Assembly (NCBI GenBank): GCA_018716385.1
Contig: DVJZ01000020.1
Location: forward strand, 1 to 50,452
Origin: Candidatus Enterenecus merdae
GTDB lineage: Bacteria > Bacillota > Clostridia > Oscillospirales > Oscillospiraceae
Direction: 5' to 3'
DNA length: 50,452 nt
The position numbers and the translations under genes are program-made. Positions 1 to 50,452 of the stretch are shown piece after piece (position 1 is the stretch's first letter; each line of letters opens with the position of its first letter). The notes under the pieces are model-generated. The model worked only from the letters and a program-made list of their open reading frames with translations. It ran no database searches and was not told the origin of the DNA.

Positions 1-29
1 TCGTTTAGCTGTACAATCTTCTCGGACAT
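1..29 (-). CDS. IS256-family transposase, N-terminal fragment cut by window edge
   Basis: Only the first nine codons lie in the window, reading MSEKIVQLN on the minus strand from an ATG at 29-27. An AAAGGAG-type ribosome binding site lies just upstream in that direction. This N-terminus matches my memory of clostridial IS256/Mutator-type DDE transposases, which begin with the same residues. The identification is by recall of a short peptide, so the family is likely but not proven. The gene faces out of the window, which places the end of the element in the bases that follow. Confidence 0.6.
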
Positions 30-126
30 GGTTTGCTGTCTCCTTTCGAATGGTGGTGTCGCAACTTCATTCTACCAGAGATCTGCAAACCATGTCTTTT
101 TTTGTTTTTGCGAAACTTATTCTACC
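1..126 (-). mobile_element. Left end of an IS256-like insertion sequence
   Basis: This covers the transposase start and its upstream leader. The motif AACTT(C)ATTCTACC occurs twice, at 63-76 and 114-126, as expected for terminal or subterminal repeats. The exact outer boundary and the target duplication cannot be fixed because the other end is outside the window. The element borders the low-GC island to its right. Confidence 0.5.
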
Positions 127-432
127 TGACCACTCACTCTATTTTAGAAAGGCTAAAATATCAATAGTAACCCATTAGATAAAAACGCGGGCGTTAACAT
201 ATGAGAGATACGATGCAGAGACGACAACAATCAGCCTCCTTGGGTCTGCAACCAAGGAGGCTACCCCCAAACAAAATTGGCGCTAAACGGATCTTGCCTG
301 TGTGCTGTTTGGATTTCATTGGGCTTTGCAGACAATGCCCTAAAGAAGAAACCTGCGCTATTCAGATTTATAGAGAAGGATAACGAGTGATCAATATGAG
401 TTCCAATTATAAGAACAAAGGAAGAAAATAAA
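127..432. other. Gene-poor spacer with one perfect hairpin
   Basis: No convincing gene is present. A 60-codon open frame at 201-383 has no ribosome binding site and is interrupted by a perfect inverted repeat (10-bp arms 234-243 and 252-261, 8-nt loop). No T-run follows, so it is not a standard terminator. An AAAGGAAG ribosome binding site near 418-426 serves the leader peptide that starts at 433. Confidence 0.5.
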
Positions 433-733
433 ATGACAGCGACTCATGGGGCTTGTGCGCTTCAAATGCCTAGCAACTACGGGGTGATGGATGCAGAGGA
501 AATGGAGTATTTGGAAGGCGGAGGATAGGTTGCTTGAACCTTTACTGTGGTTGGGTGAGCTGCGGCCAATTGCTGGAGCAGCCCTGGGCACAGTAAACCC
601 CCCAATTATTGGAACAGTGAGTTTAGTAGGAGTGGGTGGAGTAACTGGTGCTATTGCAGCATTTTCTGTAGGGGTTATGACAGCTTATAATTTTGGAAGA
701 TTTTTAGAAAAAGAACTTTTGAGGTGGGACTGA
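433..733 (+). pseudogene. Double-glycine bacteriocin precursor, leader and core in different frames
   Basis: From ATG 433 the frame encodes a 31-residue peptide that ends MDAEEMEYLEGGG followed by TAG (526-528). Its acidic/hydrophobic run before a Gly-Gly is the classic class II bacteriocin leader cut by C39-peptidase ABC exporters. In the +1 frame, starting right at the GG site, an open frame runs to 733. It encodes a hydrophobic, glycine-rich core with GAALG and GVGGVTG motifs that resembles the helix-helix motifs of two-peptide bacteriocins. One extra base near 517-525 would explain the split. The product is therefore probably silent unless ribosomes shift frame. No exporter, peptidase or regulator is seen nearby. 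Confidence 0.65.
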
Positions 734-942
734 TGAAAAATAATTTTAGCAAGCTAGTCAATAAGAAAAACATTGCTTTTTCTGTCATCGCTCTGGTGTG
801 CATATTTCTTGTCACTTATGCCAGGGTGCTAATTAAGAATGATGCTATCAAAATGATAATTATTGGATCTTTCTTTTTCGTGGTGGTTCTGTATCTTATA
901 TACATGATAAAGCAGATTGTTCGTGGAGGAAAGGCAGGCTAA
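733..942 (+). CDS. Small two-helix membrane protein, candidate bacteriocin immunity protein
   Basis: This 69-residue protein starts at ATG 733, overlapping the core-frame TGA by one base, so the two are translationally coupled. Two hydrophobic segments (about residues 14-31 and 40-59) are separated by a short charged loop, and the C-terminus is basic (KQIVRGGKAG). Small basic two-helix proteins directly after a bacteriocin gene are often its immunity protein. That role is inferred from position, size and topology; no family was recognised. The codons are AT-richer than those of the housekeeping genes. Confidence 0.55.
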   Translation: MKNNFSKLVNKKNIAFSVIALVCIFLVTYARVLIKNDAIKMIIIGSFFFVVVLYLIYMIKQIVRGGKAG

Positions 943-1119
943 TCTTGCGCAGATCCAATATTGGAATCGGCGTGGTAATCGTATGGGCGACGGCATCCCC
1001 ACAACTTCCGTGCCATGTTGACCAAGGCTTCCCATGGAGGGGGCCAGCTTGAACAGGGCCCATGATGCCCGTGCATTTTGGGTATTTCATAGGCGCCTGT
1101 CCATTAAGGAGGAATAATT

Positions 1120-1812
1120 ATGAAGAAAAATAAATATCCAGGAAGATTTGGTGGCCCAGTTGTCATGACGTTGGTAACCCTGGGACCCACCAGTTGGTTT
1201 TTCATAGACTGGTTCTCGCAGAACTATGATAAATTGCCTGTGGCATTTGTAGCGGCCCTTCTCTGCACCATCCTGTCTACCGTTTTTTGGATGAATGCAA
1301 TTGGGTGGAATTGGGATGATGAAGAGCTGGATGGGGATGCGCCAAAAGCTCTTATAGTGAAGATAGATAAATATCCGGGAAGGATTAGGAACCCAGTTGT
1401 CATGACCTTGATAACTCTGGGACTCATCGGTTTATTTTTCATGGACTGGTCCTCACAGAGCTACGATAAGTTGCCTGCGCTATTTGTGGTATCCCTTCTC
1501 TGTGCCATCCTGTCCTCTATTTTCTGGATGATTGTTATTCGGCCGCCAAGATGGAAGTGGGTTCACGAAGATGAAGATCTGAATGCGGACACTCAGGAAG
1601 ATTTCATGATGGCGAAAGATAAATACCCAGGAAAAATCAGCGCTCCAGTTGTCATGACAGTGGTAACTCTGGGGCCCATCAGTTGGTTTTTCATAGACTG
1701 GTTCTCGCAGAACTATGATAAATTGCCTGCGCTATTTGTGGCGTCCCTTTTCTGTATCATCCTGTCTACGGTTTATTGGATGAATGCCATTTGGCCGCCA
1801 AAGTGGGATTGA
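1120..1812 (+). CDS. Membrane protein built of three tandem repeats
   Basis: This 230-residue protein has a strong ribosome binding site (AAGGAGG) 7 bases before ATG. It consists of three copies of a roughly 80-residue module starting at residues 5, 84 and 168. Each copy opens with KYPG, then PVVMT, a first helix ending in a FFxDW segment, a conserved QNYDKLP-type loop, a second helix and a Trp-rich/acidic linker. This predicts six membrane helices. Bases 1191-1240 and 1680-1729 (modules 1 and 3) are identical over 50 bp, so duplication or gene conversion is recent. No known family was recognised. Its place among bacteriocin remnants suggests immunity or self-protection, but this is speculation. 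Confidence 0.75.
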   Translation: MKKNKYPGRFGGPVVMTLVTLGPTSWFFIDWFSQNYDKLPVAFVAALLCTILSTVFWMNAIGWNWDDEELDGDAPKALIVKIDKYPGRIRNPVVMTLITLGLIGLFFMDWSSQSYDKLPALFVVSLLCAILSSIFWMIVIRPPRWKWVHEDEDLNADTQEDFMMAKDKYPGKISAPVVMTVVTLGPISWFFIDWFSQNYDKLPALFVASLFCIILSTVYWMNAIWPPKWD

Positions 1813-1938
1813 GATGCGGTAGCTGCTGGCAGCATGGAGGCTGTTATTGCCAACTGGCTTGACCAAAAAAATGGATGCGTAGATAAGGCAAAGCCCGCTC
1901 TGCAGTGCTTACTTACAAATGACTAATGTGGTGATAGC

Positions 1939-2778
1939 ATGACAAACAAAATTCTATGTGTTCTGATTCTGGGAGTCCTGCTGGCCGGGCAATTCATCCA
2001 CCCGTTCGCCTGGGGGTTGCTGTTCTCGCTGACAGCCCTGCTGTGGATCATTTCCCTAGGTGTCTTTACCGATACAGCCTTTGAACACGCTTGCTCCCAT
2101 CGAAATGCTGCCGACCTTCTGGCCAAAAGCGCTTATGTCGTGTGTACGGACATGATTCTGCTGTTTGGCAACCGTCAGCCCATCTCATTGGTGGTCTTTA
2201 GCGTATTTCTATTGCTTCTGATCCTGGATTTGGCATTTGTCAAACTCCCCTATCGCCAGGTCAGTGGCAGCCGTGCACATGCGCAGCACGCCACAGACAT
2301 CGTGCATGCAGAATGGGAGAAATACCTGGCCGGGCTGCCCAATGATCTGCGCGGGAATGCCACCGTCCGCTCACAGCTTCTCAGGTCCCTGAGCTTTGTG
2401 ACCTACTCCGTTGTAACCACCCTGCTCGTTGCGGTACTAGGCGTTATTTTGGGCAGGCTATTTCACGATTTGCTGCTGCTTTGCCTGTTGAGCCTTCTCA
2501 TGTCTATCCTGCTATAGCGCTCGTTTTATGAAATGCTCCAGTATCTGCGGCCGGGTCGGCTGTGCCAGCTGTTGTGCGGCATTTCCGGCCTTGTCCTGCC
2601 CGCCACCCTGCTGCTGGCCCCGTCCCTGACCGGCTCCATAGACGGCCTTGCGGATCTCCGGCTGCCGTTGTATGTGCTGGGGATCGGCGGCGGCGTCACC
2701 TTGCTCATGGCCTGCTTCAAAGCAGCGCAGACGATCAACAAGATGCTGAATGCAAATGATGAATACGTGCATTCGTGA
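1939..2778 (+). pseudogene. Multi-pass membrane protein interrupted by an in-frame amber codon
   Basis: The first frame gives 192 residues with several hydrophobic helices and one hydrophilic stretch (about residues 110-145). It stops at TAG 2515-2517. The same frame continues without further stops (RSFYEML...) to 2778, adding about 86 residues and two more helices. The joined product, about 279 residues, matches the length and layout of the intact gene at 3224-4057: helices, then a central soluble segment with a W-(E/Q)-(K/Q)-Y-L motif, then helices. It is therefore most simply a nonsense-mutated, distant relative of that gene. Amber readthrough is the alternative. The function is unknown. 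Confidence 0.5.
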
Positions 2779-2824
2779 ACTTTACATTTACACGACTTCT
2801 ATAACGATTAGTGGAAAATCTATG
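2759..2824 (+). repeat. 66-bp direct repeat, copy A, ending in ATG
   Basis: This stretch matches 4288-4353 at 60 of 66 positions without gaps. The last three bases are the ATG of the second bacteriocin-like remnant. Five of the six differences would change amino acids if it were coding, so conservation is at the DNA level. An upstream control region copied with a cassette fits best. Confidence 0.7.
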
Positions 2825-3155
2825 GAACCTGTGCCCTGCAATTCCACAGCAGCTATGTCATGGTGGACAAAAATGGATTTTGCTTGTATGCTGCATGAAT
2901 CCTGTGGGTGCAGTTTTCGTTGCTGTTGGCTATTGGAAAATGTGTGGGATCATTACTGCCAAATTGTCAGCAATTGGTGCCAAGTTTGGAGCATTAGCAG
3001 GCACCGCAGGTTCTATTGTTGGTGCATGTCTTGATGCCCTGACTGGAGCAGCAATTGCAGGGACAATTTTTGATGCAGTTGTGCAAGGAACGGGAATCGA
3101 AGAAAATCTTCCGTTTGATTCCTTACGGAGTAGATATTTCGGTACGATAACATAA
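2822..3155 (+). pseudogene. Decayed bacteriocin-like precursor with glycine-rich core
   Basis: Three frames must be joined. ATG 2822 ends repeat copy A. One frame over (from 2821) gives a stretch with CALQ-x2-S-x-Y, which aligns with the leader at 433 (CALQ-x2-S-x-Y). A third frame (visible from ATG 2897) encodes a core rich in GxxxG-type motifs (GAKFGALAG, GAAIAG) that ends at 3155. The order of leader-like then core-like sequence matches the first cassette, but it carries two frame changes and no Gly-Gly site. It is probably a dead copy. A short functional product from ATG 2897 cannot be excluded. Confidence 0.45.
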
Positions 3156-3164
3156 ATGAGTGAT

Positions 3165-3196
3165 GATATTAGGTCCTCAGCCGTGGACCTAATATC
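3165..3196. other. Perfect 12-bp inverted repeat
   Basis: Arms at 3165-3176 and 3185-3196 are perfectly complementary around an 8-nt loop. The repeat lies between the bacteriocin-like remnant and the next gene. No T-run follows, so it may be an operator or an inefficient terminator. Confidence 0.6.
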
Positions 3197-3223
3197 AAAT
3201 TTGGCAATGTGAGGAGAATCAAT

Positions 3224-4057
3224 ATGTCCCCCAATGCCATCCGCGTCCTGCTTTCCGTCAATAACATCCTGCTGATTTTGTTTTACCACTCTGTTGCAAT
3301 TTCCCTCTGGGGTGAATTTTGGAGCGGACTCTGGGGGCTTTCCTGGCTCGTTTTCCTTGTCCTGACAAGTCTGCCGCTGATAGACGTACTGGCGTTGAAA
3401 AAGAGCACGCCCCGGCTTGCCCTCCAAACGCTTGCCTACCTACTTGTATCCATAGTGGTGATCGGGCTGACCCTGTGCGCGATGGCGATGGGCATGGATT
3501 TCCTCTGGCGGGTCTTGATTGGAATGGCCGTGGCCGGATTTTCTGCCCTCCATCTGTGGTGCTTGAGCCTCCTAAACAGGGCGGAGGACAAATATATTGT
3601 GACCAATCATCGTCTGACGGAAAAGGACTGGCAGCAATACCTGAGGAAGCGGCTGACCCGTCAGCCCTACAGCGCACCCACGGCGGAGCGGACAGAAATT
3701 TCTGTTCTAAATCTGTGCGTTGCGATCCTGAGCATCCTGATCCTGTTTTTCACGGTCCCGCTGAAGATGGAATCTCTCCCTGTGGCGTTCCAGTATGTCC
3801 TCTGGGCCATTCTGGCCGTTTCCATCCTCCTGTTTTATATTCTGAACGTTCGCACGTATCAAAAGACAGGGCGGAATAGACGAATGTACTTTGATTTCCT
3901 TTGCTCTGCCATTGCCTTTGCTGTCATCTGGTGGGTTAGAAAGGAAACAGGCACCAATTTCATTGCGATCCTGTTGTCTTTTGTGTTTCTATGCCCATTC
4001 TGGCTCTCATGCCATGAAGTGCTCTGCCGGTTTCAACTGGGGTGGGAGCTGCGGTAA
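3224..4057 (+). CDS. Multi-pass membrane protein of unknown function
   Basis: This protein has 277 residues. The ATG at 3224 is chosen because GAGGAG sits 7 bases upstream; the GTG at 3209 would overlap that site. It has about four hydrophobic helices, then a soluble segment near residues 125-165 containing DWQQYL, then further helices. The same layout is seen in the interrupted gene at 1939-2778, so the two may be distant relatives. No enzyme or transporter motif is visible. Its location in the bacteriocin-like island makes an immunity or export-related role possible but unproven. Confidence 0.65.
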   Translation: MSPNAIRVLLSVNNILLILFYHSVAISLWGEFWSGLWGLSWLVFLVLTSLPLIDVLALKKSTPRLALQTLAYLLVSIVVIGLTLCAMAMGMDFLWRVLIGMAVAGFSALHLWCLSLLNRAEDKYIVTNHRLTEKDWQQYLRKRLTRQPYSAPTAERTEISVLNLCVAILSILILFFTVPLKMESLPVAFQYVLWAILAVSILLFYILNVRTYQKTGRNRRMYFDFLCSAIAFAVIWWVRKETGTNFIAILLSFVFLCPFWLSCHEVLCRFQLGWELR

Positions 4058-4539
4058 CACATTAAGGGGGAGCATGTGGATTAAGCCATAATTACATTGC
4101 GATGAAAAGCAGTAGAAAGACTTTACTAATTACGAGTTACTTAAATTAGCGCTGCTTGCTTTATCAATGTGCCTCTGTTTGCTGTCTTAAAGCGGGAAGT
4201 TTTGCTCACTGTAACAGTTACATTTGTGTGCTGTATGATTCGTTATGCTTTTTGTCACACTTGCGTGCAATATTTATTACGAGAAGCATGAATAAGTGCA
4301 TCCGTGAACTTCACATTTCCACGACTTCTATAAAGATTAGAGGAAAATCTATGTTATCCACTATGTATGTTATGATTGCGGGTATGGGGAAATTGAGTAG
4401 AATAGAACGGCCATTTGGAGAAACAAACGGATTTTCAACATAATGGCAAAGCCAGCCGGAGCCAGTCAACGGTCAAGATGAACAGCGCATACGCGCCGCC
4501 CCGTCTCCGATGGGGCCCGGTGGGCAACCTGCCCAGCCC
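4058..4539. other. AT-rich intergenic stretch at the island/housekeeping boundary
   Basis: There is no supported gene. It contains repeat copy B (4288-4353). The frame after its final ATG encodes only 30 residues (MLSTMYVMIAGMGK...) with no leader or core signature. From about 4440 base composition rises sharply to that of the housekeeping genes. Confidence 0.5.
4288..4353 (+). repeat. 66-bp direct repeat, copy B
   Basis: Same length as copy A, with six mismatches, and again ending in ATG (4351-4353). What follows is unrelated to the sequence after copy A, so a cassette may have been lost here. Confidence 0.7.
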
Positions 4540-5247
4540 TTACAGCACTCCCCCCAGCCAATCCGCCAGAGGCAGGTAAAGAATCGGCAAAAACATGGCC
4601 GGCAGCAGGTTGCCCACTTGGATGCGGGTCTTGCCCAGCTCCAGCATGTTCAGGGCGATAGCCACAATGAGCGCCCCCCCTGCCGCGCTCATCTCGGTGA
4701 CCACCTCTTCCGGCAGGTAGGGCCCTACCCAGCCCGCCAGCAGGGTCAGCCCCCCTTGGTAGACCAACAGGGGCAGGGCGGAACAGGCCACCCCCATACC
4801 CATGGTTGCCGCGAAGGACACCGCGCTCACCCCGTCGATCACCCCTTTGGACAGCAGGATCTCATAGTTGCCCCGCAGCCCCGCCTCCAGCGACCCGGTG
4901 ATGGCCATTGCCCCCACGCAAAACAGCAGCGAGGCGCTGACAAATCCCTGGGTGAAGCGGCCGTCCCCAGCCCCGCCGCCCAAACGGGCCCGGAGCCGGT
5001 CTCCAACCCCCTCCAGCCGCTGCTCCAGCCTAGCCGCGGTACCCAGCCCCGCTCCCGCCGCCAGACACATCACCAGGCACAGCGTGTCCTGCCCTCCCAG
5101 CAGGTTTCCCAGGCCGATGCCCAGCACACACAGCCCCAGGGCATGGGTCAGCGTGGTCATCAGCCGCTGGGAGATCAGGTTGCGAAACAGCAGCCCTACC
5201 CCGCTGCCCACCAGCACCAGGGCCACGTTGATCAACGTCGCCACCAT
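4540..5247 (-). CDS. DUF554 family membrane protein
   Basis: This 235-residue, strongly hydrophobic protein matches the DUF554 (YdfK-type) family, whose members have about seven helices and an uncertain transport role. Glycine-rich helices (GIGLGNLLGG, LPILYLPLADWLGG) and the overall length fit. A GGGGGAG ribosome binding site precedes ATG. It is the last gene of the minus-strand operon, 15 bp after ribF, and no clear T-rich terminator follows it. Confidence 0.8.
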   Translation of the reverse strand: MVATLINVALVLVGSGVGLLFRNLISQRLMTTLTHALGLCVLGIGLGNLLGGQDTLCLVMCLAAGAGLGTAARLEQRLEGVGDRLRARLGGGAGDGRFTQGFVSASLLFCVGAMAITGSLEAGLRGNYEILLSKGVIDGVSAVSFAATMGMGVACSALPLLVYQGGLTLLAGWVGPYLPEEVVTEMSAAGGALIVAIALNMLELGKTRIQVGNLLPAMFLPILYLPLADWLGGVL

Positions 5248-5262
5248 GGGCGCTCCCCCCTC

Positions 5263-6177
5263 TCAGCCGCCCACGCCGGCGAAGTAGGCCCGGGTCTGCC
5301 CGGCGTTGCGCAGAATCTCCTGGCGCAGCTGCTCCACCCCGTCAAAGCGCCGCTCCGGGCGCAGACGGGCGTGGAACTCCACCCGGATCTCCTGACCGTA
5401 CAGATCCCCGGAGTAGTCCAGCACCCAGGGCTCCACCGTCACCCTGCCGTCTTGGTCCACCGTGGGGCGCACCCCCACGTTGGTCACCGCCAGGTAGGTC
5501 TTCCCCTCAATTGTCACCCGGGTGGCGTACACCCCAAAGGCAGGGGGCAGCACCCCCTCAGGCAGGGCCAGGTTGGCCGTGGGGATACCCAGCGTACGGC
5601 CCAGCTGCTTACCCCGCACCACCCGGCCGGTCAGGATGTGGGGGTGGCCCAGAAAGCGGTTGGCCGACTCCATCTCCCCTGCTTCCAGCAGGCCCCGGAT
5701 GTGGGTGGAGGACACCCGAACCCCATCCAGCTCCACCTGGCCCATCACGTCGCAGCCCACCCCCAGCGTCCGGCACAGTTGGGCCAGCCGCTCCGGCGTG
5801 CCCTCTCCCCGGTAGCCAAAGCGATGGTTGCCCCCCACCACCACGTGGACGGCCCCAAACCGACCGGCCACCACGTCGGTGACGAACTGGTCCCAGGGCA
5901 TCTCCATCATGGCCCGGTCAAAGGGCAGCAGTTCCACCCGATGGATGCCGTAGTGGGTCCGCATCAGCCAGGCCCGGTCGGCCGGCGTGTTGAGCAGAGG
6001 TACCTGCCGCCCGGTGATCAGCTCCCGGGGATGGCGGGCAAAGCTCAGCGCCGCCGGCTCTGCCCCCAACTCCTCCGCCCGTTGGGCCACCCGGCGCAGC
6101 AGCGCCCCATGGCCCCGGTGCACCCCGTCAAAGAAGCCCAGGGCCACCACGCATTTGCTTGTCTGTATGGTATGCAA
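5263..6177 (-). CDS. ribF: Bifunctional riboflavin kinase / FAD synthetase
   Basis: RibF phosphorylates riboflavin to FMN and adenylates FMN to FAD. The N-terminal nucleotidyltransferase half has the GFFDGVHRGH motif. The C-terminal kinase half has GRTLGIPTANL and the TNVGVRPT segment. The length (up to 304 residues) is normal. The start is uncertain: the longest frame begins with TTG 6177, only one base after an AGGA sequence, and a GTG at 6150 would place the start close to the first motif. It lies 4 bp after truB in the classic nusA-infB operon. Confidence 0.95.
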   Translation of the reverse strand: MHTIQTSKCVVALGFFDGVHRGHGALLRRVAQRAEELGAEPAALSFARHPRELITGRQVPLLNTPADRAWLMRTHYGIHRVELLPFDRAMMEMPWDQFVTDVVAGRFGAVHVVVGGNHRFGYRGEGTPERLAQLCRTLGVGCDVMGQVELDGVRVSSTHIRGLLEAGEMESANRFLGHPHILTGRVVRGKQLGRTLGIPTANLALPEGVLPPAFGVYATRVTIEGKTYLAVTNVGVRPTVDQDGRVTVEPWVLDYSGDLYGQEIRVEFHARLRPERRFDGVEQLRQEILRNAGQTRAYFAGVGG

Positions 6178-6181
6178 ATCC

Positions 6182-7042
6182 TTACACCTCGAAAAAGCTC
6201 TTGATCGTCATCAGCCGGCCCTGCGCCCCCCGGCACACCGCCAAAAAGGCCCCCGCCGGGTCGTACACCCGCCAGACGCCCTCCTGCGCGAAGGAAAAGG
6301 TCCCCCCGTTGCGTACCCGCCGGGCCTGGGCCGGAGTGAGGGTCAGGGCAGGCAGATGGGCAAAGCAGCTGTCCACCGGCAGCAGCCGCCCCGCCGGGTC
6401 TGGCAGGGCCAGCAGCTGATCCAGCTCTACCGCATCGTCCAGAGTATAGCCCGCCGCCATGGTGCGCCGCAGGCTACTCATGCAGCCCCCGCAGCCCAGC
6501 TCCGCCCCGATGTCATGACACAGGGTGCGCACATAGGTGCCCTTGGAACAGCGCACTCGCAGCAGGTAGTCCTCTCCGTCCCGTCCCAGCACCTCCAGGG
6601 CATGAATGGTCACCGCTCTGGGGGGGCGTTCCACCTGCCGGCCCTTCCGGGCCAGCTCATACAGCTTCTGGCCCCCCAGCTTCACCGCCGAGTACATGGG
6701 GGGGATCTGCTGGATCTCCCCCCGGAAACGCGCCAGAACCCCCTCCAGCTCCTGAGGTGAGACCTGTGCAGGGCGGGTATCCAGTACCGTACCGGTGACG
6801 TCCTGGGTATCGGTCACCATTCCCAGGCGCAGCCCGGCCACATACTCCTTGTCCCCCCCGGCGGCAAACTCCACCGCCCGGGTGGCCCGGCCCACGAACA
6901 CCGGCAGCACCCCGGTAGCCATGGGGTCCAGGGTGCCGGCATGGCCCACCCGCCGCTCTTGGAACAGGCCCCGCAGCTTGGCGCACACATCCATGGAGGT
7001 CCACCCCGCCGGCTTGTCAACGATGACGATCCCGCTGGCCAT
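6182..7042 (-). CDS. truB: tRNA pseudouridine(55) synthase
   Basis: TruB converts U55 of the T-loop in nearly all tRNAs to pseudouridine. The hallmark GHAGTLDPMATG holds the catalytic Asp39, and the N-terminal VDKPAGWTS is typical. A further family block, RCSKGTYVRTL, lies in the middle. The ATG at 7042 is chosen because GGAGGG lies 5-10 bases upstream; an upstream ATG at 7063 would add seven non-conserved residues. The protein has 286 residues, normal for the family. It sits between nrnA and ribF. Confidence 0.96.
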   Translation of the reverse strand: MASGIVIVDKPAGWTSMDVCAKLRGLFQERRVGHAGTLDPMATGVLPVFVGRATRAVEFAAGGDKEYVAGLRLGMVTDTQDVTGTVLDTRPAQVSPQELEGVLARFRGEIQQIPPMYSAVKLGGQKLYELARKGRQVERPPRAVTIHALEVLGRDGEDYLLRVRCSKGTYVRTLCHDIGAELGCGGCMSSLRRTMAAGYTLDDAVELDQLLALPDPAGRLLPVDSCFAHLPALTLTPAQARRVRNGGTFSFAQEGVWRVYDPAGAFLAVCRGAQGRLMTIKSFFEV

Positions 7043-7129
7043 GTCCGACCCTCCTTCCCCCATCTTTCCTTCCCCGGGAAATGGCGCTGGACTCCTGCCC
7101 AGCTTCCGATCCCCGATGTGCTCAATATC

Positions 7130-8095
7130 TTACCTCTCGCCGGCCGCCCCGCCCTGAAGCTGGGCGTCAATGGCCTCCAAAATGGCCTGTTGGGCCTGGG
7201 CCATGCTGCCGTGCACCGTGCAGCCGGCGGCAGCCCGATGGCCCCCGCCCCCCAAGCGGGCACAGGTGGCGCTGGCGTCCAGCAGGTCGGAGGCAGTGCG
7301 CAGTGAGATCTTGCACTCTCCCGGCCGCAGCTCCCGGATGGTAACCGAGTGACGCACCCCCTCGATCACCCCCACAAAGGCGGCAATATCCTCCGCGTCC
7401 TGCTCGCCGGCCTGGGCCTGGGCCATCATCTCCAGTGAGATGGGAGCAACCGCCACCGTCCCGTCATGGTATAGCTCCAAGTGCTGGAGGATCAGCCCCT
7501 CCAAGCGCATCCGGGCCATGGTCTTGGTCCGGAAGTGCTTCTTGTTCAGCCGCCGATAGGGCGCCCCCGCCGCCATGAGGTCGGCGGCCACCCGGTGGGT
7601 GTTGGGGGAGGTGTTGGAGTAGACAAAGCAGCCGGTGTCGGTGGACACGGCCACATACAGCGGGGTGGCCACCGCCTGGCTCAGACCACCCAGTTCCACC
7701 GCCAGCTCGTAGACCAGCTCGCCGCAGGCGGCCCGATCCGTCTCCAGCCAGCTCTCCCGGGCAAAGAAGGTGTGGGAGGGGTGATGGTCAATGGCCAGGT
7801 CGATCCGGTCCAGATAGGGCCCCGCGTTTGGCGGCAGCAGCTCCGCCGTGGCCACGTCCACACACACCACCGTGTCCGGCTGAAAGTCCGCAGGGGCGGA
7901 CCGACCCTCCAGGTACTCGTGGAACAGGGGGGTGGCGTCCCGGTTTTCCAGCAGCCACGCGGTCTTGCCCATCCCCCGTAGCAGCTCCAGCAGACCCGCG
8001 GCGCAGCCGATGGTGTCTCCGTCGGGGCGCTTGTGGGTGAGAATGAGGTAGTTGTCCCGCTCCCGCAGGAAGCGGGCAGTCTGCTGGCAGTTCAT
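7130..8095 (-). CDS. nrnA: DHH-family oligoribonuclease / pAp phosphatase
   Basis: NrnA-type enzymes degrade short oligoribonucleotides and dephosphorylate pAp with Mn2+. Metal-binding motifs are in order: HKRPDGDTIG (about residues 20-29), VCVDVA, IDHHPS (the DHH signature), and the C-terminal DHHA1 block GGGGHRAAAG. The 321-residue length is typical. A GAGGAGGAG site, formed by the last codons of rbfA, drives the ATG at 8095, so the two genes overlap functionally. Gene order rbfA-nrnA-truB is common in Firmicutes. Confidence 0.92.
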   Translation of the reverse strand: MNCQQTARFLRERDNYLILTHKRPDGDTIGCAAGLLELLRGMGKTAWLLENRDATPLFHEYLEGRSAPADFQPDTVVCVDVATAELLPPNAGPYLDRIDLAIDHHPSHTFFARESWLETDRAACGELVYELAVELGGLSQAVATPLYVAVSTDTGCFVYSNTSPNTHRVAADLMAAGAPYRRLNKKHFRTKTMARMRLEGLILQHLELYHDGTVAVAPISLEMMAQAQAGEQDAEDIAAFVGVIEGVRHSVTIRELRPGECKISLRTASDLLDASATCARLGGGGHRAAAGCTVHGSMAQAQQAILEAIDAQLQGGAAGER

Positions 8096-8098
8096 GGC

Positions 8099-8494
8099 TC
8101 ACTCCTCCTCGTCTTCGTCCAGCACGATGTGGGCGTTGGCCGGGTTGGCCGGCTTGACCACCTCCGGATCCCGGAGCAGCTCCAGAATATGGGCCCCGTG
8201 GCGGATGGAGTCGTCCTCCTCAAAGCTCAGCTCTGGGGTGTAGCGCAGCTCCAGCCGCCGGCCCAGCTCCCGGCGCAGGTATCCGGCGGCGGAGCGCAGT
8301 CCCTTGACCACCTGGGCCGCGCTGGACTGATCCAGCATGGACACGCGCACCTTGGCATAGCGCAGGTCCGGGGTGGTCTCCACCCCGGTCACCGAGATCA
8401 GCCCCTGTACCCGAGGGTCCTTTACCGTGGGGATCAGGGCGGCCAGCTCCCGTTGCAGCTCCTCGTTGATGCGGCCCATTCGGTTGCTTGGCAT
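8099..8494 (-). CDS. rbfA: Ribosome-binding factor A
   Basis: RbfA binds the 30S subunit and helps mature the 5' end of 16S rRNA. The protein has 131 residues, with the KH-like fold core recognisable in NRMGRINEELQRELA, VSVTGVETTPDLRYAKV-type strands and the RRELGRRLELRYTPEL segment. The acidic tail ends EDEDEEE. An AAAGGAGG site precedes ATG. It is separated from infB by an extra hypothetical gene and by the infB tail duplication, which is unusual. Confidence 0.95.
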   Translation of the reverse strand: MPSNRMGRINEELQRELAALIPTVKDPRVQGLISVTGVETTPDLRYAKVRVSMLDQSSAAQVVKGLRSAAGYLRRELGRRLELRYTPELSFEEDDSIRHGAHILELLRDPEVVKPANPANAHIVLDEDEEE

Positions 8495-8525
8495 GAAAGA
8501 TTCCTCCTTTGGGAGTTGCTTCGTT

Positions 8526-8954
8526 TCAGTGGTCTGTTCCCTTCTCGATGGTCAGGCAGGTCTGGTACCGCTCCTCCATCTGCTCCAAGGTGTCCAGCTG
8601 CAAATCGGGCAACGCGCCGGAAAAATGGTGGGCCCGATAGGGTTCCTCCACCGTCCCTACCCAGAGGTTCCACACCTGCACCTGCTCCCCAGGGGACAGG
8701 TTCTTGTCCAAGTAGTCCCGCAGCAGCTCGGCGTCCTGTTGTGTGGCCTGCAAGTTCAGCTCATACCGGAAGGGTTTTATGGGCAGCTCCAGGTCATCCA
8801 CTGCCGCCCGGTAGTAGCCGTGCGCCTGGACGGAGAAGCCGTCCTGGTCCATGGTAAAGGTACGCTGCCTGAACCGAACTGTACGGATGCGTCGGGCGCC
8901 CGGGTCATACAGGGGCAGCGGGCGGTCTGCGGCCAGCAGCGTCACATGGCTCAT
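8526..8954 (-). CDS. Hypothetical protein inserted between infB and rbfA
   Basis: This 142-residue soluble protein starts at ATG 8954 behind AAAGGAG; the longer frame from 8993 lacks such a site. It has no signal peptide or membrane helix. Visible features are a basic strand-like N-terminus (RRIRTVRFRQRTFTM), aromatic residues around QVWNLWVG, and an acidic C-terminus. I do not recognise a family. infB and rbfA are usually adjacent or separated by small known genes, so this gene is an addition. Its position just after the duplicated infB tail suggests it may have arrived in the same event. Confidence 0.75.
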   Translation of the reverse strand: MSHVTLLAADRPLPLYDPGARRIRTVRFRQRTFTMDQDGFSVQAHGYYRAAVDDLELPIKPFRYELNLQATQQDAELLRDYLDKNLSPGEQVQVWNLWVGTVEEPYRAHHFSGALPDLQLDTLEQMEERYQTCLTIEKGTDH

Positions 8955-9153
8955 GGGGACTCCTTTCCGTCGCAACTGCAACATGCGGGACATTTCTGGT
9001 TTCCGTCTTTGGCAAGCCTGCTGGCTTGGATGGGCCAGGTCGCTGGCCCCGTCCTGGCAGCCTTAACCCTAAAATTCTAAAATCTTTTCTCTCTTTTAAT
9101 CCGAAAACAATGCCACCGCAGAGCGGGCGAAACCGCCCGCCCTGCCAGAAATC

Positions 9154-9236
9154 TCACACTTCAATTTGCTCTATCTGGAACGCCTCGATAACGTCCCCTT
9201 CCTTGATGTCCTGGTACTTCCCAATCGTAATGCCAC
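9154..9236 (-). pseudogene. Displaced second copy of the infB 3' tail
   Basis: Read on the minus strand, this encodes a near-exact copy of the last 26-27 residues of IF-2: it runs through [15 protein letters not shown] and ends EQIEV followed by TGA (9154-9156). It aligns at a fixed offset of 227 bp with the genuine tail, whose stop codon is at 9381-9383. Differences are mostly silent (ATA for ATG and GAA for GAG; TGA for TAA), with an apparent Glu to Gly change (TIGKYQ). There is no start codon or ribosome binding site, so it is not a gene by itself. Confidence 0.85.
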
Positions 9237-9380
9237 ACCTCCCCACAGGATGTGTTCCTGTGGGGCCCCTTTATTTTCTATGCTCGGGCGAAATCAATTC
9301 GCCCTGCGCAAATCTCCGCCTGCGGCTCCGATTTTGCGCGCCATCCGGCGCGCCCCGCTGCGCGGGGTGCACGCGCGGCA
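9237..9380. repeat. Hairpin-array element between the two infB tails
   Basis: This short segment is almost all inverted repeats: arms 9241-9250/9256-9265 (10 bp), 9286-9292/9298-9304 (7 bp, GGGCGAA...TTCGCCC), 9306-9314/9330-9339 (one bulge), 9336-9342/9347-9353 (7 bp) and 9353-9358/9362-9367 (6 bp). On the minus strand the order CGCGCAGCGG, CGGAGCC, AGGGCGAATT, TTCGCCC matches the element after truA. It looks like a small structured repeat family rather than ordinary spacer. Confidence 0.7.
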
Positions 9381-11732
9381 TTACACCTCAATCTGCTCCA
9401 TCTGGAACGCCTCGATAACGTCCCCTTCCTTGATGTCCTGGTACTTCTCAATCGTAATGCCGCACTCGTAGCCATGGGCCACTTCCCGCACGCTGTCCTT
9501 GAAGCGCTGCAGCGAGCTCATAAACCCCTCGTGGATCACGATGCCATCCCGCACCAGGCGGATCTGGGCGTTGCGCACCATCTTGCCGTCGGTGACATAG
9601 CAGCCGGCCACGATGCCCACCCCGGTGATCTTGTACACCTGACGCACCTCGGCCTGGCCCAGGGCCACCTCCCGGAACTTGGGGGAGAGCATCCCCTTCA
9701 TGGCCGCCTCGATCTCGTTGATGGCGTCGTAGATCACCCGGTACATACGCATATCCACCTTGTTGCGCCCGGCCGACTCCGCCGCGTTCTTGTCCGGGCG
9801 GACATTGAAGCCCACAATGATGGCGTTGGAGGTGGCCGCCAACATCACGTCCGACTCGTTGATGGCCCCAACCGCGCAGTGGATGACCCGCACCCGGACC
9901 TCCTCGTTGCTCAGTTTCTCCAGGCTGGCCCGCACCGCCTCTGCAGAGCCCTGCACGTCCGCCTTGACAATCAGGCTCAGCTCCTTCATCTCGCCGGCCT
10001 GGATCTGGCTGAACAGCTCATCCAGAGACACCTTGGTCTTCACCGACCCGGTGGTGGCGTTCTTCACCTCCGCCTTGCGCTGCTCTACCAGCTCCCGGGC
10101 CATGCGCTCGTCGGCCACGGCGTGGAAGTCGTCCCCCGCGCCGGGCACCTCGCCCATGCCCATGATTTCCACCGGAACAGAGGGACCCGCCTGGGTGACC
10201 TTGCGCCCGTTGTAGTCCATCATGGCTCGCACCCGGCCCACGGCGGTACCCGCGATGATGATGTCCCCCTGGTGCAGGGTACCGTTTTGCACCAGCAGGG
10301 TGGCCACCGGCCCACGGCTCTTGTCCAGCTTGGCCTCGATGACCGTCCCCCGGGCGGCCCGGTTGGGGTTGGCCTTTAGCTCCTGCACCTCGGCGGTGAG
10401 GGTGACCATCTCCAGCAGGTGCTCTACCCCCATACCCGTCTTGGCCGAGATGGGGCACAGGATGGTTTCCCCTCCCCACTCCTCGGCCACCAGCCCGTAT
10501 TCAGTCAGCTGCTGCTTAATCCGCTCAGGGTTGGCCTCGGGCTTATCCATCTTATTGATGGCCACGATGATGGGGATCTCAGCGGCCTTGGCGTGGTTGA
10601 TGGACTCCACCGTCTGGGGCATGATGCCGTCGTCGGCGGCCACCACCAGGATGGCGATGTCGGTGACCATGGCCCCCCGGGCCCGCATGGCGGTGAAGGC
10701 CTCGTGCCCCGGGGTGTCCAGGAAGGTGATGGGCTTGCCCCCCACCTCCACCTGATAGGCCCCGATGTGCTGGGTGATGCCACCGGCCTCCCCCGAGACC
10801 ACGTTGGCGTGGCGGATATAGTCCAGCAGGGAGGTCTTGCCGTGATCCACGTGGCCCATGACCACCACCACCGGAGCCCGTGGCTCCAGATCCTCGGGCT
10901 TATCCTCAGCGGTGTCGATCAGCCGCTGCTCGATGGTGACGATGACCTCCTTCTCCACCTTACAGCCCATCTCCATGGCAATCAGGGCAGCGGTGTCGTA
11001 GTCGATCAGGTCACCCAGGGAGGCCATCACCCCATTCTTCATCAGGCATTTGACCACCTCAGCCCCTGTCTTCTTCATCCGGCTGGCCAGCTCGCCCACC
11101 CCGATCTCGTCAGGGATCTTGACCGTGAGGGGAGTCTTCTTGGCAATCTCCAGCTGGAGCCGGCGCATCTTCTCCGCCTCTTCCTGCCGGCGCTTGTTGC
11201 CAAAGCCCTGCCCACGGCCCCGGCCGCCCCGGCTCTGGAACTTCTGCTTGCCGGTCTGCATCCGGTTCGCCTTGTCCGGGGCCAAGTCCTCCAGGCGCTG
11301 ATCGTACTTCTCCAGGTTCACCTGCCCGCCCTTGCGGGTGTCCACCACCTTCTTGGCCGGAGCGCGGCCCACGCTCCCCCCCTGACCGGCGGCCTGGGGC
11401 TGCTGGCTTTGAGCCGGCTGCGGCTTGGGCTGAACCTGGCCCTTGGCCACGGCCTGGCCGGCCGGGGCCTGCTCGGGCTGCTCCGCCTTGGAGGCCGGGG
11501 CGGGCTCGGGCTTTGGGGGCTCGTGATACACGTCGGCATAGATGGACTCGATGGACTCCACCTGGTTGCGTTGGGTCAGATGCTCAAAGATGATGCTCAG
11601 CTCCCGGTCGGTGAGCGCCTTGGTGGGCGACACCGTCTGCTTGGTGTGCTCGGCCAGAATACCGGTGATGGCTTTGGTCTGCATCCCAAAGTCCTTTGCC
11701 ACATCCCGGGCATTGTATTTCGCAAGGCTCAA
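9381..11732 (-). CDS. infB: Translation initiation factor IF-2
   Basis: IF-2 is the GTPase that delivers initiator tRNA to the 30S subunit and promotes subunit joining. The start is probably TTG 11732 ([16 protein letters not shown]), with AGGAGG 8 bases upstream; a GTG at 11741 would overlap that site. The protein has 783 residues. The order is an N-terminal helical domain, a Pro/Ala/Gln-rich linker, a basic [10 protein letters not shown] patch, a second IF2-N domain, then the G domain with [24 protein letters not shown] and NKMD, and the C1/C2 domains. The final codons are duplicated downstream. Confidence 0.97.
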
Positions 11733-11744
11733 ACAGGCCACCTC

Positions 11745-12179
11745 CTATGGTTGCACGTCCGGCTGCGCGGGCGGCTTCTCCGTCCCCGCGCGCCTGCTCC
11801 GGGCCGGCCCGCGCCGCCCGGCCTTTTCCTCCAGCTGCTGGGCCAGTGCCAGCAGGCCCTCGTCCCGCTGTGCCAGCCCCTTCACCACTGCCACGGCCAG
11901 ACCCAGGTCAGTGGGGGCCAAGAGCGCGCAGCTGCTGCGCCCCACGCTGTGTCCCACCTCTTGCTTGGGATAGGGCAGCCCCACCAGGGGTACCCGCCCC
12001 ATCCGAGCCAGTTTTTCCCCTCGTCGGGCGGTGGCCCCGCCGGCGTCCGCCGCCAGCAGCACCAGCTTGGCCCGCCCTGCCTGGCAGGCCGCCGCCACCG
12101 GCTGCTCCCCCAGGGCCAGCTTGCCTCCCCGCCGGGCCAGGCCCAGCAGACCCAGCACCCTATCCGTCACCCGGCTCAC
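11745..12179 (-). CDS. ylxQ: L7Ae/L30e-family RNA-binding protein
   Basis: This 144-residue protein contains an L7Ae-like fold: LLGLARRGGKLALGE, then the AKLVLLAADA strand, the VPLVGLPYPKQEVGHSVGR loop and ALLAPTDLGLA. Such YlxQ proteins bind kink-turn-like RNA. The basic and proline-rich tail (about 30 residues) is longer than usual. The GTG start lies inside the end of ylxR (20-bp overlap), showing translational coupling. It sits directly before infB. Confidence 0.9.
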   Translation of the reverse strand: MSRVTDRVLGLLGLARRGGKLALGEQPVAAACQAGRAKLVLLAADAGGATARRGEKLARMGRVPLVGLPYPKQEVGHSVGRSSCALLAPTDLGLAVAVVKGLAQRDEGLLALAQQLEEKAGRRGPARSRRAGTEKPPAQPDVQP

Positions 12180-12438
12180 CCGCTCTCATCTGCTCGTCCA
12201 GGGCAGCGTACACCTCTGGAGACACCGGGGTGGACAGCGCCCGCTCGATGGCCCGGCTCTTCCGGGCCCGGGCCAGGCAGTCGGCACTGGGGCACAGATA
12301 GGCCCCTCGGCCCGGCTTCTTGCCTCGGAAGTCCAAGGATAGCTCCCCCTCCGGGGAGCGCACCACCCGAATCAACTGGTTTTTGGGCTTGTGCTCCCGG
12401 CAGCCCAGGCACTGCCGGATGGGTATCTTCTTTGGCAT
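12160..12438 (-). CDS. ylxR: YlxR family RNA-binding protein (DUF448, RnpM)
   Basis: This 92-residue basic protein has the family's PIRQCLGCREHKPKNQLIRVV opening, then GRGAYLCPSADC with paired cysteines, and an RKSRAIERAL end. YlxR/RnpM has been linked to RNase P regulation in Bacillus subtilis; that role is taken from the family. The second ATG (12438) is preferred because a purine-rich GAGGGGGG lies 6 bases before it, while the first ATG touches that site. Located between nusA and ylxQ. Confidence 0.92.
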   Translation of the reverse strand: MPKKIPIRQCLGCREHKPKNQLIRVVRSPEGELSLDFRGKKPGRGAYLCPSADCLARARKSRAIERALSTPVSPEVYAALDEQMRAGEPGDG

Positions 12439-12466
12439 ATGCATCCCCCCTCAAACCGTCCGGAGC

Positions 12467-13675
12467 CTATTCCTCCAACCCCTGTCCATCCTCTTCCGCC
12501 GTCCAGCTGGACAGAGTCTCCTCCGTCTCAGATGTCTGCTCCTCATCGGCCAGCAGCTCGGACTCCTCTAGATCGGAGGAAGGCTCGGGGGCGCTGGCCG
12601 GGCGGATGTCGATCTTGTATCCGGTCAGCCGGGCGGCCAGTCTGGCGTTCTGCCCCTCCTTGCCAATGGCCAGGGACAACTGATCGTCGGGCACCACCGC
12701 CCGGCAGCTCTTGCCCGGCTCCAATTCGATAACGCTGAGCACCTCGGCGGGGGCCAGTGCGGCGGCCACATACTGCTCGGGATCATCCGACCACTTGATG
12801 ATGTCCACCTTTTCCCCCCGCAGTTCCTCCACCACGGCGTTCACCCGCTGGCCCCTGGGACCCACGCAAGCGCCGATGGGATCCACGTTGGGGTCCTGAG
12901 CCCACACGGCCAGCTTGGTGCGGCTGCCTGCCTCCCGGGCGATGGACATGACCTCCACCGTGCCGTCGTAGATCTCGGGCACCTCCAGCTCAAACAGCCG
13001 GCGCACCAGCCCCGGGTGGGTGCGGGAAATGACTACCTGGGGCCCTCGGGTGGTGCGGCGCACCTCCACCACATAGACCCGGACTCGGTCCCCCTCCCGG
13101 ATCTCCTCCCCCCGGACCTGCTCGTTGAGAGAGAGGAACGCGTCGGTGTACTCCCCGCCAGAGCTGAGCCGGACCACCACCGAGCCGGTGCGCGCGTCCA
13201 CCCGGGTAGCCACACCGGTGAGCAGCTCGTGCTGCTTGGTGGAGAACTCGTCAAAGACCATGTTGCGCTCGGCCTCCCGCATCCCCTGGATGATGACCTG
13301 GCGGGCGGTCTGGGCGGCGATTCGGCCGAAGTTCTTGGGCTTGATCTCCATGCGAAGCACGTCCCCCAGCTGGGCCCGAGGCAGGGCCTTCTGCGCGTCC
13401 TCCAAGCTGATCTCGGTATGGGGATTGTCCACCTCCTCCACCACATCCTTCTTGACGTACATACGCACTTCGCCCTTCTCCTCGTCGGCGTCCACCACCA
13501 CGTTGTCGGTGATGCCCTCGTGGTCCCGCTTATAGGCGGCCACCAGCGCCTGGGTGATCTTCTCGATCATATACGACTTTGGAATGCCCTTTTCCCGTTC
13601 GATGTCCGAGACGGCCGCGAAAAACTCCTTGGCGTCCAGCTCGGTGCTCTTGGGGGCGACTTTCTTCTTAGCCAT
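12467..13675 (-). CDS. nusA: Transcription termination/antitermination factor NusA
   Basis: NusA binds RNA polymerase and nascent RNA and modulates pausing, termination and antitermination. The protein has 402 residues. The N-terminal polymerase-binding domain (EFFAAVSDIEREKGIPKS) is followed by an S1 domain (TGSVVVRLSSGGEYTDAFLS) and two KH domains (ACVGPRGQRVNAVVEEL; SLAIGKEGQNARLAARLTG). An acidic tail of about 45 residues ends the protein. The ATG at 13675 has AAGGAG about 7 bases upstream; the GTG-like start two codons earlier is less likely. Second gene of the operon. Confidence 0.97.
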   Translation of the reverse strand: MAKKKVAPKSTELDAKEFFAAVSDIEREKGIPKSYMIEKITQALVAAYKRDHEGITDNVVVDADEEKGEVRMYVKKDVVEEVDNPHTEISLEDAQKALPRAQLGDVLRMEIKPKNFGRIAAQTARQVIIQGMREAERNMVFDEFSTKQHELLTGVATRVDARTGSVVVRLSSGGEYTDAFLSLNEQVRGEEIREGDRVRVYVVEVRRTTRGPQVVISRTHPGLVRRLFELEVPEIYDGTVEVMSIAREAGSRTKLAVWAQDPNVDPIGACVGPRGQRVNAVVEELRGEKVDIIKWSDDPEQYVAAALAPAEVLSVIELEPGKSCRAVVPDDQLSLAIGKEGQNARLAARLTGYKIDIRPASAPEPSSDLEESELLADEEQTSETEETLSSWTAEEDGQGLEE

Positions 13676-13687
13676 GACCATTCTCCT

Positions 13688-14131
13688 TCAAAATGAAACG
13701 TGCAGGCGCACCTGCGCCACGTCCTGCTTCTCAAAGCGCCGCTCGTCCACCAGCACGGCCCCGTCCTGATAGCCCCGCAGCACGCCGGTGTACACCTTCT
13801 CCCCCTCCACCGGGCGGTACAGGCGCACGTCCACCTGCTGGCCCAGGCACTGCGCAAAGTGCTCCGGCTTTTTCAGCGCCCGGTCCAGCCCAGCCGAGGA
13901 CACCTCAAACAGGTAGCTGGTGGGGATGGGGTCGGCCTGGTCCAGCAGGTCGGACATCGGGCGGGATACCGCCTCGCAGTCATGAATGGACACCCCGACG
14001 GCCTTGTCGATATATAGCCGCAGGTACCACTCCCCCGCCTCTTTCACATACTCCACATCCCACAGGGTGCACCCGCACCTCTCCACCACCGGGGCGGCCA
14101 GGGCGGCCACCACATCGGTCACCTTCGCCAT
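13688..14131 (-). CDS. rimP: Ribosome maturation factor RimP
   Basis: RimP assists 30S assembly. The 147-residue protein has the typical two-part layout: an N-terminal alpha/beta domain (CGCTLWDVEYVKEAGEWYLR, IDKAVGVSIHDCEAVSR, YLFEVSSAGLDRAL) and a C-terminal Sm-like domain (VDVRLYRPVEGEKVYTGVL). It opens the conserved rimP-nusA-ylxR-ylxQ-infB operon. The promoter and a leader hairpin lie in the 130 bp upstream. Confidence 0.96.
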   Translation of the reverse strand: MAKVTDVVAALAAPVVERCGCTLWDVEYVKEAGEWYLRLYIDKAVGVSIHDCEAVSRPMSDLLDQADPIPTSYLFEVSSAGLDRALKKPEHFAQCLGQQVDVRLYRPVEGEKVYTGVLRGYQDGAVLVDERRFEKQDVAQVRLHVSF

Positions 14132-14203
14132 AAAGCACTTCCCTTCTGCTCTCTCGGATCCCGCCGCCCTTTGGGACGCATCTTTTCCGGCGATCCTCGA
14201 TTC

Positions 14204-14238
14204 TCGAAAAGAAAGAGTGAGGCGGGAGCCTCACTCTT
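14204..14238 (-). terminator. Intrinsic terminator-like hairpin in the rimP leader
   Basis: Perfect 11-bp arms (14228-14238 and 14213-14223) with a 4-nt loop are followed on the minus strand by TTTCTTTTC. It is about 75 bp before rimP and about 20 nt after the predicted start of the rimP transcript, so it could attenuate the operon. It may also terminate the upstream glycosyltransferase transcript. Confidence 0.75.
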
Positions 14239-14263
14239 CCATCGTAACCATACTGACAATGGG

Positions 14264-14292
14264 ATTATAGCACAATACAGCGGACAATGCAA
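14264..14292 (-). promoter_or_regulatory. Sigma-A promoter of the rimP-nusA-infB operon
   Basis: On the minus strand TTGCAT (14292-14287) and TATAAT (14269-14264) are separated by exactly 17 bp. Transcription would start near 14257, upstream of the leader hairpin. Confidence 0.8.
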
Positions 14293-14301
14293 GCCTCTTT
14301 T

Positions 14302-15675
14302 TCAGCCCTTCCCCTGCCCCTCCCCCAACAGGGAGCCCTCCGCCCGTTCGGCGACGGGCTGGGGGCTGGGGTAGGCCGCCCCCCGGCCCCGGAAAGCGGC
14401 AGCGGAATGATGGCGGATGGGCTTCCACTCCACCCGGCGGAACAGGGCGACCAGGGAGATGGGGATGTAAGTGAACATGAACAGGGGGAAGAGGAAGAGC
14501 AGGGTGAGCTTGTGGGCAGCCGGGGCGGCGATCTGCCGCCACTCAGACACCAGGGTCAGCCCCCCATAGAGCATCAGCCCGATGTAAAATCCTATCCCAC
14601 TCTGGCATAGGAACTGTACGCTCTTACTGAGCACCTTAGCCGCCACCGCCAGCGGCTGGGTCAGCCCTGAGAGGATCAGCAGGATCTGGAATCCAAAGAT
14701 GGCCAGGCTGAGCAGCATCCCGGGGGCCACCGTCATGAGCATGTCAAAGCAGGCAAACCGCCCACCTTTGCACGTCACACACCCCTTGAGCAGCGCCCAC
14801 CAGTAGCGCGCCCCCACCTGGTAGAATCCCTTGGACCAGCGCAGACGCTGCCGCCAGGACTGGCCGAAGCGGGTTGGTTGCTCGTCATAGACTATCGCCT
14901 TGTCGCAGTAGCCGATCTTGCGTCCCTTCACCGCGCAGTCCACCGAGAACTCGATGTCCTCGGTGAGCAGATGGAAGGGCCAGCCCCCTTCCTCCCGGAT
15001 CACCCGGGAGGAGATCAGGTATCCGGTACCGGATACCGCGCAGCCGGTGCCCAGCAGCATCCGGGGGAAATTGAGAAAGCGCGCCTCCCGGAGAAACCAC
15101 AGCGAGTAACCCGCCGAGATCCAGTTGGAGTCGTAGTTCTTGGTGTTGCGGTAGCAGGTGATGGCGTCGTACTTCCCGGTATCGAACACCGCGTTCATCT
15201 CCCGGACAAACCCTGGGTCTACCAGATTGTCCGCATCGAAGATGAGATAGCCCTCATACTGCTGAGCCATCCCCTCTGCCTTCAGACGGCTAAACAGCCA
15301 GTCCATGGCATATCCCTTGCCCACCTTCTCCGCGTCAAACCGCTCGTACACCAGGGCCCCATGGCGCCGGGCCACGGCGGCGGTCTCGTCGGTGCAGTTG
15401 TCGGCCACCACGTAGACGTCCAGCAGATGGGCCGGGTAGTCCTGCCTCTTCAGGCAGTCGATCACCTCGGCAATGACCGCCTGCTCGTTGCGGGCGCATA
15501 CCACCGCGGCAAACCGGTGTTGCCGCTTGGCCGGGCCATAGGCATGCCGGCGGCGCAGGACCAGGCTGGCTGCCACATAGAACACCTGATACAGGTACAG
15601 CACCGTCAGCAGCAACGTCAACAGGCCGCAGAACTTTTGAAGGGTCAACAACATGGCAAACGCACCCCTATGCAC
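14302..15675 (-). CDS. Family 2 membrane glycosyltransferase
   Basis: A processive-type GT2 enzyme of up to 457 residues; the acceptor is unknown. It has an N-terminal helix, then the GT-A domain with VVCARNEQAVI, VVADNCTDET, the DADN metal-binding motif, the TEDIEFS acid-base segment and QRLRW (the QxxRW motif of cellulose/hyaluronan-synthase-like enzymes). Three to four C-terminal helices follow. The start is uncertain; ATG 15654 (MLLTLQKF) would also work. The last 25-30 residues (SPQPVAERAEG, LLGEGQGKG) look like translated intergenic repeat rather than enzyme. It is read separately from argS, from its own weak promoter. Confidence 0.85.
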   Translation of the reverse strand: MHRGAFAMLLTLQKFCGLLTLLLTVLYLYQVFYVAASLVLRRRHAYGPAKRQHRFAAVVCARNEQAVIAEVIDCLKRQDYPAHLLDVYVVADNCTDETAAVARRHGALVYERFDAEKVGKGYAMDWLFSRLKAEGMAQQYEGYLIFDADNLVDPGFVREMNAVFDTGKYDAITCYRNTKNYDSNWISAGYSLWFLREARFLNFPRMLLGTGCAVSGTGYLISSRVIREEGGWPFHLLTEDIEFSVDCAVKGRKIGYCDKAIVYDEQPTRFGQSWRQRLRWSKGFYQVGARYWWALLKGCVTCKGGRFACFDMLMTVAPGMLLSLAIFGFQILLILSGLTQPLAVAAKVLSKSVQFLCQSGIGFYIGLMLYGGLTLVSEWRQIAAPAAHKLTLLFLFPLFMFTYIPISLVALFRRVEWKPIRHHSAAAFRGRGAAYPSPQPVAERAEGSLLGEGQGKG

Positions 15676-15729
15676 GTTTTTATGGATTCCGCTCTGGGCG
15701 GGTCCGCTGGCATTATGGTAACCTGTCTG

Positions 15730-15758
15730 ATTCTATCGGAAATGGGCGTGGGGCGCAA
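15730..15758 (-). promoter_or_regulatory. Probable promoter of the glycosyltransferase gene
   Basis: On the minus strand TTGCGC (15758-15753) and TAGAAT (15735-15730) are spaced by 17 bp, 55-75 bp before the gene. Confidence 0.5.
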
Positions 15759-15817
15759 CCGTTTTCCGCAAAGTTTCAGAAATTCTTAATATCTTCCCTA
15801 AAATCTTCCGCCGGTCC

Positions 15818-17566
15818 TCACATCTTCTCCGGGGCGGCCACCCCCAGCAGGCCCAAACCGTTGGCCAAAACCAGGCGCACCGTGTCGGCCAGCTTCAGCC
15901 GGGCCAGCCGCAGCGCCCGCTCCTCCCCCCGGATGCGGCAGGCGTTGTAGAAGCGGTGGAAATCCCCGGCCAGGGCGGTGAGGTAGCGGTTGATCCGGCT
16001 GGGATCGTAGTCCCGGGCAGCCAGGCGCAGTTCCTGGGGGTACTGGGCCAGGTTCTTGATCAGCTCCCGCTCCTCCCCCGTGGCCAGCAGGGCCGCGTCC
16101 ACCTCGTCCGCGGCGGGGACCATGTCCCCCTCTCCCGCCAAGTTGGCCAGCAGTGAGCAAATGCGGGCATGGGCGTACTGCACATAGTACACCGGGTTGT
16201 CTGCGTCCTGGCGCACGGCCAGGTCCAGGTCAAAATCCAGGGGACTGGTGGCCGCCCGGTTGTTGAAGTAGTAGCGGGCGGCGTCCACGCTGATCTCGTC
16301 CAGCAGATCATGCAGGGCAATGGCCTTGCCCGTGCGCTTGCTCATGCGCACGGGCTTGCCGTCCTGGAGCAGGTTGACCAGCTGCATCAACACGATCACC
16401 AGCCGGCCCGACCCGTCCAGCCCCAGGCCGTCCAGGGCGGCCTGGAGCCGGGCCACATGGCCGTGATGATCGGCCCCCCACACGTTGATGACCCGGTCAA
16501 AACCCCGGGCCTCAAACTTGTTGCGGTGGTAAGCGATGTCAGCGGCGAAGTAGGTGTACACCCCGTTGGCCCGGCGCAGCACGTCGTCCTTCAGATCCAG
16601 CTTCTCCACCTGTTCCTGGGTCTTGCCCTCCCGCAGGTACTTCTCCCGTAACAACCCCTTGGTGTCCAGCCACAACGCCCCGTCCCGCTCATAGGTCCAG
16701 CCCCGCTGGCCCAGCAGCTCCACCGTCTGGGCCACGTAGCCGCTCTCATGCAGGGACGACTCAAAGAACCATTCATCGTACTCAATGCGGTACCGGCGCA
16801 GGTCCTCCCGCATCTTGGGCAGGTTGCGCTCCAGCCCGAAGCGGGCCATGTCCGCCTGCCACTTTTCCTCCGGCGCGTCCCGGTAGGACTCGCCATACTG
16901 CTCATAAAAGCCCTGGGCCAGCTCCCGGATGTCCTCTCCCTGGTAACCCTCCTCGGGGAAGGGATAGCCTTCTCCCCCTGGCAGCAGCTGCATATACCGG
17001 GCGTGGATGGACTGGGCGAACTTGTGGATCTGGTTGCCTGCGTCGTTGACGTAGAACTCCTTCCAGGTGTCGTACCCCGCCCGGCGCAGCACGTTGGCCA
17101 GGGTGTCCCCCAGCACGCCCCCCCGGGCATTGCCCATGTGCATAGGCCCCGTGGGGTTGGCCGAGACAAACTCCACCATCACCCGCGTCCCCCGGCCCTC
17201 GTCGCAGCTGCCGTATCCCTGAGGGTCTGCCTCCACGGCGGAGAGCACCCCGCCGTACCAGCGCGGGTCATAGAAAAAGTTGAGAAAGCCCGGCCCGGCC
17301 AGCTCCGCCCGCTGGAAGTAGGACCCCTCCAGCTCCAGGTGATCCAGGAGAATCTGGGCCACCTGCCGGGGGGGCGTGCCCAGAACCTTTGCCCCCGCCA
17401 TGGCGAAGGAAGAGGCAAGGTCCCCGTTGCGGCTGTCCTTGGGCACCTCCACGCTGCCTTGGATCGCCTGCCCCGCCGGCAGCAGCCCCTCTCCCGCGGC
17501 CCGCTCATAAGCGGCCTGGGTCAGCCGGGCCGCCTGTTCCTTGGCGGCTTGGATCATGTTGGACAT
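15818..17566 (-). CDS. argS: Arginyl-tRNA synthetase
   Basis: This class I synthetase charges tRNA-Arg. At 582 residues it is of normal length. It has an N-terminal Add1 tRNA-binding domain, the HIGH-type motif in SANPTGPMHMGNARG (about residues 120-134), the ADHHGHVARL block, a KMSKS equivalent in RMSKRTGKAI, and the C-terminal DALR anticodon-binding domain (VQYAHARICSLL). Third gene of a murI-DUF1934-argS unit with a short 43-bp gap to the preceding gene. Confidence 0.97.
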   Translation of the reverse strand: MSNMIQAAKEQAARLTQAAYERAAGEGLLPAGQAIQGSVEVPKDSRNGDLASSFAMAGAKVLGTPPRQVAQILLDHLELEGSYFQRAELAGPGFLNFFYDPRWYGGVLSAVEADPQGYGSCDEGRGTRVMVEFVSANPTGPMHMGNARGGVLGDTLANVLRRAGYDTWKEFYVNDAGNQIHKFAQSIHARYMQLLPGGEGYPFPEEGYQGEDIRELAQGFYEQYGESYRDAPEEKWQADMARFGLERNLPKMREDLRRYRIEYDEWFFESSLHESGYVAQTVELLGQRGWTYERDGALWLDTKGLLREKYLREGKTQEQVEKLDLKDDVLRRANGVYTYFAADIAYHRNKFEARGFDRVINVWGADHHGHVARLQAALDGLGLDGSGRLVIVLMQLVNLLQDGKPVRMSKRTGKAIALHDLLDEISVDAARYYFNNRAATSPLDFDLDLAVRQDADNPVYYVQYAHARICSLLANLAGEGDMVPAADEVDAALLATGEERELIKNLAQYPQELRLAARDYDPSRINRYLTALAGDFHRFYNACRIRGEERALRLARLKLADTVRLVLANGLGLLGVAAPEKM

Positions 17567-17609
17567 TGCCCTCGCATCCTTTCTCGTGTGCTTGTATGGT
17601 CCCTGGCCC

Positions 17610-18050
17610 TCATTGGGGCGGGGCCGGGTCCCGCCGGACGTTCATGCGGAACAGGTTGCGTCCCACCAGCAGGTTGTCGATCTCCACGGCGTAGTCAATC
17701 TCCAGCTCACCGCCGCCCTCCCCCACGGTGTTCTTCACCCGCCGGGTGTTGATGCCCACCGACAGCGAACCGTAGGGCGTCTCATACATGGACAGGTGGC
17801 GCCGCCCCTCCTCAAACACCATCTGGGCGTTCACGCTGCCCGCCCGCAGCAGGGTCACCTTGCCCGGCTCGATGCGCACCACGGTGGTGGTGCCCTCCAG
17901 GCCGGTCAGCTCGCTCTCCTCGTAGGAGATGGTGTAGCCCCCCTGCCCGTCCCTCACCAGGCGGCCCGGGGTGACCAGCTCCAGCTCCTCCGGAGGCTCC
18001 CCACCCTGGTACTGGCTGCCCTTGATGGACAGGATCACATTATCTGCCAT
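17610..18050 (-). CDS. DUF1934 beta-barrel protein (YwiB family)
   Basis: A 146-residue protein, start chosen at MADNVILSIKG, preceded by GAGAGGAA. Lipocalin/calycin-like strands are seen in ELVTPGRLVRDGQGGYTISYEESE, the TTVVRIEPGKVTLLR block and TPYGSLSVGI, which are hallmarks of DUF1934. In Firmicutes this family is typically next to argS, as here. The molecular function is unknown. It is followed closely by argS on the same strand. Confidence 0.85.
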   Translation of the reverse strand: MADNVILSIKGSQYQGGEPPEELELVTPGRLVRDGQGGYTISYEESELTGLEGTTTVVRIEPGKVTLLRAGSVNAQMVFEEGRRHLSMYETPYGSLSVGINTRRVKNTVGEGGGELEIDYAVEIDNLLVGRNLFRMNVRRDPAPPQ

Positions 18051-18063
18051 AGCCGTTTTCCTC

Positions 18064-18885
18064 TCATGAACCATAGGCTGTAATATCAATCTCCTCCACC
18101 TGAGCCCCCACGTCCTCCCCCAGGAAGGCAGAGGCCAGCGCGGCAAAGTCCCCGGTGTCGTCGCTGACGAAGTACCGGTGCCGGCCCACGCCCTCCCGGT
18201 CAGAGCGCAGGCCCCGACCGGTGAGCTGTCCAGCCACCCATTGGGCGCACTGCTCCCCCACGTCCACCAGCGTCACCTGGGGGCCCATGTGCCGGGCGAT
18301 GAGCGGCTTGAGCAGGGGGTAGTGGGTGCAGCCCAGCATCAGGGTGTCCACTTCCTGCTCCCGAATAGGGGCCAGGTATTCAGCCACCACCGCCTCGGCC
18401 ACCGGGTCCCCGGGGCGGTAGCGGCCATTCTCCACCAGAGGCACCAGCAGTGGGCAGGCCCGGGCTACAACCTGGGCTCCCGGGCGCAGCACGGCCAGCG
18501 CCCGCTCATAGGCCCCCGAGCGGATGGTGGCCTGGGTACCGATCAGCCCCACCTTCCCGCTGCGGGTGAGTCGAGCCGCCGCCCGGGCAGCCGGCTCCAC
18601 CACCCCGAACAGGGGCACCGCCCACTCCCCCCGCAGCACCTCCAGCGCCGTGGTGGACACCGTGCCGCAGGCCACCACGATGGCCTTGGGCTGAAAGCTG
18701 CTCAGAAAGGCCACGTCCTGCCTGGCATAGCGGATGATGGTCTCCCGGGAGCGGCCGCCGTAGGGCACCCGGCCGGTGTCGCCAAAGTAGACCAGCTCCT
18801 CCTCGGGCATCAGCCGGGCCAGCGCCCGCACCGCGGTCAGCCCGCCCAGGCCCGAGTCGAACACCCCAATGGGCCGGTTGTCCAT
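18064..18885 (-). CDS. murI: Glutamate racemase
   Basis: MurI makes D-glutamate for peptidoglycan. The ATG at 18885 (MDNRPIGVFDSGLGGLTAV) follows a GGAAGGGGGG site; upstream residues are not conserved. The protein has 273 residues. It has the FDSGLGG opening, GDTGRVPYG, the first catalytic Cys73 in VVACGTVST, and the second in LMLGCTHYPLL. Most family members read ACNT around the first cysteine, so the Gly at 74 is a variation worth noting. First gene of the murI-DUF1934-argS unit. Confidence 0.93.
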   Translation of the reverse strand: MDNRPIGVFDSGLGGLTAVRALARLMPEEELVYFGDTGRVPYGGRSRETIIRYARQDVAFLSSFQPKAIVVACGTVSTTALEVLRGEWAVPLFGVVEPAARAAARLTRSGKVGLIGTQATIRSGAYERALAVLRPGAQVVARACPLLVPLVENGRYRPGDPVAEAVVAEYLAPIREQEVDTLMLGCTHYPLLKPLIARHMGPQVTLVDVGEQCAQWVAGQLTGRGLRSDREGVGRHRYFVSDDTGDFAALASAFLGEDVGAQVEEIDITAYGS

Positions 18886-18921
18886 AGGCCGCCCCCCTTC
18901 CCCACGCTTTGAAACGATGAC

Positions 18922-18950
18922 ATTATATGATGAGTTGGCCCTAAAAGCAA
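18922..18950 (-). promoter_or_regulatory. Sigma-A promoter of murI-argS unit
   Basis: On the minus strand TTGCTT (18950-18945) and TATAAT (18927-18922) are spaced by 17 bp, about 40 bp before the murI start. Confidence 0.85.
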
Positions 18951-19149
18951 GGGCATTCTTTCCGCCCTCCGCCGCCCACGCCCTGCCCCTCGGCTCCGCC
19001 AGCCCGGGCCGGCCCGCCCGCCTGGCCAAATCCGCCAAAAATCACACCACCCCCGCCTCTGCCTTCTCCCTTTTGCCCGGCGGCCCCGCTCTATATGGAT
19101 ATGGCCTGCCGCCACCGTCCAGACCTGCCGACTATTTGCCCGCTCCCCC
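18951..19149. other. Divergent intergenic spacer
   Basis: About 200 bp of GC-rich sequence between the divergent murI and ygbA promoters. I see no supported gene, RNA or repeat in it. Confidence 0.5.
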
Positions 19150-19178
19150 TTGCCAAAGAAGGAAAATCGTGCTATGCT
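19150..19178 (+). promoter_or_regulatory. Sigma-A promoter of the ygbA-ABC-ECF operon
   Basis: TTGCCA (19150-19155) and TATGCT (19173-19178) are spaced by 17 bp. Transcription would start near 19185, inside the first TTAG-N6-CTAA box, so a bound repressor would block it. Confidence 0.7.
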
Positions 19179-19182
19179 ACTG

Positions 19183-19273
19183 TTAGCAACAACTAACCAT
19201 TGCGGCGTTTCTCGCCGCCCTGGCCGCGCCCGGTGGCGCGGCTGCCCTTTGGCCATCGGTTAGCCAACGCTAA
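19183..19273 (+). promoter_or_regulatory. Two TTAG-N6-CTAA boxes and a structured leader
   Basis: TTAG/CTAA half-sites with 6-bp spacing occur at 19183-19196 and 19260-19273. This spacing is found inside the DtxR/IdeR consensus, and the second box matches about 14 of its 19 positions. Alternatively, the RNA can fold: CTAACC (19193-19198) can pair with GGTTAG (19258-19263), enclosing two GC hairpins (arms 19202-19207/19213-19218 and 19223-19230/19235-19242). That gives a three-way junction of about 71 nt. DNA operator and RNA element are both possible. Confidence 0.5.
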
Positions 19274-19302
19274 TACATTGCACTTTTAAGGAGGGATCGG
19301 GT

Positions 19303-19629
19303 ATGAACCGGGCTCAGGAGGCCAAAACAGTGGCCTGCATGATCCAGGTCTACTGCCGGGGCCGGCACCGGAGCGGCAGGCAGCTGTGCCCTGACTGCCA
19401 GGCGCTGCTGGACTACGCCATGCTGCGCCTGTCCCATTGCCCCCACGGGGATGAGAAGCCCTTTTGCAGTGGCTGCGCCATCCACTGCTACCGCCCTGAC
19501 CGGCAGGCGCAGATCCGGCAGGTCATGCGTTATGCCGGCCCACGCATGCTGCTGCACCACCCGGTGGTGGCCCTGCGCCATGTGGCCCAGGCCTTCCGGC
19601 AGAAAGGGGGGCAAGCCCATGCTGGATAA
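19303..19629 (+). CDS. YgbA family cysteine-rich protein (nitrous oxide-stimulated promoter family)
   Basis: The protein has 108 residues and a strong AAGGAGGG site. It fits the YgbA_NO family: VACMIQVYCRGRH, LCPDCQALLDYA, LSHCPHGDEKPFCSGCAIHCY and VMRYAGPRMLLHHP, with eight cysteines that could bind an iron-sulphur cluster or metal. E. coli YgbA is induced under nitrosative stress; the biochemical role is unknown. It is the first gene of a six-gene operon of ABC and ECF transporters and overlaps the next gene by 11 bp. A redox- or metal-sensing link to the transporters is inferred. Confidence 0.8.
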   Translation: MNRAQEAKTVACMIQVYCRGRHRSGRQLCPDCQALLDYAMLRLSHCPHGDEKPFCSGCAIHCYRPDRQAQIRQVMRYAGPRMLLHHPVVALRHVAQAFRQKGGQAHAG

Positions 19630-21334
19630 GGGATTGCTGGCCCTGATCCGGGACCGGCGGGGGCTGCTGGCCGGGGTGGTCCTGCTCCAAGTGGGCGGGC
19701 TGTTGGCCAACCTGTCGGTCACCGCTGGGGTGTGCTGGGCCCTCTATCAGGTCATGGACGGGCAGGTCGACCTGCTGTGGCAGCCGTTGCTGCTTCTGGC
19801 CGCCGGCATGGCCGCCCGGTTCTGCTTCACGGTGTGGGCTGGGGAGGTGCGCACCCGGCTGGGCAGCGGGGTGAAGCGGACGCTGCGCCGCCGGGCCTAT
19901 GACAAGCTGCTGCGCCTGGGGGTGCGGGACACCCCGGAGGCGTCCATGGCCGGGCTGACCCAGATGACACTGGAGGGCATCGAGCAGCTCGACCTGTACT
20001 ACTCCACCTACCTGCCCCAGTTCTTCTACGCCATGCTGGCCCCGGTGATCCTGTTCTGCCTGTGCGTCTGGCTGGACTGGCCCACCGCCGTGGCCCTGCT
20101 GTGTTGCGTGCCCCTGATCCCACTGTCCATCGTGGCCGTGTCCCGGTATGCCAAGCGGATCTTCGCCAAGTACTGGGGCAAGTACACCTCCATGGGCGAC
20201 GGCTTTCTGGACAGCATTCAGGGCCTGACCGAGCTGAAGATATTCCAGGCCGATCAGGCCCGTGGCGTACAGATGCAGGCCCAGGCGGAGGAGTTTCGCC
20301 GGGTGACCATGAAGGTGCTGGTGATGCAGCTGGCCAGCACCACCATCATGGATTTCATCGCCTACGGGGGGGCGGGGGTGGGGGTATGCCTGTCTTTGCG
20401 GGCCGCCTTGGCCGGGACTCACCCGGCCGTCTGCCTGTTCCTGATCCTGGTGGCCGCAGAGTTCTTCCTGCCCCTGCGGGCCCTGGGCAGTGCCTTCCAC
20501 ATCGCCATGAACGGCGCATCTGCCGGCCAGAAGCTGCTGGCTCTGCTGGACCAGCCCGAGCCCCAATGGGGCGGGCTGGTACCGGCGGGAGAGGGACTGG
20601 AGCTGGACGGGGTGAGCTTCTCCTACGACGGGCGTCGCCCAGTGCTCCAAGGCGTTTCCATGGCCTTCCCGCCCCGATCCCTGACCGCTATCGTGGGGGA
20701 GAGCGGGGCGGGCAAGTCCACAGTGGTAGCCCTGCTCACCGGCGCACTGCGGGCCGATGAGGGCCGGGTGCTGGCAGGGGGCATACCGGTGCAGCAGCTC
20801 AGCCGGGAGGGTTACTATGCCCGCCTGGCCCAAGTCAGCTACAACACCCACCTCTTTCACGACACCGTCCGGGCCAACTTCCACCTGGCCTGCCCACAGC
20901 TGGCCGACGCGGACATCTGGGCCGCCCTGGAGCGGGTCGGGCTGGACGGGTTTGTGCGCCAGTCCGGGGGGCTGGATCGGGTCATCCAGGAGGAGGGGAG
21001 CAACCTCTCCGGCGGCCAACGACAGCGCCTGGCCCTGGCCATCGCCCTGGCCGCCGACCGGCCGGTCTACCTGTTTGACGAGGCCACCTCCAACATCGAC
21101 GTGGAAAGCGAAGGGGTCATCCTGGACAACGTGGCCCAGCTGGCCCGGGACAAGGCCGTCATCCTCATCTCCCATCGGCTGGCCAACGTGGCCCGGGCCG
21201 ACCACATCTACGTGCTGGACGGCGGGCGGGTGGCCGAGGCAGGCAGCCACGAGGAGCTTTTGCGCGCGGGCGGGGTGTACGCCCGGATGTACCGGGCCCA
21301 GCAGGCCCTGGAGGAGGTGGAGCACCATGGCTAA
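19619..21334 (+). CDS. ABC half-transporter (membrane plus ATPase), subunit 1
   Basis: A 571-residue protein with an N-terminal six-helix exporter-type membrane domain (residues ~15-320) and a C-terminal ATPase: GESGAGKST (Walker A), LSGGQRQR (signature), VYLFDEATS (Walker B) and the switch His in LISHRLANV. It starts inside ygbA and overlaps the next ABC gene by 8 bp, so the two surely form a heterodimer of the CydDC/YbtPQ/IrtAB type. Proteins with this fold export peptides or porphyrins or, in the YbtPQ case, import iron-siderophores. The substrate is not evident from the sequence. Confidence 0.88.
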   Translation: MLDKGLLALIRDRRGLLAGVVLLQVGGLLANLSVTAGVCWALYQVMDGQVDLLWQPLLLLAAGMAARFCFTVWAGEVRTRLGSGVKRTLRRRAYDKLLRLGVRDTPEASMAGLTQMTLEGIEQLDLYYSTYLPQFFYAMLAPVILFCLCVWLDWPTAVALLCCVPLIPLSIVAVSRYAKRIFAKYWGKYTSMGDGFLDSIQGLTELKIFQADQARGVQMQAQAEEFRRVTMKVLVMQLASTTIMDFIAYGGAGVGVCLSLRAALAGTHPAVCLFLILVAAEFFLPLRALGSAFHIAMNGASAGQKLLALLDQPEPQWGGLVPAGEGLELDGVSFSYDGRRPVLQGVSMAFPPRSLTAIVGESGAGKSTVVALLTGALRADEGRVLAGGIPVQQLSREGYYARLAQVSYNTHLFHDTVRANFHLACPQLADADIWAALERVGLDGFVRQSGGLDRVIQEEGSNLSGGQRQRLALAIALAADRPVYLFDEATSNIDVESEGVILDNVAQLARDKAVILISHRLANVARADHIYVLDGGRVAEAGSHEELLRAGGVYARMYRAQQALEEVEHHG

Positions 21335-23009
21335 GACGAGGCAACGCCGGCCCGGCGCAGTCATCATGGCCCGGCTCATCGCCCTGGTGGGCAGCTTGGC
21401 CTGGGTCATCCTGCTGGCAGTGCTGGGCGGGGTATTTGGTTTTCTGGCCGCCATGGCCGTCCCCGTCCTGGGGGCGCTGGGCATCGCCAAAGTCTTGGGA
21501 GAGCCGGTGGCCCTGAGCTACCCCCAGATCATGGCCCTGGCCGTGGCCTGTGGGGCGCTGCGGGGCGGGCTGCGCCTGTGGGAGCAGTACAGCAACCACT
21601 ACATCGCCTTCCGCCTGCTGGCGGCGCTCCGGGACCGGATCTACCAGGCCCTGCGCCTGCTGTGCCCAGCCAAGCTGGAGGGCCGGCAGAAGGGGGCCAT
21701 CCTGTCCATGCTCACCGCCGACATTGAGACCCTGGAGATCTTTTACGCCCACACCATCTCCCCCATCTGCATCGCCGTACTCACCTGCCTGGCAGTGCTG
21801 CTCTTCGTGGGTCTGTATGCCAGCTGGTATCTGGCCCTGGCCGCCCTGCTGGGCTTCCTGCTCATCGGCGTAGCCCTGCCCCTGGTCACCGGCGGGCGGC
21901 TGCGCCCATCTGGGGTGGCCTACCGGCGGGAATTTTCCGCCTTCAACGGCTTCTTTCTGGACAGCGTCAAGGGGGTGCGGGAGATCGTGCTGCACAACGC
22001 CGGCCCAGCCCGGGCCCAGGAGGTGGACCGCCGATCTCAGCGCCTGCAGGAGCAAACGGTCCGCACCCGCCGGGCCTCCGCCCTGGCCGCCGGGGCCACC
22101 GACCTGTGCGTGTGCCTGTGCCTGGCCGCCGCTCTGCTGGCCGGGATATGGCTGTACCTGGCCGGCCAGCTCTCCCTGGGCCGGATGGTTGTGGGGATGG
22201 CGGCCGTCTTCGGCTCCTTTGGGCCGGTGATCGCCATCTCCGCCCTGCCGGGCAACCTGACCCAAACCCTGGCCAGCGGCGACCGGGTGCTGGACCTGCT
22301 GGAGGAACAGCCCGCCGTCACCCCGGTGGAGCATGGGACCGACTTTTCCTTCCAGCACCTGGACGTGCGTGACCTCACCTTCTCCTATGGGGAGGGGTCG
22401 GTGCTCCGGGGGCTGTCCCTCACCGCCCGCCGGGGGGAGATCGTGGGGTTGATCGGCCCTTCCGGGTGTGGCAAGTCCACCCTGCTCAAGTTGCTGCTGC
22501 GCTTCTGGGAGAAGGACGGCGGCCAGATCCTGTACAACGGCGTGGACGTGGACGAATGCAGCACCAAGAGCCTGCTGGATAACGCCACCCTGGTCAGCCA
22601 GTCCACCTACCTCTTTGACCAGACCGTGGCGGAAAACCTGCGTCTGGCCAAGCCCAGCGCCACCCAGCAGGAACTGGAGGAGGCCTGCCGCAAAGCCTCC
22701 ATCCACGACTTTATCCTCACCCTGCCCCAGGGCTACCAGACCCGGGTGGGCTCGTTGGGCGACCGTCTGTCCGCCGGTGAGCGCCAGCGCCTGGGCCTGG
22801 CCCGGGCCTTCCTTCACGACGGGCCCCTGCTGCTGCTGGATGAGCCCACCAGCAATGTGGACAGCCTCAATGAGTCCATCATCCTCCAGGCCATCTCCCG
22901 GCACCGACAGGACAAGTGCATCCTGCTGGTGTCCCACCGGGCCTCCACCATCGCCATCGCCGACCGGGTGTACGACATCCGGGACGGGGTGGCCCAGCAA
23001 ATGAGGTGA
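21327..23009 (+). CDS. ABC half-transporter (membrane plus ATPase), subunit 2
   Basis: A 560-residue protein starting at ATG 21327 inside the preceding gene. The exporter-type membrane domain is followed by an ATPase with GPSGCGKST, LSAGERQR in place of LSGGQ, LLLLDEPTSN and VSHRAST. The two partners therefore differ in their signature loops, as heterodimeric transporters often do. It is followed 4 bp later by the ECF substrate-binding component. The arrangement of two half-ABC genes plus an ECF module resembles the distal part of streptococcal haem-acquisition operons (siaD-H), as I recall them. Confidence 0.88.
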   Translation: MAKTRQRRPGAVIMARLIALVGSLAWVILLAVLGGVFGFLAAMAVPVLGALGIAKVLGEPVALSYPQIMALAVACGALRGGLRLWEQYSNHYIAFRLLAALRDRIYQALRLLCPAKLEGRQKGAILSMLTADIETLEIFYAHTISPICIAVLTCLAVLLFVGLYASWYLALAALLGFLLIGVALPLVTGGRLRPSGVAYRREFSAFNGFFLDSVKGVREIVLHNAGPARAQEVDRRSQRLQEQTVRTRRASALAAGATDLCVCLCLAAALLAGIWLYLAGQLSLGRMVVGMAAVFGSFGPVIAISALPGNLTQTLASGDRVLDLLEEQPAVTPVEHGTDFSFQHLDVRDLTFSYGEGSVLRGLSLTARRGEIVGLIGPSGCGKSTLLKLLLRFWEKDGGQILYNGVDVDECSTKSLLDNATLVSQSTYLFDQTVAENLRLAKPSATQQELEEACRKASIHDFILTLPQGYQTRVGSLGDRLSAGERQRLGLARAFLHDGPLLLLDEPTSNVDSLNESIILQAISRHRQDKCILLVSHRASTIAIADRVYDIRDGVAQQMR

Positions 23010-23013
23010 CAGC

Positions 23014-23574
23014 ATGAAACAGCCTGTATTCCAACCTTTTACCGTCAAGGACGTGGTGTTTCTGGCCATCCTGTCCGCCGTGGCCACCTGCACCGCGGCG
23101 GTGATGGCCCTGGTCTCCCAGATCCACATCTTCGCCCTGGCCCAGGTGGTCACCGCCCTGCAGTTCTCCCTGTTCCCCGCCGTGGCCCTGATGAAGGTAC
23201 GCAAGGTGGGCGCCATGCTCTTCTTCGCCCTGTTCACCGGCACCGTGGAGCTGTTCATGGCCCCCGTCATGTTCTTCTCCAGCCTGCTGGCCGGCCTGCT
23301 GCTGGAAGGGCTGGTGCTGGCCCTCTTCCGGGGCTATGGGCGGGACGGGGCCGTCTTTCTGGCCGCCTGGCTGTTCATCCCCCTCACCCTGCCTCTGAAC
23401 CTGCTGTACTACGTGTGCTTTGCCGGCGACCTGTTTGAGCAGTTTTTCGGCGCCGGGCTGCAGCTGGCCGCCGTGGGATGCGTGCTGGCCGCTGTGGCCC
23501 TCAGCGCCCTGGGGGCGGCCCTGGGCATCAAGATTTCCCGGGAGCTGCGCCGGGCAGGGGTACTGAAGGGATGA
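23014..23574 (+). CDS. ECF transporter substrate-binding (S) component
   Basis: A 186-residue integral membrane protein with about five to six helices, beginning VFQPFTVKDVVFLAILSAVA. It resembles the MptD/Trep_Strep family of putative S components. S components bind the small molecule (vitamin, metal or haem-type ligand) and dock on the T/A module. Its stop overlaps the start of the T component (ATGA). The ligand cannot be read from the sequence; the operon context favours haem, iron or a related cofactor. Confidence 0.78.
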   Translation: MKQPVFQPFTVKDVVFLAILSAVATCTAAVMALVSQIHIFALAQVVTALQFSLFPAVALMKVRKVGAMLFFALFTGTVELFMAPVMFFSSLLAGLLLEGLVLALFRGYGRDGAVFLAAWLFIPLTLPLNLLYYVCFAGDLFEQFFGAGLQLAAVGCVLAAVALSALGAALGIKISRELRRAGVLKG

Positions 23575-24293
23575 CCGGCCGTTTCCACCCCCGCCGCCCC
23601 CTCTACCCCGTGGTGAGCGTGCTGGCCGCCCTGCTCACCCTCATCGGGGCGCTGGCTCTGGCCCGGAGCGTCTGGGGCAGCGTGTTTGTGGGGGCGGTGT
23701 GGCTGCTGCTGTGCCTGTTTGGCCTGGCCAGGCTCTGCCTGCGCACCCTGCCCTTTCTGCTGGCCTATCTGGCCGGTTTTGGCCTACTGTTTTACCTGGC
23801 CAGCGGTGGCAACGCCGTCTTCACCTGGCAGATGGTCAACCGGTTGGCAGGGGTAGGGGTGGCTGTCCTGCCGGGGCTGGCCATGGCCCCGGTCCGGCTC
23901 ACCCGGTGCCTCACCGCCCTGGGCTGCCCCCGCCTGCCCGCCCTGGGTATGCTCATCACCACCAGCTTCGTCCCCGTGCTGGCTGGGGAGATCGGCCGGG
24001 TGCGCGGGGCCATGCGCACCCGGGGGGTCACCACCCTGTGGGCCCCCGCCGCCTTCTACCGGGCCCTGCTCATCCCCCTGCTGGTCCGCCTGGTCAACCT
24101 GTCCGACACCCTGGCCCTGTCGGTGGAGACCCGGTGCTTTGTCCGGGATGGGTCGTCCTGTACCGTCTACCGCCCCGTGGTCCTGACCGGCCGGGACGTG
24201 GGCTTCTCCGCGATCTTTCTGGCTGTGCTGGCCCTGGCCCTATGTGCCCCCGCCCTGGGCTTGTCCGCCCCCATCCAGGAGGTTCTGGCATGA
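23571..24293 (+). CDS. ECF transporter transmembrane (T) component
   Basis: A 240-residue membrane protein with hydrophobic helices and two Arg-containing coupling segments (RGAMRTRGV and SVETRCF). These correspond to the two A-R-G-like motifs with which EcfT contacts the ATPases. It is read by ATGA overlap from the S component and ends in a similar overlap with the ATPase gene, showing strict co-translation. This is a dedicated T subunit, separate from the housekeeping EcfT at 45849. Confidence 0.82.
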   Translation: MTGRFHPRRPLYPVVSVLAALLTLIGALALARSVWGSVFVGAVWLLLCLFGLARLCLRTLPFLLAYLAGFGLLFYLASGGNAVFTWQMVNRLAGVGVAVLPGLAMAPVRLTRCLTALGCPRLPALGMLITTSFVPVLAGEIGRVRGAMRTRGVTTLWAPAAFYRALLIPLLVRLVNLSDTLALSVETRCFVRDGSSCTVYRPVVLTGRDVGFSAIFLAVLALALCAPALGLSAPIQEVLA

Positions 24294-25714
24294 GCCGGGC
24301 CGTTCAGGTGGAGCTGCGCAGCTTCACCTATGACGGCTGCCACCAGCCGGTCCTGCAAGAGCTGGATTTCTATCTGGACTACGGCCGGCTCACCCTGCTG
24401 TCCGGCCTGTCGGGCAGCGGCAAGTCCACCCTGCTCTCCCTGATCAACGGGGTCATCCCACGCATGAGCGCCGGGGCGCTGGACGGACAGGTGCTGGTGG
24501 ACGGCGAGGACCTGGCAGGGCGCACCCTGAGCCAGATCTCAAGCAAGGTGGGCTGTGTGCTGCAAAACCCCGAGGCCCAAATCATCCACCAAGAGGTGGA
24601 GGACGAGGTCGCCTTTGGCTGCGAAAACCTGGGGGTGGAGCCCGGGGAGATCGGTCGGCGGGTTCAGGCGCTTTGCAGCCGGCTGAATCTGGAACCGGAC
24701 TGGGCCACCCGCGCGCTGTCCGGAGGGCAGAAGCAGCGGCTGGTGGCCGCCGCCACTCTGGCCATGGGCCGGGATATCCTCATCTTTGATGAGCCCCTGG
24801 CCAACCTGGACCGGCAGGGCGCCCAGGATCTGCTGGCTCTGCTGCGTGCCCTGGCCGATCAGGGTAAGGCCGTGCTGCTGGTGGAGCACCGGCTGGACGT
24901 GGCTCTGCCCTATGCAGATGTGGTCTGGGAGCTACGGGACGGCCAAACCCACCTTGTGCCCGACAAGGCCAACTACCTGGCCAGTCAGGTCTCCCTCATC
25001 CGGGACCGGCCGGAGGATCGGCTTCCCCCCGGCCCTCCAGCCCTGCGGGCGGAGGGGCTGGTCAAGCGCTTTGGGGGTCGATCTGTGCTGGAGGAGCTCC
25101 ATCTGGACCTGCGGGCGGGGGAGCGGGTGCTCCTGCTGGGGGAGAACGGCTGCGGTAAGTCCACCCTGCTGGCCATCCTGGCCCGGCTGCTCCGGGCGGA
25201 CGGGGGGCGGGTGGAGCAGTTTCTCGACCCGGCCCTGGGTCGGAGGGCGGGCCGGCGCTGGTTCCAATGTGTGGGGGTGGTCTACCAAAACCCCAACTAC
25301 CAGCTGTTCATGCCCACCGTGGAGCAGGAGCTGACCTTCGCCGCCGCCGACCGGGACTACGCCCTGGAGCTGGCCCGGCGCTTTGAGCTGACCCCGCTGC
25401 TCTCCCGCCACCCCCACTCCCTGTCCGAGGGACAGAAGCGCCGGGTGACCATCGCAGCCATCCTGGCCCAAAAACCACGGCTGCTGCTGCTGGATGAACC
25501 CACCGTGGGCCAGGACTACCCGGGACTGCAAACTCTGGTGGACGCGCTCAACCAGGTCCACCGGGAACAGGGCAGCACCATGCTCACCATCACCCATGAT
25601 TTCCGGTGCGCCGCCGCTCTGTGCGACCGGGCGGTGTGGCTGGAGAGGGGGCGGGTCATCCGCCAGGGCGGCAAGGAATTAGCTGAGCAGTTCTTCCTCG
25701 CCCCCCATCCCTGA
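24290..25714 (+). CDS. ECF transporter double ATPase (A component, fused)
   Basis: The protein has 474 residues and two ABC ATPase domains in one chain. The first has GLSGSGKST, QNPEAQIIHQ, LSGGQKQR and ILIFDEPLANLD. The second, from about residue 250, has GENGCGKST, YQNPNYQLF, LSEGQKRR (a variant signature) and LLLLDEPTVGQD. Fused EcfA proteins like this replace separate EcfA1/EcfA2 in many dedicated ECF transporters. Last gene of the operon; a long hairpin follows. Confidence 0.9.
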   Translation: MSRAVQVELRSFTYDGCHQPVLQELDFYLDYGRLTLLSGLSGSGKSTLLSLINGVIPRMSAGALDGQVLVDGEDLAGRTLSQISSKVGCVLQNPEAQIIHQEVEDEVAFGCENLGVEPGEIGRRVQALCSRLNLEPDWATRALSGGQKQRLVAAATLAMGRDILIFDEPLANLDRQGAQDLLALLRALADQGKAVLLVEHRLDVALPYADVVWELRDGQTHLVPDKANYLASQVSLIRDRPEDRLPPGPPALRAEGLVKRFGGRSVLEELHLDLRAGERVLLLGENGCGKSTLLAILARLLRADGGRVEQFLDPALGRRAGRRWFQCVGVVYQNPNYQLFMPTVEQELTFAAADRDYALELARRFELTPLLSRHPHSLSEGQKRRVTIAAILAQKPRLLLLDEPTVGQDYPGLQTLVDALNQVHREQGSTMLTITHDFRCAAALCDRAVWLERGRVIRQGGKELAEQFFLAPHP

Positions 25715-25731
25715 ACCCTCTCCTGAACGGT

Positions 25732-25773
25732 CAGACACACCCTCCGCGCCGCCCGGCGCAGAGGGTGTGTCTG
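25732..25773 (+). terminator. Terminator-like hairpin after the ECF operon
   Basis: Perfect 13-bp arms (25732-25744 and 25761-25773) enclose an additional 5-bp GC stem. Only a weak T stretch (GTTT) follows. Confidence 0.65.
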
Positions 25774-25792
25774 GTTTGGAGGCAACCCCTGC

Positions 25793-25821
25793 TTGCAAAA
25801 TCTTCCCGCCCCCGGTATAAT
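25793..25821 (+). promoter_or_regulatory. Sigma-A promoter of gltX
   Basis: TTGCAA (25793-25798) and TATAAT (25816-25821) are spaced by 17 bp, ending 36 bp before the start codon. Confidence 0.85.
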
Positions 25822-25857
25822 GTCCGGGAGCAATCCATTCACAGGAGGTCTTTTGCC

Positions 25858-27363
25858 ATGGCTTTGGACAGGCAGTGGTTTCAGGACATGGAGGCGCGCA
25901 TCCCCCAGGGACAGGTGCGCACCCGCTTCGCCCCCTCCCCTACGGGCTACATGCACGTGGGCAACCTGCGCACCGCCCTCTACACCTATCTCATCGCCCG
26001 CCACGCCGGTGGCCGGTTCCTCCTGCGCATTGAGGACACCGATCAGGCCCGCCTGGTGGACGGCGCCGATGCGCGCATCTACGCCGCTCTGACCGCCTGC
26101 GGCCTGCACTGGGACGAGGGCCCCGATGTGGGCGGCCCCGTGGGTCCCTATGTCCAGACCCAGCGCCGGGAGCTGTACGGCAAGTATGCCCAGCTGCTGC
26201 TGGACACCGGCCACGCCTACCGCTGCTTCTGTTCTGAGCACCGCCTGGCCCAGCTGCGCCAGGACGATCCTAACGCCAAGTATGACCGGCACTGCCTGTC
26301 CCTCACCCCGGAGCAGGTGGAGGAGAAGCTGGCCGCCGGCCAACCCTTCGTCGTACGCCAGCGCATTCCAGAGGGGTCCACCACCTTCCAGGACGCGGTG
26401 TACGGCGAGATCACCGTGGACAACGGCGAGCTGGACGACCAGATCCTGCTCAAGTCCGACGGGCTGCCCACCTACAACTTCGCCAACGTGGTGGACGATC
26501 ATCTCATGGGCATCACCCATGTGGTGCGGGGTGCGGAGTACCTCTCCTCCACCCCCAAGTACAACCTGCTGTACGCCGCTTTTGGCTGGCAGGTGCCCAC
26601 CTATATCCACTGTGCCAGCGTGCTCATCACCGACTCAGACACCGGGGCCACCCGCAAGATGTCCAAGCGCAAGGGGGATCCCTCCTATGAGGACCTGGCC
26701 CAGCAGGGCTACCTCCCCCAGGCGGTGGTCAACTATGTAGCCCTGCTGGGCTGGGCCCCTCACGGGGCGCTGGCCGAGCGGGAGCTGTTCACCCTGGATG
26801 AGCTGGCGGACGCCTTTGAGGTGTCCGGCATCTCCAAGTCCCCCTCCTGCTTCGACCTGGACAAGCTGACCTATTTCAACGCCGCCTACCTACGGGCCCT
26901 GCCCCCAGAGGAGTTTGCCCGCCTGGCCCGGCCCTACCTCCGCCAGGGGGTACAAAACCCCGCCTATGACCTGGACGCCATTGCCCAGCTGCTCCAGGCC
27001 CGGTGCGAGAAGCTGTCTGACATCCCGGAGAAGGTGGACTTCTTTGACGCGCTGCCCGACTACGACCCGGCGCTGTTCACCAACAAGAAGTCCAAAACCG
27101 ATCCCCAAGTGGCCCGGGCCATGCTCCAGGCCGCCCTCCCCGTCCTATCCCAGCTGCCCGTGTGGGAGCAGCCCGCCATCCACGACGCCCTGGTGCAGCT
27201 GGCCCAGTCCCTGGAGGTGAAGAATGCCACCCTGCTCTGGCCGGTGCGCATCGCCCTGGCGGGCAAGGCGGTGACCCCAGGCGGGGCAGTGGAGATCTGT
27301 CACATCCTGGGCCGGGAGGAAGCCCTCAAGCGCATCCAGGCCGGCCTGGACAAACTGGCCTAA
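25858..27363 (+). CDS. gltX: Glutamyl-tRNA synthetase
   Basis: The class I GluRS has 501 residues, starting at ATG 25858 behind AGGAGG. It has the HIGH-type motif FAPSPTGYMHVGNLRTALY, the LRIEDTDQAR block, HVVRGAEYLSSTPKY and the KMSKRKGDPS loop. The anticodon-binding C-terminal domain ends GREEALKRIQAGLDKLA. Whether it also charges tRNA-Gln (as in bacteria lacking glutaminyl-tRNA synthetase) cannot be told from the sequence. It is monocistronic, with its own promoter and terminator. Confidence 0.96.
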   Translation: MALDRQWFQDMEARIPQGQVRTRFAPSPTGYMHVGNLRTALYTYLIARHAGGRFLLRIEDTDQARLVDGADARIYAALTACGLHWDEGPDVGGPVGPYVQTQRRELYGKYAQLLLDTGHAYRCFCSEHRLAQLRQDDPNAKYDRHCLSLTPEQVEEKLAAGQPFVVRQRIPEGSTTFQDAVYGEITVDNGELDDQILLKSDGLPTYNFANVVDDHLMGITHVVRGAEYLSSTPKYNLLYAAFGWQVPTYIHCASVLITDSDTGATRKMSKRKGDPSYEDLAQQGYLPQAVVNYVALLGWAPHGALAERELFTLDELADAFEVSGISKSPSCFDLDKLTYFNAAYLRALPPEEFARLARPYLRQGVQNPAYDLDAIAQLLQARCEKLSDIPEKVDFFDALPDYDPALFTNKKSKTDPQVARAMLQAALPVLSQLPVWEQPAIHDALVQLAQSLEVKNATLLWPVRIALAGKAVTPGGAVEICHILGREEALKRIQAGLDKLA

Positions 27364-27433
27364 CCCATGTCTCAACGGGCGCCGGGCACTCCGCAAAAGG
27401 CACCCATTGGGATAGAGCACCTTCTTCCCGGGC

Positions 27434-27460
27434 AAAGGGGGCGGCGGGGCCGCCCCCTTT
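27434..27460 (+). terminator. gltX terminator
   Basis: Perfect 12-bp stem (27434-27445 with 27449-27460; AAA...TTT ends included) with a 3-nt loop and T-rich flank. Confidence 0.75.
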
Positions 27461-27635
27461 GTCCCTTTGCTCCTTGTCCCTTTGTCTCTTCCCTGGGTGA
27501 GAGGGGCTCTTTCCTCCCCCCAACCAAGGCAGGGCCAGATTCCGCCCCGCTCCCCTCTTTTTCCCCTCCCTCGGTCCGGAAAAAGGAGGGATTTGTCTCC
27601 CCCCTGCCGCCCACGGGCCTGTCCGTCACCCCTTC
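27461..27635. other. Spacer with no gene
   Basis: Pyrimidine-rich sequence (CCCTTTGTC-like runs) between two hairpins. I see no supported reading frame or RNA. Confidence 0.4.
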
Positions 27636-27668
27636 AAAGCCGCCCGCCATAGGGCGGCTTTTGTTTTC
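27636..27668 (+). terminator. Second rho-independent terminator
   Basis: Arms 27636-27645 and 27652-27661 (10 bp, 6-nt loop) followed by TGTTTT. It may back up the gltX terminator. Confidence 0.75.
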
Positions 27669-27784
27669 CCTGCATCCGCTGTTCCCAAAGCTCTCACCCG
27701 TGTTTTGGGACGGGCTGTTCTGGCGTTCTTTCCCAGGTCCGGTAAACTTTTTCAAATTTTTCATCAGGAATGCCAAAAACCCCC

Positions 27785-27813
27785 TTGACCACATCATACT
27801 TTTTTGATATTAT
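27785..27813 (+). promoter_or_regulatory. Sigma-A promoter of the acetate-transporter-like gene
   Basis: TTGACC (27785-27790) and TATTAT (27808-27813) are spaced by 17 bp. The surrounding sequence is AT-rich. Confidence 0.75.
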
Positions 27814-27872
27814 TAGTAGGAATTTGGCGCTTTCCCACTTAATGATTCATTATTTTGAGGAGGTTACAAACC

Positions 27873-28409
27873 ATGAGTGCAGTCAATCCTGAAGCAATTG
27901 CCCTGTTCGGACTATTTGCCACTGTCATCTGCTTTGGCCTGGAACAGCTTGGCGTGGGGGTGAAGGGGGCCGACCATGAAAAGCTCACCCGCTCCCTGGG
28001 GTACATTGCCATCTTCTTCGGCGGATTTACCCAGCTGTTCACCTCCGCCATGATGTACATCTTCAGCGTTGGTGGAGACCACAGCATCTACCTGGGCACT
28101 ATCTTTGGCTTCTTCGGTATGTTCTGGGTCCTGGTGGGCTTCTTCTTCCTGAAGGGCGGCGACAAGAAGGTCATGGCCCACTTCTTCCTGTGCGCCTTGA
28201 TCCTGTGCATCGGCTTCACTGTGCGCGCCTTCCAGGATGGTCTGATCTGGCCGCTGGGCATTGACCTGGTGGTCATCGACCTGCTGCTGCTGGTACTCAT
28301 CCCCGGCTGGTACACCGGCAACGCCGCGCTGACCAAGCTGGCCGGCCTGTGCAACCTGGCCATCGGCGTGATCTCCGCCTTCCTGCTCTTCCCCGCCCTG
28401 TTCCTGTAA
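27873..28409 (+). CDS. Acetate uptake transporter-like membrane protein (GPR1/FUN34/YaaH type)
   Basis: A 178-residue protein behind GAGGAGG with six predicted helices. The opening NPEAIALFGLFATVICF, the GGFTQLF segment and GTIFGFFGMFWV loosely fit the N-P, GG-x-x-Q and G-x-x-x-GFF patterns of the SatP/YaaH acetate-succinate transporter family. The match is divergent, so the substrate is uncertain. It stands alone between its own promoter and terminator. Leucine- and phenylalanine-rich helices end the protein. Confidence 0.6.
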   Translation: MSAVNPEAIALFGLFATVICFGLEQLGVGVKGADHEKLTRSLGYIAIFFGGFTQLFTSAMMYIFSVGGDHSIYLGTIFGFFGMFWVLVGFFFLKGGDKKVMAHFFLCALILCIGFTVRAFQDGLIWPLGIDLVVIDLLLLVLIPGWYTGNAALTKLAGLCNLAIGVISAFLLFPALFL

Positions 28410-28447
28410 GACCAAGGGCACAATCAGATCTCTCTCAGCAGGCCCAT

Positions 28448-28496
28448 GGGGGCCGGCGCGGGTCCCTTCCTGACAGCCCGCCGCCGGCCCCCTTTT
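28448..28496 (+). terminator. Terminator of the transporter gene
   Basis: Arms 28448-28458 and 28482-28492 (11 bp) enclose a 23-nt loop, followed by TTTT. Confidence 0.7.
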
Positions 28497-28578
28497 CCTG
28501 CCCGGGGCGCGCTCCTTGTCCTGGTCTTTCTCTCTTTTCCCCTCCCCATCCGCCCTCCAGCGGCAAAGTAGACAAGAC

Positions 28579-28615
28579 AACACCTGCCCGCCGGCATAGC
28601 CGGCGGGCAGGTGTT
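28579..28615. terminator. Bidirectional terminator hairpin
   Basis: Perfect 17-bp arms (28579-28595 and 28599-28615) with a 3-nt ATA loop, placed between convergent genes. T residues follow on the plus strand (GTTTCC). Confidence 0.75.
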
Positions 28616-28635
28616 TCCATTCCATCTGGTCCGGA

Positions 28636-29013
28636 TCAGACCTCCGTCTTCCAGAGGCCGTGAAGGTCGCAGTAGGCGTAGACCGCCACCGCTTTCTCCC
28701 CCTTCAGGGCAAACTCGGCCACGGGCGCCTCCCCGGGCTTCAGGTCCCGGCGCTGGCCGCCGTGCTCGGTCTCCAGGTACACCCACTGGATGCTGTGGTC
28801 CTCCTGCATGGGGTGGCTCACCGAGCCCACCTCTACCCGCACGGTGTCCCCGTTGACGCTGACCACCGGCTTGTGCTTCTCGCCGCTGGCATCCACGGTG
28901 TTGGGGTCCAGGTACTCCATCTTCTGGCCGCAGCACATCAGGGGCACGCCCTTGTCCTGCACCATCTCCACCAGGTTGCCGCAGTGGCGGCAAATGTAGA
29001 ATTTTGTATTCAT
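28636..29013 (-). CDS. Desulfoferrodoxin / superoxide reductase (class with desulforedoxin domain)
   Basis: A 125-residue protein that reduces superoxide to peroxide in anaerobes. The N-terminal desulforedoxin domain binds one iron with Cys8, Cys11, Cys27 and Cys28. The catalytic iron site is given by His47 (with Glu45 and Lys48 in EKHKP), His67, His73, Cys115 and His118 (YCDLHG). All expected ligands are present. An AAGGAG site precedes ATG. It is apparently monocistronic and faces the transporter gene across a shared terminator. Confidence 0.95.
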   Translation of the reverse strand: MNTKFYICRHCGNLVEMVQDKGVPLMCCGQKMEYLDPNTVDASGEKHKPVVSVNGDTVRVEVGSVSHPMQEDHSIQWVYLETEHGGQRRDLKPGEAPVAEFALKGEKAVAVYAYCDLHGLWKTEV

Positions 29014-29118
29014 GTTCCGGTCTCCTTTTCTTTTGATTTGTGGTTTGCAGTCCTCTGCCAGGCTACTGGAGAGTATGCCCCGTCCCGCCGGTCCCTATCC
29101 CGGTTTCCAGCAGGGCGC

Positions 29119-29958
29119 TCACCCCTTCTCAAACACGCACACCACCATCTTGACAAATCCCTCCTTCACCCCCGGAAGCTTGGCCAAGGGGGTCAAGAAC
29201 GACCGCAGGGGCACCTCCCGATAATAAACCGGCTCCATGCCCGCCTGGGCCCGCAGCCGACGGAAGCGCCGGATGGTCATGTGATTGAGGTAGGAGAAGT
29301 AATCCTTCCCCTGCTCATTGGTGGAGATGCGGAAGGCAACCCGCTCCGCACCGCCGGGGATAGATTGGCACAGCTCCCGATAGGCCGCCACCAGGGTACC
29401 CTCCGAGAAGAACAGGTGAACCCAGGGAATGCCGATCAGGTCGGACAGGTGGGCGCCAAAGGGATGGTAGTAAGGTGGGAAGTTCACATACAGCCGGCCC
29501 CCGGGCCGGAGGATCCGCCGCACCTCATCCAGCACCAGCTCAGGCTGGGCCACGTGCTCCATGGCGTCGTTCATGATAACGGTGTCAAAGCTGTTTTCCG
29601 CAAATCCGGTGTCTGCCGCGTCCCCCGCCACAAAGGTGAAACGGTCGGCATAGCCCAGTTGCTGGGCCAGCTCCTCCGCCTGCTGCCGGTAGCCGGCCAC
29701 GATGTCCATGCCATAGATGTGCTCCACACCCTGGGCGGCATAGTACATGGTCTTGCCCCCCGCGCCGCAGCCGATGTCCAGCACCCGCTTGCCCTGGAAC
29801 ATCTCCTCCAGGGTATACCGCTGCCGATAGAAGGCGATGGTGTCCGCCCCCCGCCTGTACTGCCACATGGCATAGCTCTCTTTCCCCTCATTTTGCAGGT
29901 TGAAGGGGTGCACAGGCAGGGGAAACAGCCGGTTGGCCGCCAAGAGGAGTGCTTTCAT
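29119..29958 (-). CDS. Class I SAM-dependent methyltransferase
   Basis: A 279-residue protein with AAGGAG before ATG. The SAM-binding motif I is VLDIGCGAGGKTMYYA; motif II GMDIVAG and NSFDTVIMNDAMEHV follow, then RRILRPGGRLYVNFPPYYHPFG. The last segments place it with small-molecule or sugar/lipid methyltransferases of the Methyltransf_11 type; the substrate is not evident. It has its own promoter about 140 bp upstream and a leader with a 10-bp hairpin. Confidence 0.8.
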   Translation of the reverse strand: MKALLLAANRLFPLPVHPFNLQNEGKESYAMWQYRRGADTIAFYRQRYTLEEMFQGKRVLDIGCGAGGKTMYYAAQGVEHIYGMDIVAGYRQQAEELAQQLGYADRFTFVAGDAADTGFAENSFDTVIMNDAMEHVAQPELVLDEVRRILRPGGRLYVNFPPYYHPFGAHLSDLIGIPWVHLFFSEGTLVAAYRELCQSIPGGAERVAFRISTNEQGKDYFSYLNHMTIRRFRRLRAQAGMEPVYYREVPLRSFLTPLAKLPGVKEGFVKMVVCVFEKG

Positions 29959-30057
29959 CCAGATCTCCTTTTCTGTCCTGGGCTCCGGCGGCAGAGCTCC
30001 GGCGCACCGGAAGAGACCCCCCGGGCCGACGCCACCGCCCTACAGAGCGCTGCGTGG

Positions 30058-30127
30058 GAACACAGCCGCCTCCATTTGGTCAGGCTGTGTTCTATTTGAG
30101 TATAACATAAATCAGGGCGGCGCTCAA
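30058..30127 (-). promoter_or_regulatory. Promoter and leader hairpin of the methyltransferase gene
   Basis: On the minus strand TTGAGC (30127-30122) and TATACT (30104-30099) are spaced by 17 bp. The transcript then begins with a hairpin (10-bp arms 30083-30092 and 30058-30067, 15-nt loop) whose loop contains TGGAGGC. About 130 nt of leader precede the gene. Confidence 0.6.
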
Positions 30128-30244
30128 GGGCCGTTGCCCAATTTTTCCGCCCCAGAGCCATCTTCTCCCTTTTGCCGAGATTTGATTCCCATTATCCCAA
30201 AATTCCAGGTGAAATGAGCCATATATCCCCTGTTTCGTCCCCAT

Positions 30245-31981
30245 TCACCGTACCCGCAGAGCCTGGGCCAGCTCCTCCCGGGGGGTGACGTACACAGTGT
30301 GGTAGGTGTGGTAGACCACAAAGCCCGGCTTGGCCCCCGCCGGTTTGCGCACCGCCCGCACCGGCGTGTAGTCCACCGGCACCTGCCCCGACTCCCGCCC
30401 CTGGGAGAACCAGGCTGCCAGCATGGCCGCCTCGGTGAGCGACTCCTGGTCGGGCTGCGCCCCCCCGGTCTTGAGGATCACATGGGAGCCATGGAGTTTC
30501 TGGGTGTGCAGCCACAGATCCCCCTTGTCCGCCTCCTTCAGGGTCAGCCGGTCGTTCTGGCTGTTGTTCTTGCCCACCAGGATGGTCAGCCCCCCGGAGG
30601 AGCGAAACTCCATGGGCCGGGCCGCAGCCTGCCTCTGCTTCCCCTTGCCCCCCGGCCGCCGGTGCTGCTTGAGGTAGCCGTTGTCCATCAGCTCCTGGCG
30701 GATCTCCTGCAGGTCCCGCTCCCCCTCGCACAGCGCGATGGTGTGCAGCACGCTGTCCAGGTAGTCCAGCTCCCCCCGGTTCTTCTCCAGCTGGAGGGTG
30801 AGCATCTGCTCGGCCTTCTGGGCTTTCTTGTACTCCTTGTAGTAGCGGGCGGCGTTCTGCTGGGGGGTGAGCAGGGGGTCCAGAGGGATGTCCACCTCCC
30901 CACCCTCCGGGTCGTAGTAGTTCTGGGCCCGCAGCACGCTCTGCCCCCGCTCCATCCGGTGCAGGTTGGTGGTAAGGATGTCCCCAAACTGCCGCAGCCC
31001 CTCCCGGTCGGCCGCCTGGCGCAGCTCCTGCTCCTGGTTGGCAATCTTCCGGGCCGTGCGGTTGCGGGCCTGGGTGAGCGCCCGCAGGAAGTCCTGCCCC
31101 CACTGGCGCCTGCGCTCCTGGGCCAGCTGCCCGGCGTAGTAGTCCTCCAGCAGCCTGGAAAAGCTCTCCTGCCGGCGCAGCTCCACACCGGGGCCGTATT
31201 GCAGCACGGGCAGAAAGGAGAAGTCAAATCCCTTTCCATCCCGCTCCAGCACGATGGGGGTGAAATCCTTCTCCTGAATGCGTCTCACCAGCCCGGCCAG
31301 CCGGTGGGCCAGCCCCGCCCGCTCCCCTCCGCCCTGGAAGGCCAGCTCCCGGGCGATGAGGGGGGACAGGCCCTGGAAGGTGTCCAGCAGCCAGTCCACC
31401 TGCCCATCCCCCTCCGGGGCCTGGGCCAGCACCAGCTCCCGCAGCTCCTCCGGCTCCAAACCGGTGGGGTCCAGCTTGCCGGTGGGCAGAGGGGGCTGAT
31501 AGAACAGGCCGGGCATCAGCGGCCGCCGGGCAGACAGGTCCCCGTCCACCCGGCGCAGGCAGTCGGTGATCCGCCCCGCCCCGTCCAACAGGATGAGGTT
31601 GGCCCGCCGGCCGATGCACTCCAGCACCAGCCGGCGCTCCATCCGGTCGCCCAGCTCATTGATCGCCTCAAAGCGCAGCTCCAGCATCCGCTCCATGGAG
31701 GGCTGGGCGATCTCCACCAGCCGCCCCCCTTGCAGGTGCTTGCGCAGCAGCATACAGAACATGGGCGGGCTGTCCGGGTTCTCCTGGGGCAGGGTGATCA
31801 GGTGGGCCCGGGGGTGGGCCGGATGGGCGCACAGCAGCAGCCGCCCGCCCCCCCGCGCCCCCCGCAGGTGAAGCACCACCTCATCCCGGGCTGGCTGATA
31901 GATCTTCTCCACCTTGCCGCCGGTCAGCGCCCCTTGCAGCTCGGCGGCCACGGCGGTCAGGCAGATGGCGTCCAAAGGCAT
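30245..31981 (-). CDS. rqcH: Ribosome quality control factor RqcH (NFACT family)
   Basis: RqcH binds stalled 50S-peptidyl-tRNA and recruits tRNA-Ala to add C-terminal alanine tails. The 578-residue protein starts MPLDAICLTAVAAEL, has the NFACT-N domain (HPRAHLI, MFCMLLRKHLQGG), a helical coiled-coil middle (about residues 290-430) and the C-terminal NFACT-R domain with LVGKNNSQNDRLT and DLWLHTQKLHGSHVIL. Older databases call it fibronectin-binding protein. It lies 3 bp after mrnC, in one transcript. Confidence 0.93.
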   Translation of the reverse strand: MPLDAICLTAVAAELQGALTGGKVEKIYQPARDEVVLHLRGARGGGRLLLCAHPAHPRAHLITLPQENPDSPPMFCMLLRKHLQGGRLVEIAQPSMERMLELRFEAINELGDRMERRLVLECIGRRANLILLDGAGRITDCLRRVDGDLSARRPLMPGLFYQPPLPTGKLDPTGLEPEELRELVLAQAPEGDGQVDWLLDTFQGLSPLIARELAFQGGGERAGLAHRLAGLVRRIQEKDFTPIVLERDGKGFDFSFLPVLQYGPGVELRRQESFSRLLEDYYAGQLAQERRRQWGQDFLRALTQARNRTARKIANQEQELRQAADREGLRQFGDILTTNLHRMERGQSVLRAQNYYDPEGGEVDIPLDPLLTPQQNAARYYKEYKKAQKAEQMLTLQLEKNRGELDYLDSVLHTIALCEGERDLQEIRQELMDNGYLKQHRRPGGKGKQRQAAARPMEFRSSGGLTILVGKNNSQNDRLTLKEADKGDLWLHTQKLHGSHVILKTGGAQPDQESLTEAAMLAAWFSQGRESGQVPVDYTPVRAVRKPAGAKPGFVVYHTYHTVYVTPREELAQALRVR

Positions 31982-31984
31982 GGC

Positions 31985-32383
31985 CTATCCCTCCATCATC
32001 TGGGTAAACAGTTGGTTGAGCCGGTCGGTCTCCCCCCGCAGGTAGAGCCAACCGAACAGTGCCTCCAGGGCGGTGGCCGTGTGGTACTGGGCCACGCTGG
32101 CCCCCTTGGGCACCGTGGCCGTGCGGCTGTTGCGCCCCCGGCGGAACACCTCTTGCTCCTGGGGGGTGAGCAGGGGCAGGATCCGCTGGGCCAGACGAGC
32201 CTGGGCCGGGGCGGCCACATAGTCCAGCGCCGCCCGGTGCATCCCCTTATTGGTAGCCTTTCCGTGCAGGCACAACCATGCCCGCACCATCAATTCGTAT
32301 ACGCCGTCCCCCAGGTAGGCCAGGCCCAGGGAGCTGATTTGGCCGAGGCTGTCCTCCCCGGCCGACAGGTGAAAGTAGTCCAT
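31985..32383 (-). CDS. mrnC: Mini-ribonuclease III
   Basis: A 132-residue protein with only the RNase III catalytic domain and no double-stranded RNA-binding domain. The signature LGLAYLGDGVYELMVR carries the acidic active-site residues, and the downstream ATALEALFGWLYL supplies the second set. It matures the 23S rRNA ends in Bacillus. The start at ATG 32383 is preferred (GGAGAGG upstream); the longer frame adds 15 unconserved residues. cysS, its usual neighbour, is not here; rqcH follows. Confidence 0.93.
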   Translation of the reverse strand: MDYFHLSAGEDSLGQISSLGLAYLGDGVYELMVRAWLCLHGKATNKGMHRAALDYVAAPAQARLAQRILPLLTPQEQEVFRRGRNSRTATVPKGASVAQYHTATALEALFGWLYLRGETDRLNQLFTQMMEG

Positions 32384-32478
32384 CGTCCCTCTCCGTTCCG
32401 CTTGATGAGCAGGACTATCATACCCCATTCCTCATCCAAAGACAAGGCCCCCGTCCTGCCCGCCCCCTGTGCCAGGGC

Positions 32479-32502
32479 AAAAAAAGCCGCCCATCCGGGC
32501 GG
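32479..32502 (-). terminator. Rho-independent terminator, minus strand
   Basis: Stem 32497-32502 with 32487-32492 (6 bp, 4-nt loop), followed on the minus strand by a run of seven T (32485-32479). It ends the exported-protein unit to its right. Confidence 0.8.
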
Positions 32503-32510
32503 GATCGTCC

Positions 32511-32555
32511 AACCGGACGGGCCCCGGCCAAATGGCCGGGGCCCGTCCGGTTTTT
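32511..32555. terminator. Long perfect hairpin with plus-strand T-run
   Basis: Perfect 19-bp arms (32511-32529 and 32534-32552) with a 4-nt AAAT loop and TTT after. No plus-strand gene ends here, so it may act on the minus strand together with the adjacent terminator. Confidence 0.7.
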
Positions 32556-32687
32556 AAGAGAAGAGAAAGAGGGTAAGGAGGTTATCGTCGTCCGGTTTCC
32601 TTCCTGACGAGTTCATCTTAGCAGCTTCCACTGGGGAAGTGTTTGCCAATTTGCAAACACTTTATGAAGCTTTTGTGAACCCCACCC

Positions 32688-33224
32688 TCACTCCAGGATC
32701 GTGTACGGCCCTCGCACCAGCAGCTGGACCGTGTCTGAGGCGGCCTGGACCGCGCAGGAGCCTCCTCCCACCAGATGCAGGTGGTTGGCCGCCAGCTCCT
32801 GCCCGGCACCCAGCTGGGTCCCGGAGCTGGCGTCGATCAGCCCCCTATCCTGGCACTGGGCCGTGCCCGCGCGCACCACCACCTCGCACCCAGCCTGGCC
32901 CACAAGGCTCTGCCCCTGGCCCAGGCTGACGGCCTGGAACAACGCGCTCTCTCCCGCCTCCAGGCCCGCAATGGCCTCCTGCACCTGTGCGTTCCAACCG
33001 GAGATGGCCTGCTCCAACCGCTGCTGCAACTGCTGGCGCTGGGCCGTGACCGCCTGCTCCACCGTGTCCTCCACTTGGGGCTGGAACACCTGCTCCAGGT
33101 AGCTCAGGGTGATCAGCGGGTCCCCTTGGCCGCCCGCAGTGGCCGCATAGGCCACCGTGACGACCAGCACCGCCGCGCACACCATGGCAACGGTCAGTTT
33201 CCACTTGCGCTGGATCAGCTTCAT
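32688..33224 (-). CDS. Exported protein of unknown function
   Basis: A 178-residue protein, start at ATG 33224 behind GGAGGAG. Residues 1-7 are basic, followed by a hydrophobic helix (TVAMVCAAVLVVTVAYAATA) that is a signal peptide or membrane anchor. A Gln-rich coiled-coil-like stretch follows (residues ~50-85), then a beta-rich C-terminal half with three cysteines (GCEVVV, AQCQD, GSCAVQ). No family is recognised. It lies downstream of the alr-mazF block. Confidence 0.7.
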   Translation of the reverse strand: MKLIQRKWKLTVAMVCAAVLVVTVAYAATAGGQGDPLITLSYLEQVFQPQVEDTVEQAVTAQRQQLQQRLEQAISGWNAQVQEAIAGLEAGESALFQAVSLGQGQSLVGQAGCEVVVRAGTAQCQDRGLIDASSGTQLGAGQELAANHLHLVGGGSCAVQAASDTVQLLVRGPYTILE

Positions 33225-33346
33225 CGGTATGCTCCTCCGTTCTCTGTCTTTCCCCACCCTCGGTGGGATGGATGGATGCCTATGTTCCCCTGCCGTTTGG
33301 GTGGCAGTCCCCTGGATTGCCCCCGCCAGGGGGATGATGTAGGGCT

Positions 33347-33379
33347 CCCGCCCGCCCTGACTTCGCCAGGGCGGGCGGG
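33347..33379. terminator. Strong GC hairpin after mazF
   Basis: Perfect 13-bp arms (33347-33359 and 33367-33379) with a 7-nt loop, 4 bp after the mazF stop. No T-run, so the terminator call is tentative. Confidence 0.5.
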
Positions 33380-33383
33380 GCAG

Positions 33384-33752
33384 TTATACCAATCGTTCCG
33401 AGTTAAGGCCGAAGCTGACGGCAATGGCGTTATCCACCCGCCGCATAACCTGGTCGTCCACCCGCCCCATATGTTCCCGCAGCCGCTTTTTGTCCAAGGT
33501 GCGGATCTGTTCGAGCAGCACGATGGAGTCCTTGGGCAGCCCATAGGCGTTGGCCGCCAGGTTGATATGGGTGGGCAGCCGGGCCTTTCCCGTCTGGGAG
33601 GTGATCGCCGCGGCGATCACCGTGGGGCTGTGTTTGTTTCCGGTGTCGTTTTGCACGATGAGGACAGGACGCACGCCCCCCTGCTCGCTGCCCACCACCG
33701 GACTGAGGTCGGCATAGAAGATGTCGCCGCGTTTGACACTACTGTTGTCCAC
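33384..33752 (-). CDS. mazF: MazF/PemK family endoribonuclease toxin without visible antitoxin
   Basis: A 122-residue homologue of NdoA/MazF, with [30 protein letters not shown] and [10 protein letters not shown]. It cuts single-stranded RNA at short sequences. The start is GTG 33752 with only a weak ribosome binding site. In Bacillus the order is alr-ndoAI(antitoxin)-ndoA(toxin). Here the 183-bp gap to alr has no open frame able to encode a ribbon-helix-helix antitoxin. The product may be held in check by a distant gene or be weakly translated. Confidence 0.9.
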
Positions 33753-33935
33753 AGGATTTCACACTCCGCCGGATATAGTGCCCGGCCTGCTTTATGTAGA
33801 CCGGGTACTATCATTCTCCCACGGCTCGGAGGTTTTTATACCGATGGGGCAAAACCTCCTCGGCTCGCCGCCCGGCTCGGCCCGGCTGACCGGGCTGGCC
33901 TGGCGGGCTCCCCACCATCCTATGTCAGACCTGTC

Positions 33936-35060
33936 TCAGCGGTACACCCGGGGCACCCGGGGAGACACAGCGCACAGCAGCTCATACTGGATGGTGCCGG
34001 CCAGCTGGGCCAGCTCTTCGGCAGGCAGCCGCTCCCCGAAGATCTCCGCCTCATCCCCCGGCGCCACCTGGGCCTGTTCATCCAGCAATACCATGCACAT
34101 ATCCATGCATACCCGGCCCAGGATGGGCCGGCGCGCCCCCGCCAGCCAAACGCTGCCCTTTCCCGACAGGGCCCGGTGCAATCCATCGGCATAGCCGATG
34201 GGCAGCACCGCCACCCGTCCCCCCTGGGGCCCCATCTTGTGGGTGCAGCCGTAGCTCACCGGGGTGTCCCCCGGCAGCTGGCGCACCGCCGCCACCCGGC
34301 TTTTCAGGCTCATCACCGCCCGCAGCTCCAGCCCTTCCGCTCCCCCGCAGCCCTGGTCGGGGAGATGGCCATACAGGGCCACGCCGGGGCGCACCATGTC
34401 CAGGTGGGTACAGGGATAGTTTAGCACAGCCGCGCTGTTGGCGCAATGGCGGATTTCAAATTTCCGCCCCCAGCGCCGCTCCAGTTCGTCCAGGGTGTCC
34501 AGGAACCGGGTGAACTGCAGCATGGTATACCCCTCGTCCCCGTCGGCGGCGGCAAAGTGGGTGAAGATGCCCTCTGCCTCCAGGTTGGGCAGCGCGCACA
34601 GCGCCTGCACCGCCTGGGCCGCCTGCCGGGGGTCGTGATCCAGCAGGCCCAGCCGGCTCATGCCGGTGTCCACCTTGACGTGCACCCGCGCCCGCCGCCC
34701 CCGCTCCAGCGCCGCCTGGGACAGGGCCTGGGCCAGGCCCGGGGTGAACACCGTCTGGGTGAATCCCCCATCCACCACCATCCCCGCCAGCGGCTCCGGC
34801 GTGGCCCCCAGGATCAGGATGGGGGCCCGAACGCCCGCCTGGCGCAGCTCCATGGCCTCATTCAGGCAGGCCACCGCCAGGTACTCCGCCCCCAACTGCT
34901 CCAGCTTGCGGGCCACCGGCACCGCCCCGTGGCCGTAAGCGTTGGCCTTGACCACCCCCAAGAACCGGCTGTTGGGGGCGCAGGCGCGCAGCGCCCGGTA
35001 GTTATGTTCCAGATGATCCAGACGGATCTCCGCCCAGGTCCGCATCGTCTCCAGTTTCAT
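33936..35060 (-). CDS. alr: Alanine racemase
   Basis: This PLP enzyme makes D-alanine for peptidoglycan. The 374-residue protein has VVKANAYGHG with the PLP-binding Lys38, HVKVDTGMSRLG, EGIFTHFAAAD, MVRPGVALYG and the second catalytic block PIGYADGLHR with CMDMCMV. The start is ATG 35060, inside the end of the lipoprotein gene (59-bp overlap), so translation is coupled. ATG at codon 6 is a possible alternative. Gene order lipoprotein-alr-mazF matches other Firmicutes. Confidence 0.96.
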   Translation of the reverse strand: MKLETMRTWAEIRLDHLEHNYRALRACAPNSRFLGVVKANAYGHGAVPVARKLEQLGAEYLAVACLNEAMELRQAGVRAPILILGATPEPLAGMVVDGGFTQTVFTPGLAQALSQAALERGRRARVHVKVDTGMSRLGLLDHDPRQAAQAVQALCALPNLEAEGIFTHFAAADGDEGYTMLQFTRFLDTLDELERRWGRKFEIRHCANSAAVLNYPCTHLDMVRPGVALYGHLPDQGCGGAEGLELRAVMSLKSRVAAVRQLPGDTPVSYGCTHKMGPQGGRVAVLPIGYADGLHRALSGKGSVWLAGARRPILGRVCMDMCMVLLDEQAQVAPGDEAEIFGERLPAEELAQLAGTIQYELLCAVSPRVPRVYR

Positions 35061-35664
35061 TGCTCGTCAACTCCATGGTAAAATCAGAAAACACCAGGCT
35101 CAGGCGGGTGGTCCCGTCCACGCTCACCTCCGCCTGCTCCAGGGCGTGGGTATCCGGGTCCAGCCACAGCTCATACTGGGTGCCCTCCCCTTCGGCCCGC
35201 TCCGGGTCCCGGCATTGGAGGTAGAGCTGCCGTCCCTCCTCCCCCTCCTGCCAGGCGCTCCGGGCGATGTAGCCCGCCCCCAGCTGGTCCATCAGGGCGG
35301 GGACGGCGGCGATGGGGGTCAGCCCCTGGTCGTCCAGCGCGCCGATGGACAGCCCAGCCCCGTCGTACTCCAGCCGCCCCTCCCCGGCCTGGATCCGGGC
35401 GGTGACGCCCGCCAGCAGTTCGGGGGCGGTGACGGTGAGCACCGTCTCCCCCTCCCGGCTCCACGCCGCGTCCAGGGTGAACTGGTAAACCTGCTGGTCG
35501 TAGTGGGCCGTCACCTCCACCTGCCCTGTCCAGCCGGACAGGGACAGGTACTCCCCCCGGATCTTGGCGGCCAGCTGCTCAGGGCTGTCGCTCTCGCTCT
35601 GCTGCCCGCCGCATCCGGCCAGCAGCAGGGTCATCATCAGTACACAAGACAGAAGCTTGCGCAC
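35002..35664 (-). CDS. Lipoprotein of the LolA-like/YdcC type
   Basis: A 220-residue protein with a signal peptide ending in LLLAGC, a perfect lipobox, so it is lipid-anchored to the outer face of the membrane. The beta-rich body (GWTGQVEVTAHYDQQ, YEL-WLDPDTHALEQAEV) resembles the LolA-like fold of YdcC. In Bacillus ydcC also lies before alr. The C-terminal 20 residues are Gly/Asp/Ser-rich and overlap alr. The role is unknown; probably cell-envelope related. Confidence 0.82.
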   Translation of the reverse strand: MRKLLSCVLMMTLLLAGCGGQQSESDSPEQLAAKIRGEYLSLSGWTGQVEVTAHYDQQVYQFTLDAAWSREGETVLTVTAPELLAGVTARIQAGEGRLEYDGAGLSIGALDDQGLTPIAAVPALMDQLGAGYIARSAWQEGEEGRQLYLQCRDPERAEGEGTQYELWLDPDTHALEQAEVSVDGTTRLSLVFSDFTMELTSNETGDDADLGGDPSGSSGT

Positions 35665-35711
35665 TTTGGGTTGCCTCCTATGCTTGATTTTTCAGTCTGA
35701 CAAGCTGGAAT

Positions 35712-36320
35712 TTATCTATTTGCTTTTTCAAAATGTTTATATGCTAATACCCCTATCGGAAAGAAATAGACGCACCATATTAAAAGTGCGATTGTCCCTC
35801 CATTATCTGTTTCTCCAGTTGCCATACTTGTGAATACACCTGTCATCGGCATAATAAAACAGCCGATAAAAAAGATTCCATGTATCATCATTAAGCATTT
35901 CAGCCATTTGTCTGAATTACTATCTACCTTGATGGAAAGACCAATGAAAAAGGTAGAAAGCGCCATCATTCCATATCCAAGCAAATCATAGTTGAAAAAC
36001 AGACCACCTCGTTGATAATTTAATATCCGAATCGCTTGTTCATTCAGGTCTTCCAGTCGGACACTTGTTGTCTGTGCAAAATATACCAGAAAAATCAGTA
36101 CGGCATATATTGCTGAAAAAAGCAGTCCAATATTTGCAGAGATCCGTTGCTCTTCACAGCATTCATGTTGGAAACCTGCGACCATCATAATATATCCTAT
36201 TGGCAAAAACATACATACAAGGTATGACCCAAAAGGAAAATCGACTATCATGCATACCGCAAATAGAAAGACGGTTACCGCAACAATCACCGCACCTATT
36301 TTGGGTATTAACTTATTCAT
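35712..36320 (-). CDS. AT-rich multi-pass membrane protein inserted in the nnrD-alr operon
   Basis: A 202-residue protein with TAAGGAGG before ATG 36320; the TAA of nnrD is part of this site. It has six or seven hydrophobic helices (IPKIGAVIVAVTVFLFAVCM, FLPIGYIMMVAGF, LLFSAIYAVLIFLVYFAQ and others) and a paired-cysteine ECCEE motif. Its codons are far AT-richer than those of both neighbours, which points to a recent acquisition. It resembles DUF998-type membrane proteins in topology, but I cannot confirm a family. Confidence 0.75.
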   Translation of the reverse strand: MNKLIPKIGAVIVAVTVFLFAVCMIVDFPFGSYLVCMFLPIGYIMMVAGFQHECCEEQRISANIGLLFSAIYAVLIFLVYFAQTTSVRLEDLNEQAIRILNYQRGGLFFNYDLLGYGMMALSTFFIGLSIKVDSNSDKWLKCLMMIHGIFFIGCFIMPMTGVFTSMATGETDNGGTIALLIWCVYFFPIGVLAYKHFEKANR

Positions 36321-36330
36321 CTGTTCCTCC

Positions 36331-37227
36331 TTACCAAATTCCGATTGATCTCTTCCCTGCGTCCAGTTCTTTGATGGCGTAGGGAATCTGTTCAATCAAA
36401 TCGGAGGGCAGCATGCCGTACTCCCCCTTGTCCGCCGCGGCCAGATCCCCGGCCCGGCCGTGGAGCCACACCGCGCACACCGCCGCCCGGCCCGGGTCCA
36501 GCCCCTGGCCCAGCAGGGACAGGATCATCCCGCCCAACACGTCCCCCGAGCCCCCCTTGGCCATGCCCGAGTTGCCCGTGGGGTTGAGAAAACACCGCCC
36601 GTCCGGCCAGGCCACGATGGTCCGGTGCCCCTTGCGCACCAGCACGCACCGGTGGGCTGTGGCAAAGGCCCGGGCACCGGCCAGCCGGTCCTCCGGCTGC
36701 GCTCCCCCCAGCCGGGCAAACTCCCCCTCGTGAGGGGTGAGGACGGTGGCCCCGGCCGGCCGCCTGTCCAAACTATCCATATGCCTGGCCAACAGATTTA
36801 TGCCGTCGGCGTCCACCACCAGGCTGCCCTGGGCGCTCTCCAGCAGCAGGGGCACCAGCCCCGCCGCCCGCGGCCCCTGGCCCAGGCCGGGCCCGATCAG
36901 CGCCCCGCCGCTGCCCTGTACCAGCTCCAGCACCGCTCCATCCCCATCGGGCAGGGGGCGGGTCATGGCCTCCAGGCAGCCGGCGGCCACAATGGGATAG
37001 GCCTCCGGCTGGGTGAGCACCGTCACCAGCCCCGTACCCGTGCGCAGCGCCCCCCGGGCGGCCAGCACCGGCGCGCCGGTATAGCCCACGCTGCCACCCA
37101 GGATGAGCACCTTTCCAAAGGTCCCCTTGTGCCCGTCCGGGGGCCGACGGGGCATCCAGCCGGCCACCAGGCTTTCGTCCACCACCCGGGCCGGGCCCCC
37201 CGGCAGATCCCGCTGGTCCACCTCCAT
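36331..37227 (-). CDS. nnrD: ADP-dependent NAD(P)H-hydrate dehydratase
   Basis: NnrD repairs hydrated NAD(P)H. The 298-residue protein contains only the YjeF C-terminal (ribokinase-like) domain: KVLILGGSVGYTGAPVLAA, VDADGINLLA, TPHEGEFARL, and the hallmark NPTGNSGMAKGGSGDVLGG. The epimerase domain found fused in many bacteria is absent. ATG 37227 touches a GAGGAGGG sequence; a GTG two codons later is better spaced. First gene of the nnrD-(insert)-lipoprotein-alr-mazF unit. Confidence 0.93.
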   Translation of the reverse strand: MEVDQRDLPGGPARVVDESLVAGWMPRRPPDGHKGTFGKVLILGGSVGYTGAPVLAARGALRTGTGLVTVLTQPEAYPIVAAGCLEAMTRPLPDGDGAVLELVQGSGGALIGPGLGQGPRAAGLVPLLLESAQGSLVVDADGINLLARHMDSLDRRPAGATVLTPHEGEFARLGGAQPEDRLAGARAFATAHRCVLVRKGHRTIVAWPDGRCFLNPTGNSGMAKGGSGDVLGGMILSLLGQGLDPGRAAVCAVWLHGRAGDLAAADKGEYGMLPSDLIEQIPYAIKELDAGKRSIGIW

Positions 37228-37267
37228 CCCTCCTCTTTTCCCAAACCCTCCGGGTTATCTGCCCTAT

Positions 37268-37296
37268 ATTATAGGGATTCCCCCCTTGCATTTCAA
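37268..37296 (-). promoter_or_regulatory. Sigma-A promoter of the nnrD-alr unit
   Basis: On the minus strand TTGAAA (37296-37291) and TATAAT (37273-37268) are spaced by 17 bp. Its -35 box overlaps that of the opposite promoter by one base. Confidence 0.8.
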
Positions 37297-37314
37297 CTGT
37301 TTTTGTGGTATAAA
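37286..37314 (+). promoter_or_regulatory. Sigma-A promoter of the T-box-pheST unit
   Basis: TTGCAT (37286-37291) and TATAAA (37309-37314) are spaced by 17 bp; the start would be near 37321. Confidence 0.8.
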
Positions 37315-37320
37315 GGGCGG

Positions 37321-37550
37321 TAGTGTAAAGGCGTAGAACGGGAAAATAGGGAGTTTGCCCATCTCAGAGAGAGGCGGCCATCGGCTGAAAGCCGCCTTGA
37401 CGGGGGTCCCTTGTTCGCCCGGGAGCGGCCCGTGAGAGCGGGACGGCCGCCCCTCGTTACCGGGGCTTGAGTGCGCGCGTGAGCGCGAATGCGGGTGGTA
37501 CCGCGGAAGGTTTGCCTTTCGTCCCAGCTTTGGGAGGAAGGGCTTTTTTG
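37321..37550 (+). promoter_or_regulatory. Phenylalanine T-box riboswitch
   Basis: Uncharged tRNA-Phe would pair with this leader and prevent termination, inducing pheST. The 5' part folds as stem I, with AGAGAGGCGG and GAAAGCCGCC visible. A TTC (Phe) triplet at 37414-37416 lies in the expected specifier position, followed by a G. The conserved T-box sequence GGGTGGTACCGCGG is at 37493-37506. A terminator hairpin follows (about 37514-37543), with six T at 37544-37549. The specifier position is inferred from the layout; the T-box core is unmistakable. Confidence 0.95.
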
Positions 37551-37600
37551 CTGCCCGACCCCGCCCCCCCCACGCCAACCTTGGAAAGGAAGGACCAGCC

Positions 37601-38626
37601 ATGAAGGAACAACTCTCAGACATCCGGGCCCAGGCCCTGGCCGCTTTGGAGGCCGCCCCGGACAGCGCCCAGCTGGAGCAGCTGCGGGTGCGCTATCTGG
37701 GTAAGAAGGGGGAGCTGACCAACCTGCTCAAGCAGATGGGCCAGCTGCCCCCTGACCAGCGCCCGGCCATGGGCCAGCTGGCCAACGAGGTGCGCGCCGC
37801 CTTGGAGGCGGCCTTGGAGCGCCGGGCCCAGGCCCTGGAGCAGCAGGCCCTGGAGCAGCGGCTGGCCGCTGAGGCGGTGGACGTCACCATCCCCGGCAAG
37901 CCCCCCCGCCTGGGCCACCGGCACCCCATGTCCATCGCCCTGGGGGAGATCGAACAGGTCTTTGTGGGCATGGGCTTCACCGTGCTGGACGGCCCCGAGA
38001 TCGAGCTGGCCCAGCTCAACTTCGACCGGCTCAACGCCGAGGAGGGGCACCCCTCCCGGGACTGGTCGGACACCTTCTACTTTGACACGGACAGCCGGGT
38101 GATGCTCCGCTCCCAGACCTCCCCCATGCAGGTGCGGGCCATGGACTCCATGCCCCTGCCCATCCGCATCATCGCCCCCGGCCGGGTCTACCGCAAGGAC
38201 GAGGTGGACGCCACCCACTCCCCCATGTTCCACCAGGTGGAGGGGATGGTCATCGACAAAGGGGTGACCATGGCCGACCTGAAGGGCACGCTGAACACCG
38301 TGGTGGAGCAGCTGTACGGGGCGGGCACCCGCACCCGCTTCCGCCCTCACCACTTCCCCTTTACCGAGCCCTCCTGCGAGATGGACGTGCAGTGTCACAA
38401 GTGCGCCGGCGCGGGCTGCCCCACCTGTAAGGGGGAAGGATGGATCGAGCTGCTGGGGGCGGGGATGGTCCATCCCCGGGTGCTGGAGATGGCGGGCATC
38501 GACCCTCAGGTCTACTCCGGCTGGGCCTTTGGCATCGGCCTGGAGCGCACCGCCATGCGCCGGTTCAAGATCGCCGACCTGCGCCTGATCTTCGAGAACG
38601 ACGTGCGTTTCCTGGAGCAGTTTTAA
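37601..38626 (+). CDS. pheS: Phenylalanyl-tRNA synthetase alpha subunit
   Basis: The class II catalytic subunit has 341 residues. It has an N-terminal coiled-coil tRNA-binding arm (residues ~1-85; VRYLGKKGELT), then the catalytic core with HPMSIALGEIEQVFVGMGF, LRSQTSPMQVRAM, PGRVYRKDEVDATHSPMFHQVEG (motif 2) and GWAFGIGLERTAMRRF (motif 3). CHKC and CPTC cysteine pairs form the zinc-like insert present in many PheS proteins. GGAAAGGA precedes ATG. It forms an alpha2-beta2 enzyme with PheT, 18 bp downstream. Confidence 0.97.
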   Translation: MKEQLSDIRAQALAALEAAPDSAQLEQLRVRYLGKKGELTNLLKQMGQLPPDQRPAMGQLANEVRAALEAALERRAQALEQQALEQRLAAEAVDVTIPGKPPRLGHRHPMSIALGEIEQVFVGMGFTVLDGPEIELAQLNFDRLNAEEGHPSRDWSDTFYFDTDSRVMLRSQTSPMQVRAMDSMPLPIRIIAPGRVYRKDEVDATHSPMFHQVEGMVIDKGVTMADLKGTLNTVVEQLYGAGTRTRFRPHHFPFTEPSCEMDVQCHKCAGAGCPTCKGEGWIELLGAGMVHPRVLEMAGIDPQVYSGWAFGIGLERTAMRRFKIADLRLIFENDVRFLEQF

Positions 38627-38644
38627 GAAGGGGGAGAAGCGAAG

Positions 38645-41341
38645 ATGAAACTGTCACGCAAGTGGCTGAAGGAATTTGTCCCGGTGGAGGCCGATGACAA
38701 GGACTTCGCCCAGGCCATGACCCTGTCCGGCTCCAAGGTGGAGACCACCGCCGACCTGGGGGCTGAGCTGCGCAACGTGGTGGTGGGCCAGGTGGCCGGC
38801 CTGGAGCGCCACCCCGACTCCGATCACATGTGGATCTGCCAGGTGGACGTGGGCCAGCCCCAGCCGGTGCAGATCGTCACCGGGGCCTGGAACGTCCACC
38901 CGGGGGATCTGGTCCCCGTAGCCCTGCACAACTCCATCCTTCCCGGCGGCAAGCAGATCCGGCGCAGCAAGCTGCGGGGCCAGCTGTCCGACGGGATGCT
39001 GTGCGGCCTGGCCGAGCTGGGCCTGGACGAGCGGGACTTCCCCTACGCCGTCATCCGCCCCGCCGCCCTGCTCAACGATTACAAACCCCTGAATCCAGAC
39101 AAGCCCTCCATCCCGGCGGACATTCAGCCCGGAGATCCGGTGTTTGGCGACGTGGTGTGCGCCAAAGTGCTGGAGTGCGCCCCTCAGCCCGACGGCAGCT
39201 TCCACATCCGCCTGGACCTGGGTGGTTCCACCGCCACCCCCTCCACCACCTGCCCCAATCTGCACCCGGGGGATCTGGTGGCCTACAACACCCAGGCCGG
39301 CGCCATCTGCACCCTGGACGACCTGCGCGCCCAGCAGGCGGAGTTCCCTCACTGCATCCCAGACGGCATCTTCATCCTCCGGGAGGACTGCCGGCCCGGG
39401 GACGACATCCGCCCCATCCTCAACGCCGACGACCATGTGGTGGAGTTTGAGATCACCCCCAACCGGCCCGACTGCCTGTCCGTCATCGGCCTGGCCCGGG
39501 AGGTGGCCGCCACCTTTGACCTGCCCCTGTCCCTCCACGAGCCGGTGGTGAAGGGGGGCGGGCCGGGGGCGCTGGATCAGCTGCTGACGGTGGACACCCC
39601 CGCGGCCGACCTGGTGCCCCGGTACACCGCCCGCATGGTGCGCAACGTGAAGATCGCCCCCTCCCCCAAGTGGATGCGGGAGCGGCTGCGGGCCATGGGG
39701 GTGCGCCCCATCAACAACATCGTGGACATCACCAACTATGTCATGCTGGAGTACGGCCAGCCCATGCACGCCTTTGACTACCGGTATGTGCAGGGGGGAC
39801 GGATCGTGGTGCGCCAGGCCGCCCCTGGCGAGGAACTGACCACCCTGGACGGCCAGGTGCGCAAGCTCACCGGCAGCCATCTGGTCATCGCCGACGACAC
39901 CCGGGCCGTGGGCCTGGCGGGCATCATGGGCGGGGAGAACTCCGAGATCGTGGCCGACACCGCCGATGTGGTGTTCGAGTCGGCCTGCTTTGACGGGGCC
40001 TGCATCCGCAAGGGGGCCCTGGCCCTGGGGATGCGCACCGAGGCCAGCGCCAAATTTGAGAAGGGGCTGGACCCCATGAACACCCTGCCCGCCGTCAACC
40101 GGGCCTGCGAGCTGGTGGAGCTGCTGGGCGCCGGCCAGGTGGTGGACGGGGTCATCGACGTGCTCAACTTCGTGCCCCAGCCCACCCGGCTCACCCTGGA
40201 GCCCGACCGGATTAACGCCCTGCTGGGCACCCAGGTGCCCGAGGCGGAGATGGCTGCCATCCTGCGCCGTCTGGGTTTCCAGGTGGAGGGGGATCAGGTG
40301 TGCGTCCCCTCCTGGCGGGGGGATGTGAAGGGCATGGCCGACCTGGCCGAGGAAGTGGCCCGGTTCCACGGCTACGACCGCATCCCCGCCACCCTCATGC
40401 GGGGCCAGACCACCCAGGGGGGGCTCTCTCCCGCCCAGCGGCTGGAGCAGCGGCTGGGCCAGCTGAGCCGGGCCTGCGGCTATGACGAGATCATCACCTA
40501 CTCCTTCCTCTCCCCCGCCAGCTACGACAAACTGCTCTGGCCCGCCGACCATCCCGGCCGGGATAGCTTCCGCATCCTCAACCCCCTGGGGGAGGACACC
40601 TCCATCATGCGCACCACCACCCTGCCCTCCATGCTGGATATCCTGGCCCGCAACTGGAATAACCGCAATCCCTCCGTCCGGCTGTACGAGGTGGGCCGGG
40701 TCTACCTGCCCGGCGGGGACGACGGCCTGGCCGTGGAGTCCAAGACCCTCACCCTGGGGGCCTATGGGGAGGAGATGGACTTCTTCACCCTGAAGGGCGC
40801 CGTGGAGGCCGTGCTGCAGGACCTGCGGATCCCCCACGTGCGCTTCCAGGCCCCTGACGGCCACCCCGACCAGCCCTCCTACCACCCCGGTCGGTGCGCC
40901 TGCGTGTACAGCGGGGAGGGCTGCCTGGGGCTGTTCGGCCAGATCCATCCCCTGGCCGCCCGCAACTATGGGGTGGATGGGGCGCTGTACTGCGCCCAGC
41001 TGTCCGTACAGGCCCTGGAGCGGGCCCAGGGCCCCGACCCGGAGTACCGCCCTCTGCCCAAGTTCCCCTCCGTCACCCGGGACATCGCCGTGGTGTGCGC
41101 CCAGGCCGTCACCGTGGGCCAGCTGGAGCAGGTCATCCGGGATGGGGCCGGGAGCCTGCTCCAAGCGGTCTCCCTGTTTGACATCTACCAAGGTCCCGGC
41201 ATCCCCCAGGGCAAGAAGTCGGTGGCCTTCAACCTGGTGCTGCGCGCCGACGAGCGCTCCCTCACCGGCCAGGAGGCCGACGAGGAGGTGGCCGCCATCC
41301 TCCAGGCCCTGGAGCGGGAGCTGGGGGCGGTGCGGCGCTGA
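38645..41341 (+). CDS. pheT: Phenylalanyl-tRNA synthetase beta subunit with extra OB domain
   Basis: A protein of 898 residues, about 100 longer than usual. The normal tRNA-binding OB domain (residues ~44-113, VVVGQVAGLERHPDSDHMW, VHPGDLV) is followed by an insert (about 135-232). The insert repeats the same pattern (VVCAKVLECAPQPDGSFHI, LHPGDLV) before the standard DGIFILREDC. Later domains are B3/B4 (ITPNRPDCLSVIGLAREVA), B5, the catalytic-like core and the C-terminal FDX-ACB anticodon domain (SLTGQEADEEV). The subunit edits and binds tRNA-Phe. Confidence 0.96.
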   Translation: MKLSRKWLKEFVPVEADDKDFAQAMTLSGSKVETTADLGAELRNVVVGQVAGLERHPDSDHMWICQVDVGQPQPVQIVTGAWNVHPGDLVPVALHNSILPGGKQIRRSKLRGQLSDGMLCGLAELGLDERDFPYAVIRPAALLNDYKPLNPDKPSIPADIQPGDPVFGDVVCAKVLECAPQPDGSFHIRLDLGGSTATPSTTCPNLHPGDLVAYNTQAGAICTLDDLRAQQAEFPHCIPDGIFILREDCRPGDDIRPILNADDHVVEFEITPNRPDCLSVIGLAREVAATFDLPLSLHEPVVKGGGPGALDQLLTVDTPAADLVPRYTARMVRNVKIAPSPKWMRERLRAMGVRPINNIVDITNYVMLEYGQPMHAFDYRYVQGGRIVVRQAAPGEELTTLDGQVRKLTGSHLVIADDTRAVGLAGIMGGENSEIVADTADVVFESACFDGACIRKGALALGMRTEASAKFEKGLDPMNTLPAVNRACELVELLGAGQVVDGVIDVLNFVPQPTRLTLEPDRINALLGTQVPEAEMAAILRRLGFQVEGDQVCVPSWRGDVKGMADLAEEVARFHGYDRIPATLMRGQTTQGGLSPAQRLEQRLGQLSRACGYDEIITYSFLSPASYDKLLWPADHPGRDSFRILNPLGEDTSIMRTTTLPSMLDILARNWNNRNPSVRLYEVGRVYLPGGDDGLAVESKTLTLGAYGEEMDFFTLKGAVEAVLQDLRIPHVRFQAPDGHPDQPSYHPGRCACVYSGEGCLGLFGQIHPLAARNYGVDGALYCAQLSVQALERAQGPDPEYRPLPKFPSVTRDIAVVCAQAVTVGQLEQVIRDGAGSLLQAVSLFDIYQGPGIPQGKKSVAFNLVLRADERSLTGQEADEEVAAILQALERELGAVRR

Positions 41342-41378
41342 GCTCCCGCCCCATCTGAATCCATCAAGGAGGTGCCCT

Positions 41379-42182
41379 ATGGCGCGGCTGGACGAGAAGC
41401 GGCTGTTCCTGCTGGATCTGGACGGGACCGTCTATCTGGACGACGCCCTCTTCCCCGGCACCTTGCCCCTGCTGGAGCAGATCAGGGCCCAGGGAGGCGT
41501 GCCCGTCTTCCTGACCAACAACTCCTCCCGCTCCCCCCAGTCCTATGTGGACAAACTGGCTGGCATGGGCCTGTCCATCCCGCTCCAGCAGGTGCTCACC
41601 TCCACCCACGCCCTCATCGCCCACCTGAAGGCCCGGCCCCCCTACCGGCTGTGTTATGCCTTTGGCACCCAGAGCTTCCGGGCCCAGCTGGCCATGGCCG
41701 GTATCCCCGTCACCCATCGCCTGGAGGAGGGCATCGACTGCCTGCTGGTGGGCTTTGACACCGAACTGACCTTTGAGAAACTGGAGCACGCATGCATCCT
41801 ACTGGGCCGGGGAGTGGACTATCTGGCCACCAACCCCGACTGGGTGTGCCCTACCCGGTACGGCGCGGTGCCCGACTGCGGCAGCGTGTGTGAAATGCTC
41901 CACCGGGCCACCGGACGCCGCCCCCAGGTGCTGGGCAAACCCCAGCCCGAACTGGCCCGGCTGGCCATGGCCCGCTTTGGCCGCTCCCCGCGGGAGACCC
42001 TGCTGGTGGGCGACCGGCTGTACACCGACATCGCCTGCGGCGTCAACGCCGGCATCGACACCGTCCTGGTCCTGTCCGGGGAGGGGCGGGCCGACCAAGT
42101 GCGCCCCGGCACACCCACCCCCACCTGGATCTTCGATGACGTGGGCTCCCTGGCCGCCGCCCTGGCTGCCGCCCGCTCCTAA
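41379..42182 (+). CDS. HAD-IIA family phosphatase (NagD-like)
   Basis: The protein has 267 residues, with start ATG 41379 behind AAGGAGG. HAD motif I is FLLDLDGTVYLDD, motif II VFLTNNSS, motif III lies near GKPQPE, and motif IV is LLVGDRLYTDIACG. The C2-type cap between motifs II and III is typical of NagD/phosphoglycolate-type enzymes, which dephosphorylate small metabolites. The physiological substrate is not evident. It lies 37 bp after pheT and may be co-transcribed. Confidence 0.92.
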   Translation: MARLDEKRLFLLDLDGTVYLDDALFPGTLPLLEQIRAQGGVPVFLTNNSSRSPQSYVDKLAGMGLSIPLQQVLTSTHALIAHLKARPPYRLCYAFGTQSFRAQLAMAGIPVTHRLEEGIDCLLVGFDTELTFEKLEHACILLGRGVDYLATNPDWVCPTRYGAVPDCGSVCEMLHRATGRRPQVLGKPQPELARLAMARFGRSPRETLLVGDRLYTDIACGVNAGIDTVLVLSGEGRADQVRPGTPTPTWIFDDVGSLAAALAAARS

Positions 42183-42227
42183 ACCACTCCCGAACCACCC
42201 CGCCCTCATCCCAAGGAGATGACCCCC

Positions 42228-43118
42228 ATGGTTTTGCTTGCCTGCTTCCTGCTGCTGTGCGCCCTGGCCTGGGCCGCCGCCCTGTTGCCTCTGTCCCCGC
42301 CCCTGCTGGCCCTGACCTGGGTGGGCCTGGTGACCGTGGGGCTTCTGCTGGTGTGGATCCTTCTGCTGCGCGGGCGCGGGGGCCATCCCGCCTGGGCGGT
42401 GCTGTCCCGGTTCCGCTACGCCCATCGGGGCCTGCACGACCGGGCCCGGGGTATCCCGGAGAACTCTTTGGCCGCCTTCCGGGCCGCCGTGGAACGGGGG
42501 TACGGCGCGGAGCTGGACGTGCGCCTGACCAAGGACGGCCGGCTGGCCGTGCTCCACGACGACTCCCTGCTGCGCACCGCCGGGGCGGACGTGAAGCTCT
42601 CCCAGCTCACCGCCCGGGAGCTGGAGCGCTACCGGCTGGAGGGCACCCAGGAGCGCATCCCTTTGCTGGAGGAGGTGCTGCCCCTGTTCGAGGGGAGGAC
42701 CCCCCTCATCGTGGAGCTCAAGGCCGAGCGCAACCCCGGGGCGCTGGCCCGGGCCGCCTGCGACATGCTGGACCGCTTCCAGGTGGACTACTGCGTGGAG
42801 TCCTTCCACCCCCTGGCGGTGCGCTGGCTGCGCAAGCACCGGCCCCAGGTCTGCCGGGGCCAGCTCAGCGAGGACTTTCTGCACACCCGCACCGGCCTGG
42901 GCCGCCTGGCCGACTTTGCCATGACCCATCTGCTCACCGGCTTTCTCACCGTGCCCGACTTCATCGCCTACCGGCAGCCCCACCGCCGCCTGGCCCTGAA
43001 GCTGGCCCGCCGCCAATGGGGCGTGCGGGAGGTGAGCTGGACCATCCGCACCCCCCAGGCCCTGGCCGCCTGCGAGGCCGACGGCCGCCTGGCCATCTTC
43101 GAGGGCTTCCTGCCCTGA
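42228..43118 (+). CDS. Membrane-anchored glycerophosphodiester phosphodiesterase-like protein
   Basis: A 296-residue protein. The ATG at 42228 is preferred because AAGGAG is 7-9 bases upstream; the ATG at 42219 touches that site. Two N-terminal helices (residues ~2-48) anchor it. The GDPD domain follows with the first His in YAHRGLHDR, then the IPENSLAAFRAAVERGYGAELDVRLTKDG block (ELDV acidic pair), VLHDDSL (second His) and LIVELKAE. Such enzymes release glycerol-3-phosphate from phospholipid head groups. Confidence 0.88.
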   Translation: MVLLACFLLLCALAWAAALLPLSPPLLALTWVGLVTVGLLLVWILLLRGRGGHPAWAVLSRFRYAHRGLHDRARGIPENSLAAFRAAVERGYGAELDVRLTKDGRLAVLHDDSLLRTAGADVKLSQLTARELERYRLEGTQERIPLLEEVLPLFEGRTPLIVELKAERNPGALARAACDMLDRFQVDYCVESFHPLAVRWLRKHRPQVCRGQLSEDFLHTRTGLGRLADFAMTHLLTGFLTVPDFIAYRQPHRRLALKLARRQWGVREVSWTIRTPQALAACEADGRLAIFEGFLP

Positions 43119-43148
43119 CCCGATCCGCCCCCTCCAGGCGGGTCGGGT
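43118..43148 (+). terminator. Terminator hairpin after the GDPD-like gene
   Basis: Arms 43118-43129 and 43137-43148 (12 pairs, one G-T), 7-nt loop. The arm starts at the last base of the stop codon and ends against the next promoter's -35 box. Confidence 0.65.
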
Positions 43149-43177
43149 TTGACTATGGGGCGAAAGTATAGTATAAT
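43149..43177 (+). promoter_or_regulatory. Sigma-A promoter of the methyltransferase-ecf-truA unit
   Basis: TTGACT (43149-43154) and TATAAT (43172-43177) are spaced by 17 bp, close to consensus. Confidence 0.88.
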
Positions 43178-43215
43178 ACCCCGCATTATAGCAAGCGGGA
43201 AGGGAGGGCCGGCCC

Positions 43216-44079
43216 ATGTGGATCGCCGATCAATGGCAGCAGTATGAACTGCTGGACTGCTCCGGAGGGGAGAAGCTGGAGCGGTGGGACCGGTACACTC
43301 TGGTCCGGCCCGACCCCCAGGCCATCTGGGCCACCCCCCGTTCCCATCCGGGCTGGGCCCGGCCCGACGCCCGCTACACCCGCTCCCGCAGCGGGGGCGG
43401 GGCCTGGAGCGGCCACGGCACCCCCCAGCGTTGGCAGGTGCGCTACCGGGAACTGACGTTCCAGGTGGGGCTGATGAACTTCAAGCACACCGGCCTGTTC
43501 CCAGAGCAGGCCGTCAACTGGGACTTTGCCCAGGACCAGATCCAGGCCGCCGGCCGGCCGGTGCGGGTGCTCAACCTGTTTGCCTACACCGGCGGGGCCA
43601 CCCTGGCCTGCGCCGCCGCGGGGGCCAGGGTGTGCCACGTGGACGCGGCCCGGGGCATGGTGCAGTGGGCCCGGGACAACGCCAAGCTCTCGGGGCTGGA
43701 GGGGCATCCCATCCGCTGGATCGTGGACGACTGCGCCAAGTTTGTGGAGCGGGAGATCCGCCGGGGCCGGCGATATGACGCCGTCATCCTGGATCCCCCC
43801 TCCTACGGTCGGGGCCCCTCGGGGGAGGTGTGGAAACTGGAGGACAGCCTCTACCCCTTCCTGGAGCTGGTCTGCCAGGTGCTCAGCGACCAGCCCCTGT
43901 TCGTCCTGCTCAACTCCTACACTGCGGGGCTGGCCCCCTCGGTGCTGACCTATCTGCTGCAAACGGTCATCGGTGGCAGGTTCGGCGGGCGCGCGGAGTC
44001 CGACGAGCTGGGCCTGCCCGTCACCCAGACCGGCCTGGCCCTGCCCTGCGGGGCGGCGGGACGGTGGACGCCCCATTGA
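43216..44079 (+). CDS. RlmI/RlmK-like SAM-dependent methyltransferase
   Basis: A 287-residue protein with AGGGAGGG before ATG. It lacks the PUA domain of RlmI but has the catalytic part: LNLFAYTGGATLACAAAGA (motif I), HVDAARGMVQWARDN, and DAVILDPPSYGRG (the DPPSY-type motif of nucleic-acid methyltransferases). FKHTGLFPEQ upstream is a typical family segment. It likely methylates a base in 23S rRNA; the site is unknown. It leads the transcript with ecfA1A2T-truA. Confidence 0.85.
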   Translation: MWIADQWQQYELLDCSGGEKLERWDRYTLVRPDPQAIWATPRSHPGWARPDARYTRSRSGGGAWSGHGTPQRWQVRYRELTFQVGLMNFKHTGLFPEQAVNWDFAQDQIQAAGRPVRVLNLFAYTGGATLACAAAGARVCHVDAARGMVQWARDNAKLSGLEGHPIRWIVDDCAKFVEREIRRGRRYDAVILDPPSYGRGPSGEVWKLEDSLYPFLELVCQVLSDQPLFVLLNSYTAGLAPSVLTYLLQTVIGGRFGGRAESDELGLPVTQTGLALPCGAAGRWTPH

Positions 44080-44120
44080 CCGCCCGCCCCATCTCATCCC
44101 ATTGGAGTGGTGGTACCCTC

Positions 44121-44966
44121 ATGAATCAGCCCATCCTACAAACCCAACAGCTGGTCTTCCGCTACACCACTGAAGAGGGCGTGGCCCCCACGGTGCTGGA
44201 CGGCATTGACCTTACCATCCAGCCCGGTTCCTTCGTTGCCGTGCTGGGTCACAACGGCTCGGGCAAATCCACCCTGGCCAAGCACTTTAACGCCATCCTG
44301 CTGCCCACCGGGGGCAAGGTGTACGTATCCGGGTTGGACACGGCGGATGAAGCCCGCCTGCTGGACATCCGCTGTCAGGTGGGCATGGTCTTCCAAAATC
44401 CCGACAACCAGATCGTGGCCAGCGTGGTGGAGGAGGACGTGGCCTTCGCCCCGGAGAACCTGGGCCTGCCCTCCCCTCAGATCCGCCAGCGGGTGGACGC
44501 GGCCCTGCGCACCGTGGGCATGGAGTCCTATGCCCGGCATGCCCCCCATCTGCTCTCCGGGGGGCAGAAACAGCGGGTGGCCATCGCCGGTGTGCTGGCC
44601 ATGGAACCGGCCTGCGTGGTGCTGGACGAGGCCACCGCCATGCTCGATCCAGTGGGCCGGCGGGAGGTGCTGTCCACCGTCCGGGCCCTCAACCGGGAGA
44701 AGGGGATCACCGTGCTGCTCATCACCCACCACATGGACGAGGCCGCCCAGGCCGACCGCCTGATCGTCATGCACGACGGGCGGGTGGTCCGAGACGGCCC
44801 CCCCGCCCAGGTTTTTCAAGACGTGGAGGGCCTGCGGGCGCTGGGGCTGGAGGTGCCCGAGCCGGTGGCCCTGATGTACGCGCTGCGCCAGCGCGGCCTG
44901 GACCTGCCCTTGGACGCCCTGGACGCGGACAGCTGCGCCGCCGCCCTGGGAAAACTTCTGAGCTGA
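44121..44966 (+). CDS. ecfA1: Energy-coupling factor ATPase EcfA1
   Basis: A 281-residue ATPase of the housekeeping ECF module that powers many S components. Motifs: GHNGSGKST (Walker A), FQNPDNQIVASVVEEDVAF (Q-loop block), LSGGQKQR, VVLDEATAMLD and ITHHMDEAA. The EcfA1-type ATPase is typically paired with EcfA2, read 16 bp downstream. The C-terminal extension (about 40 residues) is normal for EcfA1. Uptake targets (vitamins, metals) depend on S components elsewhere. Confidence 0.94.
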   Translation: MNQPILQTQQLVFRYTTEEGVAPTVLDGIDLTIQPGSFVAVLGHNGSGKSTLAKHFNAILLPTGGKVYVSGLDTADEARLLDIRCQVGMVFQNPDNQIVASVVEEDVAFAPENLGLPSPQIRQRVDAALRTVGMESYARHAPHLLSGGQKQRVAIAGVLAMEPACVVLDEATAMLDPVGRREVLSTVRALNREKGITVLLITHHMDEAAQADRLIVMHDGRVVRDGPPAQVFQDVEGLRALGLEVPEPVALMYALRQRGLDLPLDALDADSCAAALGKLLS

Positions 44967-44982
44967 AAGGGAGCCTGCGCCT

Positions 44983-45858
44983 ATGCCCCCCATCCTCGAG
45001 ACGCGACAACTGCATCATCTGTACAGCGCCGGCACCCCCTTTGCCCACGCCGCCCTGCGTGGGGTGGACTTTGCCGCCCAGGCGGGGGAATACCTAGCCA
45101 TCATCGGCCGCACCGGCTCGGGCAAGTCCACCCTGATCCAGCACCTCAACGGACTGTTAAAACCCACCTCCGGCCAGGTCCTCTTTGACGGGGAGGACAT
45201 CTGGGAGAGCAAGCAGCGCACCCGGGCCGTCCGCTTCCAGGTGGGCCTGGTGTTCCAGTATCCGGAGTACCAGCTGTTTGAAGAGACGGTCTACCGGGAC
45301 ATCGCCTTCGGCCCCAAGAACATGGGGCTTGACGAGGGGGAGGTGGACCGCCGGGTGCGCCAGGCCGCCCGGTTCGTGGGGCTGGACGAGCCGGTGCTGG
45401 ACAAGTCCCCCTTCGACCTGTCCGGAGGGCAGAAGCGCCGGGTAGCCATCGCCGGCGTCATCGCCATGGAGCCCCAGGTGCTCATCCTGGACGAACCCAC
45501 CGCCGGGCTGGATCCCGCCGGCTCGGCCCAGATCCTGGACAACATCCGCACCTACCACCGGGAGAAGGGGGCCACCGTCATCCTGGTCTCCCACTCCATG
45601 GAGGAGGTGGCCCGGGAGGCCGGCCGCCTGGTGGTCATCTCCCAGGGGTGCATCCCCTTCTCCGGCCCCCCCGCTCAGGTGTTCGCCCGGGGGGAACAAC
45701 TGGAGGCGCTGGGGCTTGGCGTGCCGGCCATGACCCGGGTGTTCGCCCGGCTGCGGGCCATGGGGCTGGACGTACCTGCGGGGGTATATACCGTAGCGCA
45801 GGCCCGGGACGCGGTGCTGGCCGTCCTGGCCAGGAAGGAGGGGTCGCCATGGCCCTGA
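44983..45858 (+). CDS. ecfA2: Energy-coupling factor ATPase EcfA2
   Basis: A 291-residue ATPase with GRTGSGKSTLIQHLNGLLKP (Walker A and the EcfA2-typical continuation), FQYPEYQLFEETVYRDIAFGPKN, LSGGQKRR, LILDEPTAGLD and VSHSMEEVA. Together with EcfA1 it makes the asymmetric ATPase heterodimer. Its last codons overlap ecfT by 10 bp, which suggests strict stoichiometric translation. Confidence 0.94.
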   Translation: MPPILETRQLHHLYSAGTPFAHAALRGVDFAAQAGEYLAIIGRTGSGKSTLIQHLNGLLKPTSGQVLFDGEDIWESKQRTRAVRFQVGLVFQYPEYQLFEETVYRDIAFGPKNMGLDEGEVDRRVRQAARFVGLDEPVLDKSPFDLSGGQKRRVAIAGVIAMEPQVLILDEPTAGLDPAGSAQILDNIRTYHREKGATVILVSHSMEEVAREAGRLVVISQGCIPFSGPPAQVFARGEQLEALGLGVPAMTRVFARLRAMGLDVPAGVYTVAQARDAVLAVLARKEGSPWP

Positions 45859-46655
45859 AGGACATCACCTTGGGCCAGTTCTTCCCGGGCAGCTCCCCCA
45901 TCCACCGCCTGGACCCCCGGGCCAAGCTCATCGGCCTGGTGCTATACATCGTGGCCCTATTCCTGGCCGGCCGGTGGGTGAGCTACCTGGTGGTCTTTCT
46001 GGCCCTGGCCCTGGTGGTGGCCCTGTCCACAGTGCGCCTCCGGGCCCTGGTGCGGGGGATGAAGCCGGTGCTGTTCCTGCTGGCCTTCACCGCCGTGCTC
46101 AACCTGTTCTACACCCCGGGCCGCCCCCTGGTCTCCTTCTGGATCTTCACCATCACCGACGAGGGGGTCGTCCGGTCCATCCTCATGGTGGCCCGCATCC
46201 TGATGCTCATCTCCTGCACCTTCCTGCTGACCTACACCACCTCTCCCCTGGCCCTCACCGACGGGCTGGAGTCTCTGCTCTCCCCCCTCAAGCGGGTGCG
46301 CCTGCCGGTGCATGAGCTGTCCATGATCATGTCCATCGCCCTGCGCTTTGTCCCCACCCTCATCGAGGAGACGGACAAGATCATGTCGGCCCAGCGGGCC
46401 CGGGGGGCCGACTTTGACTCCGGCGGCCTGGTGCGCAAGGCCAAGGCCCTCATTCCCCTGCTGGTGCCCCTGTTCATCTCCGCCTTCCGCCGGGCCGACG
46501 AGCTGGCCACCGCCATGGAGTGCCGCTGCTACCACGGCGGGGAGGGACGCACCCGGCTGCATCAGCTCCGTTTCGGCCCGGGGGACGGGCTGTTCATGGC
46601 CGCCGCCCTATCCCTTGCCGTGGGGGTGGGCGTGCTGGCCCACTTTGGCTGGTGA
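45849..46655 (+). CDS. ecfT: Energy-coupling factor transmembrane protein EcfT
   Basis: A 268-residue membrane protein beginning with the family pattern MALKDITLGQFFPGSSPIH and LDPRAKL. About five to six helices follow. The two ATPase-coupling motifs are SAQRARGAD and TAMECRCY (the latter in place of the common EARGY). It links S components to EcfA1/EcfA2. Gene order ecfA1-ecfA2-ecfT-truA is standard in Firmicutes. Confidence 0.94.
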   Translation: MALKDITLGQFFPGSSPIHRLDPRAKLIGLVLYIVALFLAGRWVSYLVVFLALALVVALSTVRLRALVRGMKPVLFLLAFTAVLNLFYTPGRPLVSFWIFTITDEGVVRSILMVARILMLISCTFLLTYTTSPLALTDGLESLLSPLKRVRLPVHELSMIMSIALRFVPTLIEETDKIMSAQRARGADFDSGGLVRKAKALIPLLVPLFISAFRRADELATAMECRCYHGGEGRTRLHQLRFGPGDGLFMAAALSLAVGVGVLAHFGW

Positions 46656-46667
46656 GGTGGGTGTGAG

Positions 46668-47423
46668 ATGGAACAGCGCAACATCGCCCTGCGCCTGAGC
46701 TACACAGGCACCGCCTATCACGGCTGGCAGGTGCAGAAAAACGCCCGCTCGGTGGCCGAGACCCTGGAGCAGGCCCTGGCCACGGTGGTGGGCCACCCGG
46801 TCAAGCTCACCGGGGCGGGCCGCACCGACGCTGGGGTGCACGCCCGGGTGTATGTGGCCAACTTCCGCACCAGCTCCGGCATCCCCGTGGACCGGCTGCC
46901 CCTGGCGGTGAACACCCGCCTGCCCGACGACATCGTGGTGTCCCGGGCCACGGTGGTGCCGGATGGGTTCAACGCCATCGGCTCCTGCCTGCGCAAGGAG
47001 TACACCTACCGCATCTACAACTCCCGCATCCGGGACCCCTTCTACGTCAACCGGGTGTGGTTCTACCCCCGGCCTCTGGACGAGGCGGTCCTGGCGGCGG
47101 CCGCCGCCCAGTTCGTGGGCACCCACGACTTTGCCGCCGTACGCTCGGTGGGTACCGAGACCCGAAGTACGGTACGCACCGTATACTACTTTGAGGTGGC
47201 GCGCCGGGAGCGGGTCATCGACCTTCGGGTGTGCGCCGACGGGTTTCTCTACAACATGGTCCGGGCCATGGTGGGCACCTGCGTCTACGCCGCCCAGGGC
47301 AAGCTGGACCCGGCGGACATCCCGGGCATCCTCTCCGCCCGCAACCGCACCCTGGCCGGCCCCACCGCCCCGCCGGATGGGCTATATATGACCAACTTAT
47401 GGTATGAGGAAGATGTATTATAA
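46668..47423 (+). CDS. truA: tRNA pseudouridine(38-40) synthase
   Basis: TruA modifies U38-U40 in the anticodon stem. The 251-residue protein has YTGTAYHGWQVQ, the catalytic Asp54 in GAGRTDAGVHA, LRKEYTYRIYN, FVGTHDFAAVRS and GFLYNMVRAMVG. The final codons (TNLWYEEDVL, then TAA) are strikingly AT-rich for this genome (TTA TGG TAT GAG GAA GAT GTA TTA). A GC-rich alternative copy of the same tail lies 149 bp downstream, so the present 3' end may be a replacement. Confidence 0.95.
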   Translation: MEQRNIALRLSYTGTAYHGWQVQKNARSVAETLEQALATVVGHPVKLTGAGRTDAGVHARVYVANFRTSSGIPVDRLPLAVNTRLPDDIVVSRATVVPDGFNAIGSCLRKEYTYRIYNSRIRDPFYVNRVWFYPRPLDEAVLAAAAAQFVGTHDFAAVRSVGTETRSTVRTVYYFEVARRERVIDLRVCADGFLYNMVRAMVGTCVYAAQGKLDPADIPGILSARNRTLAGPTAPPDGLYMTNLWYEEDVL

Positions 47424-47520
47424 GCTCAGACGGCGGGGCGGTAGGCCTGCCCCTGGCAGGCCCGCCGCGCAGCGGCGGAGCCAGGGCGGAATTCACTTCC
47501 GCCCGGCGATTTGCAATCCC
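47424..47520. repeat. Hairpin-array element between the two truA tails
   Basis: Three consecutive GC hairpins: arms 47444-47451/47455-47462 (8 bp), 47462-47468/47472-47478 (7 bp) and 47484-47491/47497-47504 (8 bp, GGGCGGAA...TTCCGCCC). The order CGCGCAGCGG, CGGAGCC, AGGGCGGAATT, CCGCCC matches the element next to infB. This is a member of the same small repeat family. Confidence 0.7.
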
Positions 47521-47571
47521 GCCGGATGGGCTATATATGACAATCTGTGGTGTGAAGCGGACGTGCTGTGA
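47521..47571 (+). pseudogene. Displaced second copy of the truA 3' tail
   Basis: The first 20 bases (47521-47540) are identical to 47372-47391 of truA. The sequence then encodes, after a one-base deletion, NLWCEADVL and a TGA stop. Codons here (CTG TGG TGT GAA GCG GAC GTG CTG) are GC-rich like the rest of truA, so this copy looks like the original 3' end. No ribosome binding site or start belongs to it. Confidence 0.8.
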
Positions 47572-47677
47572 GCCCGGCAGGAAAGGCGGAGCCAGGTCAA
47601 TCAAGCACTCCCATCCCTCAGGCGAGCCCTGACGCCAACCCCTTGCGGGTCAAACCCCACCAGGAAAGGAAGCCCCC

Positions 47678-48871
47678 ATGGACCAACAGAGCCTGCGACA
47701 ATCCAACCCATCTGACGGGAAGCTTCCAGGCAAGCGCCCCCGGTTCCTGCTGCGTCTGGCCCTATTTCTGCTCAGCGCGGTGCTGGTGATCGGGGCGGTG
47801 GCCGTGGTGGTGTTTCGGGACCGGCTGAACCTGGACAGCATCAAGCGCTGGATTCACTACCGCACCCTGTCCATCAGCGACAGCGGCCGGGCCGAATCCT
47901 TTCCCTACGACGGCTCCCTGAACGACACCTTTGCGGTCCTGGACGGGGACCTGCTGGTCTGCTCTCCCAACGCCATCTCCCTATACTCCAGCAGTGGAAC
48001 CCGATATGTCAACCAAGCCGTGCAGATGCAGAACCCGGTGGTGGACTCCAACGGCTCCTTGGCCGTGGTGTACGACGCGGGGGGCAGCTCTCTTTACGTG
48101 CTGGGTCAGCGGGAGCTGATCTGGCAGGGGGAGGACTTTGACTCCATCCTGTCCGCCCGGCTCAATCGGGACGGCTACCTCACTGTGGTCACCCAGTCCA
48201 GCGGCTACCGTGGAGTGGTCACCGTCTGCGACTCCACCTATACGCCCCTGATGAGCGTCAATGTCTCCTCTGCCTTCGTGCTGGACGCCGCCCTGTCCGA
48301 CGACGGGCACACTCTGGCCATCCTCACCATGGGCCAGCAGGACGGCGTGGTCCAGTCCACCCTGTCCTTGTACGGCCTGAACACCGGTGACAGCGGGCAG
48401 TTCACCCCCGACGTCACCACTTCCCTGGGCGCCGTGGTGGCACTGGACACCAAGCACACCCAGGATCAGGTGTGGATGGTCACCGACCAGGGGCTGACCA
48501 TCGCCGACCACGCGGGGCAGACTGTCACCGCCGACTGGTCCAGCCTATACCTGAAGCGCTACACCCTGGATGGGGACGGCTTTGCCGTGGCGCTGCTGGG
48601 CCGGTACCGGGCGGGCAGCCAGGCCCAGCTCTGGGTGACGGATGAGCAGGGTCAGACCCACACCTTGGAGATCGACCAGCAGGTGCTCTCCCTGTCCGCC
48701 GCCGGGCGGTATATCGCGGTGCTCACCGGGGACCGGCTGGACATCTACACCGACACCCTGGAACTCTATGCCTCCCTGGAGGGCACCCAGGGGGCCCGGA
48801 GCGCCCTGGCGCTGAAGGACGGTTCGGCCATCCTGATCTCTGACGACACCGTCAGCTTCTATATCCCCTGA
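47678..48871 (+). CDS. DUF5711 family membrane-anchored beta-propeller-like protein
   Basis: A 397-residue protein behind AGGAAAGGA. The cytoplasmic N-terminus of about 23 polar residues (MDQQSLRQSNPSDGKLPGK) precedes one helix (FLLRLALFLLSAVLVIGAVA), then a large extracytoplasmic beta-rich domain with repeated VLDGDLLVCSPNAISLY, GSSLYVLGQRELIWQG and ALSDDGHTLAIL segments, like WD/PQQ-type propeller blades. This fits DUF5711. Its function is unknown. It follows the truA tail duplication and precedes cvpA. Confidence 0.78.
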   Translation: MDQQSLRQSNPSDGKLPGKRPRFLLRLALFLLSAVLVIGAVAVVVFRDRLNLDSIKRWIHYRTLSISDSGRAESFPYDGSLNDTFAVLDGDLLVCSPNAISLYSSSGTRYVNQAVQMQNPVVDSNGSLAVVYDAGGSSLYVLGQRELIWQGEDFDSILSARLNRDGYLTVVTQSSGYRGVVTVCDSTYTPLMSVNVSSAFVLDAALSDDGHTLAILTMGQQDGVVQSTLSLYGLNTGDSGQFTPDVTTSLGAVVALDTKHTQDQVWMVTDQGLTIADHAGQTVTADWSSLYLKRYTLDGDGFAVALLGRYRAGSQAQLWVTDEQGQTHTLEIDQQVLSLSAAGRYIAVLTGDRLDIYTDTLELYASLEGTQGARSALALKDGSAILISDDTVSFYIP

Positions 48872-48912
48872 CCTGTGCCCAGCCCTCGACTCTTTTCCGG
48901 AGGTGGACAGCC

Positions 48913-49626
48913 ATGCCGCTGTACCTGTTGGACATCCTCATCCTGATCCTGCTGGCCTTCTTCGCCTGGCGGGGCGCCAAAAAGGGCCTGATCCTTTCCC
49001 TGTGCGGTCTGGCGGGGTTGGTGGTAGCCTTTCTGGGCGCCCGGTTGATCTCGTCGGCCTTTTATCTCCCCGCCTCCAGCCTCCTGGAGCCGGGCATTTA
49101 CGAGATGGTGCTGGGCGCTCAGCCCGAGGAGGAGCAGGCCGATCCCGCCCCTTCCGGCCAAGAGGAAGGGGTGGAGCAACCCCAGCCCTCTTACAGCCTG
49201 GATCAGCTGCTGGACTCCATCCGGGAGGCGGGGGTGTTTGCCGGCCTGTCCGGCTTCCTGGAGCAGGCCGCAGCTGACGGAGAGCTCCAACCGAACCAGG
49301 CCCAGACCCCGGCCCAAGCCTTGGCCAGCTATATCGCCCGGCTGCTTGCCCGGGCGGGGCTGTTCGCCCTGTCCTTCCTGCTCATCCTGCTGATCTGGTT
49401 CCTGGTCAGCCGGATGCTGGACCTGGCCTTCCACCTGCCCATCCTATCTGCGCTGAACTGGATGGGGGGGCTGGTTTTTGGCCTGCTCAAGGCCGCCGTG
49501 GTGGTGGTTGTGCTGGTCTGGCTTGGCCAGCTGGCCGGTTGGATCCCCACCCAGCCAGACAGCCCCGTGACGTCCCTGTTCACCCTGCGCGGCCTGGGGC
49601 GGCTGCTGGATGGACTTCTATTGTAA
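48913..49626 (+). CDS. CvpA family membrane protein
   Basis: A 237-residue protein with GGAGGTGG before ATG. The opening LYLLDILILILLAFFAWRGAKKGLI matches CvpA proteins, with four helices in all. Between helices 2 and 3 is a long acidic, Gln/Pro-rich extracytoplasmic loop (residues ~65-135). E. coli CvpA is needed for colicin V production and bile tolerance; in Firmicutes the role is unclear. It probably forms a unit with the DUF5711 gene. Confidence 0.85.
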   Translation: MPLYLLDILILILLAFFAWRGAKKGLILSLCGLAGLVVAFLGARLISSAFYLPASSLLEPGIYEMVLGAQPEEEQADPAPSGQEEGVEQPQPSYSLDQLLDSIREAGVFAGLSGFLEQAAADGELQPNQAQTPAQALASYIARLLARAGLFALSFLLILLIWFLVSRMLDLAFHLPILSALNWMGGLVFGLLKAAVVVVVLVWLGQLAGWIPTQPDSPVTSLFTLRGLGRLLDGLLL

Positions 49627-49744
49627 TCCAACCGGGAAAATTCTTTTTTCTTCGGAAATAAATCCCACGCTAAAATTCATAACCCGTTCATATTTATCTG
49701 GTATGGTATGTCTCAAATGACATCTCTCTGAAAGGAGCGCAGCC

Positions 49745-50452
49745 ATGCAGCCGACCTTATGTACCCGCTGCCAGAAAAACGTGGCAGTCATCTTTGTGAC
49801 CAAGATCGAACAGGGCCAGACCAAGAATGAGGGCCTGTGCCTGAAATGCGCCCGGGAGCTGGGCATCAAACCGGTGGACGACATGATGAAGAAGATGGGC
49901 ATCTCCGACGAGGACTTGGAGTCCATCTCCAGCGAGATGCTCACCGCCTTTGGCGGCGCCGAGGGGCAGGACGGCCTGTCCGCCTCCAGCCAGGACGACG
50001 GGGAGGACGACGGGCGCACAGCCACCTTCCCCTTCCTCAACAAGCTCTTTGGCAGCCAAGGAAACCAGAACCAGAATCAGGGCCAGCCCGGGGGCGAGGG
50101 GGAGGGCCCCCAGCGCCCCGTCCGGGAGGAAAAGGCCCCCAAGGGAGAGCGGTCCCAGAAGCGCAAGTTCCTGGAAAACTATTGCATCTCCCTGACCCGC
50201 AAGGCCGCCGAGGGCAAGCTGGATCGCATCGTGGGCCGGGAGAATGAGATCGAGCGCACCATCCAGATCCTCAACCGCCGACAGAAGAACAACCCCTGCC
50301 TGATCGGGGAGCCCGGCGTGGGCAAGACCGCCATCGCCGAGGGGCTGGCCCAGCGGATCGCCTCCCGGGACGTCCCCTATAAGCTGTTGGACAAGGAGGT
50401 CTATCTGCTGGACCTGACCGCCCTGGTGGCGGGCACCCAGTTCCGGGGCCAG
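49745..50452 (+). CDS. Clp-type AAA+ ATPase with N-terminal zinc finger, truncated by window end
   Basis: The frame is open from ATG 49745 (AAAGGAG upstream) to the last base, 236 codons. The N-terminus has two CxxC pairs (CTRC, CLKC) as in ClpE or McsA-type zinc fingers. An acidic and Gln/Gly-rich linker of about 90 residues follows. AAA domain 1 starts with [22 protein letters not shown] and the Walker [14 protein letters not shown]. No Clp-N repeat is seen, so it is closer to ClpE than ClpC. The rest, including the second AAA domain, lies beyond the window. Confidence 0.88.

Follow-up and report, generated by a model that had tools for sequence, protein, structure and literature searches.

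The infB and truA genes of Candidatus Enterenecus merdae each carry a direct repeat of their own 3' end, the two copies being separated by a member of a family of structured non-coding elements of about 130 nt, which we call H. The order at such a locus is almost certainly gene body, X, first gene end, X', H, second gene end and native downstream DNA, where X is a target segment spanning the start of the duplicated end and X', 10–21 nt following the first copy, is the reverse complement of X. Comparison between loci and genomes shows this anatomy recurring at dozens of unlinked genes; some gut bacteria have dozens of these inserts, beside which the mostly housekeeping host genes remain intact. 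We tentatively read the spacers as non-autonomous elements which would have been inserted by target-primed copying of H RNA with a fold-back at the far junction. Rather more doubtfully, they may represent a new class of bacterial non-autonomous retroelements that insert into housekeeping genes without harm, in which a structured RNA of ~130 nt is copied from a nick within the gene, the fold-back writes 10–21 nt of reversed target and the gene end is rebuilt before the insert.

Anatomy of the infB and truA loci

In the 1.80 Mb draft genome (G000), which is 99% complete, the window, that is the whole stretch of 50,452 nt which we analysed, makes up contig C3. Its features at the two loci are as follows.

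9381–11741, minus strand: infB (TIGR00487)
9454–9463, minus: X of infB, GCGGCATTAC, in infB at the start of the duplicated end; reverse complement of X'
9383–9465, minus: first (in-gene) copy of the infB 3' end, an 83-nt direct repeat 94% identical to 9156–9238
9375–9384, minus: X' of infB, GTAATGCCGC, an inverted copy of X that overlaps the stop codon of infB; 10 nt exact, control maximum 8
9241–9374, minus: H at infB, an array of five hairpins forming the structured core; covariance model E 2.8e-28, this copy being in the training set
9286–9304, minus: hairpin 4 of the infB H, GGGCGAA-TTGAT-TTCGCCC, from the sequence
9241–9265, minus: hairpin 5 of the infB H, CCCCACAGGA...TCCTGTGGGG, directly preceding the second copy, from the sequence
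9156–9238, minus: second copy of the infB 3' end, running on into native downstream sequence; from the repeat, and from the empty site of genome G018, which joins the same downstream sequence
46668–47423, plus strand: truA (TIGR00071)
47364–47375, plus: X of truA, ACCGCCCCGCCG, in truA across the start of the duplicated end
47369–47441, plus: first (in-gene) copy of the truA 3' end with the first bases of the spacer, a 73-nt repeat, 72.6% identical, E 8e-8
47431–47442, plus: X' of truA, CGGCGGGGCGGT, inverted copy of X, 7 nt past the truA stop codon; 12 nt exact
47443–47517, plus: truA copy of H with hairpin 5 missing, from the sequence and the covariance model
47484–47504, plus: hairpin 4 of the truA H, GGGCGGAA-TTCAC-TTCCGCCC, from the sequence
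47518–47589, plus: second copy of the truA 3' end, with its stop codon at 47569–47571 and one base lost, from the sequence and the repeat

A first-pass annotation of the window had described both spacers and both tail duplications, and they are present where it placed them: the tail-duplication score is 72.0 at infB and 27.7 at truA, above the control maxima of 16.0 and 17.4 obtained when each left flank was paired with the right flanks of other elements. The ordered motifs which it had read in both spacers were likewise recovered on the respective strands. CGCGCAGCGG lies at 9364 (minus) and 47466 (plus), with one match per strand in the window; CGGAGCC, at 9330 (minus) and 47476 (plus), is not rare there, with 4 matches on the minus and 6 on the plus strand; AGGGCGAATT at 9305 (minus) and AGGGCGGAATT at 47483 (plus) have one match each, TTCGCCC at 9292 (minus) has 4 and CTTCCGCCC at 47496 (plus) has 2. 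Its assignment of the two spacers to one family stands, in that a single covariance model matches both, truA at E 8.6e-6, both copies being in the training set. The likeness is incomplete: the order of the motifs is shared, but in truA the final GGGGCCCC...GGGG hairpin is absent and the second tail is one base short. The second end of truA is more decayed (73%) than that of infB (94%), and the 12-nt match of the truA X' was reached by none of 300 random 40-mers of the locus. By eye, at truA 47390–47423 and at infB of genome G038 (L267), the first end appears to have changed, immediately ahead of the stop, to synonymous codons ending in A/T, and the second keeps GC-rich codons; over all elements the codon bias between the gene ends is mild (GC to AT 134, AT to GC 96).

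Distribution and structure of the H family

A first search of the genome with the infB and truA spacers gave further copies, several of them with a duplicated gene end (L002, L005, L008, L012, L023, L026). The covariance model was built from 11 copies chosen from loci with duplication and, for this reason, may favour that type; it gives 32 matches at E<=1 in the 1.8 Mb genome. Among the 30 of these with loci, 22 have hugging direct repeats of score 25 or more and 8 do not; the 22 include a tandem array of H itself (L078) and one locus that does not rise above its own control maximum (L083). The host genes named by NCBIfam are infB, truA, glmS, uvrB, serC, eno, lepA, recF and groES, and smc, typA and the lepA 5' sites were named by reading of the translations. 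At E<=1e-6 the model matches 36 of the 42 genomes of the genus, with none in G005, G026, G029, G030, G032 and G033, and at E<=1e-8 it matches 29 of 295 sampled genomes of the order. A pattern scan of named genomes for hairpin 4 found at least 118 stretches, and 80 titles among the pattern matches listed belong to Oscillospiraceae (Flavonifractor, Pseudoflavonifractor, Oscillibacter, Intestinimonas, Dysosmobacter), other Clostridia and unnamed bacteria. Viral contigs gave three matches, none with a gene-end repeat of score 25.

Several loci are unusual in other ways. A head-to-tail array of elements with a unit of about 141 nt and no obvious gene end occupies C11:124765–125048 of G000 (L009/L024/L025), and a copy of H at C25:19318 (L004, L080) lies beside an apparent tRNA-Leu gene and its terminator; a partial repeat resembling a tRNA is found further up, and the locus showed no duplication of a gene end. 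Near the lepA element an S10-Clostridia ribosomal protein leader (RF03136, 42.9 bits) was found at positions 2613–2686 of L067. A search downstream of 34 loci without duplication for a larger autonomous parent gave no clear large element; L102 and L128 have direct matches about 2 kb away, mainly within H, one L102 piece being outside it.

Over 102 copies of H, 98.2% of the cells pair, a figure favoured by the fitting of the alignment to the structure of the model, and the covariation is 0.620 compared with 0.180 for shuffled and 0.04–0.10 for slid alignments. Hairpin 4 is paired in 99.6% of cells, with changes on both sides, and hairpin 5 in 98.3%. Since G-U combinations far exceed A-C in the paired columns of these copies (90 and 10, respectively), the base-pair counts show the structure to be selected as RNA, on the strand of H. 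Rfam gave no family above the cut-off for the window.

Duplication of gene ends

The annotation had held that the structured spacer goes with duplicated gene ends and is not randomly placed, and the covariance-model search of the genome and its relatives bore this out. Hugging direct repeats of score 25 or more flank 105 of 133 elements from 28 genomes, as against 12 of 1064 control comparisons in which the left flank of one element was set against the right flank of another. Five of 138 loci had been dropped for having less than 150 nt of flank, and the genus sample comprised 80 regions among the covariance-model matches listed, besides 28 search loci. A scan with the sequence of hairpin 4 only, which is free of the training bias of the model, found repeats in 40 of 74 matches compared with 22 of 740 controls when 80 of its at least 118 loci, among the matches listed, were taken first; the 38 held-back pattern loci, again among the matches listed, gave 22 of 33 and 16 of 330, in agreement with the first count (11 of 85 and 9 of 42 matches with less than 300 nt were dropped). 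The repeats are 30–144 nt long, and the right copy starts between -3 and +4 nt from the end of H in 75 of the 105. G is enriched at positions -3, -2 and 0 of the junction (48, 45 and 49 of 75, with 16 of 91 elements left out for want of a clean junction).

The repeats are mostly gene 3' ends with the stop codon included: by an automatic rule the reading frame ends in the first copy in 83 of 91 elements, or in about 78 after five loci (L279, L356, L276, L083, L085) are discounted by eye. The proposal that the elements target 3' ends is supported by this majority but proved too narrow. In at least 8 of the 91 the gene is oriented the other way and the element lies at its 5' end (L282, L303, L279, L356, L276, L295, L311, L074), five of these loci having been read directly and three assigned by grouping and frames; in the five that were read, the first copy is the start region of the gene and the second is a repeat of that region. 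The proposal is further limited by one clean insertion without duplication and by related copies in another family, which are mostly without it. The 5' elements of lepA (L282, L303, L279, L356, L276) and typA (L295, L311), two translation GTPase genes which we named from their translations, occupy the homologous codons of the P-loop (DHGKS/T), and the H at the lepA 5' site in L303 is unrelated to the others (59–62%).

In that other family, f6 (G046, G068, G086, G128), 22 of 29 fetched copies of H have no duplication, which counts against the generality of gene-end duplication. The 7 duplicated f6 copies have no X' above score 9, and in the other 22 the best upstream inverted match scores 10. 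Within one genome f6 copies reach 84–90% identity, and their appearance is that of pieces of mosaic repeats which have closing hairpins (L391–L406, L411–L423). The gene-end type was found in 7 of 7 fetched copies in G200 and in 2 of 4 in G239, where a third copy has a 20-nt inverted match without duplication.

An inverted copy of the target

Of 91 duplicated elements, 81 have an X' (ungapped score of 10 or more), compared with 31 of 1820 controls; 14 of the 105 elements were left out of this count, 9 with alignments at the edge of the search and 5 with right copies 29–111 nt from H. Exact X' lengths extend up to 21 nt, and in most cases X covers the interval between about -5 and +8..+12 relative to the junction. 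At infB the stop codon is part of X': it is TAA where the target has ATT and TGA where it has ATC in four of the five species sharing the site, and the fifth, G035, has TAA with ATC. Could X' be a guide inherited together with H? Over the core from -3 to +8, in orthologous targets and with a register-fair count, X' agrees with its own X 63 times, with that of the orthologue 7 times and with neither 18 times; the core was chosen after the per-position table had been viewed, the ordered pairs are not independent and 28 of them have no register. The whole window from -8 to +12 gives a weaker result (own 106, other 56, neither 61). A register-fair count of the source of X' gave 20 for the left copy, 14 for the right and 14 for neither, and the counts of 130 against 2 (left/right) and 134 own against 7, which are biased by the choice of segment, were not used. 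In the closest pair of H copies from different targets of the genus sample (L276 and L267, 87%) the two X segments are unrelated, and similarity of H does not predict similarity of X. The cross-species agreement and the comparison of H copies show that X' follows the X of each species and does not come with a related H, and we rejected the inherited targeting guide on the second of these grounds; the most suitable reading of X' is accordingly that it was copied from the target. The X:X' helix is paired just outside in only 1 of 81 cases and has almost no G-U, in a choice of blocks which penalises both G-U and edge pairing; a sharp end and the near lack of G-U are as expected of a copy.

Age and history of the insertions

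Two copies of H which share a target have a mean identity of 79%, compared with 66% for random pairs, and many of the insertions are old, because the divergence of H follows that of the gene in several groups. The annotation had called the elements possibly mobile. The many unlinked targets and the empty sites in a sister genome speak for this, but no recent copying was seen, no two copies of H at different targets exceeding 87% identity among 91 genus elements. In the sister genome, G018, which we compared over 800 kb and the search loci, sites are empty at infB, L069 and L074, all insertions with duplication, and at L082, a clean insertion; other sites are shared. The L069 element has a second copy that agrees with the native end, and a first copy which was cut short and takes its stop codon from X'. 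At the empty sites that we read, the alignments show the second gene end to be the copy that joins native downstream DNA. The flank of the lepA gene is 91–97% identical and its H only 63–71% between G000, the G001/G002/G015 set and G016, so that either the same site was hit again or H was replaced.

A tentative mechanism and its alternatives

We hypothesize that insertion would begin with the nicking of a strand within the gene and close to its end, some 5 nt into X and often after GGN. The 3' end of the nicked strand would pair with the GGGG end of H, and H would be copied into DNA from this primer. At the far end of H the copy would fold back and copy 10–21 nt of its own primer, giving X', and the new end would be joined to the other arm 30–144 nt further on, as a result of which the end of the gene would be duplicated. 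Only where the first copy leaves the gene intact would an insertion be retained, which would account for the preference for ends of housekeeping genes. Later the two gene ends could recombine and so homogenise, form tandem units or remove the element cleanly. Three features suggest in which direction copying would run: the right end of H is almost constant, G is enriched at the junction (-3, -2, 0) and X' lies at the other end. An RNA template is our best guess because H is conserved at the RNA level. Several observations speak against target-primed copying. Reverse transcriptase (PF00078), present in 25 of the 42 genus genomes, had no match in G000, G016, G020 and G041, which bear 19, 31, 19 and 6 H matches at E<=1e-6, and there is the lack of recent copying. 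At 30–144 nt the duplications are long by the standards of target-primed insertion. Unrelated H at one and the same site in different species, as at lepA, is not predicted by random priming, and coding sequence is retained in both copies to a degree not expected if the second were free to change. Between the two gene ends there are, over 83 elements, 250 synonymous codon changes and 97 others; the frame is kept in 78 of the 83 and the stop in 55 of 60, the 23 without an aligned stop codon being left out, and between species the second end shows 404 synonymous and 149 other changes. Recombination with element-free alleles is a possible explanation of this conservation.

Is an enzyme of this kind needed at all? 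In a replication slip of the host, for which template switching of the MMBIR kind is the model, a nascent strand would stall in the gene, jump to an H DNA template, fold back to give X' and re-anneal behind itself, H spreading without an enzyme of its own. This would need no reverse transcriptase, in keeping with G000, and would account for the fold-back X', the duplication, the GG microhomology at the junction and the one clean insertion without duplication (L082). An accidental DNA template, however, need not be conserved as a strand-specific RNA, as H is by its G-U excess (90 to 10), and a defined end of the template is indicated by how little the right end of H varies (75 of 105 within -3 to +4 nt); we regard this explanation as rather unlikely.

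The pair G006 and G007, which have an identical first end, 99% identical H and different second ends, looks like the outcome of exchange with an element-free allele. It also fits the idea that a unit of first gene end, X' and H spreads by homologous recombination or as a circle, the two ends being alleles of different lineages. Many end pairs differ by synonymous changes alone (16 to 0 other at L336, 12 to 0 at L267), and tandem units exist (smc and groES of G018, infB of G035). An imported X' should mismatch the X of the recipient, yet X' follows its own X in the core (63 against 7), and the arrival of H at a new gene would be left unexplained, which makes such import an improbable account of the family.

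The coding conservation of the second end, with its stop kept in 55 of 60, could also be expected of a small intron spliced in cis, in which X' would pair with X across the 5' splice site, H would serve as a scaffold and splicing would join the gene body to the second end, the first being a fail-safe. The junction falls about 5 nt into X, which resembles the arrangement of an exon–guide helix, and X' tracks X. However, the coding pattern recurs in the reversed copies at 5' ends although H is antisense there (13 synonymous changes to 0 other at L303; L356 has 4 to 4), X' is as good beside a broken second end (17, 16, 14, 12, 11 and 9 in six cases) as beside an intact one (median 12 in 54), X:X' has almost no G-U, and Rfam scans of 37 loci and the window gave no intron family; we consider splicing very improbable. 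That unrelated GC-rich terminators coincide with separate tail duplications, an idea to which the GC-rich hairpins of H and their position after stop codons might lead, can be dismissed, being refuted by the duplication and X' controls and by the fit of one covariance model with heavy covariation to 102 copies.

Relation to known elements

Target-primed copying of H has its nearest parallel in SINE-like non-LTR retroelements, with which H shares RNA-level structure, a defined right end, variable flanking repeats and microhomology on the priming side. Conservation at the RNA level, direct target repeats (105/133 against 12/1064) and the empty sites in G018 are all features of a target-primed retroelement that we found; a partner reverse transcriptase (PF00078), in contrast, had no match in G000, and to our knowledge neither X' nor a gene-end bias has been described for SINE-like retroelements. 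A diversity-generating retroelement was rejected, as G000 has no reverse transcriptase match and the changes between copies are not adenine-specific; synonymous changes between the gene ends are mainly transitions, in both directions.

REP, BIME and REPIN sequences, which are moved by RAYT (Y1) transposases, are short hairpin repeats found in tens of copies between genes and often after them. H resembles them in its short hairpins, its tens of copies and its position after genes, and we know of no long gene-end duplication or target-derived inverted segment in these systems. The transposase required by RAYT-moved REP sequences (Y1_Tnp, PF01797) is present in 16 of the 42 genus genomes and had no match in G000, G018, G017 and G020. 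In G016 a RAYT-like Y1 ORF lies directly downstream of the uvrB element (L384, C12:2500–8500). A RAYT was rejected as the mover, this neighbourhood being treated as chance because G000 has no Y1 match. MITEs, BOX, RUP and Correia repeats are small, non-coding and present in many copies, and they are moved in trans; MITE-type repeats have terminal inverted repeats and short target duplications of fixed length. H is also small, non-coding and present in many copies, but it is flanked by direct gene-end repeats of 30–144 nt together with X', and its inverted pair X/X' varies with the target.

In tyrosine-integrase elements which rebuild the 3' end of a gene, the duplicated 3' end flanks the insert, as it does in H; H has many unrelated targets, and as only about 130 nt lie between the copies there is no room for an integrase. 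Group I and II introns are similar in having a guide-like helix across the junction and in sparing the gene on insertion. They differ in that H has no Rfam match, is about 130 nt long and occurs in reversed copies at 5' ends; the Rfam covariance models found no group I or II ribozyme core in the 37 loci and the window. One of the 37 loci aligns end to end with sbcD RNA (RF01757), which has a similar order of helices, at 33.4 bits, below the curated gathering cut-off of 40, and this likeness is probably due to chance; PMC2864571 lists sbcD RNA for Burkholderiales. We could not match the gene-end H elements to any known kind of element. Our literature search, which had most subscription journals outside its reach, brought up nothing that we recognised as similar to them.

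If our reading is true, these elements insert into important genes and repair the gene in the same event. X' would then be a readable record of the target, which makes insertions traceable across species, and the dozens of copies of H in some Oscillospiraceae provide many natural replicates. It would also point to a novel enzyme, or to an unsuspected use of a known one, that primes the copying of a small RNA at a chromosomal nick, a chemistry which would be of wide interest.
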